Positions 1 through 64,000 of a stretch of 64,000 bases of DNA are shown piece by piece. Both the position numbers and the translations under genes were made by a program. The first letter of the stretch is position 1. Each line of letters opens with the position of its first letter. The DNA comes from Amycolatopsis alba DSM 44262 (lineage in GTDB: Bacteria > Actinomycetota > Actinomycetes > Mycobacteriales > Pseudonocardiaceae). The stretch is from NCBI RefSeq assembly GCF_000384215.1, contig NZ_KB913032.1, positions 6,533,605 to 6,597,604 on the forward strand, read 5' to 3'. The notes under the pieces were generated by a model. The model was not told the DNA's origin. It saw nothing but the letters and a program-made list of their open reading frames with translations, and made no database searches.

Positions 1-984
1 CGCACCGAGGATGACCGGGACGGTCAGCGGGATGATCCCCAGCCCGGTCAGCAGAACACTGAATCCCTTGCCGTACTGCAGGAACGACGCGTTGACGTAG
101 AACAGTGCGAACATCCCGAAGAAGATCGCGGTCATGCCGAGACAGGCGCTGCGCAGCGCGGGCACACGGAACAACCGGGGATCGAGCAGCGGATGCTCGG
201 CCTTCAGTTCCACGAACGTCCACACGGCGAACAGCACGACGGCACCGGCGAACCCGATCACCACGATCGGGCTTCCCCAGCCCTTTTCGGGCCCTTCGAC
301 GATGCCGAGCAGCAACGCGACCGACGCGCCGACGAGCAGGGCGGCGCCGACCGGGCTGAGCGGGCGGTCGTGCCTCGCGGACACCGGCGCGATCCGGGCG
401 ACGAGCGCGGCGAGCACCAGAGCGAGCGGGATGGCTGCGGCGAACAGCCAGCGCCACGACCCGCCCGACAGCACGGCGCCGCCGCCGACGTTCCCGACGA
501 CACCGCCGATCCCGGTCATGGACGCCCAGGTCGCGATGGTCACGCCCTTGCGTTCGGCGGGGACGGCGTGCAGCAGAACGGCGAGCGTGTTGGGCAGCAC
601 GGCGGCGGCCCCGATCCCGGTGATCGCCCGGCCAGCCAGGAGGAAGGGCACGTTCGGCGCGACCGCCGACAGCAGCGCGCCGACCGCGAACAGGGCGAGG
701 CCGGCGAGCAGGACCCCCTTGCGGCCGAAGCGGTCGCCCGCGGCGCCACCGGGGATCACGAGACAGGCGAAGAAGACGACGTAGGTGTCGACGATCCAGA
801 TCAGCGCCGACGCGGACGGGTGGAGGTCGCTCGCGGCCAGCATCGGGACGGCGAGGTTGATCGCGGCGACCATCCCGACCACGAGCACGACGCAGGCGCA
901 CATGGCGGCCAGCAGGCCTTTTCGCGAGACCGGACGGCTCGCCGCGGCTGCGGGATCGTCGCGGAGTTGAAGTCGGAGTGGCAT
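1..984 (-). CDS. MFS drug efflux transporter, DHA2/EmrB-QacA type (partial)
   Basis: The gene runs off the left edge; 328 residues are visible from an ATG at 984. Hydrophobic segments alternate with short loops, and the loop after TM2 carries the MFS motif A GDRFGRKG (residues 83-90), preceded by IWIVDTYVV, typical of 14-TM proton antiporters that export drugs. A later GITGIGAAAVL-like stretch fits motif C. No Shine-Dalgarno is seen; TAGCGT on the minus strand (997-992) lies 7 nt before the ATG, suggesting a leaderless message. It is divergent from the LysR regulator at 1060, which probably controls it. The substrate cannot be read from sequence. An alternative is a 12-TM DHA1 pump, because the C-terminal part is missing. 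Confidence 0.85.
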   Translation of the reverse strand, partial: MPLRLQLRDDPAAAASRPVSRKGLLAAMCACVVLVVGMVAAINLAVPMLAASDLHPSASALIWIVDTYVVFFACLVIPGGAAGDRFGRKGVLLAGLALFAVGALLSAVAPNVPFLLAGRAITGIGAAAVLPNTLAVLLHAVPAERKGVTIATWASMTGIGGVVGNVGGGAVLSGGSWRWLFAAAIPLALVLAALVARIAPVSARHDRPLSPVGAALLVGASVALLLGIVEGPEKGWGSPIVVIGFAGAVVLFAVWTFVELKAEHPLLDPRLFRVPALRSACLGMTAIFFGMFALFYVNASFLQYGKGFSVLLTGLGIIPLTVPVILGA

Positions 985-1021
985 GTTCGCCACGCTATTG
1001 ACCTGTATGGTCTTCGTGCCA

Positions 1022-1059
1022 CGCAACTTTGGCAAACAGTAGTTGCGTACAATGCAACT
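1022..1059. promoter_or_regulatory. LysR operator region with alternating half-sites and -10 of the lysR gene
   Basis: Three copies of one half-site alternate in orientation: CGCAACT (1022-1028), AGTTGCG (1041-1047) and GCAACT (1054-1059). The last two form AGTTGC-N7-GCAACT, which contains the T-N11-A pattern of LysR-type sites; the first two form a wider inverted repeat. TACAAT (1048-1053), a good -10 hexamer, sits between the half-sites and 6 nt before the lysR start. This arrangement suits autorepression and control of the divergent MFS gene. Confidence 0.6.
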
Positions 1060-1965
1060 ATGGCCGACCAGCTGGACCTGAACCTTTTGCGGGTGTTCGA
1101 CGCGTTGCTGCGGGAGGGCAGCGTGACGGCGGCCGCCGAGCGGCTGCACCTGTCGATCCCGGCGGCGAGCCGGGCACTCGGCCGGTTGCGGCGGGCGATG
1201 GGGGACCCGATCCTGGTCCGCGCCGGCCGCGGGATGGTGCCGACGCCATTCGCGCTCCGGACCGCGCCGCGCGTGCGGTCGCTGCTCGACGAGGCGTCGG
1301 CACTGATCAGTGCCGACCGCGATCTGGCGATCGGCGACCTCGAACGCACCTTCACCATCCGCATCAACGATGGCGTCGCAGCGACACTGACGACGGCGGC
1401 CGTCGAGGCGACCGCCGCCGTCGCGCCGGGCGTGGTCCTGCGCTTCGTCGCGGAAGGCAGTGAGAGCACCGAAGCGCTGAGGGACGGTTCGGTGGATCTG
1501 GACATCGGCGCCGGTGACCTCACCGCCCCCGACATCCGCTCGATGCCGCTGTACCGCGAACGAGTGGTCGGGCTCGTCAGGGCGGACGGTCCGCTCGGTG
1601 GCGTGCGGCGTCCGACGCTGGCCCAGTTGTGCCGGTATCCCCACGTTTCGTCCTCCCGGCGGGGCAGGGCCAGGGGACCGCTCGACGACGTGCTGGAAGC
1701 GGCCGGTCTCCAGCGCCGGGTCGCGGCGGTCGTGCCGACGTCCGCCGTCGCCGCGTTCCTGGTCTCGTCCAGCGACTACATCGGACTCGTGCCCTCGCGG
1801 CTCGCCGAGCAGTACGGCCGGTCGCTCGGCCTCCGCTGGTTCCCGATCCCCGCCGACCTTCCGGAGATCGACGTCTGCCTGCTCTGGCATGCGCGCCTCG
1901 ACGCCGACCCGGCCCAGCGCTGGCTGCGCGACACGATCCGCGACGCGCTCGACGTGCCGTCGTAG
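1060..1965 (+). CDS. LysR-family transcriptional regulator
   Basis: 301 residues. The N-terminus (residues 4-62) is a LysR winged helix-turn-helix: LDLNLLRVFDALL, then SVTAAAERLHLS and AASRALGRLR, as in the NodD/SyrM-like branch. The remainder fits the LysR effector-binding fold. The start at 1060 puts LDLNLLRVF at the usual distance from the N-terminus; there is no ribosome-binding site, but TACAAT at 1048-1053 lies 6 nt upstream, so the mRNA is probably leaderless. It is divergent from the MFS transporter and shares an operator-rich intergenic region with it, so it most likely senses a substrate of that pump. The inducer is unknown. Confidence 0.9.
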   Translation: MADQLDLNLLRVFDALLREGSVTAAAERLHLSIPAASRALGRLRRAMGDPILVRAGRGMVPTPFALRTAPRVRSLLDEASALISADRDLAIGDLERTFTIRINDGVAATLTTAAVEATAAVAPGVVLRFVAEGSESTEALRDGSVDLDIGAGDLTAPDIRSMPLYRERVVGLVRADGPLGGVRRPTLAQLCRYPHVSSSRRGRARGPLDDVLEAAGLQRRVAAVVPTSAVAAFLVSSSDYIGLVPSRLAEQYGRSLGLRWFPIPADLPEIDVCLLWHARLDADPAQRWLRDTIRDALDVPS

Positions 1966-2128
1966 CGGAAATCCTGTCCGGTCACCTGGCTCGCCGCGAG
2001 TCCCAATGGAGGTACCCGCCGCCGAAAGGCGGTGGGACGATCACCCCTCGAGTCGCACCCGCTCCCGAAGAATTCGCTTGGCTCCAGCTCGTCGGATGAC
2101 AACGTTGTCGCTCGGAGAGGAAAGCCCG

Positions 2129-2536
2129 ATGCCCCTGTCGCGGAGATTGAGACGATCATTCCCGGTGGCCTTCACGGCCCTGCTGGTGGCGGCCGGCGCC
2201 ACCGCACTGGCGAGCAACAGCAAGTGGTACTCGCTCGCGCCGGGCACGAAGTTCCTCCAGGCCGATCTCGGATCCGCGCGGAACGTGTCGTCGTTCGTGC
2301 TGAAACACGCGGGCCTCGGCGGTGAGACGACCGGGTGGAACACCGGCGCCTTCACGATCCAGACGTCGCTCGACGGGACGAACTGGACGACGGCCGCGAG
2401 CGTGACCGACGCGCGCTCCAGCCGGACCTATCATCCGGTGAGCCAGCGGTCGGCGCGCTATGTCCGGGTGAACGTCACCACCCCGGCGAACGACGGGAAC
2501 GGTGCGGCGAGGATTTACGAATTCGAGGTCTACTGA
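2129..2536 (+). CDS. Small secreted F5/8 type C (discoidin/CBM32-like) domain protein
   Basis: 135 residues with a signal peptide (MPLSRRLRRSF, then a hydrophobic run to about residue 28) followed directly by a discoidin-like module: SKWYSLAPGTKFLQADLG, FTIQTSLDGTNWTTAASV, SARYVRVNV and the terminal ARIYEFEVY, which closely resemble F5/8 modules on secreted actinobacterial glycosidases. GGAGAGG precedes the ATG by 8 nt. The usual first strands of the module (about 20 residues before SKW) are missing, so this is either a minimal carbohydrate-binding protein or the remnant of a larger enzyme that kept only its signal peptide and terminal module. No enzyme gene is adjacent. Confidence 0.7.
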   Translation: MPLSRRLRRSFPVAFTALLVAAGATALASNSKWYSLAPGTKFLQADLGSARNVSSFVLKHAGLGGETTGWNTGAFTIQTSLDGTNWTTAASVTDARSSRTYHPVSQRSARYVRVNVTTPANDGNGAARIYEFEVY

Positions 2537-2593
2537 CCGGTTCCCGTGGGTGGCGGGAACGGATCGGTGAGAGCCGGAGGAACTGGTGTTGTG

Positions 2594-2634
2594 AAAGCCA
2601 CGTTCGCAACCTTGAGCGTTGCGAACGTGGCTTT
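2594..2634. terminator. Perfect 17-bp hairpin after the discoidin gene
   Basis: Arms AAAGCCACGTTCGCAAC (2594-2610) and its exact complement (2618-2634) enclose a 7-nt loop. It lies 58 nt after the discoidin stop. The right arm ends in CTTTTG, giving a short U tract, so it can act as a terminator. Confidence 0.6.
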
Positions 2635-2696
2635 TGCAACACTGTCCGGCGAGACCGCCGCGCCCGTGAGCAGTGGCGGTCGGCTTCGGGTGTGTC

Positions 2697-2741
2697 CGAA
2701 AGCCACTTTCGGGACGTCTGATGTCCTCAAAGTGGCTTTCG
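2697..2741. repeat. Second AAAGCCAC-core hairpin with nested stem
   Basis: Arms CGAAAGCCACTTT (2697-2709) and AAAGTGGCTTTCG (2729-2741) are perfectly complementary; the loop contains a second small stem (GGAC/GTCC around 2712-2725). It shares the AAAGCCAC core with the hairpin 60 nt upstream, so the two look like diverged copies of one element. Confidence 0.55.
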
Positions 2742-2996
2742 CGGCGCTCGGCGCCGCTGGAACGCACAGGGGCGAGGTGGTCGTGAGTGGCGTTCGTTTC
2801 CGGAACGTCCCTTGTGGACAGTCGAGAAGGGTGTGGCCTTTGCCGGGGCGGCGCACGCTTCCCTTCGCTCCGTCCGGCCCGCTGGCACGATCCGGTGTGA
2901 GCCCGTCCACGCGCGGGGTGACCGGACGGCCGTCCGGTGGTACTGTCCCGAAGGTTGATCACCACCGATCGAGTACGAAAGCGAGGTGAGCGGCAC

Positions 2997-3062
2997 ATGC
3001 CGGAAGACAGTTCTGGAACGACCGGACGTGGTCGCCGTTCACCCGTGTGCGCGGTGCGCTGA
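2997..3062 (+). CDS. Possible 21-aa leader peptide upstream of the MgtC-family gene
   Basis: ATG at 2997, TGA at 3060-3062, with GCGAGGTGAG 8-18 nt upstream as a plausible ribosome-binding site. The peptide (MPEDSSGTTGRGRRSPVCAVR by frame) has no recognised domain. Its position 62 nt before the MgtC-family start recalls the short leader ORFs that control mgtC in enterobacteria, but no relatedness is shown, so function is speculative. Confidence 0.25.
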   Translation: MPEDSSGTTGRGRRSPVCAVR

Positions 3063-3124
3063 CCCTTTCCGGTCTCCTTTTCCTGTCTGGCCTTGTGTAC
3101 GCACGCCAGAAAAGAGCCGGAATC

Positions 3125-3601
3125 ATGAACACCTTCGAAATGCTGCTCAGGGTCGGCACCGGCGTCGGCCTCGGCGCCGTCATCGGGATCGAGCGCCAGT
3201 ACCGCGCCCGGATGGCCGGACTCCGCACCAACGCCCTCGTCGCCGTCGGCGCCACCCTCTTCGTTCTGCTGTCCGCCCACGGTTTCGGCGGCCTGAACAC
3301 CAGCGGCGACGCGGATCCCACCCGCGTCGCCGCCCAGATCGTCTCCGGGATCGGTTTCCTCGGCGCCGGGGTCATCCTGCGGGACGGGCTGAATGTGCGC
3401 GGACTCAACACCGCCGCCACGCTGTGGTGCTCGGCGGCCGTCGGATCCCTTGCGGGAGCGGGACTTTACGTCGTCGCGCTCGCCGGGACCGCGGTGATCG
3501 TCGGGGTCAACGTGCTGCTGCGCCCGCTCGGCCGCGTCGTCGACCGCCGTCCGGAGAACCGGGAGGACTGCTCGGAGCAGGAAGAGCCCGAGCGGGCCTA
3601 G
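3125..3601 (+). CDS. MgtC/SapB-family membrane protein
   Basis: 158 residues. The N-terminal half matches the conserved MgtC domain: GVGLGAVIGIERQYRAR, then GLRTNALVAVGATLF, a DPTRVAAQIVSGIGFLGAG block and NVRGLNTAATLW. Four to five transmembrane helices are evident; the family is linked to magnesium limitation and control of membrane ATPase, although true MgtC proteins also carry a C-terminal cytosolic domain that is absent here. ATG at 3125 is chosen because family members begin a few residues before the first helix; a GTG at 3047 would add 26 hydrophobic residues. Its stop overlaps that of the convergent hydrolase in a shared CTAG. Confidence 0.85.
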   Translation: MNTFEMLLRVGTGVGLGAVIGIERQYRARMAGLRTNALVAVGATLFVLLSAHGFGGLNTSGDADPTRVAAQIVSGIGFLGAGVILRDGLNVRGLNTAATLWCSAAVGSLAGAGLYVVALAGTAVIVGVNVLLRPLGRVVDRRPENREDCSEQEEPERA

Positions 3602-4398
3602 CAATCCAGGAAGTCCAGCAATATCCGCGAAAACTCGGCGGGCTTCTCCAGGTTGATCATGTGCGCGACCCCGTGGACGACGAGCTTCCGGGCGTCGCAC
3701 GCCTCGGTTTCGATCTGGTCGGCGATGGCGAGGATGTCCGAAGAGTCCAGATCGCCCACCAGTGTCAACGTGCGCGGGGTCAGCTCCCCGACACGTTCGA
3801 CGGCCCGCAGTTCGTCCATCAGCATGAAACCGCTGCCGCGGTGCCGGGTGATCGTCTCCGTGTACATCTCCTGGCACCGCCGCCGGACGTCCTGATCGAC
3901 GGCTCCCGGAGCACGGTGCGGACCGTCCACCCACATCCGCAGGACACACTCGATGGCGGCGGGAAGATCGCCCCTGGCGCCCGCCTCCTCGAGTTTCTTG
4001 TTCTGCTCCAGGACAAAAGGATCCTTCGTCACCATCGCGCTGAGACCGGTGGCCACCAGGACCAGGTTCTCGACGAGGTCCGGATAGGTCAAGGCGAAGT
4101 CGACCGCGATCCGCCCGCCGCCGGACAGTCCGACCAGCGACGCGCGGGGGAGTTCCAGCGCGGTCATCAGCGCGCGGAGGTCTTCGTAGTGTTTGAAGCG
4201 CTCCGTCGGCGTGGAGGACTCGCCGTGTCCGCGCGCGTCGTAACGGATGGCCGTGTAGCGGCTTTCGAGCGTCGTCATCTCGGCGTCCCACATCCGGGAG
4301 TCGAGCATGCCGCCGTGCAGCAGGATGACGGGATCACCCTCGCCTCGGAGCTCGTACGCCAGTTCACCGTTCTCGAGCTGAATTTTCCCCCTGGTCAT
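3598..4398 (-). CDS. Alpha/beta hydrolase
   Basis: 266 residues from ATG 4398. The fold is shown by the oxyanion segment LLHGGMLDS (residues 27-35), the nucleophile elbow GLSGGG with Ser92, an acid in LVGDLDSSD and a late histidine in HGVAHMINLEKP. It resembles 3-oxoadipate enol-lactonase-like and haloperoxidase-like hydrolases; the substrate is not predictable. Start choice: ACGGTA on the plus strand (TACCGT on minus, 4411-4406) is 7 nt before ATG 4398, indicating a leaderless start; a GTG at 4407 would add MGP. The TAG stop overlaps the stop of the convergent MgtC-family gene. Confidence 0.8.
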   Translation of the reverse strand: MTRGKIQLENGELAYELRGEGDPVILLHGGMLDSRMWDAEMTTLESRYTAIRYDARGHGESSTPTERFKHYEDLRALMTALELPRASLVGLSGGGRIAVDFALTYPDLVENLVLVATGLSAMVTKDPFVLEQNKKLEEAGARGDLPAAIECVLRMWVDGPHRAPGAVDQDVRRRCQEMYTETITRHRGSGFMLMDELRAVERVGELTPRTLTLVGDLDSSDILAIADQIETEACDARKLVVHGVAHMINLEKPAEFSRILLDFLDC

Positions 4399-4422
4399 AG
4401 GCCCCACGGTACCGAAAACCAG

Positions 4423-4463
4423 GAAAGGCCCCCTTCCCCAAAGTGCGGGAAAAGGGGCCTTTC
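4423..4463 (-). terminator. Terminator-like hairpin after acnA
   Basis: GAAAGGCCCC at 4423 pairs with GGGGCCTTTC ending at 4463, with a slightly bulged inner stem. It begins 11 nt after the acnA stop and belongs to the GGCCCCCTT hairpin family seen throughout the window. Confidence 0.65.
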
Positions 4464-4473
4464 GTGCGTGTGC

Positions 4474-7623
<3,150 letters not shown>

Positions 7624-8976
7624 GTGCGTGGTGAAGCCGGGTCTGTGGCCGGTGCCCGCCGTGGCGCGACCATCGGTGCGCTGGGGATCGCCCTGTTGCT
7701 CGGGGTGACGGGTACCGCCATCGCGGTACCGCCGCCCCCGCCGAATCCCAGCGATTCCGAAATCAACTCCAGCAAGGCCGACGCCAACGCCAAGGCGGGT
7801 GATGTCGGCAGGCTCACGAACCAGCTGGCCCAGGCCGAGTCGAAGCTCGCCCAGCTCAACGACGACGTCGAGCTGAAGATGGAAGAGGCCAACAAGGCCA
7901 GGGTCGACGCGGACACCGCGCAGGACGAAGCCGCCCAGGCCGACCGCGAGGCGCAGTCCGCGCGCACCCAGTCCGACGCCGCGCAGGCGACCATCGACAA
8001 GGCCCGCGCCGACCTCGACAAGTTCGCCGCCGCCAGCTTCCAGCAGGGCAGCACCATCGGCTCCGTGTCGGCGTACCTCACCGCCAACAGCCCCAAGGAA
8101 CTGCTCGGCCGCGCGCAGATGCTCGACGCTGTCGGCGGCAGCAGGCTCAACGCGCTCGACACGATGAAGCGCGCGCAGACGGAGAAGTCCAACAAGGACG
8201 CGACGGCGCGCAAGAAGCTGGAGATCGCGCAGGAGCGCAAGCGCGCGGCCGAGGCGGCCAAACACGAGGCCGACAACGCGCAGAGCGCCGCGCAGCACGC
8301 GCAGGACACCCAGGTCGCGCAGAACGACAAGCTCGAAGCCGACAAGGCCGGCGTCGAGAAGCAGCTCTTCGAAGCGCAGCAGAAGGTCAGCGGCCTGCAA
8401 GGGCAGCGGCAGCGCTACGAGGACTGGAAGGCGCAGAAGGCCCGCGAGGACGAGGAACGCGCCCGGCAGGCGGCCCTCGCCGCGTCGAGGCCCAGCCAGG
8501 GCCAGGGCGGCGGTGGCCGCCCGTCGAGCAGGCCGGTCCAGTCGGCTCCCGCCGGGGCGAGCGTCGAAGCGGCGGTCCAGCGGGCGTTGTCGCAGCTGGG
8601 GCTTCCGTACGCGTGGGGCGGTGGCAACACCTCCGGCCCGACGCGCGGTATCCGCGACGGCGGCGTCGCCGACCGCTACGGCGACTACAACAAGATCGGC
8701 TTCGACTGCTCCGGCCTGATGATCTACGCGTTCGCCGGGGTGCGGGCGCTCCCGCACTACAGCGGATACCAGTACAACGCCGGGCGGAGGGTGCCGCTCT
8801 CCCAGATGCGCCGCGGCGACATGCTCTTCTGGGGCGGCGGCGGAGGCATCCACCACGTCGCGATGTACCTCGGGAACGGACAGATGGTCGAAGCACCGCA
8901 GTCGGGCCTGCGGGTCCGCGTCGCGCCAGTGCGCTACGGCGGCATCATGCCCTACGCGGCCCGCCTGATCGGCTAG
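7624..8976 (+). CDS. Secreted NlpC/P60 peptidoglycan endopeptidase (RipA/RipB-like)
   Basis: 450 residues. A signal peptide (hydrophobic core ending near TAIAVPPPP, residue about 40) is followed by a long alanine- and charge-rich coiled coil (about 45-275), a Gly/Ser/Pro linker and a C-terminal NlpC/P60 domain (about 310-450). Catalytic residues are Cys362 in FDCSGL and a histidine in HHVAMYLG (410-411). Such enzymes cut D-glutamyl-meso-diaminopimelate bonds during cell separation; the coiled coil usually occludes or targets the domain. GTG at 7624 follows AGGAGGTGGG. The place before moxR matches the RipA/RipB genes (Rv1477-Rv1478) next to moxR1 in M. tuberculosis. Confidence 0.92.
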   Translation: MRGEAGSVAGARRGATIGALGIALLLGVTGTAIAVPPPPPNPSDSEINSSKADANAKAGDVGRLTNQLAQAESKLAQLNDDVELKMEEANKARVDADTAQDEAAQADREAQSARTQSDAAQATIDKARADLDKFAAASFQQGSTIGSVSAYLTANSPKELLGRAQMLDAVGGSRLNALDTMKRAQTEKSNKDATARKKLEIAQERKRAAEAAKHEADNAQSAAQHAQDTQVAQNDKLEADKAGVEKQLFEAQQKVSGLQGQRQRYEDWKAQKAREDEERARQAALAASRPSQGQGGGGRPSSRPVQSAPAGASVEAAVQRALSQLGLPYAWGGGNTSGPTRGIRDGGVADRYGDYNKIGFDCSGLMIYAFAGVRALPHYSGYQYNAGRRVPLSQMRRGDMLFWGGGGGIHHVAMYLGNGQMVEAPQSGLRVRVAPVRYGGIMPYAARLIG

Positions 8977-8978
8977 TC

Positions 8979-9521
8979 GTGACTTACGCGGGGATCGTAC
9001 TGGCGGGCGGTGCCGCGCGCCGACTGTCCGGTGTGGACAAACCCGCGCTCCCCGTCGGTGGGAAACCGTTGCTGGCCAGGGCTCTGGCCGCACTAGCGGC
9101 CGCGGACCCGGTGATCGTCGTCGGCCCCGAACGGCCGGGTTTCGGGGACGTGCTGTGGACTCGGGAGTCCTCGCCCGGAACAGGACCGGTGGCCGCGCTG
9201 GCCGCCGGTCTCGCGTTGGTACACACGGAGATCGTCGTCGTACTGGCCGGTGATCTCGCCGGTGTCCGCTCGTCCACAGTGGATCGGCTGGTGGGTTCAC
9301 TCGGCGTCGCGTCGGGAGCCGTGCTGGTCGACGACTCGGGGGAGCGGCAGTGGCTGCTCGGCGCCTGGCAGGTGGAGGCACTGCGCGGGGCCTTGCCGGA
9401 GACGGTCGAGAACGCGTCGCTGCGGCGGACGCTGGGCGGGCTGGAGATCGTCGAGGTGCCGGGGGAACCGGGGGAGAGCGACGACATCGACACACCGGAG
9501 GACCTGGACCGCTGGTCCTGA
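8979..9521 (+). CDS. mobA: Molybdenum cofactor guanylyltransferase-like protein
   Basis: 180 residues. It has the MobA nucleotidyltransferase signature IVLAGGAARRLSGVDKPALP at the N-terminus, a GTGPVAALAAGL segment and the VLAGDLAGV metal-binding loop; the C-terminal DIDTPEDLDRW is also typical. MobA joins GMP to molybdopterin to make the guanine dinucleotide cofactor. The GTG at 8979 begins 2 nt after the NlpC/P60 stop without its own ribosome-binding site, so translation is probably coupled. The canonical metal-binding aspartate of LAGDMP is retained as LAGDLA. Confidence 0.85.
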   Translation: MTYAGIVLAGGAARRLSGVDKPALPVGGKPLLARALAALAAADPVIVVGPERPGFGDVLWTRESSPGTGPVAALAAGLALVHTEIVVVLAGDLAGVRSSTVDRLVGSLGVASGAVLVDDSGERQWLLGAWQVEALRGALPETVENASLRRTLGGLEIVEVPGEPGESDDIDTPEDLDRWS

Positions 9522-9645
9522 GTAAAGCCCCTTCACAGCCGTCATACCGCTGATCGGGTTGGCTACCTTCACGAACGGCTGTGCCACCGACCACTACGGT
9601 CACATCCGGACGGAACAACGCAAGCGGGGAACACAGGAGGCACGA

Positions 9646-10713
9646 GTGACCGAGCCCGGCTACGCCGACGGCGCGCAGCAGCCCGGAACGCCGGCGCGGG
9701 ACGCCCAGTTGCTGGAGCGGACCGTGTTCGAGGTCAAGCGGATCATCGTCGGCCAGGACAGGCTGGTCGAGCGGATGCTGGTCGGCCTGCTGGCCAGGGG
9801 GCACCTCCTCCTCGAAGGCGTCCCCGGCGTCGCGAAGACCCTCGCCGTCGAGACCTTCGCGCGCGTGGTGGGCGGCTCGTTCTCGCGCGTGCAGTTCACC
9901 CCGGACCTGGTCCCCGCCGACATCCTCGGTACCCGGATCTACCGCCAGGGCGCCGAGCGGTTCGACGTCGAACTCGGCCCGGTGGTGGCGAACTTCGTCC
10001 TCGCCGACGAGATCAACCGCGCGCCGGCGAAGGTGCAGTCGGCGATGCTCGAGGTGATGGCCGAACGGCACGTGTCGATCGGCGGCCAGACCTTCCCGAT
10101 GCCCGACCCGTTCCTCGTGCTCGCCACGCAGAACCCGATCGAGAACGAGGGCGTGTACCCGCTGCCCGAGGCGCAGCGCGACCGGTTCCTGTTCAAGATC
10201 GTCGTCGAGTACCCGACCGCCGAGGAAGAGCGGGAGATCATCTACCGGATGGGGGTCACCCCACCCACCCCGCAAGAGGTGCTGAGCCCGTCCGAGCTGG
10301 TCCGGCTGCAGAACGTCGCTTCGCAGGTCTTCGTGCACCACGCGCTCGTCGACTACGTCGTCCGCCTCGTGCTCACCACCCGTACGCCGAACGACCACGG
10401 CCTCGCCGACGTCGCGGGCTGGGTGTCCTACGGCGCCTCGCCGCGTGCCAGCCTCGGCATCATCGCCGCGGCCCGCGCGCTGGCGCTGGTCCGCGGCCGG
10501 GACTACGTGCTGCCGCAGGACGTCGTCGACGTCGTCCCCGACGTGCTGCGGCACCGGCTCGTGCTGTCCTACGACGCGCTGGCCGACGGCGTCCCCATCG
10601 ACCACATCATCACGCGGGTGCTGCAGACCGTGCCGTTGCCGCAGGTCTCGGCCCGTCCGCAGGGCGGCGCCGGGCAGGGCGGCCCGGTCCCGGCCGGTGC
10701 ACCGGTCAGGTAG
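9646..10713 (+). CDS. moxR1: MoxR-family AAA+ ATPase
   Basis: 355 residues. Walker A is GVPGVAKT (58-65), Walker B is within FVLADEINRAPAKVQ, sensor 1 is LATQNPIENEGVYPLPEAQ, and the C-terminal lid closes the AAA_3 fold. MoxR ATPases act as chaperones that load cofactors or assemble complexes with VWA-domain partners encoded next to them, exactly as here (DUF58 then VWA). GTG at 9646 is preceded by ACAGGAGGCAC. The order NlpC/P60-moxR-DUF58-VWA matches Rv1478-Rv1481. An inverted CACAGCCGT/ACGGCTGTG pair (9534-9583) lies upstream and may be an operator or a weak hairpin. Confidence 0.93.
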   Translation: MTEPGYADGAQQPGTPARDAQLLERTVFEVKRIIVGQDRLVERMLVGLLARGHLLLEGVPGVAKTLAVETFARVVGGSFSRVQFTPDLVPADILGTRIYRQGAERFDVELGPVVANFVLADEINRAPAKVQSAMLEVMAERHVSIGGQTFPMPDPFLVLATQNPIENEGVYPLPEAQRDRFLFKIVVEYPTAEEEREIIYRMGVTPPTPQEVLSPSELVRLQNVASQVFVHHALVDYVVRLVLTTRTPNDHGLADVAGWVSYGASPRASLGIIAAARALALVRGRDYVLPQDVVDVVPDVLRHRLVLSYDALADGVPIDHIITRVLQTVPLPQVSARPQGGAGQGGPVPAGAPVR

Positions 10714-10723
10714 GGAAGCGAGC

Positions 10724-11668
10724 GTGAAGAACGAGAAGGGCGAACGTCCTTCCTGGGCACCGCCGGTGCTCCGCGGGGAGCGGATGGAGGCGGGCCTGCG
10801 CACGCTCGAACTCGACGTGCGCCGCCGTCTCGACGGTCTGCTGCAGGGCAACCATCTCGGCCTTGTGCCGGGACCGGGTTCGGAACCGGGGGAGGCCCGG
10901 CCGTACCAGCCCGGTGACGACGTCCGCCGGATGGACTGGGCGGTCACCGCGCGGACGACGAGCCCGCACATCCGGGAGACCGTCGCCGACCGCGAGCTGG
11001 AGACATGGCTGGTGGCGGACGTGTCCGCGAGTCTCGACTTCGGCACGGCGCTGTGCGAGAAACGCGACCTGGTCGTCTGCGCGACCGCCGCGGTCGCGCA
11101 TCTGACCGGCGGCGGTGGCAACCGGATCGGCGCGCTCGTCTCCAACGGGGCGGGCAGCATCACGCGGATCCCCGCGCGCGGCGGGCTCCCGCACGCGCGG
11201 GGGCTGGTCCGCAAGCTCGCCGAGACCCCGCGCGCCGAGGAAGGCGTCCGCGGGGATCTCGCCGCGGCACTGGAGAAACTGCGCCGTCCGCCCCGCCGTC
11301 GCGGGCTCGCCGTCGTGATCTCCGATTTCCTCGGTGACACCGAATGGCAGCGCCCGTTGCGCGCGCTCGGCGGGCACCACGACCTCATCGCCATCGAAGT
11401 CCTCGACCCGCGCGACATCGACCTGCCCGACGTGGGCACCGTCGTGCTGGCCGACCCGGAGACAGGGAAACAGCGCGAAGTGCACGCTTCGGCCTTGCTG
11501 CGCAAGGAATTCGGCGCCGCGGCGCACGCTCACCGGCAGGAGGTCGCGGCCGCGCTGCGCCGGGCCGGTGCCGCGCATCTGGTGCTGCGCACCGACTCGG
11601 ACTGGATCGCGGACATGGTCCGGTTCGTGGTGGCCCGCAAACGCCGCTGGTCCGGTGGTGTCGCGTGA
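10724..11668 (+). CDS. DUF58 domain protein (MoxR partner)
   Basis: 314 residues. The conserved DUF58 core RPYQPGDDVRRMDWAVTAR is at about residues 58-76, followed by a VWA-like half with LVADVSASLDFG and VVISDFLGD. Members act with MoxR ATPases and VWA proteins; the biochemical role is unproven. GTG at 10724 lies 10 nt after the moxR stop with GGGAAGCGA as ribosome-binding site, and the end overlaps the next start in GTGA, so the three genes form one operon. It corresponds in position to Rv1480. Confidence 0.88.
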   Translation: MKNEKGERPSWAPPVLRGERMEAGLRTLELDVRRRLDGLLQGNHLGLVPGPGSEPGEARPYQPGDDVRRMDWAVTARTTSPHIRETVADRELETWLVADVSASLDFGTALCEKRDLVVCATAAVAHLTGGGGNRIGALVSNGAGSITRIPARGGLPHARGLVRKLAETPRAEEGVRGDLAAALEKLRRPPRRRGLAVVISDFLGDTEWQRPLRALGGHHDLIAIEVLDPRDIDLPDVGTVVLADPETGKQREVHASALLRKEFGAAAHAHRQEVAAALRRAGAAHLVLRTDSDWIADMVRFVVARKRRWSGGVA

Positions 11669-12645
11669 GCCTGACCGGATTCGCGTCGCCGTGGTGGTTC
11701 CTGCTGCTGCTGGCGGTCGCCGCGGTGGCCGTGGGCTACGTGCTCTCCCAGCGAGCGCGGCGCAAGCGCACCATGCGGTTCGCCAACCTGGAACTGCTGG
11801 AGAAGGTCGCGCCGAAGAGCCAGGGGTGGGTGCGGCACGTCCCCGCCATCCTGATCGTGCTCTCGCTGCTGGTGCTCACCGTCGCGCTCGCCGGGCCGAC
11901 GGCCGAGCAGAAGGTGCCCCGTAACCGCGCCACCGTGATGCTGGTGATCGACACCTCGCTGTCGATGGAGGCGACCGACGTCGCCCCGACCCGGTTGAAG
12001 GCGGCTCAGGAGTCGGCGCGCTCGTTCGCGCAGAACATGACCCCTGGGGTGAACCTCGGGCTGATCTCCTTCGCGGGGACGGCGACCGTGCTGGTCGCGC
12101 CGACCACCGATCGCGGTGGCGTCGTGAAGGCGATCGACAACCTGAAGCTGGCGCAGTCGACGGCCACCGGCGAAGGGATCTTCGCCGCGTTGCAGTCGAT
12201 CGAGAGCTTCTCGGCGATCGTCGGCGGCGCGGAAGGCCCGCCGCCCGCCCGGATCGTCCTGATGAGCGACGGCAAGCAGACCGTCCCGGACGACCTGTAC
12301 GCACCGCGAGGCGGCTACACGGCCGCGCAGGCGGCGAAGCAGGCCCAGGTGCCGATCTCGTCGATCTCGTTCGGGACCACGCACGGCTCCGTCGACATCG
12401 ACGGCAAGCCCCAGGACGTGAAGGTCGACGACGAATCACTGGAGGAGATCGCCCGCCTTTCCGGTGGCGACTTCTACAAGGCGGCGAGCGCGGACGAGCT
12501 GAAACGCGTGTACGACGACCTCGGTGAGCAGATCGGGTACGAGCTGAAGGACGCCGACGCGAGCAGGCCTTGGGTCATCGTCGGGACCTTGGTGCTGATG
12601 ATCGGTGCCGCCGCTTCGCTCTTCCTGGGGCAGCGCCTGCCGTAA
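11665..12645 (+). CDS. VWA-domain membrane protein (BatA-like, Rv1481-type)
   Basis: 326 residues. Two N-terminal membrane helices (about 9-28 and 59-77), a von Willebrand A domain with the metal-binding MIDAS start DTSLS (96-100), the TGEG and LMSDG portions of the site, and one C-terminal helix (about 302-322). This is the architecture of the Bat/aerotolerance proteins; the domain probably lies outside the membrane and binds a partner handled by MoxR. The GTG start overlaps the DUF58 stop by 4 nt. The convergent HAF-repeat gene begins to the right with only 24 nt between stops. Confidence 0.9.
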   Translation: MSLTGFASPWWFLLLLAVAAVAVGYVLSQRARRKRTMRFANLELLEKVAPKSQGWVRHVPAILIVLSLLVLTVALAGPTAEQKVPRNRATVMLVIDTSLSMEATDVAPTRLKAAQESARSFAQNMTPGVNLGLISFAGTATVLVAPTTDRGGVVKAIDNLKLAQSTATGEGIFAALQSIESFSAIVGGAEGPPPARIVLMSDGKQTVPDDLYAPRGGYTAAQAAKQAQVPISSISFGTTHGSVDIDGKPQDVKVDDESLEEIARLSGGDFYKAASADELKRVYDDLGEQIGYELKDADASRPWVIVGTLVLMIGAAASLFLGQRLP

Positions 12646-12669
12646 CCCATGTGGTGGCGCGGGATCCGG

Positions 12670-14667
12670 CTACCGGCTCAGCACCGGTCGGATCCCCGCT
12701 TCCGAGGTGGCAGGCCAGCGCACCGCGTGCACTTGACCGGCGCCGTTGTCGGACGAGCCCACGATCTCACCGAGGGCGTTGATGCCGTCAGCCTTGGTCT
12801 CCTGTCCGCCGGGCAGCGACGGCAACACGGTCACCTTCCCGTCCGCGGCCCAGCGCAGCGCCCGCCCCGGAGCCCCGGCGACACCGAATTGGTACCAGCC
12901 CGACACGACCCCGGTGTCGCTGATCCCGCTCGCCTCGCCGCGGCTGGTGCCCTCGGGAAGGGCCAGCTCGGTGATCCGGCCGTCCGGACTCCACCGGACG
13001 GGGTGATCCCCGGAGTAGCCGACGACGTCGCCACGATCGTTGAGTGCGACGGCATGGGTGTACTTCTCGCCGGGCAGGCCGGTCAGCTCGGTGATCGTCC
13101 CGTCCGGGTCCCAGCGGACGACGTGCTCGTTGGTCTCATTGCGGATTCCGGAACTGCCGATGATCACCCCGCGGTTGTTGATCGCCTTCGCGGCGCCACC
13201 GGCGTCGCCGGGCAGGAGGGGCAAGAGGCTCGGCGTCCCGTCCGGGGCCCATCGGGTCGGCTGCGCGCTGCCGCGCCGGGAACTCGCGCTGCCGACGATC
13301 ACCCCACTGTCGTTGATCCCATAGGCGCGTGAACGGTAGGTGTGGTACTCCGGCTCCTTGAGGGCCGTGATGGTCCCGTCCCGTTCCCAGCGGATCGCGC
13401 GGTCCTTGTTCAGCTTCTGGTTGTCGGTACCCACGATGACGCCGTGGGCGTTGATGGCGTTGGCCTCCGGGCGGTTCGAGCCAGGGGAGAGGTCGGTGAG
13501 GACCCCGCCCTGTGTCCAGGTGACCGGGTGAATCACCCCGTCCGGGGTGAGGGACTGGCCGATGGCCTGTCCGTGCACGTTGATCGCGAAAGCCTCCGCG
13601 CGGTCGCCCCCTGGGAACGAACGGCTCAGATCGGTGGCCTTGTCCGGCGCCGTCCAGCGCGCGGCGTGCCTTCCGCGGACGGAGGTCTGCTCCGATTCAC
13701 CGGCCACGACGCCGCGGGAGTTGATCGCCGCACCCGCGCTCTGGTCGTGTCCCGGCAGGGTGCCGAGGCCGGTGATCGCGCCCCGCGCGTCCCACACCAC
13801 CGCGGAGTGATGGCCGCCCCCGACGCTGGAGATGCCGGTGACGACACCGGAGTCGTTGATCGCCCTGGCATCGCCCCCTGGGTTCTCGGGGCGGAGGAAG
13901 GGCAGGGCGGTGGCGGTGCCGTTCGCGGCCCAGCGCACCGGGTGGGCGCCGGAACCGCCCACGACGACCCCGGCGTTGTTGACACCTTGGGCCGAACCGC
14001 GGTCGTCGCCGGGAAGCAGGGGCAGCCGGACCACCGTGCCGTCCGGGTTCCAGCGCACGGGCTGCTCCCCGGAGGTCCCGGCGATCACGCCCGCGTCGTT
14101 GATCGCCGCGGCTGCCGACTTGGTGTCGCCCGGTGCCAAGGGAAGCAGGGTCATGACGCCCTTCGCGTCCCACCGCGCCGCGCGTTCGACCGGCGGGGAG
14201 CCGATCGAGACGGTGCCTGCCACGACGCCCGCGGTGTTGACCGCGGTGGCTTCCGAGTGCTCGTAGCGATCCGGCGAGCTCAACTCGGTGAACGAGCCGT
14301 CCGGACGCCACAGCACGGGCCGCCGGATGGACATGTCGTCGTAGGCCGAACCGGCGATGAACCCCTTGGCGTTGATCGCCCGCGCTTCGGTCATGCGGTG
14401 CGTGCTCGGCACCGCGAGCGGGGCCACCGCGCCGTCGGGGTTCCAGCGCGCGGCGATCGACCCTTTGGCCGGGGTGCTGTAGACGCCGGCCATGGTGCCG
14501 TCGTCGTTGATCGCGGCGACGCGGCTGTCGCTGTCGACGGGGAACGCGCCGAGGTCGACGATCGGCGCCGAGGCACCCGCCGCCTCCTGCGCGCCGCCCG
14601 CGGCGATGGCGCCGCCGAGCAGAAGGACCGAGAAAAACCTGCACAGCAAGAACTTTCCCCGCACCAC
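12670..14667 (-). CDS. Secreted HAF-repeat protein
   Basis: 665 residues. A signal peptide (VVRGKFLLCRFFSVLLL, cleaved near AAGA) precedes roughly fourteen tandem repeats of about 45 residues, each with the pattern AIND-GV-AG, then HPVRW-PDGT, then LPLLPGD. These are HAF-type repeats found in secreted actinobacterial and cyanobacterial proteins, probably a beta-propeller-like fold; no catalytic site is evident and the function is unknown. GTG 14667 is chosen because GGGAGGGG lies 5 nt upstream; GTG 14664 is equally possible, and an upstream ORF start would put 31 non-signal residues first. It interrupts the moxR-fabG1 backbone. Confidence 0.82.
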   Translation of the reverse strand: MVRGKFLLCRFFSVLLLGGAIAAGGAQEAAGASAPIVDLGAFPVDSDSRVAAINDDGTMAGVYSTPAKGSIAARWNPDGAVAPLAVPSTHRMTEARAINAKGFIAGSAYDDMSIRRPVLWRPDGSFTELSSPDRYEHSEATAVNTAGVVAGTVSIGSPPVERAARWDAKGVMTLLPLAPGDTKSAAAAINDAGVIAGTSGEQPVRWNPDGTVVRLPLLPGDDRGSAQGVNNAGVVVGGSGAHPVRWAANGTATALPFLRPENPGGDARAINDSGVVTGISSVGGGHHSAVVWDARGAITGLGTLPGHDQSAGAAINSRGVVAGESEQTSVRGRHAARWTAPDKATDLSRSFPGGDRAEAFAINVHGQAIGQSLTPDGVIHPVTWTQGGVLTDLSPGSNRPEANAINAHGVIVGTDNQKLNKDRAIRWERDGTITALKEPEYHTYRSRAYGINDSGVIVGSASSRRGSAQPTRWAPDGTPSLLPLLPGDAGGAAKAINNRGVIIGSSGIRNETNEHVVRWDPDGTITELTGLPGEKYTHAVALNDRGDVVGYSGDHPVRWSPDGRITELALPEGTSRGEASGISDTGVVSGWYQFGVAGAPGRALRWAADGKVTVLPSLPGGQETKADGINALGEIVGSSDNGAGQVHAVRWPATSEAGIRPVLSR

Positions 14668-14787
14668 GTGAACCCCTCCCGATCCGCCTGAGTGCGCCGC
14701 CCACCGGAGTATGGCGAAACACGGGCAGCGGCCGGAACCGCTGATCGGACGCGGGCACACTCGTCCGCTCGCGGAGTTTTGTGTCCT

Positions 14788-14818
14788 TTGTGGAGATACG
14801 GAATCCGTTGATCCACAA
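14788..14818. promoter_or_regulatory. 31-bp concentric dyad between trmL and the HAF gene
   Basis: TTGTGGA (14788-14794) and TCCACAA (14812-14818) flank a centred ACGGAATCCGT palindrome, all sharing one axis. It is 22 nt after the trmL stop and 120 nt before the HAF start. There is no U tract, so an operator is at least as likely as a terminator. Confidence 0.4.
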
Positions 14819-14839
14819 GGGTCTTACGGGGGATTCGAC

Positions 14840-15301
14840 TCAGGGGGTGGCGAAGCCGTGCTGCCGCCAAGCCTCGTAGACGCTGATCGCCGCGGTGTTC
14901 GACAGGTTCAGCGATCGGCTCGACGGCAGCATCGGCAGCCGCACCCGATCGGTCACCTGCGAGGACTCCTGGACCTCACTGGGCAACCCCGCGGACTCCG
15001 GCCCGAACATCAGCACGTCACCGGGCTCGTACGCGACGTCGGTGTGCAGCCGCGTCGCCGAGGCGCTGAACGCGAAGACACGGGCGGGCAGCAAGACCGC
15101 CCACGCCGCGTCGAGATCCGCGTGGACGTGGACGCGCGCGAGGTCGTGGTAGTCGAGCCCGGCGCGCCGCAGCTGCTTGTCCTCCAGCGTGAAACCGAGC
15201 GGCTCCACCAGGTGGAGCTCACAGCCGGTGTTCGCGGTCAAGCGGATCGCGTTACCCGTGTTGGGCGGGATTTCGGGGCGGTAGAACAGGATGCGGAACA
15301 C
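14840..15301 (-). CDS. trmL: tRNA (cytidine(34)-2'-O)-methyltransferase, TrmL type
   Basis: 153 residues, the normal length for this SPOUT enzyme, which methylates the wobble ribose of leucine tRNAs. Signature segments are PEIPPNTGNAIRLTANTG near the N-terminus, HLVEPLGF, the knot motifs LMFGPESAGLP and LPMLPSSRSLNLSNTAAI. The GTG at 15301 gives VFRILFYRPEIPPNTGN, which aligns with other family members; no ribosome-binding site is seen there, and in-frame starts at 15325 or 15358 remain possible. It stands alone, divergent from phoD. Confidence 0.88.
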   Translation of the reverse strand: MFRILFYRPEIPPNTGNAIRLTANTGCELHLVEPLGFTLEDKQLRRAGLDYHDLARVHVHADLDAAWAVLLPARVFAFSASATRLHTDVAYEPGDVLMFGPESAGLPSEVQESSQVTDRVRLPMLPSSRSLNLSNTAAISVYEAWRQHGFATP

Positions 15302-15412
15302 GAGGGTTGATCGTCTTTCGTTCACGGGCGCTTCGCCTTGGCGCGGCCGGGTGGCCATCAAGCCGGACGAGCATGAGGCCCGCCCGTGACCATCCCACCA
15401 CAGGAGGGCTTC

Positions 15413-17008
15413 ATGCCTTCACTCCCTCACCCCCTGTCGCGGCGCCGCTTCCTCGGTTACGGCTCCGCGGGCGCGGCCGCCGTCCTGCTGGGGACCGGTG
15501 CCTGGAACGCCGCCGGCGCGATGCCGCTCGCGAGCGGCTCCGGAAATCCCTTCACCCTCGGTGTCGCTTCGGGTGACCCGTTGCCCGGTGGCGTCGTGCT
15601 CTGGACCAGGCTCGCGCCGAAGCCCTACGAGGCCGACGGCTTCGGCGGTATGCCGCGGACGCCGGTCCGGGTCGAGTACGAGGTCTCGCTCGACGAGCGT
15701 TTCCGCGCGGTGATCCGTCGCGGCTCGGTGGTCGCCACGCCCGAGCTCGGCCATTCCGTGCACCCCGAGATCCACGGGCTCGCGCCGGACCACGAGTACT
15801 TCTACCGCTTCCGTACCGGTGGAGTGATCTCGCCGGTCGGCCGCACCCGGACAGCGCCCGTCGCGTGGTCTTCGCCGCGTGAGCTGAACTTCGCGTTCGC
15901 GTCCTGCCAGAACTGGGAAGCCGGGCACTTCACCGCGTACGACCACATGGCGGCCGAGGACCTCGACCTGGTCGTGCACCTGGGTGACTACCTCTACGAG
16001 AGTGGCGTCACGGGTGTCGGCCGCGGCACGCCGGTGGGCCCGCAGTTCAAGGGCGAGACCTTCGACCTGGCCCGCTACCGGCTCCAGTACGCGCTCTACA
16101 AGTCCGAAGCGCCGCTGATGGCCGCGCACGCCGCGTTCCCGTGGATCCACGTCAACGACGACCACGAGGTGGAGAACAACTGGGCGGGCGACCACTCCCA
16201 GGAGGACAACGAGCCCGACCAGGACCCGGTGGTCTTCCGCCGGCGCCGCGCGCAGGCCTTCCAGGCGATGTACGAGCACCTGCCGTACCGCATCGCGCAG
16301 CTGCCGAAGGGGCCGGACGCGCGGCTTCACCGCCGCCTGAGCTACGGCACACTGGCCGACTTCACCATGCTCGACACCCGCCAGTACCGCGACGACCAGC
16401 CGTGCGGCGACGGCCAGTCGGCGAACTGCACCGAGCGGTTCGACGAGGACCGCACCCTGCTCGGTGCGGAACAGCGGAAGTGGCTGCTCGACGGCTTCTC
16501 CCGGTCCCGCGCGCGGTGGCAGATCCTCGGGAACCAGGCGCCGATGGGCCAGACCGACACCGACGCGGGCGAGCCGACCAACGTCTACCTCGACCCGTGG
16601 GACGGCTACGTCGCCGACCGCGACCGTGTGCTCGCCGCGGCGCAGGACCGGGGGGTGCGGAACCTGGTGGTCATCACCGGTGACCGGCACCAGAACTACG
16701 CCTGGGACCTCAAGCGGAACTTCGGCGACCCTGGTTCGCCCACCGTGGCGAGCGAGTTCGTCGGGACGTCGATCACCAGCGGCGGCAACGGCGCGGACAT
16801 GACGCCCGCCGGTGAGAACCTGCTGAAGGCCAACCCGCACATGAAGTTCTTCAACAACCAGCGCGGGTACGTCCGGGTCAACGTCGACCGGCACCGCTGG
16901 CAAAGCGACTTCCGGGTGGTGCCGTTCGTGAACACCCCCGGCGCGCCGATCAGCACGCGGGCCAGCTACGTCGTCGAAGACCGGCGTCCCGGCGTTCAGT
17001 CCGCCTGA
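15413..17008 (+). CDS. phoD: Alkaline phosphatase D, Tat-exported
   Basis: 531 residues. The N-terminus is a twin-arginine signal (SRRRFLGYGSAGAAAVLLG) followed by the PhoD N-terminal beta domain and a metallophosphatase domain with FASCQNWEAG, HLGDYLYES, NDDHEVENNWAGD and VITGDRHQNYAWD supplying metal ligands. PhoD enzymes hydrolyse phosphomonoesters and diesters outside the membrane using iron and calcium. ATG 15413 follows CAGGAGGGC; a GTG at 15386 would add nine residues before the signal. No convincing Pho box was seen upstream. The 3' end overlaps the convergent thioesterase by 13 nt. Confidence 0.92.
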   Translation: MPSLPHPLSRRRFLGYGSAGAAAVLLGTGAWNAAGAMPLASGSGNPFTLGVASGDPLPGGVVLWTRLAPKPYEADGFGGMPRTPVRVEYEVSLDERFRAVIRRGSVVATPELGHSVHPEIHGLAPDHEYFYRFRTGGVISPVGRTRTAPVAWSSPRELNFAFASCQNWEAGHFTAYDHMAAEDLDLVVHLGDYLYESGVTGVGRGTPVGPQFKGETFDLARYRLQYALYKSEAPLMAAHAAFPWIHVNDDHEVENNWAGDHSQEDNEPDQDPVVFRRRRAQAFQAMYEHLPYRIAQLPKGPDARLHRRLSYGTLADFTMLDTRQYRDDQPCGDGQSANCTERFDEDRTLLGAEQRKWLLDGFSRSRARWQILGNQAPMGQTDTDAGEPTNVYLDPWDGYVADRDRVLAAAQDRGVRNLVVITGDRHQNYAWDLKRNFGDPGSPTVASEFVGTSITSGGNGADMTPAGENLLKANPHMKFFNNQRGYVRVNVDRHRWQSDFRVVPFVNTPGAPISTRASYVVEDRRPGVQSA

Positions 17009-17427
17009 GCGGGCAGGAGGGCGGCGTACACCTCGCGCACGGCCGCGGGTGGCGCCGCCTTCTTGAGCGTGGCCGGATCGACGAAGACGTAGCGGGTGTT
17101 CACCTCCGTGCACAGGTTCCCGCCGCGGGTGATCTCGAAGTCGATGATCAGCGACGTCGTGCCGAGATGGTTCAGGAACACGGAGACGACCAGTTCGTCG
17201 TCGTAACGGCAGGGCGCGCGGTAGCGGAGGTTCGATTCGGCGACGACGACGTCGACACCGCGTGCCAGTGCTTCCTCGTGGGAGCCGAAGAGGACTTTCT
17301 CCACTTCGAACATGGCCATGTCGACGTAGGCGAGATAGTTCGCGTTGAAGACGATGCCCTGCCCGTCGCACTCGTGGTAACGCACGCGCAGCGGCATTTC
17401 GACGATCGGTTTCCGTGGCTCGGTCAC
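16996..17427 (-). CDS. Acyl-CoA thioesterase, 4-hydroxybenzoyl-CoA/YbgC type
   Basis: 143 residues. The hot-dog fold signature RVRYHECDGQGIVFNANYLAYVD carries the catalytic aspartate equivalent (CDGQG) and the tyrosine of the NYL segment. The remaining strands LNHLGTTSLIIDFEI and TRYVFVDP fit the family. The acyl-CoA substrate is unknown. GTG 17427 is chosen because TAGGTT on the minus strand (17440-17435) stands 7 nt upstream, a leaderless start. Its end overlaps the 3' end of phoD on the other strand. Confidence 0.82.
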   Translation of the reverse strand: MTEPRKPIVEMPLRVRYHECDGQGIVFNANYLAYVDMAMFEVEKVLFGSHEEALARGVDVVVAESNLRYRAPCRYDDELVVSVFLNHLGTTSLIIDFEITRGGNLCTEVNTRYVFVDPATLKKAAPPAAVREVYAALLPAQAD

Positions 17428-17441
17428 GTTTTCCAACCTAC

Positions 17442-17480
17442 GTGAAGGGCCCTTTCCCCTGCGGGGGAAGGGCCCTTCAC
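17442..17480 (-). terminator. GAAGGGCCC hairpin between esterase and thioesterase genes
   Basis: GTGAAGGGCCCTTTCCCC (17442-17459) pairs with the segment at 17463-17480 around a 3-nt loop. It starts 6 nt after the secreted esterase stop and sits just upstream of the thioesterase -10, so it separates the two transcripts. Confidence 0.7.
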
Positions 17481-17485
17481 CAGGC

Positions 17486-18772
17486 TCAGTCGATGAAGTC
17501 GATGTTCGGATGCCGCGGCGACTCGCCGTCGAGCAGATGCCGGTCACGGCCCTTCAGGTGGAGATCGAAGAACGCGCCGATGTAGTCCCGTTGCGCGGCC
17601 ACCGAACGACCGGGATCGATGGTGCCGATGGCCGTCTTCCGCTTCTCCGGTGTCACCAGCGCTCCGAGCTGCGGCACGATGACCTGCAGATCGCTGTAGG
17701 CCATATGCGTGGTGCCGCCGCTCAGGAGCAGGTCACGCTTCCAGCCGCGCTGGTTGGCCCAGAAGTCCGCCCAGCTCCGGTCGAATTCGGGCTGACGGTG
17801 GGTGTGCTGGAGCGGCTTCCCGTCCGGGCCGACGCCTTCGGCGCCCATCAGCATGAACGGCCGGTCCAGGCCGCGTTTCGTGACCTCGCCGGGGATGTAG
17901 GGGCTGCCAGGGGGAAACCCGAACGCGGTCGCCATCGCGCCGTCCAGGTTGATCCCGGCGTCGACCCGCCGGTCGTGGATCATCGTCTCGCCCGCGGTGA
18001 ACCCGCCGTAGGAGTGCCCGTAGGCACCGACCTTGGACAGGTCGAGCGACCAGCCGAGCCCACGGGGCAGCCGTCGCTTCTCCGCGTCGGGGTTCTCGCC
18101 GCGGGTGATCTTCGTGAGCTGGTCGAGGACGAACCGGCTGTCGCCGACCCGCGCGTCGAGCGCCTTCTTCATGAACTCGGGACCTTCACCCGGCGGAAGC
18201 GCCGCTTCGAGCCGGCCGCCAGGGAACTCGACGGCCATGCTCTCGTAGGTGTGCGAGAGCGAGACGACCACGTAGCCGCGGCTCGCCAGGTCGTCGACGG
18301 TCGCCGAGTACGTCTCGCGAGGTGCCCCGAAACCGGGGGAGAAGAGCACGACGGGCTTCGGTGCTCCGGGCGCGACCGGGACGCCGGTCTCGGCCCTTCG
18401 CTTCGCCGAGGCCCAGTCGATGGAGCCGACCGGGACGCCGAGGTCGTTCTCGTCCGCTATGGACTGGTCGATGACGGCGCTCATGCCGGGCGTGAGCCAC
18501 GGTGCCCGCGGGCCGGCGGCGAACCGGTCGGCCGGATAGGTGACGGTGGCCATGACTTCCCGGCGCCGCTCCGGTTTCCACGGATCGGGACGGGCGTTGT
18601 CGACGAGGTGGAGATCGGTGGTGCCGATGTCGTAGTGCCCGGTGAGGCCGGGTGCGGTGAGTTTGACCTGTTGCGCCGCGACGGCGGGGGCTGCGGTGGC
18701 CAGGCCGCCGGCGAGCGCGAGGCCCGCGACCAGCGCAGAACCCCGCACCACCCTGGTGTGTCTCGATGACAC
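17486..18772 (-). CDS. Secreted alpha/beta hydrolase (PAF-acetylhydrolase/chlorophyllase-like)
   Basis: 428 residues. A signal peptide (hydrophobic residues 12-32, cleavage near AVAA) leads into an alpha/beta hydrolase. The oxyanion segment is VLFSPGFGAPRE (142-153) and the nucleophile elbow GHSYGG holds Ser254; a late TTHMAYSD supplies the histidine. The long insert between them is as in plasma PAF-acetylhydrolase-type lipases and dienelactone-like secreted esterases. GGAAGGA precedes the GTG at 18772. The gene is monocistronic, ended by the 17442-17480 hairpin. The substrate is unknown. Confidence 0.82.
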   Translation of the reverse strand: MSSRHTRVVRGSALVAGLALAGGLATAAPAVAAQQVKLTAPGLTGHYDIGTTDLHLVDNARPDPWKPERRREVMATVTYPADRFAAGPRAPWLTPGMSAVIDQSIADENDLGVPVGSIDWASAKRRAETGVPVAPGAPKPVVLFSPGFGAPRETYSATVDDLASRGYVVVSLSHTYESMAVEFPGGRLEAALPPGEGPEFMKKALDARVGDSRFVLDQLTKITRGENPDAEKRRLPRGLGWSLDLSKVGAYGHSYGGFTAGETMIHDRRVDAGINLDGAMATAFGFPPGSPYIPGEVTKRGLDRPFMLMGAEGVGPDGKPLQHTHRQPEFDRSWADFWANQRGWKRDLLLSGGTTHMAYSDLQVIVPQLGALVTPEKRKTAIGTIDPGRSVAAQRDYIGAFFDLHLKGRDRHLLDGESPRHPNIDFID

Positions 18773-18871
18773 TATGGAGTCCTTCCGGATCGGGGCGGCC
18801 GGGTGACCGCCTGTTTCCGACCCTGGCAGCGCTTCGGCGCTACGCGCATCACTCTCGAGATTGAGCCGGAC

Positions 18872-19813
18872 TCACCCGTGAAGGGCACGATAGGCCGACG
18901 CGGCTCCGGGATGCAGCGGCACCTGGCCGGTGCCGATCAGCGTCCGGACGTCGAGGAACTGGGTCCCGACGGCGGGCGCCGGGACGAGGTCGGCGGCGTG
19001 CCCGGCCAGCACTCGCGCGACGGCGGCCGCGGCGTCGTCGGGCAGCGAAGGCGCCGCGAGCAGCAGGTTCGCGACACCGATCGTCCGTAGTTCTCCGACC
19101 CCTTGATAGGCCTGCGCCGGGACGTGGACCTGGTCGTACACCGGGCCGTAGCCCGCGCGCAGGGCGGGAAGGTGGGCGTCGAGTGGGAGGAGCGTTATCG
19201 GGGTAGTGCGATTCAGGTCACTGAGCGCGGGCGTGGGGATCCCGCCGGACCAGAACAGCGCGTCGACCTCGTGGGCCACGAGCGCGTTGATCGCTTCCCC
19301 GAGCAGGAGGTTCTTCGCGTGCACCGGGATCTTGGCGCGCGCGAACAGGCGGGTGCTGAACACGGCGACGCCGGACCCGTTCGCGCCCATCGCCACCGGC
19401 CGCCCGGCCAGATCGGAAAGCGACCGCACGCCACCGTCCGCGCGGACCACGAGCTGGTGGTAGTTCTCGTAGACGCGGCCGATGGCGGAGAACGCGATCG
19501 GCACGGAGAACGGTTCCGCTCCGGCGAGGGCGGACTCGGCGACGTCGCCGAGGACGAGCCCGAGATCGGCCCGGCCGTCCCGCAGCCGTCGCAGGTTCTC
19601 GACACTGGCCTCGGTCGCGACGGCCGTCGCGCGCAGGCGCGGTTCCGCCCGGTTCAGCTGCTGGGCCAGCAGTTCGGCGAAGGCGAGATAGAAGCCGCCG
19701 CTCTCGCCCGCCGCGATGACGACCTCGCGTTCGGGGCCCTGGTAGCCCGCCGTCGAGCAGCCCGCGAGCGTGGCGAGCCCGGCGAGGAGCGCGGTGCGCC
19801 TGGTGACGGTCAT
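18872..19813 (-). CDS. TAXI-family TRAP-type solute-binding lipoprotein
   Basis: 313 residues. The N-terminus TRRTALLAGLATLAGC combines a twin-arginine-like pair with a lipobox (LAGC), so it is probably a lipoprotein anchored outside the membrane. The body matches TAXI binding proteins: AAGESGGFYLAFAELLAQQL, the DLGLVLGDVAE segment, AMGANGSGVAVFSTRLF and DALFWSGGIPTPAL. TAXI proteins normally feed TRAP transporters with fused DctQM subunits; none is encoded nearby. Instead it overlaps the sensor kinase gene by 4 nt and ends a kgtP-RR-HK operon, which suggests it serves as a ligand-binding co-sensor. Reported TAXI ligands include C5 dicarboxylates (from memory). Confidence 0.88.
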   Translation of the reverse strand: MTVTRRTALLAGLATLAGCSTAGYQGPEREVVIAAGESGGFYLAFAELLAQQLNRAEPRLRATAVATEASVENLRRLRDGRADLGLVLGDVAESALAGAEPFSVPIAFSAIGRVYENYHQLVVRADGGVRSLSDLAGRPVAMGANGSGVAVFSTRLFARAKIPVHAKNLLLGEAINALVAHEVDALFWSGGIPTPALSDLNRTTPITLLPLDAHLPALRAGYGPVYDQVHVPAQAYQGVGELRTIGVANLLLAAPSLPDDAAAAVARVLAGHAADLVPAPAVGTQFLDVRTLIGTGQVPLHPGAASAYRALHG

Positions 19814-21210
19814 GGTGTTCTCCCGGCGAGGGGGAGTTCGACGCGGACTTCGAGGCCGTGCGGTGCCGCCTCGCGCAGTTCGAGCGTCCCGCCCCTGGCG
19901 AGCACGTGCTGGCTCGCGATCGCGAGCCCGAGGCCGGTCCCGCGCGGCGCGCCGTCGCCACCGGCCCGCCAGAACCGTTCGGTCGCCCGTTCACGGTCCT
20001 CAGTGGACAGTCCGGGACCGTTGTCCGACACGAAGACCGTGGCCGTCGCGTCGCCGGTTTCGTAGCCGGTGGTGATGGCGGCGCCCCGGCCGGCGTAGTG
20101 GACCGCGTTGTCCAGCAGGACATCCAGCACCTGGGCCAGTTCGCTTTCCGAGCACCGCACGGGCACCGGCTCGTCGTGGCAGTCCGCCGCCGCGAGGCCG
20201 ACTCCCGCGTCTTCGGCAGACGGGCGCCACGCGTCGACCCGTTCGGCCAGCACCGCCGGCAGATCGCAGGGTTCGTCACCGGATTCGCCCGCGGCGAGCC
20301 GGGTCGCGGCGCTTTCGGCGAGCGCCAGCGCGAGCAGCCCGTCGAGCAGGGACTCCAGGCGTTCGACCTCCGCGACGGTCGCCCGGTAGGCCCGCTGGCC
20401 GTCGCCGTCGACCTGCGCGGCCAGCGAATCCACGCGCAACCGCAAGGCCGCCATCGGATTCCGCAACTGGTGCGAGGCGTCGGCGACGAGCCGCCGCTGC
20501 TGCTCGGACGCTTCGACGACGGCGTCGGACATCCGGTTGAACGACGTCGCGAGCGAACGCAGTTCCCGCGGCCCGGCCCGGTCGGGGACCTGGGCGCGAT
20601 ACCCCTCGGTCACCGCCTGCACGCCGGTCTCCAGTTCGTGCAGCGGCCGCACCATCCAGCGGGCCAGGAGCACCGCGAGCAGGACGAACACGACCGCGAC
20701 GAGGATCGCACCCGCGACGATCGCGGACCAGCGGGTGGTGATGTCGGCCGCCGCAGTGGTCACCGAAGCGCGGAGCACGACCACCCCGGCCACCCGCGTC
20801 CCGGTGCCGACCGGACGGGAGAAAGAGACCGGATCCGCGGACCACGGGCTCAGTTGTTCCGGCCCCTTCGCCGGTTGGTTGCGCAGCGCGGACTCGACGA
20901 GAGAACGCACGACGGGCTCCGCGGCCGTCATCCCGCCGGTTTCGACCAGCGGCAGCCCCCGCGCGTCGACCACCACGACGGCTTCGCCGTATAACGACGA
21001 ATACCGCGCCGCGTCGACCGCCAGCGTGGTCGCGTCACCGGCGTCGACGGCCTGCTGGGCGAGGACGACGAACCGGTCGACGTCGGCGTTACGGGCGATG
21101 ACCAGCTGCTGGGTCCGCTGCGCGGCGGTCGACCCGAAGAGCGGGATCGCGAACGCGGCGACCACGGTCAGCGCGAGCGCGACGAGGACGACCAGCAGCC
21201 GGGCGCGCAC
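19810..21210 (-). CDS. Two-component sensor histidine kinase
   Basis: 466 residues. TM1 (about 4-24), an extracytoplasmic domain of about 135 residues, TM2 (163-183), HAMP (184-235), a HisKA domain with the phosphoacceptor His247 in DASHQLRNPMAAL, and an HATPase domain with VLLDNAVHYA (N box), SDNGPGLS (G1) and GTGLGLAI (G2). The H box is of the HPK1/TctE-like kind. It begins 3 nt after the response regulator stop and its ATGA overlaps the TAXI gene, so all are co-translated. The outer domain could contact the TAXI lipoprotein. Confidence 0.93.
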   Translation of the reverse strand: MRARLLVVLVALALTVVAAFAIPLFGSTAAQRTQQLVIARNADVDRFVVLAQQAVDAGDATTLAVDAARYSSLYGEAVVVVDARGLPLVETGGMTAAEPVVRSLVESALRNQPAKGPEQLSPWSADPVSFSRPVGTGTRVAGVVVLRASVTTAAADITTRWSAIVAGAILVAVVFVLLAVLLARWMVRPLHELETGVQAVTEGYRAQVPDRAGPRELRSLATSFNRMSDAVVEASEQQRRLVADASHQLRNPMAALRLRVDSLAAQVDGDGQRAYRATVAEVERLESLLDGLLALALAESAATRLAAGESGDEPCDLPAVLAERVDAWRPSAEDAGVGLAAADCHDEPVPVRCSESELAQVLDVLLDNAVHYAGRGAAITTGYETGDATATVFVSDNGPGLSTEDRERATERFWRAGGDGAPRGTGLGLAIASQHVLARGGTLELREAAPHGLEVRVELPLAGRTP

Positions 21211-21213
21211 CGG

Positions 21214-21876
21214 TCAGTCCCGGCCGAAGCGATAGCCGAATCCCCGGATCGTGGTCAGCAACCCCGGCCGGTCGAGTTTCGCGCGCAGCTGGGTCAGGTG
21301 CACGTCGAGCGAACGGGAGACGGCGAGGTACGCGTCGCCCCAGACCTCGTCCATCAGCTGCTGGCGGCTCACCGCGGTGCCGGGCCGGGCGGCGAGCACC
21401 GCCAGCACGGCGAACTCCTTGGTGGTGAGACCGATGTCGGCCCCGTCGACCAGCACCCGCCGCGCCCCGAGGTCGATCTCGACGTCCTCGACGCGGACGA
21501 CGTCGTCCTGCGGCACGGCCGGGACGGCGGCGCGGCGCACGACCGCGTCCATCCTCGCCAGCAGTTCGGCGAGGCGGACCGGTTTGGTCAGGTAGTCGTC
21601 GGCGCCGAGCCGCAGCCCGCGCACCACGGACCGCTCGTCCCCGCGCGCGGTGAGGACCAGCACCGGCACCAGTGACACCTGCCGCACCTTGCGGAGGACG
21701 TCGAGCCCGTCCATGTCGGGCAGGCCGAGATCCAGCAGGATCACGTCGGCCTCGCGATGCCGGTGCAGCGCGTCGCAGCCCCGGACCGCGTGGGAGACGG
21801 TGTGGCCACGCGCCTGCAGTGTTTCGGCGAGCGCGTCGGCGACGCCGGAGTCGTCTTCGACCAGCAGCAACCGCAT
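21214..21876 (-). CDS. OmpR/PhoB-family response regulator
   Basis: 220 residues. The receiver domain has the acidic pair in LLVEDD, the phosphoacceptor Asp49 in LLDLGLPDMDG, Thr in LTARG and Lys in LTKPVRL; the C-terminal winged helix ends RPGLLTTIRGFGYRFGRD. ATG 21876 is preceded by GGGAAGG at 7 nt. It lies 16 nt after the transporter stop and 3 nt before the kinase. The probable target is the promoter in front of kgtP; a TCCTAA-N7-TTAGGA dyad lies there at 23310-23328. Confidence 0.94.
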   Translation of the reverse strand: MRLLLVEDDSGVADALAETLQARGHTVSHAVRGCDALHRHREADVILLDLGLPDMDGLDVLRKVRQVSLVPVLVLTARGDERSVVRGLRLGADDYLTKPVRLAELLARMDAVVRRAAVPAVPQDDVVRVEDVEIDLGARRVLVDGADIGLTTKEFAVLAVLAARPGTAVSRQQLMDEVWGDAYLAVSRSLDVHLTQLRAKLDRPGLLTTIRGFGYRFGRD

Positions 21877-21892
21877 GACCACACCTTCCCGT

Positions 21893-23242
21893 CTAGCCTT
21901 CGCGAGCCGACACCTGCTCGGCCTTCTTGCTGTCCAGCTCCGAGGTCTTCGAGGTTTCCCGCATTGTGCCGTACACGATGAGCGAGACCAGGACACAGCC
22001 CGCGACGTAGTAGAAGAACACCGATTCGTGGCCCGCTCCCTTGAGCGCCTGCGCGATGAGCTCGGCGGTCCCGCCGAAGATCGCCACGGTGAGCGCGTAG
22101 GGGAGACCGACGCCGATCGCGCGGATCTTCGTCGGGAACAGCTCGGCCTTCACGATCGCGTTGATCGAGGTGTACCCGGTGACGATCACCAGCCCGGACA
22201 GCATCAGCAGGAAGGCGAGCACCGGCTCCTTGGTCCCGCCCATCAGCGTCATGATCGGGACGGTCAGCAGCGTGCCCGCGATCCCGAAGAACATCAGCAG
22301 CGGGCGGCGGCCGATCCGGTCGGACAGCTTCCCGGCGAGCGGCTGCAGGATCGCGGCGACGAGGATCGCGCAGAACAGGATCAGCGTGACCGTCCGGCGC
22401 GGGATGCCCGCGGTGTTCTCCATGAACTTCTGGCTGTAGGTGGCGAAGGTGTAGAAGGACACCGTTCCGCCGAGGGTGAGGCCGACGACCAGCGCGATCT
22501 CCTTGGGGTACTTGGCCAGCGCGCGCAGCGTGCCCTTGTCGCCCGCGTCCTTGCCGGTGCCGGAGGCCTTGGTCTCCTCGAAACTGGCCGACTCGTCCAT
22601 CCCGCGGCGCAGGATCATCACCACGACCGCGGCGAGCGCGCCGACGGCGAACGCGATCCGCCAGCCCCACGAGGTCAGCTGCTGCTCGGTGAGGACGGCC
22701 TGCAGCAGCAGCTGGAGGCCGAGCGCCAGCAGCTGGCCGCCGTACAGCGTCACGTACTGGAAGCTGGAGTAGAAGCCGCGTTTGCCCGGAGTGGCCACTT
22801 CGGACAGATAGGTCGCGGAGGTCGAGTACTCGCCGCCGACCGACAGTCCTTGGATGAGCCTGGCGACCAGCAGCAGGATCGGCGCGGCGATCCCGATACT
22901 GGCGTAGGTCGGCGTCACGGCGATCATCAGCGACCCCGTCGCCATCAACGTGACGGAAAGCACGAGTGCGCTTCGTCGCCCGAAGCGGTCGGCGAACCGG
23001 CCCAGCATCCAGCCGCCGAGTGGTCGCATGAGGAAGCCGACGGCGAACACCGCCGCGGTGCCGAGGAAGGCCGCCGTCGTGTCCTTGGTGGGGAAGAAGG
23101 ACTTGGCGAAGTACGTGGTGAAGGCGGCGTAGGCGTACCAGTCGTACCACTCGACCAGGTTGCCGATGGAGCCGCGCAGCACGTTGCCGACGACTCGCCT
23201 CTCGCTTGCGGGCGGCGACGCTTCACCGATCCGGGTTGTCAT
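21893..23242 (-). CDS. kgtP: Alpha-ketoglutarate permease-like MHS-family symporter
   Basis: 449 residues with 12 predicted helices. It tracks E. coli KgtP closely: GNLVEWYDWYAY in TM1, FLMRPLGGWMLGRFADRFGRR, RLIQGLSVGGEYSTSATYLSE, GFYSSFQYVTLYGGQLLAL and YTSINAIVKAELFP. MHS symporters import carboxylates or betaines with protons; the KgtP-specific resemblance favours 2-oxoglutarate. ATG 23242 follows CAGGAGG. It is the first gene of an operon with a response regulator, kinase and TAXI protein, an arrangement that implies substrate-induced uptake. Confidence 0.88.
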   Translation of the reverse strand: MTTRIGEASPPASERRVVGNVLRGSIGNLVEWYDWYAYAAFTTYFAKSFFPTKDTTAAFLGTAAVFAVGFLMRPLGGWMLGRFADRFGRRSALVLSVTLMATGSLMIAVTPTYASIGIAAPILLLVARLIQGLSVGGEYSTSATYLSEVATPGKRGFYSSFQYVTLYGGQLLALGLQLLLQAVLTEQQLTSWGWRIAFAVGALAAVVVMILRRGMDESASFEETKASGTGKDAGDKGTLRALAKYPKEIALVVGLTLGGTVSFYTFATYSQKFMENTAGIPRRTVTLILFCAILVAAILQPLAGKLSDRIGRRPLLMFFGIAGTLLTVPIMTLMGGTKEPVLAFLLMLSGLVIVTGYTSINAIVKAELFPTKIRAIGVGLPYALTVAIFGGTAELIAQALKGAGHESVFFYYVAGCVLVSLIVYGTMRETSKTSELDSKKAEQVSAREG

Positions 23243-23309
23243 CTTTGACCTCCTGTGTTCCGGCTCACGGTGAACAATCCGTGACGGCCGGGCAAGGTTT
23301 CGGCCCGGT

Positions 23310-23328
23310 TCCTAACATCCGCTTAGGA
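23310..23328. promoter_or_regulatory. Dyad upstream of the kgtP operon
   Basis: TCCTAA (23310-23315) and TTAGGA (23323-23328) are exact inverted repeats with a 7-nt spacer, 68 nt before the kgtP start in the region divergent from fabG1. It may be a response-regulator site. Confidence 0.35.
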
Positions 23329-23382
23329 CGGTCGCGGTTACCCGGAGGTAGGGGTGGCGCGGCTCCGGCGTGCGCCGGGTGA

Positions 23383-24138
<756 letters not shown>

Positions 24139-24187
24139 CGTCCCCGTTTTCCCGTACTGATCGAAACCACTCCGGACTGGAGGTCCC

Positions 24188-24955
24188 GTGCCAGGACTGC
24201 TCGAAGGCAAGCGCCTGCTGATCACCGGCGTCATCACCGACGCCTCGCTCGCGTTCCACGCGGCCAAGATCGCGCAGCAGGAGGGCGCGAAGGTCGTGCT
24301 CACCGGCTTCGGCAGGCTGTCGCTCGTCGAGCGCATCGCCAAGCGTCTCCCCGAGGAGGCGCCGGTGCTGGAGCTGGACGTCACCAACCAGGAGCACCTC
24401 GACTCGCTCGCCGACCGCGTCCGTGAGCACGTCGACGGGCTCGACGGCGTGCTGCACTCGATCGGGTTCGCCCCGCAGTCCTGCCTCGGCGCGCCGTTCC
24501 TGGACGCCCCCGGCGAGGACGTGAAGGTGGCCGTCGACGTCTCGGCGTTCTCCTTCAAGTCCCTGGCCGTCGCGACCCTGCCGCTGCTCTCGCCGGGTTC
24601 GTCGATCGTCGGCATGGACTTCGACGCGCGCGTCGCGTGGCCCGTCTACAACTGGATGGGCGTGGCGAAGGCGGCGCTGGAGTCGGTGAACCGGTACTTG
24701 GCGCGCGACCTCGGCCCGAAGGGCATCCGGGTCAACCTGGTCAGCGCCGGTCCGATGAAGACCATGGCGGCGAAGTCGATCCCCGGTTTCTCCGAGCTGG
24801 AGGAGGGCTGGGGTGACCGCGCGCCGCTCGGCTGGGACAGCTCCGACCCGGACCCGACGGCGAAGTCGGTCTGCGCCGTGCTGTCGGACTGGCTGCCCGC
24901 CACGACCGGCTCGATGATCATGGTCGACGGCGGAGTGCACGCCCTCGGCATCTGA
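24188..24955 (+). CDS. inhA: NADH-dependent enoyl-ACP reductase InhA/FabI
   Basis: 255 residues. Characteristic segments are [20 protein letters not shown] at the N-terminus, [10 protein letters not shown] (the NADH pocket region of the isoniazid-linked serine in InhA), and the catalytic [17 protein letters not shown] with Tyr154 and Lys161. It reduces trans-2-enoyl-ACP in the last step of each elongation cycle. A ribosome-binding site CTGGAGGTCC precedes the GTG. A 26-bp hairpin follows the stop. In mycobacteria hemH comes next; here about 2.4 kb of SnoaL, MFS and TetR genes intervene. Confidence 0.94.
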
Positions 24956-24962
24956 GTTCGCG

Positions 24963-25019
24963 AGTACATGAAGGCCCCCTTCCTTGCGTCAGGCGCAAGG
25001 AAGGGGGCCTTCATGTACT
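24963..25019. terminator. Perfect 26-bp bidirectional terminator hairpin
   Basis: Arms at 24963-24988 and 24994-25019 are exactly complementary around a 5-nt loop, with the ATGAAGGCCCCCTTCC core. It fills the gap between the inhA stop (24955) and the convergent SnoaL-like stop (25020). Confidence 0.8.
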
Positions 25020-25424
25020 TCAGGGCAGGACGGCGTTCGCGACGTGCCAGGAGTCCTCGAGCAGCAGGTACTTGGTGATCAGGCCGTCGTCGTTCACCTC
25101 GAACTCGATGGTGAACGCCGTCTCGATGACCTTGCCGGTGCTGCGGATGATCGAGCGGAGACGGCCGATCGCGACCGCGTGCGGCCCGTCGGCGAGCACC
25201 CGTTCGACGTCGAACCGGTCCTTGATCAGGCCCTTGTCGAGCAGATCGTAGAACTCGCGGATTTCCGCCGGGTTCCGGCGCGGGCCGATCCATGGGACCA
25301 GTTCCGTGGCGCCGGGGATGTCCCAGGCGACGTTTTCGGCGAAGAGTTCCGTGGCGCCGTCAGTGTCCCCTGTGGACATTCGGCGGAAGAACTCGTCGAG
25401 GACGGTTCGGGTTCGGTCGGACAT
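25020..25424 (-). CDS. SnoaL/NTF2-like protein
   Basis: 134 residues. A SnoaL-like cone fold is indicated by VLDEFFRRMSTGDTDGATELFAENVAWDIPG, IGPRRNPAEIREFYDLL and the strand-rich C-terminal half. Relatives include polyketide cyclases, limonene epoxide hydrolase-like enzymes and ligand-binding proteins; no catalytic Asp/His set is certain. ATG 25424 is preceded by TAAGGAGAA and lies 8 nt after the MFS stop, so the two are co-transcribed under the TetR operator at 26631-26652. Confidence 0.75.
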   Translation of the reverse strand: MSDRTRTVLDEFFRRMSTGDTDGATELFAENVAWDIPGATELVPWIGPRRNPAEIREFYDLLDKGLIKDRFDVERVLADGPHAVAIGRLRSIIRSTGKVIETAFTIEFEVNDDGLITKYLLLEDSWHVANAVLP

Positions 25425-25432
25425 GATTCTCC

Positions 25433-26614
25433 TTACTGGGTAACAGGTTCGCGAAGCAGGCGGGTGTCGTCGGTGCGCTGGATCCCGACGGCGAAGGTGA
25501 GGGCTAGCACGGTGGCGACCCCGAGTCCGACACTCACCCACGCGACGCTGGGATAGCCGAGTCCGGCGTCGATCGACTCGCCGCCGAGCCAGGGGCCGAC
25601 GGTGTTGCCGACGTTGAAGGCGGCGGTCGTGCTCGCGCCGACGAGCGTGGGAGCGTTGCCTGCCACGGCGAAGGCGCGGACGTTCAAGGCGGGGTTGATC
25701 CCGAATCCGGCGACGCCGAACAGGAACACGGCGAAGATCGCGACCGGGGTCGCCGGGCCGGAGAGCGCGAGCAATACCAGAGCGAGCAGGGCGACGGCGA
25801 GGCCGCCGTAGAGAGTCGCGAAGGGCCTCGCGTCGGCGAGCCGTCCGCCGACGGTGATGCCGATCAGCGCGCCGAGTCCGAACAGCGACAGCACTCCCGG
25901 CACCCAGCTCTCCGGCAGTCCGGCGATTTCGGTCAACAGGGGAGCGAGATAGCTGAAGGTCGCGAAGATCATCGCTTGGGCGAAGGCGATCACGCCGAGC
26001 GCCAGCCAGAACCGGCCTCCGCGGTACAAGCGCAGCTCGGTCGCGACGTCCGTCTTGTCCTCGCCGTTCTGCGTTTCCGGGACGAGGGCGAAGACGCCGA
26101 TCAACGCGATGACGGTCAGCGCCGTGACCGCCCAGAAAGCGGCCCGCCAGCCCGCGTGCTGGCCGAGGAAGGTCCCGGCGGGGACCCCGGCGATGTTCGC
26201 GACGGTGAGCCCGCCGACCAGGATGGCCAGCGCGCGGCCGCGGCGTTCGACCGGGACCAGCGCGACGGCGGTGGCCGCCGCGACCGCCCAGAAACCGGCG
26301 CAGGCGACGGCGCTGACGACGCGGGTCGCGAAGAGCAGGGCGTACCCGGACCCCAGCGCGCCGATGACGTGCGAGATCCCGAAGACGACGAGCAGGGCCA
26401 TCAGGGTGGCACGCCTCGGCACCCTCAGCGTCGCGATCGCGAGCAGGGGAGCGCCGACGACCATGCCGATGGCGAAGGCCGAGATGAGCAGCCCGGCCTC
26501 CGGGATGCCGACGTTCAGATCGGCCGCCATCCCCGGCAGCAGGCCGGTGATCATGAACTCGGACGTGCCGAGCGCGAACACGCTCAGTCCGAGTACGCAG
26601 ACTGCCAAAGGCAC
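25433..26614 (-). CDS. MFS transporter, AraJ/Cmx-type efflux pump
   Basis: 393 residues, 12 helices. The start PLAVCVLGLSVFALGTSEFM and the ISAFAIGMVVGAPLLAIATLR segment are typical of the AraJ/Cmx chloramphenicol-exporter branch of DHA1. GTG 26614 has GGAGGGAAG 5 nt upstream. A 22-bp palindrome (26631-26652) immediately upstream resembles the one before the adjacent tetR, so expression is probably repressed by that regulator until an inducer, perhaps the exported compound, binds. Actual substrate unknown. Confidence 0.88.
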   Translation of the reverse strand: MPLAVCVLGLSVFALGTSEFMITGLLPGMAADLNVGIPEAGLLISAFAIGMVVGAPLLAIATLRVPRRATLMALLVVFGISHVIGALGSGYALLFATRVVSAVACAGFWAVAAATAVALVPVERRGRALAILVGGLTVANIAGVPAGTFLGQHAGWRAAFWAVTALTVIALIGVFALVPETQNGEDKTDVATELRLYRGGRFWLALGVIAFAQAMIFATFSYLAPLLTEIAGLPESWVPGVLSLFGLGALIGITVGGRLADARPFATLYGGLAVALLALVLLALSGPATPVAIFAVFLFGVAGFGINPALNVRAFAVAGNAPTLVGASTTAAFNVGNTVGPWLGGESIDAGLGYPSVAWVSVGLGVATVLALTFAVGIQRTDDTRLLREPVTQ

Positions 26615-26630
26615 GGGAACTTCCCTCCAG

Positions 26631-26652
26631 TTTTGTATTGATCAGTCCAAAA
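26631..26652. promoter_or_regulatory. TetR operator in front of the MFS-SnoaL operon
   Basis: A 22-bp imperfect palindrome with arms TTTTG and CAAAA and centre ATTGATCAGT. It matches 18 of 22 positions of the site at 27290-27311 before tetR, which is good evidence that both bind the same repressor. Confidence 0.7.
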
Positions 26653-26686
26653 TGTGGGCAGCGTTGCGCACAAGGCTTGGTTCGGT

Positions 26687-27271
26687 TTACTTCGCGGTGA
26701 TCGCGTCCAGTGCGATGCCGGCGACGGCCTCCATGGCCGCCCGTCCGGCGCCGCGGCGGGACATCAGCCGGAGTCCGGCGACGGTGCTGTGCGCGAACTC
26801 GGCGACGTCGCCGGGCTCGCGGGCGTTGTCGATCGTCCCGTCGAGCTGTCCTTCCCTGGCGCTGGCCGCGAGAAGGGTGAGGTGCCGCCGGGTGTCGGCG
26901 TCGATCCGCGCCTTGATCTCGGGATCGCGATCGCCGAACTCGGCCACGGTGTTGACCACGAGGCAGCCTCGGCCGCGGTGGGTGACTTCCTCGTCGATCG
27001 TGTACGAGAACAAGGCCCGGAACCGCTCGGCGCCGGTCCCGGATTCCTCCAGCAGGGCCGTTCTGAGCACGATTCCACGCTCGGCGTAGTGATCGAGCGC
27101 GCGCATGAACAGTTCGTGCTTGCTGGTGAAGGTGTTGTAGATGCTGCTGCGGCCCAGGCCGGTGGCTTCGCAGAGAGCCTGTGTCGACGTGCCCTCGTAG
27201 CCGCGGGCCCAGAACGCGTCCATGGCACGCCCGACAGCGGCGCGCTCGTCGAATTCCTTGGGCCTGGCCAT
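26687..27271 (-). CDS. TetR-family repressor of the adjacent MFS pump
   Basis: 194 residues. The N-terminal helix-turn-helix has [34 protein letters not shown] and KHELFMRAL, of the AcrR/TetR type with a TetR_C-like ligand domain. ATG 27271 lies 7 nt after TACGGT on the minus strand (27284-27279), a leaderless start, and directly behind the 27290-27311 operator, so it should repress itself. It precedes the MFS gene on the same strand. Confidence 0.9.
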
Positions 27272-27289
27272 GGGAACGACCGTACCAGG

Positions 27290-27311
27290 TTTTGGATCGG
27301 TCAGTTCAAAA
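27290..27311. promoter_or_regulatory. TetR autoregulatory operator
   Basis: A 22-bp palindrome with TTTTG and CAAAA arms, second copy of the 26631-26652 site. It covers the expected -35 region of tetR, whose -10 (TACGGT) follows on the minus strand at 27284-27279. Confidence 0.7.
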
Positions 27312-27356
27312 TGGGTCGGGTCAGCGTGCGGGGCGCCACAACGGCAAGATGACGGG

Positions 27357-28403
27357 GTGGGTTACGACGCGCTGCTTTGGCTTTCGTTCGGTGGTCCCGA
27401 GGGGCCCGATGAAGTGATGCCGTTCCTGGAGAACGTCACGCGGGGACGAGGAGTCCCGCGGGAACGACTACTGGAAGTCTCCGAGCACTATCAGCACTTC
27501 GGCGGGGTCTCGCCGATCAACCGCCTGAACCGGGACGCGATCTCCGCGGTGGAGAAGCAGCTCGCGGCGGCCGGGATCGATCTGCCCGTGCACTTCGGCA
27601 ACCGCAACTGGCGGCCGATGGTCGAGGACACGCTGACGGAGATCACCAAGGCGGGCGCCCAGCGTGTCCTGGTCTTCCCCACGAGCGCGTACGGCGGCTA
27701 CTCCGCCTGCCGCCAGTACGACGAGGACATCGAGCGCGCCCGCGCTGCCGTCGGCGAAGGCGCGCCGGAACTGGTTAAGCTGCGGCAGTTCTTCGACCAC
27801 CCGCTGTTCATCGCGGCCTTCGCCGACGCCGTCCGCGCCGCGCACGCGGAGCTGGGGAACCAGCCAGGGACCCGGACGGTCTTCTGCGCCCACTCGGTGC
27901 CCGAGTCCGCCGACACCGCGTCCGGGCCGCCATCGGAAGGCGGCCGCCGCTACTCGCGCCAGATCGCCGAGGCCGCGCGTCTCGTCGCGGCCGAAGCGGG
28001 TATCGAGACCTACGACGTCGTGTGGCAGTCGCGCTCCGGCCCGCCCCAGGTGCCGTGGCTGGAGCCGGACATCGTCGACCATATCGACGCGCTGCACGCG
28101 GAAGGCGTCACCTCGGTGGTCGTCTGCCCGGTGGGCTTCGTGTCCGACCACCTCGAGGTGATCTGGGACCTCGACAACGAGGCCGCCGAGCGCGCCGCGG
28201 AGCACGGCATGGGTTTCGCGCGGGCCGCGACGCCGGACACCGACCCGCGGTTCGCGGAGCTGGTCGTGGAGCTGATCCGGGAGCACACGGAAGGGGCGCC
28301 GGCGCGGAAGCTGTCGCCGTTCCCGGCGGCCGGATGCACGGTCAACGGAGCGCCTTGCGCGATCGGATGCTGCGAGCCCGCGAAGCGGCCCGCGCGCCCT
28401 TGA
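27357..28403 (+). CDS. hemH: Ferrochelatase (coproporphyrin ferrochelatase type)
   Basis: 348 residues. Family segments are [54 protein letters not shown], the active-site histidine in [10 protein letters not shown], and [18 protein letters not shown] with the conserved glutamate. Actinobacterial enzymes insert iron into coproporphyrin III and often carry a [2Fe-2S] cluster; Cys327, Cys334, Cys338 and Cys339 near the C-terminus fit that. GTG 27357 is chosen from alignment of [12 protein letters not shown]; the ribosome-binding site is weak and a leaderless start is possible. It matches hemH (Rv1485) downstream of inhA. Confidence 0.93.
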
Positions 28404-28426
28404 GCGTCATGGCAGGGCTCTTTGGA

Positions 28427-28581
28427 GCGGACCGGTATTTGCCTACCTGTGCCTGACCTGCACGACGGTCGCCCGGTCTCGGATTTTGATCAACGGAGGA
28501 TCCGGGACACTCACCGTCCCCAATCTTCCGTTGATCAAGGTCGTGCCGGCCGCACCAGCGGGTAAGCAAATACGGGTCCGC
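28427..28581. repeat. Fold-back (MITE-like) inverted-repeat element, copy A
   Basis: Terminal arms GCGGACCGGTATTTGCCTACC (28427-28447) and the segment 28561-28581 match as inverted repeats at 19 of 21 positions. Inside, TTGATCAACGGA (28486-28497) and TCCGTTGATCAA (28527-28538) are perfect inverted repeats. The outer end recurs at 45169-45203 with the same CAGGTCAGGC-N4-GTAGGC layout. No transposase is encoded and no clear target-site duplication was seen. Confidence 0.6.
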
Positions 28582-28638
28582 CAGAACCGTCCTCGCTTCA
28601 GGTACCTGGGTGGGTGTGAAGGTCGAGTTTCCTCAGTG

Positions 28639-28691
28639 TCCGTGAAGGCCTCCTTCCCTACCCTGAAGGTAGGGAAGGAGGCCTTCACGGA
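28639..28691. terminator. Perfect 24-bp hairpin with GTGAAGGCCTCCTT core
   Basis: Arms 28639-28662 and 28668-28691 are exact complements with a 5-nt loop. It lies 236 nt after hemH, so it may end hemH transcription at a distance or simply be a copy of the dispersed hairpin family. Confidence 0.6.
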
Positions 28692-28912
28692 GCAGACTTA
28701 TTGAGGGGTGAGGCAAATGTGTCGGGCCGTCGGGGTGTGCACCCACTATGGCGTTGGGGGCGTTGAGGGTCCGCTGCCACAGTGGGCGCAACCTGGGGTC
28801 GGGTGCCGTGTCTCGAAGGTCCTCTTGGGGACGTTGAACGTCCTGAAGGCCTCCTTTGAGGCATCCCGAAGGGCGCCCGAAGGAGCAGGACACGGCACCG
28901 TTCACGAGCCGC

Positions 28913-29523
28913 TCAGTCGTAGAAGCCCATGCTGGTGGACCTGACCTTCAGGTGCTTCGTCGTGGTCAGCGTCCCGCCGTAGTGGTAGCAGCGGATACCG
29001 GTGTCCGCCAACTCGTCGTCGACGCCCAGCCGAACCGTGGTCACCTCAGGGATCTTGTCGCAGCGAAGGACGTCTTCGGCGTCGAGAGGGTCGCCGTCCT
29101 GGAGGCCATGATCGACTTGTGGAACTCCCGGTGCACCACATCCCGGACGAGGAGCCGGGCCTTCGCGGTGATCTCCTGCTTGTAGCTGTCGAAGGCCTTG
29201 CCGGGGGAGTAGTCGTAGACCCTGGCGTCGATCTGGACGGTCTGGTCCTTGAAGCGGGCCGAGCAGCTCAGCGATGAGCCGGAGAACTCGCCGCACTGAA
29301 GCGTGAGTCCGGGATCCGGCCCGCCGATCATGGTCTCGGCCCGCTCCTTGATGTCGTGCCGGACTTTGCCCACGAGGTCGCGGGGAGACTCCTCCGGTTT
29401 CGCCGCCGAGGTGGGCGCGGGGCTGGGGACGAGTTCCGTGGTGGCCTCGTCGTATCTCGGTCCGCACGCGCTGAGCAGGGCGAGCCAGGCGACGGCGAGT
29501 ACCGGCGCGGCGCGACGTGTCAT
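28913..29523 (-). pseudogene. Lipoprotein gene with an apparent frameshift
   Basis: Reading from ATG 29523 gives a lipoprotein signal (AWLALLSAC lipobox) and a domain with LTLQCGEFSGSSLSCSARF and VYDYSPGKAF, similar in style to small secreted actinobacterial proteins with cysteine pairs. That frame stops at 29041 after a stretch of unusual composition. The neighbouring frame, from about 29125 down to the TGA at 28913, continues sensibly (LRCDKIPEVTTVRLGVDDEL, then IRCYHYGG and a terminal STSMGFYD) with high third-position GC. A one-base change near 29110-29130 would join them. The start overlaps the tetR stop in ATGA. It could be a sequencing error or real decay. Confidence 0.6.
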
Positions 29524-30113
29524 GGGGTTTTCCTCGGGGTAGAGGTGATCCTCGACAGATGGAGGTCGATCGACGCGACGGCCTCTTCGCCGGTCTGGTA
29601 ACCCAGCAGCACCGCGTCTCCCAGGCCGGACACCAGGGCCAGGAGCAGGGCCGCTTCGGTCGTGGGGTCGACGGCGGGCAAGAGATCCCCGTCGTCCTGG
29701 GCGGCGGTGAGCAGAGCCGCCACCGCGTCGCGGAGCAGCCCGTGACCGGTCCGGAAATGACCGGCGATCTCCGGGTCCTTGAGCGCGCGCACGACGAAGG
29801 CGTTGGCGACCAGCGCGGCGTCCCGGCCGGGCTCGTCGAGGGGCAGCAAGGCGATGAGCAGATCCCGGACGCGGGGCTGCACCTCCGGCGGGGTGGCGAT
29901 GCGCTCCTCGAGTCCACCTCGCAAGGTGGTGACCGCGAAGCGCAGCATGTCGTCTCTCGACGCGAAGTAGTGCTGGACGAATCCCTTCGAGATCCCGGCC
30001 TCGGCCGCGACCTCGTTCAGGCTGACACCTTCCAGCCCCCGGTCGGCCGCGATACGGCGGACGGCCGCGGCGATCTGCTGCCGCCGGAGTTCGTGATCGA
30101 CACGCTTGGGCAT
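29520..30113 (-). CDS. TetR-family regulator
   Basis: 197 residues from ATG 30113, with AGGAGGAGC 4 nt upstream. The N-terminal domain LRRQQIAAAVRRIAADRG, SLNEVAAEAGISKGFVQHYF is BetI-like. The C-terminal domain follows BetI-type proteins. It is divergent from the alpha/beta hydrolase at 30203; a 20-bp near-palindrome around TCCGATCGGA lies between the genes (30128-30147) and a second ATCCGATCG at 30171, so it probably controls both directions. The lipoprotein gene follows with a 4-nt overlap. Confidence 0.88.
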   Translation of the reverse strand: MPKRVDHELRRQQIAAAVRRIAADRGLEGVSLNEVAAEAGISKGFVQHYFASRDDMLRFAVTTLRGGLEERIATPPEVQPRVRDLLIALLPLDEPGRDAALVANAFVVRALKDPEIAGHFRTGHGLLRDAVAALLTAAQDDGDLLPAVDPTTEAALLLALVSGLGDAVLLGYQTGEEAVASIDLHLSRITSTPRKTP

Positions 30114-30127
30114 CCGCTCCTCCTTTT

Positions 30128-30183
30128 GGCAGTCCGATCGGATTGCCAACATATCACCAACTGCTTTACAATCCGATCGTACC
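30128..30183. promoter_or_regulatory. TetR operators between tetR and the hydrolase gene
   Basis: Site 1 (30128-30147) is a 20-bp palindrome, GGCA at each end inverted and TCCGATCGGA at the centre, symmetric at 18 of 20 positions. Site 2 contains AATCCGATCG (30170-30179), sharing the core. They lie 15 nt from the tetR start and 20 nt from the hydrolase start. Confidence 0.6.
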
Positions 30184-30202
30184 GTGAAAAAGGGGAGGAC
30201 TA

Positions 30203-31099
30203 ATGAAGGTGGGCGGGTTCGCCTCGTCGGAGGCGCGAGCCGAGTACGAGGCCGTCTATGAACGTGGTCTGGCGGCTTTGCCCGCACCGGCCGGGACACA
30301 CGACATCCAGACGGCGTTCGGGGTGGCGCGCGTGTACCGGTTCGGGAAACCGGGCGGGACGCCGATCGTCCTGCTGCCAGGGCGGGCGGGAACCGTCGTG
30401 ATGTGGGAGCCCAACCTCAAGGCGCTGCTCGAGCACGGCGAGGTCTACGCGGTGGACCTCATCGGCGAGGCCGGGCGCAGTGAACAGACCGCCCCCATCC
30501 GCGACGGAGCGGACCAAGCCGCCTGGCTGACCACGGTGGTCACGGAACTCGACCTGGACGCCGTGCACCTGATCGGGTACTCGTTCGGTGGCTGGCTCGC
30601 GGCCAACCTCGCCGTGAGCGCGCCGGAACGGCTGAAATCGCTCACCGTGATCGACCCGGTGCTGACGTTCGGCGGACTGACCGCGGGACTGGTCGTCCGT
30701 GCCACGCTGACCGCGATCCCCGTCGTCAACCGGTGGGCGCGCCCGTCATTCCTCCGCTGGATCTCCGGCGGCGCGGAGGTCGACGCCACGGATCCGGTCG
30801 CGCGCGTGATCGACGAAGGGATGCGGACCTACCGCATCGCCCTGCCGTCGCCCAAGCTGTTCACCGACGCGCAGTTGCGTTCTCTGCGGATGCCCGTGCT
30901 GGCCCTGGTGGCCGGGCGCAGCGTCATCCACCGACCGGAACACGCGGCCTCCCGCGCCCGCAAGTTGCTGTCGCGGGGACAGGTCGAACTCTGGCCGTCG
31001 GCGACTCACGCCATCGCGGGTGAAGCGGCGGCCGAGGTCAACACGCGGATCTCGGCCTTCCTGACCGAATGCGACGCGGAAGGGAAGACGCCGTCGTGA
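30203..31099 (+). CDS. Alpha/beta hydrolase
   Basis: 298 residues. VLLPGRAGTVVMWEPN is the oxyanion region, GYSFGG holds the nucleophile Ser127, and SATHAIAGEAA supplies the histidine; a lid region lies between about 165 and 220. It resembles carboxylesterases of the YdjP/NAP type. ATG 30203 has GGGGAGGAC upstream. The stop overlaps the next gene's GTG start in GTGA, so the two are co-translated. Control by the divergent TetR is likely. Substrate unknown. Confidence 0.82.
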   Translation: MKVGGFASSEARAEYEAVYERGLAALPAPAGTHDIQTAFGVARVYRFGKPGGTPIVLLPGRAGTVVMWEPNLKALLEHGEVYAVDLIGEAGRSEQTAPIRDGADQAAWLTTVVTELDLDAVHLIGYSFGGWLAANLAVSAPERLKSLTVIDPVLTFGGLTAGLVVRATLTAIPVVNRWARPSFLRWISGGAEVDATDPVARVIDEGMRTYRIALPSPKLFTDAQLRSLRMPVLALVAGRSVIHRPEHAASRARKLLSRGQVELWPSATHAIAGEAAAEVNTRISAFLTECDAEGKTPS

Positions 31100-31716
31100 C
31101 GACGCGCGGCAAGAACCCGACGCTTTCCCTGCTCCTGTGGGACATCGCGCTTCCTTTGGCCGCCTACTACGGCCTCCGGCTCGCCGGACAGAGCGAACAG
31201 GTCTCGTTGCTGGCCGGGGCGGTGATGGCCGCTTGCCGGATCGCCTGGGTCGCGGTCCGCGACCGGTCCTTCGACGGCTTCGCCGCGTTGCTGGCCGGTG
31301 TGCTCGGGGTCGGGCTTGTGCTTTCCCTGGTCACCGGTGACGCGAAATTCCTGCTGCTGAAGGAATCCTTCGGCACCGCGACCGCCGCGATCGTGCTGCT
31401 GGTGAGCTGTTTCGGTCGCACGCCGATGGTGCTCGTCGCCGTGCGCGCCGGTTCCGGCGCGGCCAAACGTGCCGAGATCGACCAGCTTGGCGACGAGGTC
31501 CCTGCCTTTCGGCGGGCCTTCACCCGGATGTCGGCGGTGTGGGGCGTGGTTCTGCTGCTGGAGGCCGTGGTCCGGGTGCCGCTGGTCTACGCGTTGTCGG
31601 CCGACGTGATGAACGCGCTCAGCGTGGTCTTGCTCATCGCCGTCATCGGCGGGCTTTCCCTGTGGTCTGCCCGCTACGCCGAGAAGGTCCTGAAGGGACA
31701 CGCCGTGGCCGCGTGA
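31096..31716 (+). CDS. VC0807-like integral membrane protein
   Basis: 206 residues with about six hydrophobic helices (for example LLLWDIALPLAAYYGLRLAG and VVLLIAVIGGLSLW) and short charged loops; the layout matches the VC0807-type family, whose function is unknown. GTG 31096 is used because it overlaps the hydrolase stop and GGAAGGGAAG is upstream. It ends directly against the stop of the convergent gene at 31717. Confidence 0.7.
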   Translation: MTTRGKNPTLSLLLWDIALPLAAYYGLRLAGQSEQVSLLAGAVMAACRIAWVAVRDRSFDGFAALLAGVLGVGLVLSLVTGDAKFLLLKESFGTATAAIVLLVSCFGRTPMVLVAVRAGSGAAKRAEIDQLGDEVPAFRRAFTRMSAVWGVVLLLEAVVRVPLVYALSADVMNALSVVLLIAVIGGLSLWSARYAEKVLKGHAVAA

Positions 31717-32514
31717 TTACGGGTGCCTGTCCGCCTGTTCCGCGAACACCCGCACGGCTTCGTTGATCGCCGCGCAGCGGGCGTTGCGGACGGCCTCGTT
31801 CAGCGGCCGCAAGGCTTCCGCCCGCTGAAGTGCCGCCGACGCAGAGAGCGCGCCGCCCGGATCGTCGGACTCGGCGATGGCCAGGATCGCCGCGATCTCC
31901 TCGGACCGCTGAAGCACCCGCAGCGCCCGGCCGGGCATCCCCGCCGGCCAGGGGGCGTCGGTGGCCGATCGCAGCCGCGCCGAGAGTTCCGCTCGCACCC
32001 CTGGCCGCTCACTGGCGACGTCCAGGGTTTGCAGCGCGCCGGCGCTCGCGCGGATCGCGTCGGTCAGGCCGTGCTCGGCCTCGCCCAGCGGCCGATACTC
32101 GAGGAGACCCGGCATGGGCACCGAGTACACGGTCCACCGCATCAGGCCTTCGGCGATCGCCTCGGGCACCACGCCGTAGCCGAGGTCCGGGAGCACGACG
32201 GCCTCGCCGGTCCGCAACGCGGCTTCGGTGAACGGCCCGCCACCTCCCAGCCCGCGGACGTCACCGGGCACCGGGAGCAGCAGTTGCATGCTCTTCGCGC
32301 CCTGCGAGCGGAGGGCGAGCAGCAGCTGGACCGGGGTCGCCGCACGGTTGAACGCGAGCGGCAGGTCGAACGCCTCGGCAGCCGCCGCGTCGGCGGCGAC
32401 GAAGTCGTGGGCTTCGCCCCAGACCTGAAGGGCGTCAAGGACGTCGTCGGAGGCGGCGGCTCCGTTCAGCCACGCCGAAGACCAGACCGCGAGGGTCGCA
32501 CTAGGACGGCACAC
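31717..32514 (-). CDS. Conserved hypothetical protein
   Basis: 265 residues, no catalytic motif or membrane segment recognised. The N-terminal half (LAVWSSAWLNGAAASDDVLD, then DLPLAFNRAATPVQLLLALR) and a LMRWTVYSVP segment look like a conserved actinobacterial protein; its place next to hemH on the opposite strand suggests an Rv1486c counterpart, which could not be checked. GTG 32514 is supported by TAAAAT on the minus strand 7 nt upstream (32527-32522), an excellent -10 for a leaderless message. Confidence 0.75.
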   Translation of the reverse strand: MCRPSATLAVWSSAWLNGAAASDDVLDALQVWGEAHDFVAADAAAAEAFDLPLAFNRAATPVQLLLALRSQGAKSMQLLLPVPGDVRGLGGGGPFTEAALRTGEAVVLPDLGYGVVPEAIAEGLMRWTVYSVPMPGLLEYRPLGEAEHGLTDAIRASAGALQTLDVASERPGVRAELSARLRSATDAPWPAGMPGRALRVLQRSEEIAAILAIAESDDPGGALSASAALQRAEALRPLNEAVRNARCAAINEAVRVFAEQADRHP

Positions 32515-32585
32515 CGGACTGATTTTAGTCGTGGTTCCGGTGAAACCCGGAAATGGGCGGGTTAATCCCGGTTTGACTTCTCGTT

Positions 32586-33017
32586 TCATCGGCGGGCGAA
32601 CACCGATCGCAGACGGGTTCCGTTCGCGATCACCGCGACCCCGATCAGGACGAGTCCGCAGAGTCCTTGTTCGACCCGCATCCACACCGGGAGGAGGCCG
32701 GGAAGCGAGATCAGCACCGCGATGGCCACGACCATGGCGGCCGAGGCGATCCGCAGCCGCAGGTAAGCGCCGTGCCGTCCTCGCGCGGTCCCGAGGACGA
32801 ACAGGAGCAGCACCACGGACGCGATGAGGACGCCCTCGCCGCGGACCCAGACGAGGTCGGTCACCAGCTCCGGCCTGTTCCGCCAGAGGTAGGCCACGAC
32901 CAGGGCGAGGACACTGAGGCCGAGGTAGCAGGAGACGAGCACCTTCATCCGGAGGAAGGCGGTGCGAACGCGAGGGTGACCGAGCTCGGCGTCCGGCACG
33001 GGTGGTTTCTTGGGCAT
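32586..33017 (-). CDS. Hypothetical four-helix membrane protein
   Basis: 143 residues. After a charged N-terminus (MPKKPPVPDAELGHPRVRTAF) there are four hydrophobic segments: VLVSCYLGLSVLALVVAYLW, VLIASVVLLLFVLG, ASAAMVVAIAVLISLPGLLP and GLCGLVLIGVAVIA. ATG 33017 has GGCTGGAGCC upstream. A 28-bp perfect palindrome at 33069-33096 lies between it and the divergent AAA ATPase gene. No function can be assigned. Confidence 0.7.
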   Translation of the reverse strand: MPKKPPVPDAELGHPRVRTAFLRMKVLVSCYLGLSVLALVVAYLWRNRPELVTDLVWVRGEGVLIASVVLLLFVLGTARGRHGAYLRLRIASAAMVVAIAVLISLPGLLPVWMRVEQGLCGLVLIGVAVIANGTRLRSVFARR

Positions 33018-33068
33018 GGCTCCAGCCTTCCGGGCCGGAGCGCCCGGCACATCGACCGATCCCTTGAG

Positions 33069-33096
33069 CCTGGATCAACCGATCGGTTGATCCAGG
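33069..33096. promoter_or_regulatory. Perfect 28-bp palindrome between divergent genes
   Basis: CCTGGATCAACC (33069-33080), GATC, GGTTGATCCAGG (33085-33096): fully symmetric without a spacer. It lies 52 nt before the leftward membrane protein gene and 18 nt before the -35 of the rightward AAA gene, so an operator serving either or both is the best explanation; a cruciform or terminator role is less likely because no gene ends there. Confidence 0.6.
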
Positions 33097-33113
33097 GCTG
33101 GAGTTGCTTCACG

Positions 33114-33143
33114 TCGACAGGGGCCCTGATCGCGACGTAGCGT
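33114..33143 (+). promoter_or_regulatory. Promoter of the AAA-VWA operon
   Basis: TCGACA (33114-33119) and TAGCGT (33138-33143) with an 18-nt spacer; the GTG start at 33151 follows the -10 by 7 nt, indicating a leaderless mRNA. Confidence 0.5.
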
Positions 33144-33150
33144 CGAACGG

Positions 33151-34548
33151 GTGAACGATGTTCCCGCAAACCTGCCCCGGACCGCCGGGGATCTCCGCGC
33201 GGCAGGCCACCTGCCGCGTTCGATCAAACAAGAACTGCACGACAACCTGCTCGCCAAGCTCCGCGCCGGGGAAGACCCTTGGCCGGGGATCATCGGTTTC
33301 TCGCGGACCGTGGTGCCGCAGCTGGAACGCGCGCTGCTGGCCGGGCATGACGTCGTCCTCCTCGGCGAGCGCGGCCAGGGCAAGACCCGCCTGCTGCGCA
33401 CCCTCGCGGGACTGCTCGACGAGTGGACGCCCGTCATCGAGGGCGCCGAACTGGCCGAGCACCCGCTCGACCCGATCACCCCGGAATCGTGCCGCCGCGC
33501 CGCCGAACTCGGTGACGCCCTGCCGGTGACCTGGCGCCACCGCGACGAGCGGTACACGGAGAAACTGGCCACACCGGACACTTCGGTCGGTGACCTGATC
33601 GGCGACGTCGACCCGGTGAAGGTCGCCGAAGGCCGCAGCCTCGGCGATCCCGAGACCATCCACTTCGGACTCGTCCCGCGCGCCCACCGCGGCATCGTGG
33701 CGATCAACGAGCTGCCGGACCTGGCCGAGCGTATCCAGGTCGCGTTGCTGAACGTGATGGAGGAACGGGATATCCAGGTCCGCGGGTACACCCTGCGCCT
33801 GCCGCTCGACGTGCTCCTGGTGTCGACAGCCAACCCGGAGGACTACACCAACCGCGGCCGCATCATCACCCCGCTCAAGGACCGGTTCGGCGCCGAGATC
33901 CGGACGCACTACCCGCTCGACGTCGACGCGGAGATCACGGTCGTCCGGCAGGAGGCGCATCTGGTCGCCGAGGTCGGCGAGCCGCTGCTGGAGGTGCTCG
34001 CCCGGTTCGTGCGCAACCTGCGCGAATCGCCGGTCATCGACCAGCGTTCCGGTGTCTCGGCCCGGTTCGCCGTCGCGGCGGCGGAAACGGTCGGCGCGGC
34101 CGCGCTGCGCCGCTCGGCGCTCACCGGCGAGGAACCCGCGGTGGCGCGTCCGGTCGACCTCGACGCCGTTCCCGCGGTCCTGCGCGGCAAGCTCGAATTC
34201 GAGCCGGGGGAGGAGGGACGCGAGACCGAGCACCTCGTGCACCTGCTGCGCCGGGCGGTCGCGGAGACGGCCCGCTCGCGGTTCGCCGGACTGGACCTCG
34301 TGCCGCTGGCCGACGCCGTCGAAGCCGGGCATCTGGTGGCCACCGGGGAACGCGTCCCCGGCAAGGACGTCCTCGCCGCGTTGCCGGAACTGCCCGTGCT
34401 CCACGACGTCGCCGCTCGTGCCGGGGTGGGCCCGGACGAACCGGCGGGGCGGATCGCGGCCGCGGTCGAACTGGCGCTGGAATCGCTGTTCCTGTCGAGG
34501 AGACTCGCCAAGGACTCCGACGACTCGACCACCGTCTACGGCCGATGA
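33151..34548 (+). CDS. AAA+ ATPase, magnesium-chelatase ChlI/MoxR-like (Rv0958 type)
   Basis: 465 residues. Walker A is GERGQGKT (72-79); a long insert follows, then RGIVAINELPDLAERIQ (Walker B region with NE in place of DE), LLVSTANPEDYTNRGRIITPLKDRFG (sensor 1 and arginine finger region) and a helical lid. It is probably the motor of a two-protein machine with the VWA protein whose start overlaps its stop by 4 nt, as in magnesium chelatase I/D pairs; no chelatase H subunit is present, so the substrate is not a porphyrin by this evidence. The closest remembered counterpart is Rv0958. The leaderless GTG is supported by TAGCGT 7 nt upstream. Confidence 0.88.
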   Translation: MNDVPANLPRTAGDLRAAGHLPRSIKQELHDNLLAKLRAGEDPWPGIIGFSRTVVPQLERALLAGHDVVLLGERGQGKTRLLRTLAGLLDEWTPVIEGAELAEHPLDPITPESCRRAAELGDALPVTWRHRDERYTEKLATPDTSVGDLIGDVDPVKVAEGRSLGDPETIHFGLVPRAHRGIVAINELPDLAERIQVALLNVMEERDIQVRGYTLRLPLDVLLVSTANPEDYTNRGRIITPLKDRFGAEIRTHYPLDVDAEITVVRQEAHLVAEVGEPLLEVLARFVRNLRESPVIDQRSGVSARFAVAAAETVGAAALRRSALTGEEPAVARPVDLDAVPAVLRGKLEFEPGEEGRETEHLVHLLRRAVAETARSRFAGLDLVPLADAVEAGHLVATGERVPGKDVLAALPELPVLHDVAARAGVGPDEPAGRIAAAVELALESLFLSRRLAKDSDDSTTVYGR

Positions 34549-36503
34549 GTTTCCTCCCGGAGGGCTATTCGTACGGGCCGTGGCACGACGGCCCGGATCC
34601 GCTGGCACCACCGGCGGACCTGCGGGACGCGCTCGACGAGATCGGCCGCGACGTCATGGCGGGCTCCTCGCCCCGGTCCGCGCTGGAAGAACTGCTGCGG
34701 CGCGGCACCCCGCGCACCGCCGGTCTCGACGAGCTGACCAGGCGGCTCTGGCAGCGCCGGTCGGAAATCCAGCGGCGGCACCGGCTGGACGGCACACTCC
34801 AGGAGGTCCAGCGGCTGCTAGAGGGGGCACTGGAGGCCGAGCGGCGCGAGCTCTTCCCCGATCCGGACGACGACGCCCGCTTCCGTGAGGCCCAGCTGGA
34901 CGCGCTCCCGCCGGGAACGGCGGCGGCCGTGCGCGAACTCGCGCAGTACGACTGGCGTTCGGAGCAGGGCAGGGAGAACTACGGGAAGATCCGCGACCTG
35001 CTCGGCCGTGAACTGCTGGATTCCCGGTTCGAGGGGATGAAGGAAGCACTCCGGAACGCCGGGCCGGAGGACGCCGAGCGGGCGAACAAGATGCTCACCG
35101 ACCTCAACGACCTGCTGGCCGCACACGCACAGGGCCGCGAGGACGTTCCCGAGCGGTTCGCGGAGTTCATGCGCGAGCACGGCGAGTTCTTCCCGGAGAA
35201 CCCGAAGAACGTCGAGGAACTGGTCGACGTCCTCTCCGCTCGCGCCGCCGCCGCGCAGCGGATGCTCAACTCGATGACCCCGGAGCAGCGCGCCGAACTG
35301 GCCGAATTGTCCCAGCAGGCGTTCGGCGATCCCCGGCTCGCGCAGCAGCTGTCCACTTTGGACGCCCAGCTGCGCGCGCTGCGGCCCGGCGAGGACTGGA
35401 CGTCGTCGGAACGGTTCCGGGGCAAGGATCCGCTCGGCCTCGGCGAGGGTGCCAGGGCGATGTCCGATCTGGCCGAACTGGACGCGCTGGCCGAACAGCT
35501 CGGCCAGTCCTATCCGGGCGCGAGGCTGGAGGACATCGACGTCGACGCACTCGAACGACAGCTCGGACCGGACGCCGGCGTCGACGCGCGGCGGCTGTCC
35601 GAACTGGAACGCGAACTCCGGCGGCAGGGGCTGTTCGAACGGGCCCCCGACGGCACCCTTCGCTTGTCTCCCAAGGCGTTACGGAGGCTGGGGGAGACGG
35701 CGCTCGCCGACGTCGTGAACGCGCTGCGAGGCAAGGCCGGGCAGCGGGAGACCGAGTCCGCCGGTGCCGCGGGCGAGCCGACCGGCGCGACCAGGCCGTG
35801 GCGGTTCGGGGACATGCAGCCGTGGGACGTCTCGCGGACGGTCCGCAACTCCGTCCTGCGCTCGGTTTCGGTGGGCGAGCGATCGGTGCGGATGGACGTC
35901 TCCGACGTCGAGGTGATCGAGACCGAACATCGGTCGCGCGCGGCGGTCGCGTTGCTCGTGGACACTTCGTGGTCGATGGTGCAGGAGGGCCGCTGGCTGC
36001 CGATGAAGCGGACGGCGCTCGCGCTGCACCAGCTGATCAGCACCCGGTTCCGCAACGACGCGCTGCAGCTGATCACCTTCGGCCGCTACGCCACGTCTGT
36101 CGAACTGGCCGAGCTCGTGGGGCTGGAAGGCGCCTGGGAACAGGGGACCAACGCCCACCACGCCCTCCTGCTGGCCGGACGGCATCTGCGGCGGCATCCC
36201 GACGCGCAGCCGGTGGTCCTGATGGTCACCGACGGTGAGCCGACGGCGCATCTGGAACCCGACGGCACGGCGGAGTTCGACTACCCGCCCCAGCCTCGGA
36301 CGCTGCTCAAGACGCTGTCCGAAGTGGACCGGATGGCGAAGCTGGGCGCGTCGGTGACGGTGTTCCGGCTCGGCGACGACCCGCGTCTGACCGAGTTCGT
36401 CGATCTGCTCGCGCGCCGCTCGGGCGGCCGCGTGGTCGCCCCGGATCTCGACGGGCTCGGCGCCGCCGTGGTCGGGGACTACCTGCGGACCAGGAAGCGG
36501 TAG
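34545..36503 (+). CDS. VWA-domain protein partner of the AAA ATPase (Rv0959 type)
   Basis: 652 residues. The N-terminal two thirds are helical and rich in charged residues, with no membrane segment; a C-terminal von Willebrand A domain begins near residue 460 with the MIDAS DTSWS (about 472) in VALLVDTSWSM, later WEQGTNAHHALLLAGRHL and VLMVTDGEPTAHLE. The start overlaps the ATPase stop in ATGA. A soluble VWA protein paired with a ChlI-like ATPase implies ATP-driven remodelling of an unknown client. It meets the P450 gene tail to tail with 1 nt between. Confidence 0.86.
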   Translation: MSFLPEGYSYGPWHDGPDPLAPPADLRDALDEIGRDVMAGSSPRSALEELLRRGTPRTAGLDELTRRLWQRRSEIQRRHRLDGTLQEVQRLLEGALEAERRELFPDPDDDARFREAQLDALPPGTAAAVRELAQYDWRSEQGRENYGKIRDLLGRELLDSRFEGMKEALRNAGPEDAERANKMLTDLNDLLAAHAQGREDVPERFAEFMREHGEFFPENPKNVEELVDVLSARAAAAQRMLNSMTPEQRAELAELSQQAFGDPRLAQQLSTLDAQLRALRPGEDWTSSERFRGKDPLGLGEGARAMSDLAELDALAEQLGQSYPGARLEDIDVDALERQLGPDAGVDARRLSELERELRRQGLFERAPDGTLRLSPKALRRLGETALADVVNALRGKAGQRETESAGAAGEPTGATRPWRFGDMQPWDVSRTVRNSVLRSVSVGERSVRMDVSDVEVIETEHRSRAAVALLVDTSWSMVQEGRWLPMKRTALALHQLISTRFRNDALQLITFGRYATSVELAELVGLEGAWEQGTNAHHALLLAGRHLRRHPDAQPVVLMVTDGEPTAHLEPDGTAEFDYPPQPRTLLKTLSEVDRMAKLGASVTVFRLGDDPRLTEFVDLLARRSGGRVVAPDLDGLGAAVVGDYLRTRKR

Positions 36504-36504
36504 G

Positions 36505-37818
36505 TCAGCGGCCGGTCACCTTGATCCTGGCGCCCCGTGCCGGTTCCAGGGTGATCGGCCGCGACCGGATCCGTTCCGGCCGTGTGTGTTCCGGCGCGAC
36601 GGAGAACCGGCCGAACAGCTCCCGCAGCACGATCGTGGCCTCCATCAGGGAGAAACCCGCGCCGAGGCACCGGCGGGCACCGCCTCCGAACGGAAGCCAG
36701 CTGCCTGCCGGGGGAGCACCGTCGAGGAATCGTCGCGGCCGGAAGAGCTTCGGATCGGGGTGATGGCCGTCGTCGGCGTGGACGAGGAAGATCGACGGCA
36801 TGACGTCGAACCCGGCTGGGATCCGGTAGCCGCCGATTTCGACGTCCTCGGTCAGCCGCCGGACGACCTCGCCGACCACCGGCCGCAGTCGCATCGCCTC
36901 CTTGACCACCGCTTCGAGCGCCTTCTCGTCGCCCTCGTCCGCCGCACGCGTGGTGAACGCCGCCTGCTCGGGATCACGGGAAAGTTCGTGCAGCGCCCAG
37001 GCGAGCGCGGTCGCCGTGGTCTCGTGACCGGCGAGCAGCAGCGTGACCAGCTGGTCCCGGAGTTCGACGTCGCTCAGCTCGTCCCCGTCGGCGGGCACCG
37101 TGAGAAGCCGGGACAGGACGTCCGTGCGCCGATCGAGGTCGGAGGCCCGGCGCCGGTCGGAGATCTCGGCGTAAAGAAGTTCGTCGACCCTGGCCTGTCG
37201 CTCGAGGTACGTGCGCCAGGGCCGGTAGCGCCGCAGACGTGAGTCGTGCCAGCCGATCACCTGGACCAGGCCGATCTCCACCAGATGCCCGATCAGCCGC
37301 CGGAGTTCGTCGAGCCGTGGCCCTTCGGTGACGCCGAACACCACCCGCAGGATGATCTCCAGGGTCAGCGCGCGCATCCGGTCGTGCGCGCCGAACGCCC
37401 GGTTCTCCGGCCAGCGGTCGAGCTCAGCCCTGGTCAGGCCGGTGATCATGTCCCGGTATCCGCGTAGTGCGGCGCCGGTGAAGGCGGGCATCAGCAGTTT
37501 CCGTGCCCGCAGGTGGCGGTCTTCGTCGGTGACCAGGACGGAGTGATCGCCCATCACCGGCTTCAGGAGGAGATTCCCCTCGCCGGCGTGGAACGTCGTG
37601 ACCGGTCCGGAGAACACGGCCTTGATGTCGTCGAGATCGGTGAGTACGACGACGTCGCGGTGCGGCGCGAACCTCAGCCGCACGACGGCTCCGTAGCGGC
37701 GCTTGAGCAGCGGGAGCACCTGATGCCGGAGGTTGCCGAAGGCGAGCGTCTGGACCAGACCGGGCAGCGGGGGACCAGGCGGGAGCGTGGCCGACACGAT
37801 GGTTCCCGCTTTCCGCAT
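36505..37818 (-). CDS. Cytochrome P450
   Basis: 437 residues. The I-helix AGHETTATALAW, the K-helix EAMRLRP (ExxR) and the heme-binding loop FGGGARRCLGAG with Cys384 are all intact. The sequence belongs with CYP110/CYP138-like bacterial class enzymes that need separate ferredoxin; none is adjacent. The substrate is unknown. ATG 37818 has TAGAAA 6 nt upstream on the minus strand, an imperfect -10. It is divergent from the MerR/TipAS regulator at 37868, only 49 nt away, and may be its target. Confidence 0.92.
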   Translation of the reverse strand: MRKAGTIVSATLPPGPPLPGLVQTLAFGNLRHQVLPLLKRRYGAVVRLRFAPHRDVVVLTDLDDIKAVFSGPVTTFHAGEGNLLLKPVMGDHSVLVTDEDRHLRARKLLMPAFTGAALRGYRDMITGLTRAELDRWPENRAFGAHDRMRALTLEIILRVVFGVTEGPRLDELRRLIGHLVEIGLVQVIGWHDSRLRRYRPWRTYLERQARVDELLYAEISDRRRASDLDRRTDVLSRLLTVPADGDELSDVELRDQLVTLLLAGHETTATALAWALHELSRDPEQAAFTTRAADEGDEKALEAVVKEAMRLRPVVGEVVRRLTEDVEIGGYRIPAGFDVMPSIFLVHADDGHHPDPKLFRPRRFLDGAPPAGSWLPFGGGARRCLGAGFSLMEATIVLRELFGRFSVAPEHTRPERIRSRPITLEPARGARIKVTGR

Positions 37819-37867
37819 GCTTCGTTTCTACGCGCGGAGCCGGAAGGCGTCCACCTACGCTGGGCCG

Positions 37868-38632
37868 ATGGGGTATTCGGTGGGGAAGGTCGCGGCGCTG
37901 TCCGGGGTCACCGTGCGGACGCTGCACCACTACGACGAGATCGGCCTGCTGTCACCGAGCGGGCGGACGGCCGCCGGGTACCGCAGCTACAGCGACGACG
38001 ATCTCGAGCGGTTGCAGCGCGTCTTGTTCTACCGTGAGCTCGGCTTCGGCCTGGAGACGATCGCGAAGATGATCGACGACCCCGGCCTGGACGCGCTGGA
38101 GCACCTGAGGCGTCAGCGGGCGCTGCTCGTGGAGCGGATCGGGGAGCTCACGCGGATGGTCGAATCCGTCGACCGGGTGATCACGGCGAAGGAGCTCGGT
38201 AATGCCCTGACGCCGGAGGAGCACTTCGAGGTCTTCGGCGGGTTCCGTGAGCCGGAGGGTTACGCGGAGGAGGCCGTCCGCCGCTGGGGCGAGACCCCGC
38301 AGTGGCGAGCGGGAGTCGCGCCCTTGTCCAAGGAGGAATGGATCGAGGCGGAGAAGGCCCGGCAGGACTGGGTCCGGCGGCTGCTCGACGTCGTCGACTC
38401 CGGTGCTCCCGCCGACAGCGCCTCGGCGATGGACCTCGCCGAGGAGCACCGTCTGCTGCTCGCCGCGTTCATGGGGGAGTGCGATTTCACGACGCACCGC
38501 GAACTCGCCGGGCTGTACGCGACCGAACCGGTCCAGCTCGGCTTCCTGGTGCGTGAGCCGGACCAGCGGCCGGGCCTCGGCGAGTACATCCGGGACGCCG
38601 TCCACGCCAACGCCGACCGGGCCGCGGAATAG
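37868..38632 (+). CDS. MerR-family regulator with TipAS ligand domain
   Basis: 254 residues. The N-terminal winged helix YSVGKVAALSGVTVRTLHHYDEIGLL, then GYRSYSDDDLERLQRV, is MerR-type; a coiled dimerisation helix (about 85-115) follows, and the C-terminal part (about 130-250: KEEWIEAEKARQDWVRRLLD, HRLLLAAFMGECDFTTHREL) matches the TipAS domain, which in Streptomyces binds thiopeptide and related antibiotics covalently. TACGCT (37856-37861) is 6 nt before the ATG: leaderless. It probably regulates itself and the divergent P450. Confidence 0.9.
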   Translation: MGYSVGKVAALSGVTVRTLHHYDEIGLLSPSGRTAAGYRSYSDDDLERLQRVLFYRELGFGLETIAKMIDDPGLDALEHLRRQRALLVERIGELTRMVESVDRVITAKELGNALTPEEHFEVFGGFREPEGYAEEAVRRWGETPQWRAGVAPLSKEEWIEAEKARQDWVRRLLDVVDSGAPADSASAMDLAEEHRLLLAAFMGECDFTTHRELAGLYATEPVQLGFLVREPDQRPGLGEYIRDAVHANADRAAE

Positions 38633-38707
38633 CGGGTCCGGCTACTCCGGTCGTGTTCGTCTCCCACCGGACGGGAACGGCGCGGCGGCTCCGCTTACAG
38701 TCGGAGT

Positions 38708-39946
38708 ATGCAGACTTGGTCATCGGTCGACGTGCCCCGTATTCCCGGCACCCCCCGTCCGCTGCGGCTCCACGACACCGCGACGGGGCAGATCCGCCCC
38801 ACGGCGCCTGGGTCCACCGCCCGGATGTACGTCTGCGGCATCACGCCGTACGACGCCACCCATCTGGGACACGCCGCCACGTACCTGACGTTCGACCTGG
38901 TGAACCGCCTGTGGCGGGACGCCGGGCACGACGTCCACTACGTGCAGAACGTGACGGACATCGACGAGCCCTTGCTGGAGCGCGCGGAGCGGGACAAGGA
39001 CGACTGGGTCGTCCTCGGCATGCGCGAGACGGCGTTGTTCCGTGAGGACATGACGGCGCTGCGGGTCCTGCCGCCGCGGCAGTTCGTCGGCGCGGTGGAG
39101 AGCATCCCGGAGATCGTCGAGGTCATCGCCAAGCTGGTGGCGAACGGCAGCGCGTACCGCGCGGACGACGCGGAGTACCCGGACATCTACTTCGACCACA
39201 ACGCGACCGGGCATTTCGGTTCCGAGTCGAACTACGACGCTGAGACCATGGCCAAGTTCTTCGCCGAACGCGGCGGTGACCCGGACCGGCCCGGCAAGCG
39301 GCACCCGCTCGACGCCCTGCTGTGGCGGATGGCGCGGCCGGGTGAGCCGTCTTGGGAGTCCGAGCTGGGCGCGGGGCGGCCAGGCTGGCACATCGAGTGC
39401 AGCGCGATCGCGGTCAACCGCCTCGGCCTCGGCTTCGACGTCCAGGGCGGCGGCTCGGACCTGATCTTCCCGCACCACGAGTACAGCGCCGCGCACGCGG
39501 AGGCCGTCGCGGGGGACCGGCCCTTCGCCCGGCACTACGTGCACGCCGGGATGATCGGCCTCGACGGCGAGAAGATGTCGAAATCGCGCGGGAACCTCGT
39601 GTTCGTCTCGCGGCTGCGGGCCGACAAGGTCGACCCCGGCGTGATCCGGCTCGCGCTGTTCGCCGGCCATTACCGCGAGGACCGGCCGTGGACCGCGCAG
39701 CTGCACGCGGACGCCGAAGACCGCCTCGCGCGCTGGCGCGACGCCGTCTCCCTCGGCACCGGCCCGGCCGCGGAGGACACCGTCGCCCGGTTGCGTGACC
39801 ACCTCACCGACGACCTCGACACGCCCAAGGCGCTCGCGGCCGTCGACGCCTGGGCCGAGCAGGCCCTGAACCGCTCCGGCACCGACCCGGCCGCCCCCGG
39901 CCTGATCCGGAACGCGGTCGACGCCCTGCTCGGCATCGAGCTCTGA
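38708..39946 (+). CDS. mshC: Mycothiol ligase (Cys to GlcN-Ins) MshC
   Basis: 412 residues. It joins cysteine to glucosaminyl-inositol in mycothiol biosynthesis and derives from cysteinyl-tRNA synthetase. The signature is [20 protein letters not shown] (HIGH-like THLGH), zinc and substrate residues in WHIECSAIA and [12 protein letters not shown], and KMSKS in [15 protein letters not shown]. The length agrees with MshC rather than the longer CysS. TACAGT (38696-38701) is 6 nt before the ATG, a leaderless start. The downstream terminator at 39959-39992 ends it. It corresponds to Rv2130c and opens the second conserved backbone. Confidence 0.95.
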
Positions 39947-39958
39947 GGACTCCGAAGA

Positions 39959-39992
39959 CAGTGCCGGGGCGGATTCCACCGCCCCGGCACTG
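39959..39992. terminator. Bidirectional terminator between mshC and the ABC-F gene
   Basis: CAGTGCCGGGGCGG (39959-39972) pairs with CCGCCCCGGCACTG (39979-39992) around a 6-nt loop, 12 nt after the mshC stop and 11 nt after the end of the convergent ABC-F gene. Confidence 0.85.
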
Positions 39993-40003
39993 TGTATAAC
40001 GCC

Positions 40004-41611
40004 CTACACGGCGGCGCGACCGGCTTCCAGCCGAAGGTGATCGCCCGCCCAGTCCCGCCGCAGCCACCGGTCGTGAGAAGCGATGACGACGGCGCCAGGC
40101 GCGGACTCGAGCGCGGCGAACAACTCCTCGGCCAGGGTGAGCGAGATGTGGTTCGTCGGCTCGTCCAGCAGGAGCACCTCCGGCGGATCGGCGATCAGCA
40201 ACGCGAGTGCGAGCCGCCGTCGCTGCCCGACCGAGAGCGCGCCCACCCTGGTCCCGAGATCGCGCGGGGCCAGCAGTCCCAGGCCGCGCAACGGGGGAGC
40301 GTCCTCGCCGAGGGTTTCGGCGTAGGTCCGCTGCGCGGTCTTCTCCGGCTCGGCGAACACGACATCCTGGGCCAGCATGCCGATCCGCACCCCGCGTCCG
40401 GAAAGGACGGTCCCGGAGTCCGGTGCCAGTGAGCCTGCCAGCACGGACAGCAGCGTCGACTTCCCGGCACCGTTCCCGCCGGTGATCAGGAGTCTCGACG
40501 TCGTCGTGATGTCGAGCGTCGCCAGCCGCAGCCGCCCGGCGATCTCGATGTCCCGCACCGAGATCGCCGTCTTGTCCTCGCCGGGTTCGCCGGTCAGGCC
40601 GCCCTGGAACCGCAGCGGCGCGGGCGGCTTCCGCACCTGGTCGCGTTCCAGTTCGTCGAGCCGCAGTTGCGCGTTGCGGACCCGGCGCGAGATCTGTTTC
40701 TGCACCCTCCCGGTCTTGAAGTCGTAGAGCATCTTGGCGTTGTCGCGCTGCGGCCGGTTGTGCGCGACGTTGCGCGCGGTGACGGCCACCGATTCGCGCA
40801 GTTCCTTGAGCTCGTCCTGCTCTTCGGCGTAGCGCTGCTCCCAGCGCGCCCGTTCGGCCCGTTTCTGGTCCAGGTAGTCGGAATACGTGCCGCCGTACCG
40901 GGTCGGGCCGCCCAGCGCCGGGTCGAGGTCGACGATGTCGGTGCACACCGCGTCGAGGAACACGCGATCGTGTGACGACAGCACGAGGACACCGGTCAGC
41001 GACGCGAGATGCTGCTCCAGGAACTCCATCGCGGCATCGTCGAGATGGTTCGTCGGCTCGTCCAGTACCAGCGTGCCCGGACGCCGGATCAGCAGCGCGG
41101 CGAGGCCGAGCCGGGACCGCTGCCCGCCGGACAGGGTGCCCAGTTCGCGCGCCGGGTCGATCCCGGCGAGCCCGAGTCCCGCGCAGACGACCTCGGCCCG
41201 CCGGTCGGCATCCCAGAGATCGTGTGCCTGGGCCCATTCGAGCACCGTGCCGTACTCGTCGAGCACCGCCGTGTCGTCCGGGTGCTCCGTGAGCGCTTCG
41301 GTCAGTTCGCCGAGCCTCGCCGACGCTCGCCGTATCTCGGCGAGAGCGTCGTCGATGACGTCGGAGAATCGCGCTGTCAGGGGGAAAGGCAGCTCCTGCA
41401 AGAGGAATCCGAGGTCGTCGCCTCGCAGCACCTCGCCACCGTCGGGCTCTTCGACCCCGGCCAGCAGCCGCAGGAGCGTGGACTTCCCGACGCCGTTCTC
41501 GCCGACCAGGCCGAGCCGCTGCCCGGCAGAAGCGGTCAGGTTCACGCCGTCGAGCACGATACGGGCGCCGTAGGAGTGGACGAGGTCCTTGGCGATCAGG
41601 GAAAGAGACAT
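40004..41611 (-). CDS. ABC-F ATPase, probable ribosome-protection type
   Basis: 535 residues, two ABC domains in one chain without membrane segments. NBD1 has GENGVGKST, LSGGQRSRLGLAALL and LVLDEPTNHLDD; NBD2 has GGNGAGKST, LSVGQRRRLALALLI and LLLDEPTNHIS. The charged inter-domain helix pair (KELRESVAVTARNVAHN to LRLDELERDQ) is the element that reaches the ribosomal peptidyl-transferase centre in resistance ABC-F proteins. It is downstream of a MarR gene with its own promoter and dyad (41739-41768) and a short leader ORF, features of drug-inducible resistance rather than a housekeeping EttA. Which antibiotic is unknown. Confidence 0.88.
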   Translation of the reverse strand: MSLSLIAKDLVHSYGARIVLDGVNLTASAGQRLGLVGENGVGKSTLLRLLAGVEEPDGGEVLRGDDLGFLLQELPFPLTARFSDVIDDALAEIRRASARLGELTEALTEHPDDTAVLDEYGTVLEWAQAHDLWDADRRAEVVCAGLGLAGIDPARELGTLSGGQRSRLGLAALLIRRPGTLVLDEPTNHLDDAAMEFLEQHLASLTGVLVLSSHDRVFLDAVCTDIVDLDPALGGPTRYGGTYSDYLDQKRAERARWEQRYAEEQDELKELRESVAVTARNVAHNRPQRDNAKMLYDFKTGRVQKQISRRVRNAQLRLDELERDQVRKPPAPLRFQGGLTGEPGEDKTAISVRDIEIAGRLRLATLDITTTSRLLITGGNGAGKSTLLSVLAGSLAPDSGTVLSGRGVRIGMLAQDVVFAEPEKTAQRTYAETLGEDAPPLRGLGLLAPRDLGTRVGALSVGQRRRLALALLIADPPEVLLLDEPTNHISLTLAEELFAALESAPGAVVIASHDRWLRRDWAGDHLRLEAGRAAV

Positions 41612-41617
41612 ACGACA

Positions 41618-41638
41618 TCACCGTGTTTCTTCGGACAT
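41618..41638 (-). CDS. Possible 6-aa leader peptide of the ABC-F gene
   Basis: ATG at 41638, six codons (MSEETR), TGA ending at 41618, 6 nt before the ABC-F ATG at 41611. GGTGGGG lies upstream. Short leader ORFs commonly mediate antibiotic-dependent control of ABC-F genes, so it is noted, but chance occurrence is possible. Confidence 0.3.
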   Translation of the reverse strand: MSEETR

Positions 41639-41738
41639 GAGGAATCCCCACCGGGCCTCGTCGCTTACGGGAGCAGTGCTCGACCGAAGCCGCCTCGGAG
41701 CGGGGAAGGTGCGATGTCAGTTGTCCATGATGGGAGCA

Positions 41739-41768
41739 GTCTAACGCAACGGGTGTAGCGTTAGTCAA
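41739..41768 (-). promoter_or_regulatory. ABC-F promoter with MarR operator in the spacer
   Basis: On the minus strand TTGACT (41768-41763) and TTAGAC (41744-41739) are 18 nt apart. CTAACGC and GCGTTAG (41741-41747 and 41758-41764) form a perfect 7-bp inverted repeat with a 10-nt centre filling that spacer, so a bound regulator would block polymerase. The operator overlaps the marR stop codon. Confidence 0.65.
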
Positions 41769-42240
41769 CCCCCTCTTTTCGAGGCTCCGAGCGCAGCCGG
41801 GCTGCCTCTTGTTCGGCGAAGGCGCGCCCGTCGGTCAGGACGCCGAGAAGCGCGGCGAGCTGGCGCCGGTCGAGCCTGGCGAGCCGGTCGCCGAAGAAGC
41901 GGGCCACGGGGGAGTAGAGGTCCGCCACGTCGGCCAGCCGGTCGGGGAGCGGGCGGACCGCGAGCCGTCGGCGGTCGGCGGGATCGGGAGCGCGTTCGAC
42001 CAGGCGCCGCGACTCCATGCGGTCGAGCATGCGGGTCACCGCGCCGGTGGTCATGCCGAGGGCGCGCGCCAGCTCGGTCGGTGAGGTCGCGGCACCGCTG
42101 ATGACGAGCTGAAGCCCGTGCAGCTCGGTCGCGCTGATCCCGAGCCGTTCCGCCATGGCCGTCTGGAACAGAACGGTCGCGCTGACGAACCGGGGGATCT
42201 CCAAAGCCGCCGCGGTGGCGAGTTCTCGCTGGTCAGGCAT
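41761..42240 (-). CDS. MarR-family regulator
   Basis: 159 residues. The winged helix contains LQLVISGAATSPTELARALGMTTGAVTRMLDRMESRRLVER, ending DPADRRRLAVRPLPD, the MarR recognition helix and wing. It precedes the ABC-F gene on the same strand; an inverted repeat lies in the ABC-F promoter and a concentric dyad lies before marR itself (42255-42295), so it probably represses both until a drug-like ligand binds. GAAGGAAG is the ribosome-binding site of ATG 42240. Confidence 0.9.
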   Translation of the reverse strand: MPDQRELATAAALEIPRFVSATVLFQTAMAERLGISATELHGLQLVISGAATSPTELARALGMTTGAVTRMLDRMESRRLVERAPDPADRRRLAVRPLPDRLADVADLYSPVARFFGDRLARLDRRQLAALLGVLTDGRAFAEQEAARLRSEPRKEGVD

Positions 42241-42254
42241 GTGCTTCCTTCGTG

Positions 42255-42295
42255 CAGTAGCTGACTTGCGCAGTTACTGCGGTAGTCAGCAACTG
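42255..42295. promoter_or_regulatory. Concentric dyad before marR
   Basis: CAGTAGCTGAC (42255-42265) and GTCAGCAACTG (42285-42295) are inverted repeats at 10 of 11 positions; inside them CGCAG-TTA-CTGCG (42269-42281) is perfect, and both share the axis at 42275. It is 15 nt before the marR start: a strong candidate autoregulatory operator. Confidence 0.6.
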
Positions 42296-42323
42296 TCTGG
42301 GCAAGGGTATCGGGAGGGGATGC

Positions 42324-42385
42324 TTGACATCTTCGAGGTCGCCTGTGAATCTGAAAGAGAACTTTCGAAAGACTTCTTTCAGATT
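42324..42385 (+). promoter_or_regulatory. Promoter and 38-bp operator of the ArsR-MFS operon
   Basis: TTGACA (42324-42329) and GAATCT (42347-42352) are 17 nt apart. The dyad AATCTGAAAGA (42348-42358) / TCTTTCAGATT (42375-42385) is perfect over 11 bp and encloses a perfect CTTTCGAAAG (42362-42371) on the same axis. It overlaps the -10 and the expected transcription start, typical for a repressor. Confidence 0.75.
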
Positions 42386-42396
42386 GGATCGAGCCG

Positions 42397-42975
42397 ATGA
42401 CCGGGCTGTCGCCGCGCAAGCGGATCGAAGACGTCGAGCTGATGCGGGCGCTGGCGCATCCGTTGCGGTCGGCGCTGGTGGACCATCTGATGGCGGTCGG
42501 TCCGCGGACCGCGAGCGAATGCGCGAAGGCTGTCGGCTCGACCGCCTCGAACTGCAGCTGGCACCTGCGTCAGCTGGCCCAGCACGGCCTTGTGGAACGG
42601 GCCGAGGGGGAGGACGGGCGGGAGCGGCCCTGGCGGGCCTGTCAGGTCGGCATCGAGTTCGGCGACGATCCGGAGCTGCACGGGGCGCAGCTGGCGGTCG
42701 CGGGCACCGCGCTGGCGCGGGAGAAGGAGCTGACCGAGCGCTATCTCGACGCGTTCGACAGGCTCGACAAGGAATGGCAGGACGCGTCGGGTCTCAACGG
42801 CTACTCCCTGCGGGTGACCGCGGCGGAGCTGGACGAGCTCGTCCGGAGGATCGACGCGCTCGTGCGGCCTTACGTCAGCGCGATCCGCGAAGGTGTCCCC
42901 GAAGGAACCCTGCCGGTCCACTTGGGACTGCGGGCGTTCCCGCGCATCGACGCCGAAGGGAAGCCGAGCGCGTGA
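42397..42975 (+). CDS. ArsR-like winged-helix regulator
   Basis: 192 residues. An ArsR/helix-turn-helix_20 domain fills residues 10-75: LMRALAHPLRSALVDHLMAV, TASECAKAVGSTASNCSWHLRQLAQHGLVERAEG. No metal-binding cysteine pair is obvious, so the ligand is probably organic. The C-terminal helical half may dimerise or bind ligand. It overlaps the MFS gene by 4 nt (GTGA) and lies just behind its presumed operator at 42348-42385. Confidence 0.88.
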   Translation: MTGLSPRKRIEDVELMRALAHPLRSALVDHLMAVGPRTASECAKAVGSTASNCSWHLRQLAQHGLVERAEGEDGRERPWRACQVGIEFGDDPELHGAQLAVAGTALAREKELTERYLDAFDRLDKEWQDASGLNGYSLRVTAAELDELVRRIDALVRPYVSAIREGVPEGTLPVHLGLRAFPRIDAEGKPSA

Positions 42976-44216
42976 AACCGCTGAGAGAACCCGCTTTCGC
43001 GCGGCTGTGGATCGCCGCCTTCTTCTCCGAGACCGCCGAGTGGATGCTGCAGATCGCGCTGCCGGTGTTCGTTTTCAAAGCGACCGGTTCCGCCGCCACC
43101 ACGGCGACGAGCATCGTGCTCGGCCTGGTGCCCGCCGTGCTGCTCAGCCCGGTCGCCGGCGTGCTCGCGGACCGCTGGAACCGGCGGCTGGTGCTGTGCG
43201 TGGTGTGCGCGGGGCAGGCGTTCGTGGCCCTGCCGTTGCTGTTCGTCGCGTCCGGCGGCCCGGTGTTCGTGATCTACGGCGTCATGGCCGCGCAGGCGGG
43301 CCTCGCCTCGTTGTTCGAGCCCGCCCGCAACGCGCTCGTGCCGGAACTGATCGCGCCGGACGAGCTGATCGGCGCCAACGGTCTCATGAGCATCAACGGC
43401 AGCGTCGCGCGTCTCGCCGGAGGGTGGGCGGGCGGCCTCCTGCTCGGTTTCGGCGGCCTGGGCTGGGTCGTGGTCGCGTATCTCGGCGTGCTGGTGATCG
43501 GCTCCGCCCTGCTGGCGCGCCCGTTCCGGCGGGCCGCCGCGCCGATCCCGGCTGGCCCGCACGAGCCGGTGCTGCGAGCCTGGCTCGACGGGCTCCGCGA
43601 GATCGGCCGCGAAGGGCGCCTTCGCCTCGCCGGTGTCGTCGTGGTGCTGACCTCGCTGGCGCAGGGAATGTTCCTGGTGCTGTTCGTGGTCTTCGTGCTC
43701 GACATCCTCAACGGCACCGAAGGCGACGTCGGTCTGCTGCGCGGTGTGCAGGCGCTCGGCGGGCTGGCCGCGGGATTCGCCGTCGCCACCGTCGCCCGCA
43801 AGGTCGCGCCCACCGCCCTGCTCGGCTGGGGCGGGCTCGCGCTCGGCCTGCTGTCGGCGGTGATCTGGAACCTGCCCGCGCTCACAGTGTCGCTGCCGCT
43901 GGGCGTCTTCATCGGGCTTTTCGGCCTGGTCGGCGCCCCAGGGGTGCTGGCGGGTTCCGGCCTGCTCTCACTGGTCCAGACGACCGCGTCGCCCGAGCGA
44001 TCCGGCCGGGTCCTGAGCACCGTGTTCGCCGGGACCGCGGGGTTCACCGCGCTGGGCGCGCTGCTGGCGGGCGGGCTGGTGACCGTGCTGGGCACCGGTG
44101 TCCTGCTGAACGTGCAGGCGGGTCTGCACGTCGCCTCGGCGCTGACCGTGCTGGGCGTGTCGGCGTCGGGCCGCTTACGCCGTGATGCGATTTTGGCGGT
44201 TCGCCGGTCCGGGTGA
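42972..44216 (+). CDS. MFS transporter (EntS-like MFS_3 exporter)
   Basis: 414 residues, about 12 helices. LREPAFARLWIAAFFSETAEWM at the N-terminus, GVLADRWNRRLVL (motif A), SLFEPARNALVPELIAPDEL and RLAGGWAGGLLLG are typical of the MFS_3/EntS-type exporters of siderophores or drugs. Start GTG 42972 overlaps the regulator stop, so translation is coupled; the ArsR-like protein most likely represses the pair. Substrate unknown. Confidence 0.87.
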   Translation: MKPLREPAFARLWIAAFFSETAEWMLQIALPVFVFKATGSAATTATSIVLGLVPAVLLSPVAGVLADRWNRRLVLCVVCAGQAFVALPLLFVASGGPVFVIYGVMAAQAGLASLFEPARNALVPELIAPDELIGANGLMSINGSVARLAGGWAGGLLLGFGGLGWVVVAYLGVLVIGSALLARPFRRAAAPIPAGPHEPVLRAWLDGLREIGREGRLRLAGVVVVLTSLAQGMFLVLFVVFVLDILNGTEGDVGLLRGVQALGGLAAGFAVATVARKVAPTALLGWGGLALGLLSAVIWNLPALTVSLPLGVFIGLFGLVGAPGVLAGSGLLSLVQTTASPERSGRVLSTVFAGTAGFTALGALLAGGLVTVLGTGVLLNVQAGLHVASALTVLGVSASGRLRRDAILAVRRSG

Positions 44217-44231
44217 AGCTACGGTGGAGGA

Positions 44232-45056
44232 GTGCCGCATCTCTTCGCCACCAGCGACCTCCACGTCACCCATGAGGGCAACGCCCCGATCGTCGACGAG
44301 GTCGTCCCCCGGACCCCCGACGACTGGCTGCTCGTGGCCGGTGACGTCGCCGAACGCGCCGAATCCGTGATCGGGGTGCTCAAGACCTTGCGTGAACGTT
44401 TCGCGAAGGTCGTCTGGGTGCCCGGAAACCACGAGCTGTGGACCACGCAGAAGGACGAATGTCAGCTGCGCGGCCAAGCACGCTACGAGCACCTGGTCGA
44501 GCGCTGCCGGGAGATCGACGTGCTCACCCCGGAGGACCCGTACCCGGTCTGGGAGCACCAGGAGAAACCGCTCACGATCGCCCCGCTGTTCGTGCTGTAC
44601 GACTACAGCTGGCGGACCCCCTCGGCCGAGGGACTGCTGTTGCAGGCGGCCGTCGAGCAGGCGCGTGAGGCAGGCGTGCTGTGCACGGACGAGTTCTTCC
44701 TGCACCCCGACCCGTACCCCAGCCGGCAGGCCTGGTGCGCCGACCGGGTGAAGATCAGCACGGAGCGGCTGGAGGCGATCCCCGAGGACCACGGGACGGT
44801 CCTGATGTCGCACTGGCCACTGCACCGCCACCCGACCGCGCCGCTGTACTTCCCGGAGTTCGCGCTGTGGTGCGGGACGACCGAGACCGAGGACTGGCAC
44901 CAGCGGTTCCGGGCCGAGGTCGCCGTCTACGGGCATTTGCACATCCCGCGCTCGACCGAGGCCGACGGGGTGCGGTTCGAGGAGGTGTCACTCGGCTATC
45001 CGCGTGAGTGGCGGAAGCGGGCGCGGGGGCCGATCCCGCTGCGGCGCATCTTCTAG
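44232..45056 (+). CDS. Calcineurin-type metallophosphoesterase
   Basis: 274 residues. All metal-binding motifs are present: ATSDLHVTHEG (D-x-H), AGDVAERAES (GD), WVPGNHELW (GNHE), LMSHWPLHRHP and VYGHLHIPR (GHxH). It should hydrolyse a phosphomonoester or diester; the substrate is not evident. TACGGT (44220-44225) is 6 nt before the GTG and GGAGG is too close to serve as a normal ribosome-binding site, so a leaderless start is likely. It follows the MFS gene by 15 nt but appears to have its own promoter. Confidence 0.88.
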   Translation: MPHLFATSDLHVTHEGNAPIVDEVVPRTPDDWLLVAGDVAERAESVIGVLKTLRERFAKVVWVPGNHELWTTQKDECQLRGQARYEHLVERCREIDVLTPEDPYPVWEHQEKPLTIAPLFVLYDYSWRTPSAEGLLLQAAVEQAREAGVLCTDEFFLHPDPYPSRQAWCADRVKISTERLEAIPEDHGTVLMSHWPLHRHPTAPLYFPEFALWCGTTETEDWHQRFRAEVAVYGHLHIPRSTEADGVRFEEVSLGYPREWRKRARGPIPLRRIF

Positions 45057-45109
45057 CACCTCGTGAGTGTCTCGCGTCGGTGTCTTCGTGCTGGGTGGAA
45101 GGTCTGACG

Positions 45110-45203
45110 GGGGAAGATTCGGGACGTTGAACGTCCCGAATCTTCCCCGCTCGGCCGTCGCCCTTCGTCAGGTCAGGCGTCAGTAGGCAAATTACGGGTC
45201 CGC
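45110..45203. repeat. Hairpin and partial copy B of the fold-back element
   Basis: A perfect 18-bp stem GGGGAAGATTCGGGACGT (45110-45127) / 45131-45148 is followed by CAGGTCAGGC (45169-45178), N4, and GTAGGCAAATTACGGGTCCGC-like sequence (45183-45203). The latter matches the left end of copy A (complement of 28427-28460) with the same spacing and only a few substitutions. It lies between convergent genes (stops at 45056 and 45229), so the hairpin may also terminate transcription. Confidence 0.6.
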
Positions 45204-45228
45204 CCTCACCGCCTACGACACAGCGTTC

Positions 45229-46128
45229 TCAGCCCCGTCCGGGACCGTCCTGGCCGGGACGCCGTCGCCGCAGGTACCGCTCGAACTCGGCCGCGATCTT
45301 GTCCCCGCTCACGTCGTCCAGCGTGAACTCGCTTTCGGCGTCACCGCGCTCCTCGAGCCCGCGGACGTACTCGGTGATCTCCTCGTCCTCTTCGGCCATC
45401 TCGGTGACCGTCCGCTGCCACTCCTCGGCCTGCTCGGGAAGCGCGCCGAGCGGGATCTCGACGTCGAGGACGTCCTCGAGTTTGTGCAGCAGCGCCAGCG
45501 TGGCCTTGGGTGACGGCGGATGCGAGACGTAGTGCGGCACGGCCGCCCAGATCGACACCGCCGGCACACCCGCCTGCACGCAGTAGTCCTGCAGGACCCC
45601 GACGATGCCGGTCGGGCCCTGGTAGTTGTTCAGCTCCAGGCCGAACTGGGAAGCGGTGTCCTTGTCGTACGCCGTCCCGGTGACCGGAACGGGACGGGTG
45701 TGCGCGGTGTCGGCCAGCAGCGCGCCGAGGGTGACGACGGTGGCCACGTCCAGCTGCTGGATGTGCTCCAGCAGTTCGGCGCAGAAGGCACGCCAGCGCA
45801 TGTTCGGTTCGGGACCTTGGACCAGCACGATGTCCCGGCTGAGGCCCTCCGGGCGGCACACCGAGAGCCGCGTGGTCGGCCAATCGACCCTTCGGGTGAC
45901 GCCGTCCACCATCCGGACGGTCGGTCTGCTCACCTGGAAGTCGTAGTACTCGTCCGGACTCAGCTCGCTCAGCGGTGTCGCATCCCAGTTGAGCTGAAGA
46001 TGCTCGACCGCCCGGCTGGCCGCGTCACCTGCGTCGTTCCATCCTTCGAAGGCGACGATCATGATCGGCTTGGTGTCATCCGGGTGGTCGCGGCCGGGCC
46101 GCTGGGTCTCGTCGACGGGCTCACTCAC
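45229..46128 (-). CDS. PAC2-family protein (Rv2125-like)
   Basis: 299 residues. PAC2 (proteasome assembly chaperone 2-like) signature: MIVAFEGWNDAGDAASRAVEHL, VQGPEPNMRWRAFCAELLE, VVTLGALLADTAHTRPV and SIWAAVPHYVSHPPSPKA. In actinobacteria such proteins are encoded near the Pup-proteasome genes and are thought to be trimeric, with no proven role. GTG 46128 is supported by TAGGCT on the minus strand 6 nt upstream (46140-46135), a leaderless start. The acidic C-terminal tail ends in an arginine-rich stretch. Confidence 0.9.
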   Translation of the reverse strand: MSEPVDETQRPGRDHPDDTKPIMIVAFEGWNDAGDAASRAVEHLQLNWDATPLSELSPDEYYDFQVSRPTVRMVDGVTRRVDWPTTRLSVCRPEGLSRDIVLVQGPEPNMRWRAFCAELLEHIQQLDVATVVTLGALLADTAHTRPVPVTGTAYDKDTASQFGLELNNYQGPTGIVGVLQDYCVQAGVPAVSIWAAVPHYVSHPPSPKATLALLHKLEDVLDVEIPLGALPEQAEEWQRTVTEMAEEDEEITEYVRGLEERGDAESEFTLDDVSGDKIAAEFERYLRRRRPGQDGPGRG

Positions 46129-46319
46129 CGGACCAGCCTACGACCAGGCGGCCATTCACCGTTGAGCATGTCCGATCGCCTTCTCTCAGGGCGAACAGTG
46201 CAGAGCGGAGGCAAGGGGATATTTCAGGCAAGATGCCTCGACGTCGACGTGATCCGGTCTCGGCTACCGTGGGGTACGGAACGCGCGAATCGTGCACCAC
46301 CCGATGCTGAGGGGGAACC

Positions 46320-47000
46320 GTGACCGAACCGTCCACACTGGACGGACTCGCCGCCGTGCTGTGGGATATGGACGGCACGCTGGTCGACTCGGAGAAGCTG
46401 TGGGACGTCGCCCTCTACGAGGCCGTCGAAACCCTCGGCGGCACGCTGAGCGAGGAGCAGCGCCTGAGCCTTGTCGGATCCAATATGGACGACACGGCCG
46501 CGTTCCTGCTGGAAGTGTGCGGCAAACCCGTCACGCGTGAGTCGATCGCGGAGATGGGGGAGTGGATCCGCAAGCGGACGGCCAACCTCTTCGACGGCCC
46601 GCTCCCGTGGCGTCCCGGCGCGCAGGAGCTGCTCGAACTGTTGCGCGCCAACGGCGTCCCGATGGCGCTGGTCACCTCCACCGAACGGTCGCTGACCGAA
46701 CTCGCGCTCAACACCATCGGCCGCGAGTACTTCGCGGCCACCGTCTGCGGTGACGAGGTCGATGGTCTGAACAAACCGGACGCCAGGCCGTACCGGTTGG
46801 CGACGGAGCTGCTGGGAGTCCCGGCTTCCCGGTGCGTCGCGATCGAGGATTCGCCGCCGGGCGCGGCTTCCGCCGCCGCGGCGGGCTGCACGGTGGTGGT
46901 GATCCCGAACGACGTCGACGTCGAACCGGGGGAGCGGCGCGTGTTCCGTTCGTCGCTGGTCGGTCTCGACGTGCCCACGCTGACCGCGTTGCTGCCCTGA
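46320..47000 (+). CDS. HAD-superfamily phosphatase
   Basis: 226 residues. Motif I DMDGTLVDSE with the nucleophile aspartate, a helical cap (about 20-90), motif II VTSTERS, the motif III lysine in LNKPDARPY and motif IV IEDSPPGAASA are all present: a phosphoglycolate/beta-phosphoglucomutase-type hydrolase. Substrate cannot be inferred. GTG 46320 follows GAGGGGGAACC. It is divergent from the PAC2 gene across 191 nt and precedes the Ada-AlkA gene by 56 nt. Confidence 0.88.
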   Translation: MTEPSTLDGLAAVLWDMDGTLVDSEKLWDVALYEAVETLGGTLSEEQRLSLVGSNMDDTAAFLLEVCGKPVTRESIAEMGEWIRKRTANLFDGPLPWRPGAQELLELLRANGVPMALVTSTERSLTELALNTIGREYFAATVCGDEVDGLNKPDARPYRLATELLGVPASRCVAIEDSPPGAASAAAAGCTVVVIPNDVDVEPGERRVFRSSLVGLDVPTLTALLP

Positions 47001-47056
47001 CAGCCATGTCGCATTTCCGCTAGACCGCGCCCGGTGCGGTCGGTGATGCTTGCCGG

Positions 47057-48520
47057 GTGCATGAGGATTTCGAGCGCTGCGTACGGGCGGTCCAGGCGAA
47101 GGACGCCCGGTTCGACGGCTGGTTCTTCACGGCCGTCCTGACGACGCGGATCTACTGCCGGGCGAGTTGTCCCGTCGTCCCGCCCAAACCGCAGAACATG
47201 AGCTTCTACCCGAGCGCGGCGGCCGCGCAGGAGGCCGGGTTCCGCGCTTGTAAACGGTGCCGGCCGGACGCGAGCCCCGGTTCGCCGCAGTGGAACGAGC
47301 GCGCGGACCTGGTGGCCAGGGCGATGCGGCTGATCGCCGACGGCGTCGTCGACACCGGCGGCGTGAGCGAGCTGGCCGCCCGGCTCGGCTACAGCGTCCG
47401 GCAGGTCGAGCGGCATGTGCGGGCCGAACTCGGCGCGGGTCCGCTCAGTCTCGCCCGCGCGCAGCGAGCCCAGACGGCACGGCTGCTGATCGAGACGACC
47501 GGCCTGTCGATGATCGACGTCGCCCTCGCGGCGGGTTTCGGCAGCGTCCGGACCTTCAACGACACGGTCCGAGAGGTCTTCGCGCTGTCCCCGACCGAAC
47601 TGCGGGCCCGTGTCCGCACCGCTCCGGCGACCGCGTCAGGGACGCTGAACCTGCGCCTGCCGTACCGGAAGCCGTTGTTCCCGGACAACCTCTTCGGGCA
47701 TCTGGTCGCGACAGGCGTCCCCGGCGTCGAGGAATGGCGCGACGGCGCGTACCGCCGGACACTGCGGTTGCCGCACGGCCCCGCCGTCGTCGCGCTCAAG
47801 CCCGAAGACGGCCACATCGGCTGCCGGCTCACCCTGTCGGACCTGCGGGACCTCTCGACCGCGATCAGCCGCTGCCGCCGTCTGCTCGACCTCGATGCCG
47901 ACCCGGTCGCGGTCGACGACGCCCTGGCCGCGGACAAGTTCCTCGGGCCGCTCGTGAGCGCCGCGCCCGGCAGGCGGGTGCCGAGGACGGTCGACGGCGA
48001 CGAGTTCGCCGTCCGCGCCGTCCTCGGCCAGCAGGTGTCCACCGCCGCCGCCCGGACTCACGCCGCCCGGCTGGTCCTCGCGCACGGCGAGCCCGTCGAC
48101 GATCCGGACGGCGGTCTCACCCATGTCTTCCCGGACGCCGCCGCGCTCGCGGAGATCGACCCGGAAAGCCTCGCGATGCCGCAGAGCCGCAAACGGACCC
48201 TGCTCGGCCTCGTCGCCGAACTGAACGACGGCGGACTCGACCTCGGTGCGGGCAGTGACTGGCAGCGAGCCAGGGAACGGCTGCACGCGCTGCCGGGTTT
48301 CGGTCCTTGGACCGTCGAGAGCATCGCGATGCGGTCGCTCGGCGACCCGGACGCCTTCCTGCCGACCGACCTCGGCGTCAAGGTCGCCGCGAAGGGGCTC
48401 GGGCTCACCCCTGCCGCGTTCGCCGCGCACGCCGAGCACTGGCGCCCGTGGCGCGCCTACGCCGTACAACACCTCTGGGCGACCGGAGATCACCCGATCA
48501 ACCGGCTGCCCGCCGCCTGA
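47057..48520 (+). CDS. alkA: Ada-AlkA fusion: methyl-sensing regulator and 3-methyladenine DNA glycosylase
   Basis: 487 residues in three parts. Residues 1-75 are an Ada zinc domain with Cys34, Cys38, Cys65 and Cys68; Cys34 aligns with the methyl-accepting Cys38 of E. coli Ada. Residues 80-185 are an AraC-type helix-turn-helix (SELAARLGYSVRQVERHV, IDVALAAGFGSVRTFNDTV). Residues 195-487 are AlkA: an N-terminal beta domain and an HhH-GPD glycosylase with LPGFGPWTVESIAMR and the catalytic aspartate in PTDLGV. It senses methylphosphotriesters and removes alkylated bases. GTG 47057 is the chosen start; ogt follows 15 nt later as one alkylation-repair operon. Confidence 0.94.
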   Translation: MHEDFERCVRAVQAKDARFDGWFFTAVLTTRIYCRASCPVVPPKPQNMSFYPSAAAAQEAGFRACKRCRPDASPGSPQWNERADLVARAMRLIADGVVDTGGVSELAARLGYSVRQVERHVRAELGAGPLSLARAQRAQTARLLIETTGLSMIDVALAAGFGSVRTFNDTVREVFALSPTELRARVRTAPATASGTLNLRLPYRKPLFPDNLFGHLVATGVPGVEEWRDGAYRRTLRLPHGPAVVALKPEDGHIGCRLTLSDLRDLSTAISRCRRLLDLDADPVAVDDALAADKFLGPLVSAAPGRRVPRTVDGDEFAVRAVLGQQVSTAAARTHAARLVLAHGEPVDDPDGGLTHVFPDAAALAEIDPESLAMPQSRKRTLLGLVAELNDGGLDLGAGSDWQRARERLHALPGFGPWTVESIAMRSLGDPDAFLPTDLGVKVAAKGLGLTPAAFAAHAEHWRPWRAYAVQHLWATGDHPINRLPAA

Positions 48521-48535
48521 GTTCCGAGGAGCGCC

Positions 48536-49027
48536 ATGCGCACGCACACCGTCATCGACAGCCCTTACGACCGGTTGACCCTGGTCGCCGAGGGCGAGAG
48601 CCTCTGCGGTCTGTACATGGTCCAGCAGCGGCACCGCCCGGCCGAGGAGACCTTCGGCCATCCGGATCCGGGCGCGCCGATCTTCGTGGAGACCGAGAAA
48701 CAGCTCAAGGAGTACTTCGCCGGTCAGCGGAAGGACTTCGACCTCTCGCTGAGCTTCGGAGGCACTGAATTCCAGCGGATGGTGTGGGAAGGGCTGCTCG
48801 GGATCCCATATGGCGAGACGGTCTCCTACGGCGAACTCGCCGACCGGCTCGGCAAGCCGTCCGCGTCCCGCGCGGTCGGGCTCGCGAACGGGAAGAACCC
48901 GATCGGCATCATCGTGCCGTGTCATCGCGTCATCGGCTCCAACGGCGATCTGACCGGCTACGGCGGTGGTGTCGAACGGAAGCGGCACCTGCTCGACTTC
49001 GAACGCGGAGGCTCGACGCTGTTCTGA
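48536..49027 (+). CDS. ogt: Methylated-DNA-protein-cysteine methyltransferase
   Basis: 163 residues. The active-site motif IIVPCHRVIGSNG places the acceptor at Cys129; the DNA-binding helix (SRAVGLANGKNPIG) and the terminal GYGGGVERKRHLL are typical of Ogt. It transfers O6-methyl groups from guanine to itself. ATG 48536 follows CCGAGGAGCG. Transcription with the Ada-AlkA gene gives a compact adaptive response unit. Confidence 0.95.
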   Translation: MRTHTVIDSPYDRLTLVAEGESLCGLYMVQQRHRPAEETFGHPDPGAPIFVETEKQLKEYFAGQRKDFDLSLSFGGTEFQRMVWEGLLGIPYGETVSYGELADRLGKPSASRAVGLANGKNPIGIIVPCHRVIGSNGDLTGYGGGVERKRHLLDFERGGSTLF

Positions 49028-49099
49028 GGTGTGACGCGAGCGGCAACACACCGGCCCGAGGCAGCGCGACGTGAGCGCGGATGGAAGGATCTCCAGACT

Positions 49100-49363
49100 G
49101 TGAAGACCTTCGATGAGCTGTTCGCCGAGCTTGCCGAGCGCGCCCGTACGCGCCCCGACGGTTCCGGCACCGTCGCCGCGCTGGACGCGGGAGTGCACGC
49201 ACAGGGCAAGAAGGTGCTCGAAGAGGCGGGCGAAGTGTGGATCGCCGCCGAGCACGAATCCGACGACAGGCTCGCGGAGGAGATTTCACAGCTGCTGTAC
49301 CGGTTGCAGGTACTCATGATCGGCCGTGGACTGTCGAAAGAGGACGTGTACCGGTACCTGTGA
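49100..49363 (+). CDS. hisE: Phosphoribosyl-ATP pyrophosphatase
   Basis: 87 residues, the usual HisE length. [41 protein letters not shown] and the [14 protein letters not shown] helix carry the metal-binding acidic residues. It performs the second step of histidine biosynthesis. GTG 49100 has TGGAAGGA upstream and the M. tuberculosis counterpart Rv2122c starts in the same way. hisG begins 32 nt downstream in the same operon. Confidence 0.94.
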
Positions 49364-49395
49364 CGCGTCCGCGTCCGGAGAACCAAGGAGAAGCA

Positions 49396-50241
49396 ATGCT
49401 GCGTGTCGCCGTGCCGAACAAGGGAGCCCTCGCCGCCGCCGCGACGGAGATGCTCGGAGAGGCCGGCTACCGCAAGCGACATGAGGCCCGCGATCTGACC
49501 GTGCTGGACACGGTCAACGAGGTCGAGTTCTTCTTCCTGCGTCCCAAGGACATCGCGATCTACGTCGGGTCCGGCGAGCTGGATCTCGGCATCACCGGCC
49601 GCGACCTCGCGCTCGACTCCGGCGCCCCGGTGGAGGAGATCCTCGGCCTCGGCTTCGGCGGTTCCACCTTCCGGTATGCCGCACCAGCGGGCCGGGAGTG
49701 GAAGGCCGAGGACCTGCACGGCAAACGGCTCGCGACGTCGTACCCGCGGCTCGTGCGGGAGAACCTGAAGCAGCACGGGGTGGAGGCGGAGGTGATCCGC
49801 CTCGACGGCGCCGTCGAGATCTCGATCCAGCTCGGCGTGGCCGACGCGATCGCGGACGTCGTCGAGTCGGGGCGTTCGCTGCGCCAGCACAACCTCGTGG
49901 CCTTCGGGGACCCGATCTGCGTGTCGGAGGCGGTCCTGCTGCAGCGGGCGGGCACCGAGCACACCCGGCCCAAGGACCAGCTGAAGGCGCGGCTGCAGGG
50001 TGTCGTGTTCGCCCAGCACTACATGATGCTGGACTACGACTGCCCGCGTTCGCTGCTGGAAGCGGCCATCGCGATCACGCCGGGCCTCGAGTCGCCGACC
50101 GTCGCGCCGCTGGCGCACGAAGACTGGGTGGCCGTGCGGGCGATGGTGCCGCGCAAGGAGGTCAACCGGATCATGGACGAACTCGCCGAGACCGGCGCCA
50201 AGGCCGTCCTGGCCTCGGACATCCGGGCCTGTCGGCTGTAA
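49396..50241 (+). CDS. hisG: ATP phosphoribosyltransferase, long form
   Basis: 281 residues, the long homohexameric HisG with a C-terminal regulatory domain (about 210-281) that binds histidine. The catalytic part has [32 protein letters not shown] and the PRPP loop [20 protein letters not shown]. It commits ATP and PRPP to histidine synthesis. ATG 49396 has AAGGAGAAGC upstream. It matches Rv2121c; a perfect 21-bp hairpin follows the stop. Confidence 0.96.
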
Positions 50242-50248
50242 GCCAATC

Positions 50249-50304
50249 GCGTGTGAAGGCCCCCTTCCCCTCAGCTCAGCCAAGGGAAGGGGGCCTTCAC
50301 ACGC
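50249..50304. terminator. Perfect 21-bp bidirectional terminator
   Basis: GCGTGTGAAGGCCCCCTTCC begins at 50249 and its complement ends at 50304; the 14-nt loop is CTCAGCTCAGCCAA. It separates hisG from the convergent parA-like gene and belongs to the GAAGGCCCCCTT family. Confidence 0.85.
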
Positions 50305-50310
50305 TTGTTG

Positions 50311-51246
50311 CTAGCGGGGCCGGTTCGGCTTCTTGGGCATGAGGTCGTAGAGCCGTTTCCGCGCGCCGTTGTCGTTGGCGCTGCGGGTCACCGAGACCTC
50401 GGTGATGAAGTCCTCGAAGACGAACTCCTCGTCCGCGGGCACGATCGCCGGGGCGGGGTGGTTCTTCAGGTACCCGTCCAGCGTTTCCGCGATCTCCCGG
50501 AACGACAGGGCCTGCAGCGTTTCCGGCGCGTACGTCGTCACCGGCACCCCGTGCGCGGCCGCCTCGTTCATCACCACGCCGAGCGGGACGTGCGACAACA
50601 TCGGGATCCCGAACCCGTACAGCTCCTGCAACGCGGCCGCCGCGTAATGCGAGACCGGGCGGCGGTACAGCCCTGGAACGAGGCCGTAGTAGGCGATCGG
50701 CGGACGGCCGACGGTCTGTTCGACGTAACGCACCTGGTCCGACAGCAGGCGCAACGCCCGGATGCTCGTCCGGTCCGGCTGCACCGGCACGAGGATCCCG
50801 TGCGAAGCGGCCAGCGCGTTGTTGGTCAGCACGTCGAGCGCGGGCGGGCAGTCGATGATGATGTGGTCGTAGTTCGCGAACTGGATGACCCTGGCCAGCT
50901 GCCAGCCGGGGACCCGGAACTGGTCCAGCCGCCGGATCAGGTCGAACATTCCCGGTGACGTCGGGATGACGTCGAAAGCGCCGCCCCGCCCGAGGTTGCT
51001 GCGTGGATGCGGAACGGCGAGCTCTTCGATCGGGCCCTTCCACACCTTGGTCAGGGCTTTGGCCAGGCTGGGCATGTTCGGTGCCACCTCGTCCAGCCCG
51101 AGGAGTTCGGTCGTCGCGTGGCCCTGTGGGTCGAGGTCGATCAGCAGCACCCGGCGTCCGCGTTCGGCCAGTGCGGCCGCCGCGCCCACGCTGAGTGAGG
51201 TCTTGCCGACCCCGCCTTTCTGGTTGACCACCGAGGTGATCTGCAT
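50311..51246 (-). CDS. Orphan ParA/Soj-family ATPase
   Basis: 311 residues. Deviant Walker A QKGGVGKTS (9-17), A' motif LLIDLDPQGHAT, Walker B IIIDCPPALDV and VPVQPDRTSIRAL are all intact. ParA ATPases position DNA or protein cargo; no parB or parS is nearby, and the C-terminal extension (about 275-311) is basic and differs from plasmid ParA. GGGAG lies 9 nt before ATG 51246. It is next to a thioesterase gene with no obvious functional link. Role unknown; it may organise a polar or cell-envelope complex. Confidence 0.88.
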   Translation of the reverse strand: MQITSVVNQKGGVGKTSLSVGAAAALAERGRRVLLIDLDPQGHATTELLGLDEVAPNMPSLAKALTKVWKGPIEELAVPHPRSNLGRGGAFDVIPTSPGMFDLIRRLDQFRVPGWQLARVIQFANYDHIIIDCPPALDVLTNNALAASHGILVPVQPDRTSIRALRLLSDQVRYVEQTVGRPPIAYYGLVPGLYRRPVSHYAAAALQELYGFGIPMLSHVPLGVVMNEAAAHGVPVTTYAPETLQALSFREIAETLDGYLKNHPAPAIVPADEEFVFEDFITEVSVTRSANDNGARKRLYDLMPKKPNRPR

Positions 51247-51313
51247 GCCGAAGCGCTCCCTGCGTCTGTTGTTCCAGGAAGGTTATTGGAAACACGCCGA
51301 GAAAGCGCGTCTA

Positions 51314-52099
51314 TCAGCCCGCCTGTCGCGGTCGCACCAGGAGAGCCTGTGCTCCGGACGCTATCCGGCCGGACGCGTCGTGCAGCGTGGTGGTCGCCGT
51401 GCCGACGCCGTTCGGGCCGATCAGGGTGGCCGCGTCGACGCCGATCCAGTCGCCCAGCGGCGGGCGGCGGAGGTGCACGGTCAGCTCGGAGTTGATGAAC
51501 CACCACTCGCGCGGGTCGAGAAAGTTCGAAATCCCGTTGCCGGAGTCCGCCAGGACGAACAGCCGCTGCAGCGCGCTCGGCTTCTCCCCGTCCACGAGGG
51601 CGACGCGCTGACGGCCCCAGACCGTCGCCGGACCGGGTTCGTCCAGCGCGCCCCGGACGCGCCGCCACTCGACCGCGTCGAGGTAGCCGCCGTGCCAGCC
51701 CTCCGGCCAGTTCGACGTCGGGAGACCGTCCGGCGAAGGCAGCGCGGGACCCTCCGCCGTCGCCACGGTGGTCGTGTCCGAGGTCGCGATGCGCCAAGCC
51801 GAGGCACGGGCGACGACCCGCTCCCCGTGGGAGAGCTCCGCTTCCAGCCACTCGACCGACCGGCCCGGTCGCTCCACCCAGGCCCGGACCGAAAGCTCCT
51901 TCAGCGGGGCGGGCCCGAGGATCTCGATCGTGACCCGTGCCAGCTGGCTCGCGTGTGGCGCTTCGACCTCTTCGAGCGCGCGGACCAGCAACGCCGAGGG
52001 CGGCCCGAAGTGCTGCGCGTCCGGGGTCCACGGGCCGGCGGTGTGCTGTGTCGGTAGGAACCGGCCCTCGTCTGACGGTACGTAGAAGGCTTCTGTCAC
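51314..52099 (-). CDS. TesB-like acyl-CoA thioesterase domain protein
   Basis: 261 residues. A double hot-dog arrangement is suggested by HFGPPSALLVRALEEVE, VTIEILGPAPLKELSVRAWV in the first half and EWWFINSELTVHLRRPPLGDW, GTATTTLHDASGRIASGAQ in the second, which matches the thioesterase-like superfamily of actinobacteria. TAGGGT on the minus strand (52111-52106) is 6 nt before the GTG at 52099, supporting a leaderless start. Substrate unknown. Confidence 0.8.
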   Translation of the reverse strand: MTEAFYVPSDEGRFLPTQHTAGPWTPDAQHFGPPSALLVRALEEVEAPHASQLARVTIEILGPAPLKELSVRAWVERPGRSVEWLEAELSHGERVVARASAWRIATSDTTTVATAEGPALPSPDGLPTSNWPEGWHGGYLDAVEWRRVRGALDEPGPATVWGRQRVALVDGEKPSALQRLFVLADSGNGISNFLDPREWWFINSELTVHLRRPPLGDWIGVDAATLIGPNGVGTATTTLHDASGRIASGAQALLVRPRQAG

Positions 52100-52108
52100 A
52101 CAGGTACC

Positions 52109-53002
52109 CTAGTCCGCGCGGTCCAATACGGACTCCTCGCCGGGATCCGGCTCCGGCCAGCCGGGATAGGGCGGGGGAGTGCCGCCGTACTGCGGGCACA
52201 GCGCCTGGTGATCGCACCACGCGCACAGTTTGCTCGGATTGGGCCGGAAATCGCCGGTCTTGCCCGCTTTGAGGATCGCCTGCCAGATCGCCTCCAGCGT
52301 GCGCTCGAAGCGGATCAGCTCGCCCTCGTCGGGGGTGTACGCGAGTGACTGGCCATCGGTGAGGTACATCAGTTTCAGCTGGCGCGGCACGACACCGCGA
52401 AGCCGCCAGAGGACCACGGCGTAGAACTTCATCTGGAACATCGCCTTGGCCTCGCCGATCTCGCGGGGCGCGGCGCCGGTCTTGTAGTCGACGACGCGGA
52501 TCTCGCCGGTCGGCGCCACGTCCAGCCTGTCGACGTAGCCCCGCAGCAGTACCCCGGAGCCCAGTTCGATCTCGACGTGCAGCTCACACGCTTCGGGTTC
52601 CAGACGGCTCGGATCCTCGAGGCCGAAGTAGGTGTCGACGAGCTGCTCGGCCGACGAGAGCCACGAGGTGACGGCCTCGGGATCCTCCTGATCGAACAGC
52701 TCGATCCACTCCGGACGTTCCGCGGACAGGTCCTCCCACGCCGGCGCGAGCAGCTCCTTGGCCTGCGGAGGGGTGCGATCGGCTTGCGGGAGGGAGAACA
52801 GGCGCTCCAGCACGGAATGCACCAGCGTGCCTCGAAGCTGGGCCTTCGTCGGGATCTCGGGCAGTCTGTCGACTGCGCGGAAGCGGTAGAGCAGCGGGCA
52901 CTGCTTGAAGTCGCTGGCACGCGACGGGGACAGGGCCGGCCGACGGCGCGGGACTTCGGCGCCGGGCGGCGGATCGGCGGTGACCGTGTCGGTGTCGGGC
53001 AT
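52109..53002 (-). CDS. RecB-family PD-(D/E)XK nuclease with iron-sulfur cysteines (Rv2119-like)
   Basis: 297 residues. Nuclease motifs include GTLVHSVLERLF (motif I region), IELGSGVLLRGYVDRLDVAP (aspartate) and GEIRVVDYKTG (D-x-K). Four cysteines, one in FKQCPLLYRF and three in LCAWCDHQALCP, are placed as in AddB and Cas4 nucleases with a [4Fe-4S] cluster. No helicase domain is attached. ATG 53002 follows TACGCT (53014-53009, minus) by 6 nt, so the mRNA is probably leaderless. Divergent from the M50 protease; the order matches Rv2118c-Rv2119. Confidence 0.88.
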   Translation of the reverse strand: MPDTDTVTADPPPGAEVPRRRPALSPSRASDFKQCPLLYRFRAVDRLPEIPTKAQLRGTLVHSVLERLFSLPQADRTPPQAKELLAPAWEDLSAERPEWIELFDQEDPEAVTSWLSSAEQLVDTYFGLEDPSRLEPEACELHVEIELGSGVLLRGYVDRLDVAPTGEIRVVDYKTGAAPREIGEAKAMFQMKFYAVVLWRLRGVVPRQLKLMYLTDGQSLAYTPDEGELIRFERTLEAIWQAILKAGKTGDFRPNPSKLCAWCDHQALCPQYGGTPPPYPGWPEPDPGEESVLDRAD

Positions 53003-53130
53003 GGATGAAGCGTATCGCCGGGCACCGACAGTTTCGGGACCGCAACGCACCGGAGCGGCATGACCGACACCACCCGGACGGGAAGGGCGGGTCACCCGCA
53101 CCCCACACCTGGGCATCTACGCTCTGACAC

Positions 53131-54282
53131 ATGGCGGTGACAGGTGAGCACGGCCCGCCTCGACGAGGCGTGGCACCGGAGGGCGGGCTCCTGCTGTTCC
53201 GCGTCTCCGGGATCCCCGTGCTGCTCGCCCCTTCCTGGTGGATCGGCTCCCTGATCATCGTGGTGCTCTACACGCCGCTGGTCGGACGGCTGCTGCCCGG
53301 CGCGACGACGCTGACCTCGTGGCTGCTGGCGGCCGCGTTCGCGGTCCTTCTGGGACTCTCGGTGCTCGCGCATGAACTCGGGCACTGTCTGGTGGCGCTG
53401 CGGCTCGGTATCCCCGTCCGGCGTCTGCGCCTGTTCCTGCTCGGTGGCCTTTCCGAGGTCGCGAGAACTCCCCGCCAGCCGCGCCAGGAAGGCCTCGTCG
53501 CCGCTGCGGGGCCGGTGGTTTCGTTGCTGCTCGGGGCTTTTTGCGGTCTGCTCATGTTCGCCGTCCCGGCGGAGAGCGCGGCATGGCTGCTCATCGCCGA
53601 ATGCGCCGTCGCGAACTTCGCCGTCGGGCTCTTCAACCTCCTTCCAGGGCTTCCGCTCGACGGCGGGCGCTTGGTGCGCGCCGGGGTCTGGGCGGCCACC
53701 GGCCACCGGGAGAAGGGCACGCGGGCGGCGGTCGTCGGTGGCGGTGTCGTCGCGGCGGGACTGGTCTTCTGGGCGCTGTGGGGACTGATGGCGGGCAGCG
53801 AGGACCGCTGGCTCCGGCTCGGCGTCTGCGTCGTGACAGCGTGGTTCGTGATCCTCGGCGCGCGAAGCGAACTCGCCGCCGAAACACGCCGGGGGTGGCC
53901 CGAAGGGGTGCGGCTGAGCGAGCTCGTCCGGCCCGTTCTCCAGCTTCCCGCGGAAAGCCCCGTTTCGGACGCGCTGGCCGCTTCGGCAGGCCGCGGGGTG
54001 GTCCTGGTGCGTGCCGACGGCGTCGCGGCCGGACTGCTCGACGAGACGGCCGCCGCGCACCTGGCCGGAACGTCGCCGAACGCGCCCGCGGAGATGGCCG
54101 CGGAGCCGATCCGGGCCGACACCGTGCTGCTTTCCTCGGAGTCGGGGGAGGAGATCGCCGAGCGGGTCCGGGAAACCGCCGCCTGGCAGTTCCTCGTGGT
54201 GGACGACGAAGGCAGGCCCGCCGGCGTCCTCCGGCGCGAAGACCTGCGCGCCGCGATGACCCGCAGCCGACCCCCGGCGTAG
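53131..54282 (+). CDS. Site-2 protease-like M50 metalloprotease with C-terminal CBS-like domain
   Basis: 383 residues. The zinc motif HELGH (81-85) in TM2 and the third ligand Asp177 in LFNLLPGLPLDGGR identify an intramembrane S2P-type protease; five or six helices span residues 27-290. The C-terminal part (about 295-380) resembles a degenerate CBS pair, as in SpoIVFB-like S2Ps. Such enzymes cut membrane-bound anti-sigma factors or transcription factors; the substrate is unknown. TACGCT (53118-53123) is 7 nt before the ATG (leaderless). It lies next to trmI. Confidence 0.9.
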   Translation: MAVTGEHGPPRRGVAPEGGLLLFRVSGIPVLLAPSWWIGSLIIVVLYTPLVGRLLPGATTLTSWLLAAAFAVLLGLSVLAHELGHCLVALRLGIPVRRLRLFLLGGLSEVARTPRQPRQEGLVAAAGPVVSLLLGAFCGLLMFAVPAESAAWLLIAECAVANFAVGLFNLLPGLPLDGGRLVRAGVWAATGHREKGTRAAVVGGGVVAAGLVFWALWGLMAGSEDRWLRLGVCVVTAWFVILGARSELAAETRRGWPEGVRLSELVRPVLQLPAESPVSDALAASAGRGVVLVRADGVAAGLLDETAAAHLAGTSPNAPAEMAAEPIRADTVLLSSESGEEIAERVRETAAWQFLVVDDEGRPAGVLRREDLRAAMTRSRPPA

Positions 54283-55167
<885 letters not shown>

Positions 55168-55192
55168 CCCGGCCGAGAGCTGCCCTGGTTCG

Positions 55193-55251
55193 AAGTCCGT
55201 GAAGGCCTCCTTGAGGGACTCAGAGTCCCTCAAGGAGGCCTTCACGGACTT
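55193..55251. terminator. Perfect 28-bp hairpin between trmI and a convergent gene
   Basis: Arms 55193-55220 and 55224-55251 are exact complements with a CAG loop; the core is GTGAAGGCCTCCTTGAGGG. It lies 25 nt after trmI and 4 nt after the end of the convergent gene, serving both. Confidence 0.85.
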
Positions 55252-55255
55252 GAAG

Positions 55256-55705
55256 TCACGGCACGCACCACTTGCCATCGCGCTTCTTGAGCGGGAAGGG
55301 CGTGTCCTTCTGGCCGCCGGCGCCCTCGACGTGCACGGTCACGGTGGCGGAGTCGCCGCCGACCGACGGCGGGCCGGGGACCGTCGCGGACACCTTGCCC
55401 GCCGCCTCCCACTTCCGCTTGAGCGCGGCCAGATCGGCCGACGACTGCTGGACGCAGGTGAGCTTGCCGAACGCCGTCGCGTCGTGGTTGACGATGGCCG
55501 CGGCGATCGCCTTGCCGACCACCTCGACCGCCGCCACGTCCGGATCCACCGGGACCGGACGGGACGAACCAGGCCACGACGTGGGTGTCACCGAGTCCGG
55601 CGCGGCGGGGTCGGAACCGGACGGGGCCACCAGAAGCAGCCCCACCACGATCCCGGCCACCACCGCGCCGCATCCGGCGAGAACGGCGATCAGCCTGCTG
55701 GACAC
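55256..55705 (-). CDS. Small membrane-anchored protein with NTF2-like outer domain
   Basis: 149 residues. One N-terminal helix (LIAVLAGCGAVVAGIVVGLLL) anchors a domain with AAVEVVGKAIAAAIVNHDAT, a cysteine in LTCVQQ and a C-terminal DGKWCVP. The same layout (VFNAYNTGDG, ACRSV, DLWCFTGAKR) is seen in the gene immediately upstream, so the two are probably paralogues with NTF2-like folds held by a Cys-Cys bond. GTG 55705 has TCAGGAACC upstream and lies 10 nt after that gene. No function known. Confidence 0.68.
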   Translation of the reverse strand: MSSRLIAVLAGCGAVVAGIVVGLLLVAPSGSDPAAPDSVTPTSWPGSSRPVPVDPDVAAVEVVGKAIAAAIVNHDATAFGKLTCVQQSSADLAALKRKWEAAGKVSATVPGPPSVGGDSATVTVHVEGAGGQKDTPFPLKKRDGKWCVP

Positions 55706-55715
55706 CGGTTCCTGA

Positions 55716-56564
55716 TCAGCGCTTCGCGCCGGTGAAGCACCAGAGGTCGGATTCCTTCTTGAAGTTGAGGACTCCCGTTTCGGTCTTGCCGTTCGTGGTG
55801 GCCGTGATCGGCAGCTTCGCGGTGTCCCCGCTGGTCGCGAGGTCCCCGGACTTCGTGAGCTTGAGGTCCTTGGCGATCGAGATGTCGTCCTTGGTGTTCA
55901 CACTGCGGCAGGCCGACTGCGCGACGGTCTTGCCGTCGCCCGTGTTGTATGCGTTGAACACGGCCTCCGAGACCTCTTCCGGCGTCGCCTTGCCCAGCGG
56001 GGCCGGGCCCGACCCCTTGGGTGTCGACGACGTGCTCGGCGAGCTGGACTTGCTCCGGGTCGAGGACGTGGACGGCTTCGAAGACGACGACGAACCGGTC
56101 GGGGCCGCGCTGCTCGAACTGGCAGGGGGCGCCGCGGTCTTGTTGTCGTCGCCCGAGTTCAGCGCGATGACGAGAGCGGTGACACCGCCACCGACCAGCA
56201 CGACCGCGCCGATCGCGATCCCGACGATCAGTCCGGTCTTCTTTTTCTTGGGCGGCTCGCCTCCGTAGCCGCCGCCTTCCGGCGGGTAGGCGTTGTAGCC
56301 ACCCTGCTGCTGTCCGTACGGATCCGCCTGGCCGAACTGCTGCGTGGCACCGGGGTATCCCTGCTGCGGCTGGGGGCCGCTCTGCGGGTAGCCGCCCTGC
56401 TGCTGGCCGTACGGGTCCTGCCCGTACTGACCGGGCTGCTGCTGGCCGTACTGGCCGCCACCGGGGTATCCCTGCTGCGGCTGGGGACCGCTCTGCGGGT
56501 ACCCGCCCTGCTGGCCGTACGGATCCTGTCCGTAGCCGCCGGGCTGTTGCGGCGGGTAAGTCAT
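55716..56564 (-). CDS. Membrane protein with Gln/Gly/Pro/Tyr-rich cytoplasmic tail and NTF2-like outer domain
   Basis: 282 residues. Residues 1-105 are low-complexity repeats (units like YGQDPYGQQQGGYPQSGPQ), then KKKK and one membrane helix (about 112-134), a Ser/Thr/Pro linker (about 140-185) and a folded domain (about 190-282) with two cysteines. The architecture is common in actinobacterial envelope proteins of unknown role; the repeat tail may mediate condensation or recruitment. ATG 56564 has AGGGGGC upstream. It is co-transcribed with the smaller paralogue downstream and divergent from mpa. Confidence 0.75.
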   Translation of the reverse strand: MTYPPQQPGGYGQDPYGQQGGYPQSGPQPQQGYPGGGQYGQQQPGQYGQDPYGQQQGGYPQSGPQPQQGYPGATQQFGQADPYGQQQGGYNAYPPEGGGYGGEPPKKKKTGLIVGIAIGAVVLVGGGVTALVIALNSGDDNKTAAPPASSSSAAPTGSSSSSKPSTSSTRSKSSSPSTSSTPKGSGPAPLGKATPEEVSEAVFNAYNTGDGKTVAQSACRSVNTKDDISIAKDLKLTKSGDLATSGDTAKLPITATTNGKTETGVLNFKKESDLWCFTGAKR

Positions 56565-56927
56565 GGCTGTTGCCCCCTAGCTGTTCTGCGAAAATGCTCA
56601 ACACGACCTGCCGGTCCGCCTCCCCGGCGAACGTCGGCCCGATGCTAGCCACCGAGCCGGATCGCCGCTCGATTAGGGCCGAACTGATACCGGAAACCCG
56701 TTTGCACCCGGACGGAGCCGGGTATCCCGCCGCAGGTCAGGGTAGGTGGACGGATTGTGACCATGAGAGTGCCGGACCCGGCACCGGGATGGCCTCTTGC
56801 GCGGCCTGAACGTACGTGCTGTCAGGTCGTCCGGAACGCGACGCGCCGATCTTGTGATGCGGAAAGGCCTTTTATTGTCGGTGATCGCCGGTACCGTGGA
56901 ATGAAAAGCACTCCGAGGAGGTGCCCA
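56565..56927. other. Intergenic region upstream of mpa
   Basis: 363 nt between divergent genes. Apart from the mpa ribosome-binding site CGAGGAGGTG at 56913-56922 nothing clear was recognised; an A/T-rich patch (CCTTTTATTG, about 56868) may belong to the mpa promoter. Confidence 0.5.
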
Positions 56928-58730
56928 ATGCATCATGACCTTCCCGGAGGTCGGCGCGAGGAGGCCGACCCTTCAGAAACGACCGGAGCTGGAACCACGT
57001 CCGACGAGCAGGCACGTCAAATTCGCTTCCTCGAGGAGGAAGTCGCCCTGCTGCGCCGGAAGCTCACCGATTCGCCACGTCAGAACCGAGTGCTGGAGCA
57101 GCGACTCGCCGAGGCGTCGGAACGCGTGAGCCAACTCACGGAACGCAACACAAAACTGGTCGAGACGCTCCGCGAGGCGCGTGGCCAGTTGCTCGCGTTG
57201 CGAGAGGAGGTCGACAGGCTGGCCCAGCCTCCGAGCGGTTACGGCGTGTTCGTGACCGCGTACGAGGACAACACGGTGGACGTGTTCACCGCGGGCCGCA
57301 AGATGCGGGTTTCGGTCTCACCCGCGGTCGAGGTCTCGTCGCTGCAGCGCGGACAGGCGTTGCGGCTCAACGAGGCGCTCACCGTCGTCGAAGGCGGTGA
57401 CTTCGAGAAGATCGGCGAGGTCTGCGCGCTGCGCGAGGTGCTGGCCCCGGACGTCGAGGGCGGCAGTCCCCGTGCGCTCGTGGTCGGGCACGCGGACGAG
57501 GAGCGGGTCGTCCTGCTCTCCGATCCGCTGGCCGAACAGCCCCTCAAGCCGGGTGATTCCCTGCTGGTCGACTCGAAAGCCGGGTACGCCTATGAGCGCG
57601 TGCCGAAGGCGGAGGTCGAGGATCTCGTGCTGGAGGAGGTGCCCGACGTCCGCTACGAGGACATCGGTGGCCTGACCCGGCAGATCGAGCAGATCCGCGA
57701 CGCCGTCGAGCTTCCGTTCCTGCACGCTGATCTCTACCAGGAGTACCAGCTGCGCCCGCCCAAGGGCGTGCTGCTCTACGGGCCTCCTGGCTGCGGTAAG
57801 ACCCTCATCGCCAAGGCGGTGGCCAACTCGCTCGCCAAGAAGGTCGCGGAAGCACGCGGCGACGCGGCGGACGGGAAGTCCTACTTCCTGAACATCAAGG
57901 GTCCGGAGCTGTTGAACAAGTTCGTCGGGGAGACCGAGCGGCATATCCGCCTGATCTTCCAGCGGGCTCGGGAAAAGGCCTCCGAGGGCACCCCGGTGAT
58001 CGTGTTCTTCGACGAGATGGACTCGATCTTCCGCACCCGCGGTTCGGGCGTGTCCTCCGACGTGGAGACCACGATCGTCCCGCAGCTGCTCTCGGAGATC
58101 GACGGTGTCGAGGGCCTGGAGAACGTCATCGTCATCGGCGCCTCCAACCGTGAAGACATGATCGACCCGGCGATCCTGCGGCCGGGCCGGCTCGACGTCA
58201 AGATCAAGATCGAGCGTCCGGACGCCGAAGGCGCGAAGGACATCTTCTCCAAGTACCTGTCCGACGGTCTGCCGATCCATTCGGACGACCTCGCCGAGTT
58301 CGGCGGCGATGTGCGGGCGACGTTCGACGCGATGATCCAGCACACGGTCGAGCGGATGTACGAGGAGACGGACGAGAACCGGTTCCTCGAGGTCACCTAC
58401 GCCAACGGTGACAAGGAGGTCCTGTACTTCCGTGACTTCAACTCGGGCGCGATGATCCAGAACATCGTGGACCGGGCGAAGAAGTCGGCCATCAAGTCCG
58501 TGCTGGAGACCAAGCAGCCCGGCCTGCGCGTGCAGCACCTGCTGGACGCGATCGTCGACGAGTTCGCGGAGAACGAGGATCTGCCCAACACCACCAACCC
58601 GGACGACTGGGCCCGGATCTCCGGCAAGAAGGGCGAGCGGATCGTCTACATCCGCACGCTCGTCACCGGCAAGAACCAGGATTCGGGACGGGCGATAGAC
58701 ACCGCCACGAACACCGGTCAGTACCTGTAA
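56928..58730 (+). CDS. mpa: Mycobacterial-type proteasome ATPase Mpa/ARC
   Basis: 600 residues. An N-terminal coiled coil (about 28-99, which binds Pup), tandem OB domains (about 100-245) and an AAA domain with [14 protein letters not shown] (about 285) and [12 protein letters not shown] (about 360). The C-terminus GQYL, with the penultimate tyrosine, docks on the 20S core. It unfolds pupylated proteins in a hexamer. ATG 56928 is supported by GAGGAGGTGCCC; an in-frame ATG at 56901 would add nine residues. The core genes prcB and prcA are not in this window. The counterpart is Rv2115c. Confidence 0.97.
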
Positions 58731-58736
58731 GAGCAA

Positions 58737-58783
58737 GCCGAAGGGCCCTTCGCCGCAGGACACGCGGTGAAGGGCCCTTCGGC
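58737..58783. terminator. Bidirectional terminator between mpa and the EamA gene
   Basis: GCCGAAGGGCCCTTCGCCGC (58737-58756) pairs with 58764-58783 apart from one mismatch, around a 7-nt loop. It starts 7 nt after the mpa stop and abuts the convergent stop at 58783. Confidence 0.8.
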
Positions 58784-59745
58784 TATGCGGCTACGGCTTC
58801 CTCGACCTTCTTGCGCGGGCTCAGTCGCCCGTGCGCGGCCAGGATCCCGAGAACGACGAGCAACGCGCCGACGGGCTGATTCCACGCCAACGGTTCGTCG
58901 AGGACCAGGACGCCGAGCAGCACTCCGACGACGGGTGTGAGGTAGGTCACCGCCGACGCGTTCGACGCGCCCCACGCGGCGATGATCGACGCGTTCCAGG
59001 CGTACGCGAGCCCGGTGCCCAGCGCCCCGAGCGCGATCATGCTGAGGACGATCGTCGTGTCGAGGTGTACCGGTGTCGTCGCGATGAACGGCGCGAGCAC
59101 CAGCATCACGACGGCGCCACAGCTGACCTGCCCGAGCGCGATGGTCGGCGCGTCCAGGTTCCGCCAGGAGATGAACCGCCGCACGTAGACGAACGAGATC
59201 CCGTAGCAGGTCGTCGCGCCGAGGCACGCCAGTTGCGCGGTCAGTTCGTGAGAGACGTCGATCCCTTGCCAGACCCCGACGATGGTGAGCACGCCGAGGA
59301 AGCCGAGGATGAGGCCGCTCGTCCTGGCCTTCGTGAACCGCTCGGACGGCAGGGCGGCCGCGGCGATGAGCATGGTGATCAGCGGCGTCGTCGCGTTGAA
59401 GATGCTGGCGAGCCCGGAGGAGATGTACTGCTCCGCCCAGGAGAACAGCAGGAACGGGATGACGCACAGCAGCACGGAGACGACCGCGAGATGGCCCCAG
59501 ACGGCCGGATCGCGGGGGAGCGGTTTACGACGCCAGGCCGCGATGACGATCAGCGCCACCGCGCCGAGGCAGACACGGGAAAGCGCCACCTGGGCGGGCG
59601 ACAAACCGGTGAGGCCGATTTTGATGAACAGAAAACTCGCGCCCCATACGATCGCGAGTGCCGCGAATCGGATCGCGATACCGAAACGTCCCAATTGTCC
59701 TTCTCTCGAGTTCCTGACTTCGAGCCCAGTGAATCGGGAATCCAC
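58783..59745 (-). CDS. EamA/DMT-family transporter
   Basis: 320 residues with ten helices in two EamA repeats: ALAIVWGASFLFIKIGLTGLS begins the first, CYGISFVYVRRFISWRNLDA the second, closing with YLTPVVGVLLGVLVLDEPL. Family members export amino acids or other metabolites; the substrate is unknown. GTG 59745 has CTGGAGCG upstream. It is divergent from the small helical protein at 59838. It is an insertion relative to the remembered mpa-dop order of M. tuberculosis. Confidence 0.87.
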   Translation of the reverse strand: MDSRFTGLEVRNSREGQLGRFGIAIRFAALAIVWGASFLFIKIGLTGLSPAQVALSRVCLGAVALIVIAAWRRKPLPRDPAVWGHLAVVSVLLCVIPFLLFSWAEQYISSGLASIFNATTPLITMLIAAAALPSERFTKARTSGLILGFLGVLTIVGVWQGIDVSHELTAQLACLGATTCYGISFVYVRRFISWRNLDAPTIALGQVSCGAVVMLVLAPFIATTPVHLDTTIVLSMIALGALGTGLAYAWNASIIAAWGASNASAVTYLTPVVGVLLGVLVLDEPLAWNQPVGALLVVLGILAAHGRLSPRKKVEEAVAA

Positions 59746-59837
59746 TTTGCGCTCCAGCGGTTTTCGGACGATGTGTTCAAGGCCTCGCGCGTGGCGGTAC
59801 GCCGTGTCGGGCGTATAACGACCTATACTGACCGGCT

Positions 59838-60182
59838 GTGAGCGAATCCTCCGGGCGCCCGCGCGCGCCGATCACCGAAGCCGATGTCCTGGCGTGGCTG
59901 GAAACGACGGCTGCCGCCGTCCAGGCGGGGGAGGTGAGCGCCCCCGAGCTCATCGAAATCCTGGGGGAGCTGCGACGCGCCTCCGCGGCCTGCGCCGACG
60001 CGTCCGATTGGGCGCTGCTCGCCGCCAGGGAGGAGGGCGCCAGCCTCCGTCAGATCGCGCCGGTCTTCGGCAAGGGTTACGTTCGGGCTCCGGCTGCCCG
60101 CCTCGAAAAGCTCCACCGGCAGGCGCAGAACTCGGGCCAGTGGCTCGCGATCCTCCGCCACAAGAACGAAGGAGCCCGGTGA
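59838..60182 (+). CDS. Small helix-turn-helix-like protein
   Basis: 114 residues, helical, with SAPELIEILGELRRASAACA and REEGASLRQIAPVFGKGYVR, the latter shaped like a sigma-70 region 4-type or phage helix-turn-helix (GASLRQIAPVFG). No catalytic motif. TATACT (59824-59829) lies 8 nt before GTG 59838 and GTATA-N6-TATAC (59813-59828) overlaps it, suggesting a leaderless, possibly self-regulated message. Its stop overlaps the aldo/keto reductase start in GTGA, so the two are co-translated. Confidence 0.65.
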   Translation: MSESSGRPRAPITEADVLAWLETTAAAVQAGEVSAPELIEILGELRRASAACADASDWALLAAREEGASLRQIAPVFGKGYVRAPAARLEKLHRQAQNSGQWLAILRHKNEGAR

Positions 60183-61126
60183 CAGACTCGGAGATCGGCG
60201 ACCGGATCGCCGTCGGACTGGCGGCGCTCGGCAGGCCCGCGTACATCAACCTCGGCCGGGTCGAAGCGCTGCCGCCCGGACGCGAGTTCGGGGCGATGCG
60301 CGCGGCGACCTATGCCGTGCTGGACGACGCGTACCGCGCGGGCGTCCGGTGGATCGACGTCGCCCGTTCGTATGGTTCCTCGGAGGAGTTCCTCGCCGGC
60401 TGGCTCGCCGATCGCGCCCACCACGACGTGACGGTGTCGAGTAAATGGGGCTACCGCTACGTCGGTGAGTGGAAACTCGACGCGGAGGTGCACGAGGTCA
60501 AGGAGCACACCGCGGCGCGGTTCGCCGAGCAGTGGGCGGAAACCGTTGACCTGCTGGGGAAAGCCGTCTCGCTCTACCAGGTCCATTCGCTCACTGTGGA
60601 CAGTCCGCTGTTCGCCGACGAGCGGCTGATCGGCGCGCTGGCGGAACTCGCCGCGGACGGTGTCCCGGTCGGGTTCTCCACGTCCGGCCCCGCGCAGGCC
60701 GACGCGGTCCGCCGGGCGTTCGAGCTGGAAGTGGCCGGAACGCCGGTCTTCAGTGCCGTGCAGTCGACGTGGAACCTGCTCGAACCCTCCGTCGGGCCGG
60801 CGCTCGCCGAGGCGCAAGCCGCCGGGAAACGGGTACTGGTCAAGGAAACCGTCGCGAACGGACGGCTTGTCGTCGAGCCGCCGCCGACGCTCGCGCGGAT
60901 CGCACGGGAGCACGAGGTCGGCCCGGACGCGGTGGCGATCGCGGCGGTGCTCGCGCAGGACTGGCGGCCGGTCGCCGTCGTCGGGCCGTCGAGCACGGCC
61001 CAGCTGGCGGAGAACCTCCTTGCCACGAAGGCGAAGCCGACCGACGGCGAACTCGAGGAGCTGGCCGCGCTCGCCGAAGAACCGGTCGCCTACTGGCGGC
61101 ACAGGTCCTGCCTCGGCTGGCACTGA
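60179..61126 (+). CDS. Aldo/keto reductase family protein
   Basis: 315 residues forming a TIM barrel. The tetrad is partly visible: DVARSYGSSEEFLAGWL gives Asp and Tyr, VSSKWGYRY the lysine, YQVHSLTVDS the histidine; the C-terminal VVGPSSTAQLAENLLA resembles the NADPH-binding GASS-QL segment. The enzyme probably reduces a carbonyl with NADPH, substrate unknown. The glycine-rich N-terminus is slightly divergent (GLAALGRPAYINLGR). Translation is coupled to the preceding small gene. Confidence 0.84.
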   Translation: MTDSEIGDRIAVGLAALGRPAYINLGRVEALPPGREFGAMRAATYAVLDDAYRAGVRWIDVARSYGSSEEFLAGWLADRAHHDVTVSSKWGYRYVGEWKLDAEVHEVKEHTAARFAEQWAETVDLLGKAVSLYQVHSLTVDSPLFADERLIGALAELAADGVPVGFSTSGPAQADAVRRAFELEVAGTPVFSAVQSTWNLLEPSVGPALAEAQAAGKRVLVKETVANGRLVVEPPPTLARIAREHEVGPDAVAIAAVLAQDWRPVAVVGPSSTAQLAENLLATKAKPTDGELEELAALAEEPVAYWRHRSCLGWH

Positions 61127-61181
61127 GGGGCTGGACTAGTCTCGCGGCAAACGTCAGGTGGGACACCGGGGAGGCTCGAGG

Positions 61182-61787
61182 GTGCGTCATCGGCAGGTGC
61201 TCGCGGTGGCGACGGTCGCGCTGTTCGGTCTGTCGGGATGCGCGGACCGTCCCAACGACCTGGACACCTACTACGACGACCCGTCACCGACGCCCACGGT
61301 CGAACCCGTGCAGCCTTCGGTCAAGCCGCAGGCCGCCCCGGTCCCGCCGCCGTCGACGCAGGCTCCGGTCCCCGTCGCCGTTTCCGCCGCGTTGCTCACC
61401 GACGAAGACGTTGCCGAGGAAGAGGTCGTCCCCGGCGAGAGCAAGGTGTCCGGCTGTCTGACCGGTCTGACCCGCGGCACGAGCCGTTCGGCGACGTGGT
61501 CGTACCCGAGCGGTTCGACGCTGGAGCATCAGGTCACCGAGTACACCGACCGCGACGCCTCCGACGTCGTCACCCAGGCGGACTGCGAAGGCAAGAAGCT
61601 CACGCTGACGAAGCCATCCGGCATCGAAGCCCAGCGCGCTTGGTGCGCGGGCACCACGTGCACGGTGTTGCTCGCCAAGGGGAAACTCGTCTCCGCCCTC
61701 AGCGTGACCGCCGGAACCGAGGCTCGGGCGACGGACGCGGCGAAGCGGCTGCTGCCGGTCGTCGCGCAGCGCCTCCGTTCGGCCTAG
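61182..61787 (+). CDS. Lipoprotein of unknown function
   Basis: 201 residues. A lipoprotein signal VRHRQVLAVATVALFGLSGC ends in the lipobox, followed by a Pro/Thr/Val-rich linker (about 30-75) and a domain with cysteines in VSGCLTGL, TQADCEGKK and AWCAGTTC, probably disulfide-bonded outside the membrane. GTG 61182 is preceded by GGGGAGGC. The stop overlaps the convergent NUDIX stop by 4 nt. No family could be named. Confidence 0.75.
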   Translation: MRHRQVLAVATVALFGLSGCADRPNDLDTYYDDPSPTPTVEPVQPSVKPQAAPVPPPSTQAPVPVAVSAALLTDEDVAEEEVVPGESKVSGCLTGLTRGTSRSATWSYPSGSTLEHQVTEYTDRDASDVVTQADCEGKKLTLTKPSGIEAQRAWCAGTTCTVLLAKGKLVSALSVTAGTEARATDAAKRLLPVVAQRLRSA

Positions 61788-62311
61788 CCCTCGTCTTCCC
61801 GCCGGAACCACTCCAACGCGCCCAGGCGCCCGTCCGGGATGAACCGGCTCTCCGGATCGTCGAGCCACGAACGCAACTCGGGCAACGTCAGCCAGCGTCC
61901 TTCGACCACTTCGGACTCCTGATGGACGAAGGGGCCGTCCCAGCGCGTTTCGAAGGCGAAGTTGTGGGCCCGGATCGTCTCGTCGTCGGTGACATGGACG
62001 AAAAGCGGCCGCAGTTCCGCTCCGTGAACACCCAGTTCTTCAGCCAGTTCACGGCGCGCGCACTCCTCCGGCGTCTCGCCCGCCGCGACGATGCCGCCCG
62101 CCCAGCAGTCCCATGTGGAGGGATAGACGTCCTTGGTGGCCGTACGGAGATGCACGTAGACGCGGCTTCCGTCACCCGAACGGACCAACACCACGCCCGC
62201 CGCGTGCCAGAGCCCTTCGGCGCGGACCCTGGCGCGAGTTGCCGCTCCCACCACGGTTCCGGCGAGGTCATAGAGCGCAACGAGTTCGTCACTGCCTGAC
62301 ATGGGGGGCAT
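61784..62311 (-). CDS. NUDIX hydrolase
   Basis: 175 residues. The Nudix box is [20 protein letters not shown] followed by LG (GX5EX7REUXEEXGU), within a fold that starts [15 protein letters not shown]. Proteins beginning in this way resemble IPP isomerase-like and YfcD-type NUDIX enzymes; the substrate is unknown. ATG 62311 is taken because GGAG lies 10 nt upstream; ATG 62302 (MSGSDEL) is an equal alternative. It is divergent from dop, whose start is only 34 nt away. Confidence 0.85.
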
Positions 62312-62345
62312 CGTCGCACGGCTCCGACCCCGTAGGGTGGTGGGT

Positions 62346-63848
62346 ATGCGGCGGATCATGGGAACCGAAGTCGAGTACGGCATCGCGGTGCCGGGCGACG
62401 CGACGGCGAACCCGGTACTTACCTCGACCCAGGTCGTGCTGGCCTACGCGGCCGCGGCGGACATCCCGCGGGCAAGGCGGGCACGGTGGGACTACGAGGT
62501 GGAATCGCCCTTGCGCGACGCCCGTGGTTTCGACCTGACCGGCCCGAGCGGTCCGGGGCACGACCCGGACGTCGAGGACCTCGGCGCGGCGAACGTGATC
62601 CTGACCAACGGGGCACGGCTGTACGTCGACCACGCTCACCCGGAGTACTCGGCGCCCGAGGTGACCAACGCGCGCGACGCGGTCATCTGGGACAAGGCGG
62701 GGGAGCGGGTCATGGAGGAGGCGGCGCGCAAGGCCGCCACCGTCCCCGGCCAGCCGCCGTTGCAGTTGTACAAGAACAACGTCGACGGCAAGGGCGCGAG
62801 CTACGGCACGCACGAGAACTACCTCATGCAGCGTTCGACGCCGTTCACCGCGGTGATCGCCGGGCTGACGCCGTTCTTCGTCTCCCGCCAGGTGATCACC
62901 GGTTCGGGTCGCGTCGGTGTCGGGCAGCAGAGCGAGGAGGCGGGCTTCCAGCTCTCGCAGCGCTCCGACTACATCGAGGTCGAGGTCGGCCTGGAGACGA
63001 CACTCAAGCGCGGCATCATCAACACCCGCGACGAACCGCACGCCGACGCGGACAAGTACCGGCGGCTGCACGTCATCATCGGCGACGCGAACCTGGCCGA
63101 ATACTCGACGTACCTCAAGGTCGGGACCACGGCGCTGGTGCTGGACCTGATCGAGGCCGGCATCCGGTTCGACGATCTCAAACTGGACGAGCCGGTGCGG
63201 GCGGTGCACCAGATCAGCCACGACCCGACGCTGAAGGCGAAGGTGTCGCTGGCCAACGGGCGGAAGTACACCGGGCTGGACCTGCAGTTCGCCTACCACG
63301 AGATCGCGTCGGCGAACCTGGAGCGGACCGGTGCGGACGAGGCCTCCAAGGAGGTCCTGCGGGTCTGGGGCGAGATCCTGGACGCGCTGGCGCGGGACCC
63401 CCAGGAATGCGCGGACAGGCTGGACTGGCCGGCGAAGCTGCGGTTGCTCGAGGGCTACCGCGCGCGCGACCAGCTGGCCTGGGGTGCGCCGCGGTTGCGG
63501 CTGGTCGACCTGCAGTACTCGGATGTCCGGCTGGACAAGGGCCTGTACAACAGGCTCGTCACCAGGGGTTCCATGAAGCGCCTGGTGACCGAGGAGGAGG
63601 TGCTGGAGGCGATCACGACCCCGCCTTCGGACACCAGGGCCTATTTCCGGGGCCGCACGCTGGAGAAGTACGCCAACTCCATCGCCGCGGCTTCCTGGGA
63701 CTCGGTCATCTTCGACGTCGGCAGGGAATCGCTGGTGCGGATCCCGACGTTGGAGCCGCTGCGGGGCACGAAGGCCCACGTGGGGAAGTTGCTGGACGAC
63801 TCCGCGACCGCCGAGGAGCTGGTGGAGGCGCTCACCGGTTCGGACTAG
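62346..63848 (+). CDS. dop: Depupylase/deamidase of Pup
   Basis: 500 residues, the usual Dop length. It belongs to the glutamine synthetase-like carboxylate-amine ligase fold: [18 protein letters not shown] at the N-terminus, the Dop-specific loop around [19 protein letters not shown] (absent from the ligase PafA), [17 protein letters not shown] and YGTHENYLM. It deamidates the Pup C-terminal glutamine and removes Pup from substrates. TAGGGT (62333-62338) is 7 nt before the ATG, a leaderless start. pup follows 97 nt downstream. Confidence 0.97.
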
Positions 63849-63945
63849 CGGTATTTCCTTTCATCGGGGTTAAGCGATCACGGATCCCACGGAATGTCGG
63901 GACCGCTGGGTAGGCTAGGAAACATCGGCCACACCGGGAGGCGAG

Positions 63946-64000
63946 ATGGCTCAGGAAAAGATCGAAAAGCACGGCGGAGGCGACTCGGACGAAGAGTTCG
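63946..64000 (+). CDS. pup: Prokaryotic ubiquitin-like protein Pup (partial)
   Basis: The first 18 residues, MAQEKIEKHGGGDSDEEF, are seen before the right edge. The N-terminus and the position directly after dop identify Pup, the small disordered protein attached to lysines to mark proteins for the proteasome. GGGAGGCGAG lies just upstream of ATG 63946. The C-terminal GGQ or GGE is outside the window. Confidence 0.95.
   Translation, partial: MAQEKIEKHGGGDSDEEF

Follow-up and report, generated by a model that had tools for sequence, protein, structure and literature searches.

Sensor kinases assisted by a solute-binding protein (SBP) are known as such, and no kinase assisted by a protein of the TAXI family was found in the open-access literature searched. 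In the BctC-BctDE-BctBA system of Bordetella for citrate, a transporter-class binding protein is reported to activate the sensor kinase governing the importer gene, and this TctC-type protein also serves transport by BctBA (PMC5812351). In the TAXI-GltS system of Bordetella pertussis, a TAXI protein without a TRAP membrane subunit is translationally coupled to the carrier GltS, and the terms kinase and two-component are absent from the portion of this text consulted (PMC12344293). MifS-MifR of Pseudomonas aeruginosa is described as a two-component system for a KgtP-like carrier of 2-oxoglutarate; it acts with RpoN on PA5530, a binding protein not being mentioned in the passages drawn on (PMC4482717). 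In uropathogenic E. coli, utilization of 2-oxoglutarate is reported to be controlled by the two-component system KguS-KguR. GluR-GluK of Streptomyces coelicolor consists of an OmpR-type regulator and a kinase associated with the ABC importer GluABCD, and GluK is reported to bind its ligand glutamate by itself (Li, Jiang and Lu 2017, via PMC9739842).

The operon described here is located within a window of 64,000 nucleotides (the whole stretch of DNA analysed) from the soil actinobacterium Amycolatopsis alba DSM 44262, in which a binding protein of the kind that usually feeds an uptake pump appears to work with a kinase instead. As in the case of BctC, a transporter-class binding protein is proposed to activate the kinase controlling an importer gene, but the protein is of TAXI type and its genome carries no TRAP membrane partner. 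The absence of this partner and the coupling to a neighboring gene are shared with TAXI-GltS, but the overlapping gene here encodes a sensor kinase. The predicted two-component control of a KgtP-like carrier resembles MifSR and, with respect to 2-oxoglutarate, KguSR, but an OmpR-type regulator and a TAXI gene within the operon set it apart from MifSR. The regulator and kinase are like GluR-GluK, full-length homology being judged through the gluABCD-linked paralogue of the same genome in place of SCO5779; the importer is, however, an MHS symporter with no adjacent gluABCD, and the TAXI gene is co-directional with the kinase gene and overlaps it, instead of being convergent.

Organization of the operon and proposed mechanism

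The sequence-only reading had described a KgtP-like symporter, an OmpR-type regulator, a kinase and a TAXI lipoprotein encoded on one strand, and both the coordinates and the families agree with this description (Table 1). In this order the genes are separated by 16 nt and 3 nt, and the last two overlap by 4 nt (kinase stop and TAXI ATG).

Table 1. Positions in the window of the operon genes, the kinase sensor domain and the upstream element
Feature	Position	Strand	Remarks
Operator-like element CCTAAG-N5-GTTAGGAAC	23308..23327	-	65 nt upstream of symporter ATG
MHS symporter, KgtP-like, 449 aa	21893..23242	-	first gene in operon; PF00083/PF07690
Response regulator, OmpR/PhoB-type, 220 aa, ATG start	21214..21876	-	Pfam Response_reg and Trans_reg_C
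Sensor histidine kinase, 466 aa, GTG start	19810..21210	-	HAMP-HisKA-HATPase_c
Outer sensor domain of kinase, residues 27-165	20716..21132	-	assigned by position between the two membrane helices
TAXI-family solute-binding lipoprotein, 313 aa	18872..19813	-	TIGR02122 and PF16868

The TAXI protein carries a signal sequence with the lipobox LAGC and Cys19, as identified by eye, scores 192 bits against TIGR02122 by profile search (curated cut-off, 84.35), and gave an AlphaFold2 model with a mean pLDDT of 91.4. The best NCBIfam model for the symporter is PRK10406 (473.6 bits, under the cut-off of 550), and the score against TIGR00883 (417.8 bits) is also under its cut-off of 443; it is 49% identical over 412 residues to KgtP of E. 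coli and about 30% identical to ProP and to a partial ShiA. The symporter is KgtP-like, with 2-oxoglutarate transport as its putative function, and another KgtP-like gene (59%) is present elsewhere in the same genome. By Pfam, the regulator has Response_reg and Trans_reg_C only and no sigma-54 domain, unlike the RpoN-dependent regulator of the MifSR type. Among the operon genes (MHS symporter, regulator, kinase and TAXI) there is no gltS.

We propose, with a probability of about 0.68, that this operon encodes a binding-protein-assisted two-component sensor together with its output importer. The TAXI lipoprotein, anchored outside the membrane, would close on a small carboxylate, and the ligand-closed form would dock on the kinase at its short outer domain. 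The kinase would then phosphorylate the OmpR-type regulator, which would bind the CCTAAG-N5-GTTAGGAAC element and raise transcription of the operon, and the KgtP-like proton symporter would bring in the same carboxylate. The gene order, a predicted lipoprotein-type signal, the absence of TRAP membrane subunits, the conserved regulator-kinase-TAXI unit and the conserved element before the symporter form the part of this proposal that is read from sequence. From these we infer that TAXI is the ligand receptor of the kinase and that the regulator induces the importer, the contact of ligand-bound TAXI with the kinase outer domain being putative. Against the proposal stand the sub-cut-off NCBIfam scores of the symporter, the second KgtP-like gene, the loci with neither importer type adjacent, and the scarcity of the element before the symporters of other genera.

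TAXI genes and TRAP partners

The earlier claim that DctM is missing holds for the whole 9.81-Mb genome, in which no match to PF06808 was detected at E <= 0.001 (13/13 first-look candidates scored), and no TRAP QM gene that could pair with this TAXI is present elsewhere in the genome. The protein is thus not part of a TAXI-TRAP transporter, the fused DctQM membrane subunit being absent. The database name of such TAXI proteins is TRAP transporter solute-binding subunit, although the genome is without a TRAP membrane subunit. Two TAXI genes above the cut-off are present in the genome and both adjoin a kinase-regulator pair, the second being located at the gluABCD-linked pair, as in Streptomyces GluR-GluK, with which this pair is taken to share a family.

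A total of 53 TAXI genes were found in 396 Actinomycetota genomes, of which 16 adjoin such a kinase and two have one at a distance of 3-6 kb. A further 29 adjoin DctM and six adjoin neither (four of the six at contig ends); none adjoins both. On the TAXI tree, a supported branch separates the kinase-linked TAXIs from the others, corresponding to one change when L042, L052, L083 and L085 are left unlabelled; monophyly of the B-type, linked to the gluABCD-associated kinase, is weak (68). This tree omits L045 (two rows), L088, L089, L093, L094, L096 and L097 as fragments or doubtful, and has no rows for L044, L095 and L098, whose TAXI was missed at the phmmer step. Near the TRAP-linked TAXIs L056 and L058, at up to about 2 kb, there is also a kinase of weak similarity (40 and 54 bits), so that proximity of a kinase alone is no proof of lost transport.

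Conservation of the regulator-kinase-TAXI unit and exchange of the importer

The linkage recurs in 21/21 Amycolatopsis loci (the window and L008-L027), and regulator, kinase and TAXI are kept together in 23/23 loci, one per genus, of other genera of the family; the linkage proposed from the sequence is therefore beyond chance. Neither of two outcomes that the sequence-only reading had named as refuting it, a TRAP QM gene elsewhere and a lack of conserved linkage to the kinase, was thus observed. Linkage and conservation of the SBP gene with the kinase gene, by which an SBP-activated kinase is recognized, was found altogether in all 44 of these loci, which resemble the operon described here (A-type) and were picked by their TAXI gene, and likewise in the best-scoring 80 loci of Streptomyces-type GluK, where a convergent TAXI is found no more than 300 nt from the kinase in 80/80, the S. 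coelicolor sequence itself standing outside this comparison.

The importer in the 23 other genera varies: it is KgtP-like or Nramp-like, or no importer of these types is adjacent. Among the importers linked in the operon, KgtP-like carriers are the most frequent. The symporter is not adjacent in 5/21 Amycolatopsis loci and is absent within 4 kb in 11/23 loci of other genera; neither a KgtP-like nor an Nramp-like gene is adjacent in 4/21 and 7/23, respectively. All seven kinase-linked symporters compared are closest to KgtP (43-52%). MFS carriers are not known to be of the elevator type. The Nramp-like gene of L021 starts at 10158 within the frame 10107-11450 (750 bits). Nramp-like partners are without the metal-site motifs of MntH, as compared for L189, L190, L209, L212, L216 and L219, L189 and L190 being close relatives and counting as one event.

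The TAXI pocket and its ligand

In VcGluP, the amino group of glutamate is held by Gln93, Glu125 and Tyr45, and 2-oxoglutarate gave no thermal shift. The window TAXI has Leu93/Asn125 at the first two positions, and the Leu/Asn pair is present in 22 of 25 rows labelled as A-type (21 Amycolatopsis rows, the window included, and L092), the remainder having Met/Asn (L087) or Leu/Ser (L090 and L091). The rows of other genera have Leu/Asn in 21/23 and His/Asn in L207 and L210, and the gluABCD-linked B-type paralogue of the same genome has Ala93/Asp125. Glutamate was judged less likely as the A-type ligand because Gln93 and Glu125, the glutamate-specific residues, are replaced; a ligand without an amino group is most likely. 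The same Leu/Asn pair is found in orphan TRAP-linked TAXIs such as L053, L061 and L069, and by itself is thus no pointer to a keto acid. Our best guess is 2-oxoglutarate or a closely related dicarboxylate such as 2-hydroxyglutarate or beta-ketoadipate, the latter being the substrate of PcaT; the chance of 2-oxoglutarate itself falls somewhat short of even. The sequence-only reading pointed to 2-oxoglutarate or a relative, and 2-oxoglutarate itself stays a candidate ligand: in many relatives the importer is Nramp-like or not adjacent while the pocket is nearly the same.

This near constancy of the A-type pocket, with a KgtP-like, an Nramp-like or no adjacent importer, also favors the strongest alternative, a minority option of real weight, in which the signal would not be a C5 dicarboxylate but, for example, a complex of a metal with a carboxylate, or a C4/C6 acid, and the ligand would be common to the partner importers. 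The close relationship of PcaT to the KgtP-like PA5530 (PMC4482717) is in line with this alternative, but the proximity of all the compared symporters to KgtP and the loss of MntH metal-site motifs in the Nramp-like partners stand against it.

The kinase and its sensor domain

The operon kinase and the gluABCD-linked kinase are best paralogues including the sensor domain (36% over residues 2-464, 210 bits), the next-best paralogue matching residues 158-454 only (96 bits). The outer domain of about 135 residues is conserved, several positions being invariant among 13 sequences; no credible solved relative was found by profile, the three matches being at chance level (E 0.12-0.83). When the 396 genomes were searched with sensor profile A3, 18 matches above 100 bits were obtained, eight of which had been used to build the profile; 16 adjoin a TAXI gene and two are within 4-7 kb of one. 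In this sample, the subfamily to which the outer domain belongs is confined to the vicinity of TAXI genes. The kinase tree is without L090 and L092, which are not in alignment A1. A kinase-TAXI fusion in L219, suggested by a single 803-aa frame matching both, was rejected, as the kinase similarity ends near residue 340; it resumes in a different reading frame that runs to the customary ATGA overlap, indicating a frameshifted kinase gene.

The conserved outer domain could also bind the ligand directly, TAXI merely buffering or concentrating the ligand at the surface or modulating affinity. For the sister system, the reported binding of glutamate by GluK in vitro (PMC9739842) implies that TAXI may be dispensable for sensing, but the presence of TAXI within 7 kb of all 18 strong sensor matches is tighter than expected of a helpful extra, and direct binding is considered improbable. 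The earlier assignment of TAXI as kinase receptor and of a secondary carrier as transporter thus stands in that TAXI belongs with the kinase and not with TRAP and that KgtP-like carriers prevail among the importers, both by comparison of loci, and is weakened by the report on GluK; the interpretation as a whole is partly supported. Least probable is direct delivery of the ligand from TAXI to the KgtP-like symporter as a new SBP-dependent MFS transporter, with the kinase an ordinary neighbor sensing alone: both genes share one operon and the TAXI protein BP0403 pairs with the non-TRAP carrier GltS, but regulator, kinase and TAXI stay together in the loci without a nearby symporter, no TAXI is without kinase among the 44 loci picked by TAXI, the sister system employs an ABC importer with its own binding protein GluB, and SBP dependence is tied to elevator-type carriers (PMC12344293).

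If the proposed binding-protein-assisted sensor is correct, the TAXI family would join the binding proteins known to stimulate sensor kinases, and GluR-GluK, already studied as a glutamate system, would gain a third component. A route would also open to de-orphan both the A-type TAXI ligand and the substrate of the Nramp-like proteins that at present carry the name of metal transporters. A more extended version, rather unlikely in its full form, would be that TAXI was recruited once in Actinomycetota as the obligatory receptor of a histidine-kinase family, that a near-constant A-type pocket drives exchangeable importers (KgtP-like MFS or noncanonical Nramp-fold carriers with lost metal-site motifs) for the same carboxylate, and that Streptomyces GluR-GluK is a TAXI-dependent member of which the third component was overlooked.

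The operator-like element

The pattern CCTAAG-N5-GTTAGGAAC, with up to one mismatch allowed, has its sole match in the genome at the site listed in Table 1. A shortened form (up to one mismatch) precedes the symporter in only 4 of the 12 loci of other genera with a symporter within 4 kb. Within Amycolatopsis, the element was found upstream of the symporter in 16/16 symporter-bearing and 0/5 symporter-less loci, and in 51/59 loci of the genus it is located 3.4-4.0 kb upstream of TAXI.

Organization of the TAXI-kinase operon

All four genes were assigned by Pfam and NCBIfam to the families named in the sequence-only reading, and the positions, the shared strand, the gaps of 16 nt and 3 nt and the 4-nt overlap given there were exactly confirmed. 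The TAXI solute-binding protein gave a TIGR02122 score of 192 bits against a cut-off of 84. Its signal peptide ends in a lipobox (LAGC, Cys19; by eye), which predicts a lipoprotein tethered to the outer face of the membrane. Against E. coli KgtP, the symporter shows 49% identity in a 412-residue alignment, and the seven kinase-linked symporters compared share 43-52% identity with KgtP, against 25-31% with ProP and a partial ShiA; the KgtP-subfamily NCBIfam cut-offs were missed by the window symporter. A second KgtP-like symporter (59% identity to that of the window) is located at G000:C1:5928929-5930200 of the same genome (L195:4391-5788), near frames resembling LysR-type regulator, acyl-CoA dehydrogenase and CoA-transferase (by eye); TAXI, kinase and regulator queries gave no match beside it.

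Positions of the operon genes, the operator-like element and the Nramp-family genes (L, locus handles)
Feature	Location	Strand	Family evidence	Placement
KgtP-like symporter	window 21893-23242	-	Pfam, NCBIfam	
Response regulator	window 21214-21876	-	Pfam, NCBIfam	
Sensor kinase	window 19810-21210	-	Pfam, NCBIfam	
TAXI protein	window 18872-19813	-	Pfam, NCBIfam	
Element core	window 23308-23327			65 nt before symporter ATG
Nramp-family gene	L212:9330-10649		PF01566	between regulator and kinase
Nramp-family gene	L216:4033-5598		PF01566	between regulator and kinase
Nramp-family gene	L219:8055-9410		PF01566	after TAXI
Nramp-family gene	L209:3665-4921		PF01566	divergent from regulator
Nramp-family gene	L189:5081-6370		PF01566, NF037982	
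Nramp-family gene	L021:10158-11450		PF01566, NF037982	

The lack of a TRAP membrane subunit (DctM) with this TAXI gene, pointed out in the earlier reading, was borne out genome-wide, PF06808 being unmatched in 9.81 Mb with all 13 first-look candidates scored. Among four TAXI-model matches in the genome, two were above the Pfam cut-off. The second of these (locus L005, G000:C1:9468539) is convergent with a kinase, with a tail-to-tail overlap of 11 nt, and this kinase lies downstream of a regulator, beyond which a complete gluABCD operon begins. The arrangement is that described for GluR-GluK, the regulator system of gluABCD in Streptomyces coelicolor, for which direct glutamate binding by GluK has been reported (PMC9739842). 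The gluABCD-linked kinase is the closest paralogue of the window kinase (36% identity, residues 2-464, 210 bits), whereas the next-best match (96 bits) covers residues 158-454 only; among the other 22 kinase matches, one (77.5 bits) also extends far into the outer part (18-451). Judging from this full-length paralogy, the sensor domain is closely common to both TAXI-linked kinases of the genome.

Conservation of the sensing module and exchange of the importer

The window-type TAXI was found in 59 of 60 Amycolatopsis genomes (53-100% identity) and, at E <= 1e-60, in 59 of the 120 genomes and 24 of the 46 genera of the family survey. The association of kinase and TAXI proposed from the sequence is kept throughout: regulator, kinase and TAXI stand together in 21 of 21 Amycolatopsis loci (the window and L008-L027) and in 23 of 23 loci from other genera, one genome each, with DctM in none of the 23. 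The symporter is present in 16 of the 21, and the five symporter-less genomes gave no symporter match (E <= 1e-80) above 42% identity. In the other genera, a KgtP-like gene is adjacent in ten loci and within 4 kb in two more, an Nramp-family gene is adjacent in four, and neither is near in seven; in Amycolatopsis L021 the divergent neighbour of the regulator is an Nramp-like gene. The two importer types never occurred together in the 28 loci searched for both (the 23, L018-L021 and L025). The kinase gene of L219 carries a frameshift near residue 340 (L219:5540-7951), either real or an assembly error, and a kinase-TAXI open frame at this locus was rejected as its spurious product.

In the Nramp-like partners, GAGD and MAA replace DPGN and MPH, the metal-site motifs of E. 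coli MntH, in six aligned sequences; for L021 the comparison covers the GAGD part. Judging by these motifs, the Nramp-like partners of the sensor genes probably do not transport Mn.

A sample of 396 Actinomycetota genomes contained 53 TAXI genes above the TIGR02122 cut-off, in 42 genomes. Inspection of the surroundings of all 53 (DctM of L095 and L098 being assigned from coordinates) indicated that 16 adjoin a kinase of the window-kinase family (>100 bits), two lie 3-6 kb from such a kinase, 29 adjoin DctM, and six have neither, four of these at contig ends; none of the 53 has both. Two DctM-linked TAXI genes, at L056 and L058, count against a clean split, each having a kinase frame of weak similarity within about 2 kb (40 and 54 bits, respectively). 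These frames, with a regulator frame (L056:3619-6617, L058:1223-3760), are perhaps another TAXI-kinase pairing. At L042 (6743-7924), L083 and L085, TAXI has neither DctM nor kinase in the examined stretch, though not at a contig end. Some Amycolatopsis carry ordinary TAXI-TRAP loci with DctM (L038-L041, L043, L047), separate from the kinase-linked TAXIs.

A sensor-domain profile gave 37 matches in the same 396 genomes (up to 10 candidates scored per genome), 18 above 100 bits, followed by a drop to 54 bits. A TAXI gene is adjacent to 16 of the 18 and 4-7 kb off in two; eight of the 18 had helped build the profile, and among the other ten, eight adjoin TAXI and two are near. The 19 weaker matches fall in genomes where no TAXI gene passes the cut-off; the one exception, in G187, is distant from its TAXI.

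In a TAXI tree of 85 rows (49 kinase-linked; the other 36 comprise TRAP-linked rows, two references and a few rows where no importer is visible), one branch (SH-aLRT 96) splits the kinase-linked TAXIs from the rest, a single change. Among the kinase-linked rows, the symporter-linked clade, A, comprises the window, Amycolatopsis, L092 and L087 (support 98) and stands apart from the gluABCD-linked rows; it is also separate from L090/L091, in which a KgtP-like gene is likewise present. The kinase tree, limited by long branches, gave the same main groups (gluABCD-linked group B, support 81).

Of 575 relatives of a Streptomyces-like GluK, the 80 best-scoring (79-94% identity) all carry a convergent TAXI no more than 300 nt from the kinase (median 24) and, on the far side of the regulator, GluA; being close relatives, these loci represent one lineage, not 80 events. 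At L074 and L078, in Streptomyces-like genomes of the phylum sample, TAXI lies 3-6 kb from the kinase.

Proposed signalling role and candidate ligand of the TAXI protein

The operon pattern fits a two-component system assisted by a binding protein, as demonstrated for BctC-BctE (PMC5812351); such assistance by solute-binding proteins has been called general (PMC9602780). One main rival is that the symporter depends on TAXI for delivery of its ligand, for which TAXI-GltS offers a precedent (PMC12344293); the other is that the kinase senses the ligand directly. Because TAXI is retained beside the kinase even where the importer has been lost or exchanged, the comparison favours a signalling role of TAXI. 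Searches of open-access literature listed no title or abstract opening that describes joint action of a TAXI protein and a kinase; since most subscription literature lies outside this scope, novelty is not proven.

In the glutamate-binding reference VcGluP, the amino group is held by Tyr45, Gln93 and Glu125 (PMC11574862), and affinity is described as dominated by Tyr45 and Gln93. The window TAXI keeps Tyr45 and has Leu and Asn at positions 93 and 125, where the gluABCD-linked paralogue has Ala and Asp. The Leu/Asn pair recurs in 21 of 23 other-genus TAXIs, whether the adjacent importer is KgtP-like, Nramp-like or absent. Such a pocket would fit a ligand without amino group, a suggestion kept modest because the pair is also found in TRAP-linked TAXIs without assigned substrate. 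A Proteus mirabilis TAXI-TRAP system is reported to be specific for 2-oxoglutarate and 2-hydroxyglutarate (PMC12344293); for the window TAXI, 2-oxoglutarate is thus our leading conjecture and not a finding.

Operator-like element upstream of the symporter gene

A block of about 90 nt upstream of the symporter is kept in 14 aligned loci, even with a different upstream neighbour, and its core, CCTAAG-N5-GTnAGGAAC, occurs once in the genome at up to one mismatch. The exact element was detected in 16 of 16 symporter-bearing vs none of five symporter-less Amycolatopsis loci and in L092, another family of the same order (when the pattern was defined, 14 of the 16 and L092 had already been inspected, whereas L011 and L026 were new); it was not found in 148 other loci at up to one mismatch. 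Of the genus's 59 loci with a window-type TAXI, 51 have the element (48 exact, three with one mismatch) at a distance of 3.43-4.01 kb upstream of TAXI; in two more, in genomes G045 and G050, it precedes the symporter on a different contig from TAXI. The other six loci belong to the five symporter-less genomes and to G040; G013, with no TAXI match, gave no element. Lone matches with one mismatch carry little weight, a backward control pattern having matched 25 of 60 genomes at that level. In the symporter-less close relatives G011 and G055, one such match stands 49 nt ahead of the Nramp-like ATG, and a variant lies at the same distance in L021.

As judged by pattern matching, the element decays outside Amycolatopsis: a shortened form (up to one mismatch) precedes the symporter in four of 12 other-genus loci (L202, L203, L204, L217) and, in one of four cases (L219), the Nramp-like gene; in L220 it stands ahead of a further target. 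The gluA promoters carry repeats unlike the symporter element, with a spacing of 11 bp (by eye). All of these elements and repeats are putative regulator sites. An 11-bp direct repeat (GCTCAGATTCC CCTCAGATGTA) upstream of gluA in L075 and its relatives, from Streptomyces-like genomes, is a candidate GluR site. In G055 (L190:4700-6952), two copies of the element, separated by about 1.9 kb, flank a DprA-like frame (by eye), as if DNA had been inserted into the promoter region.
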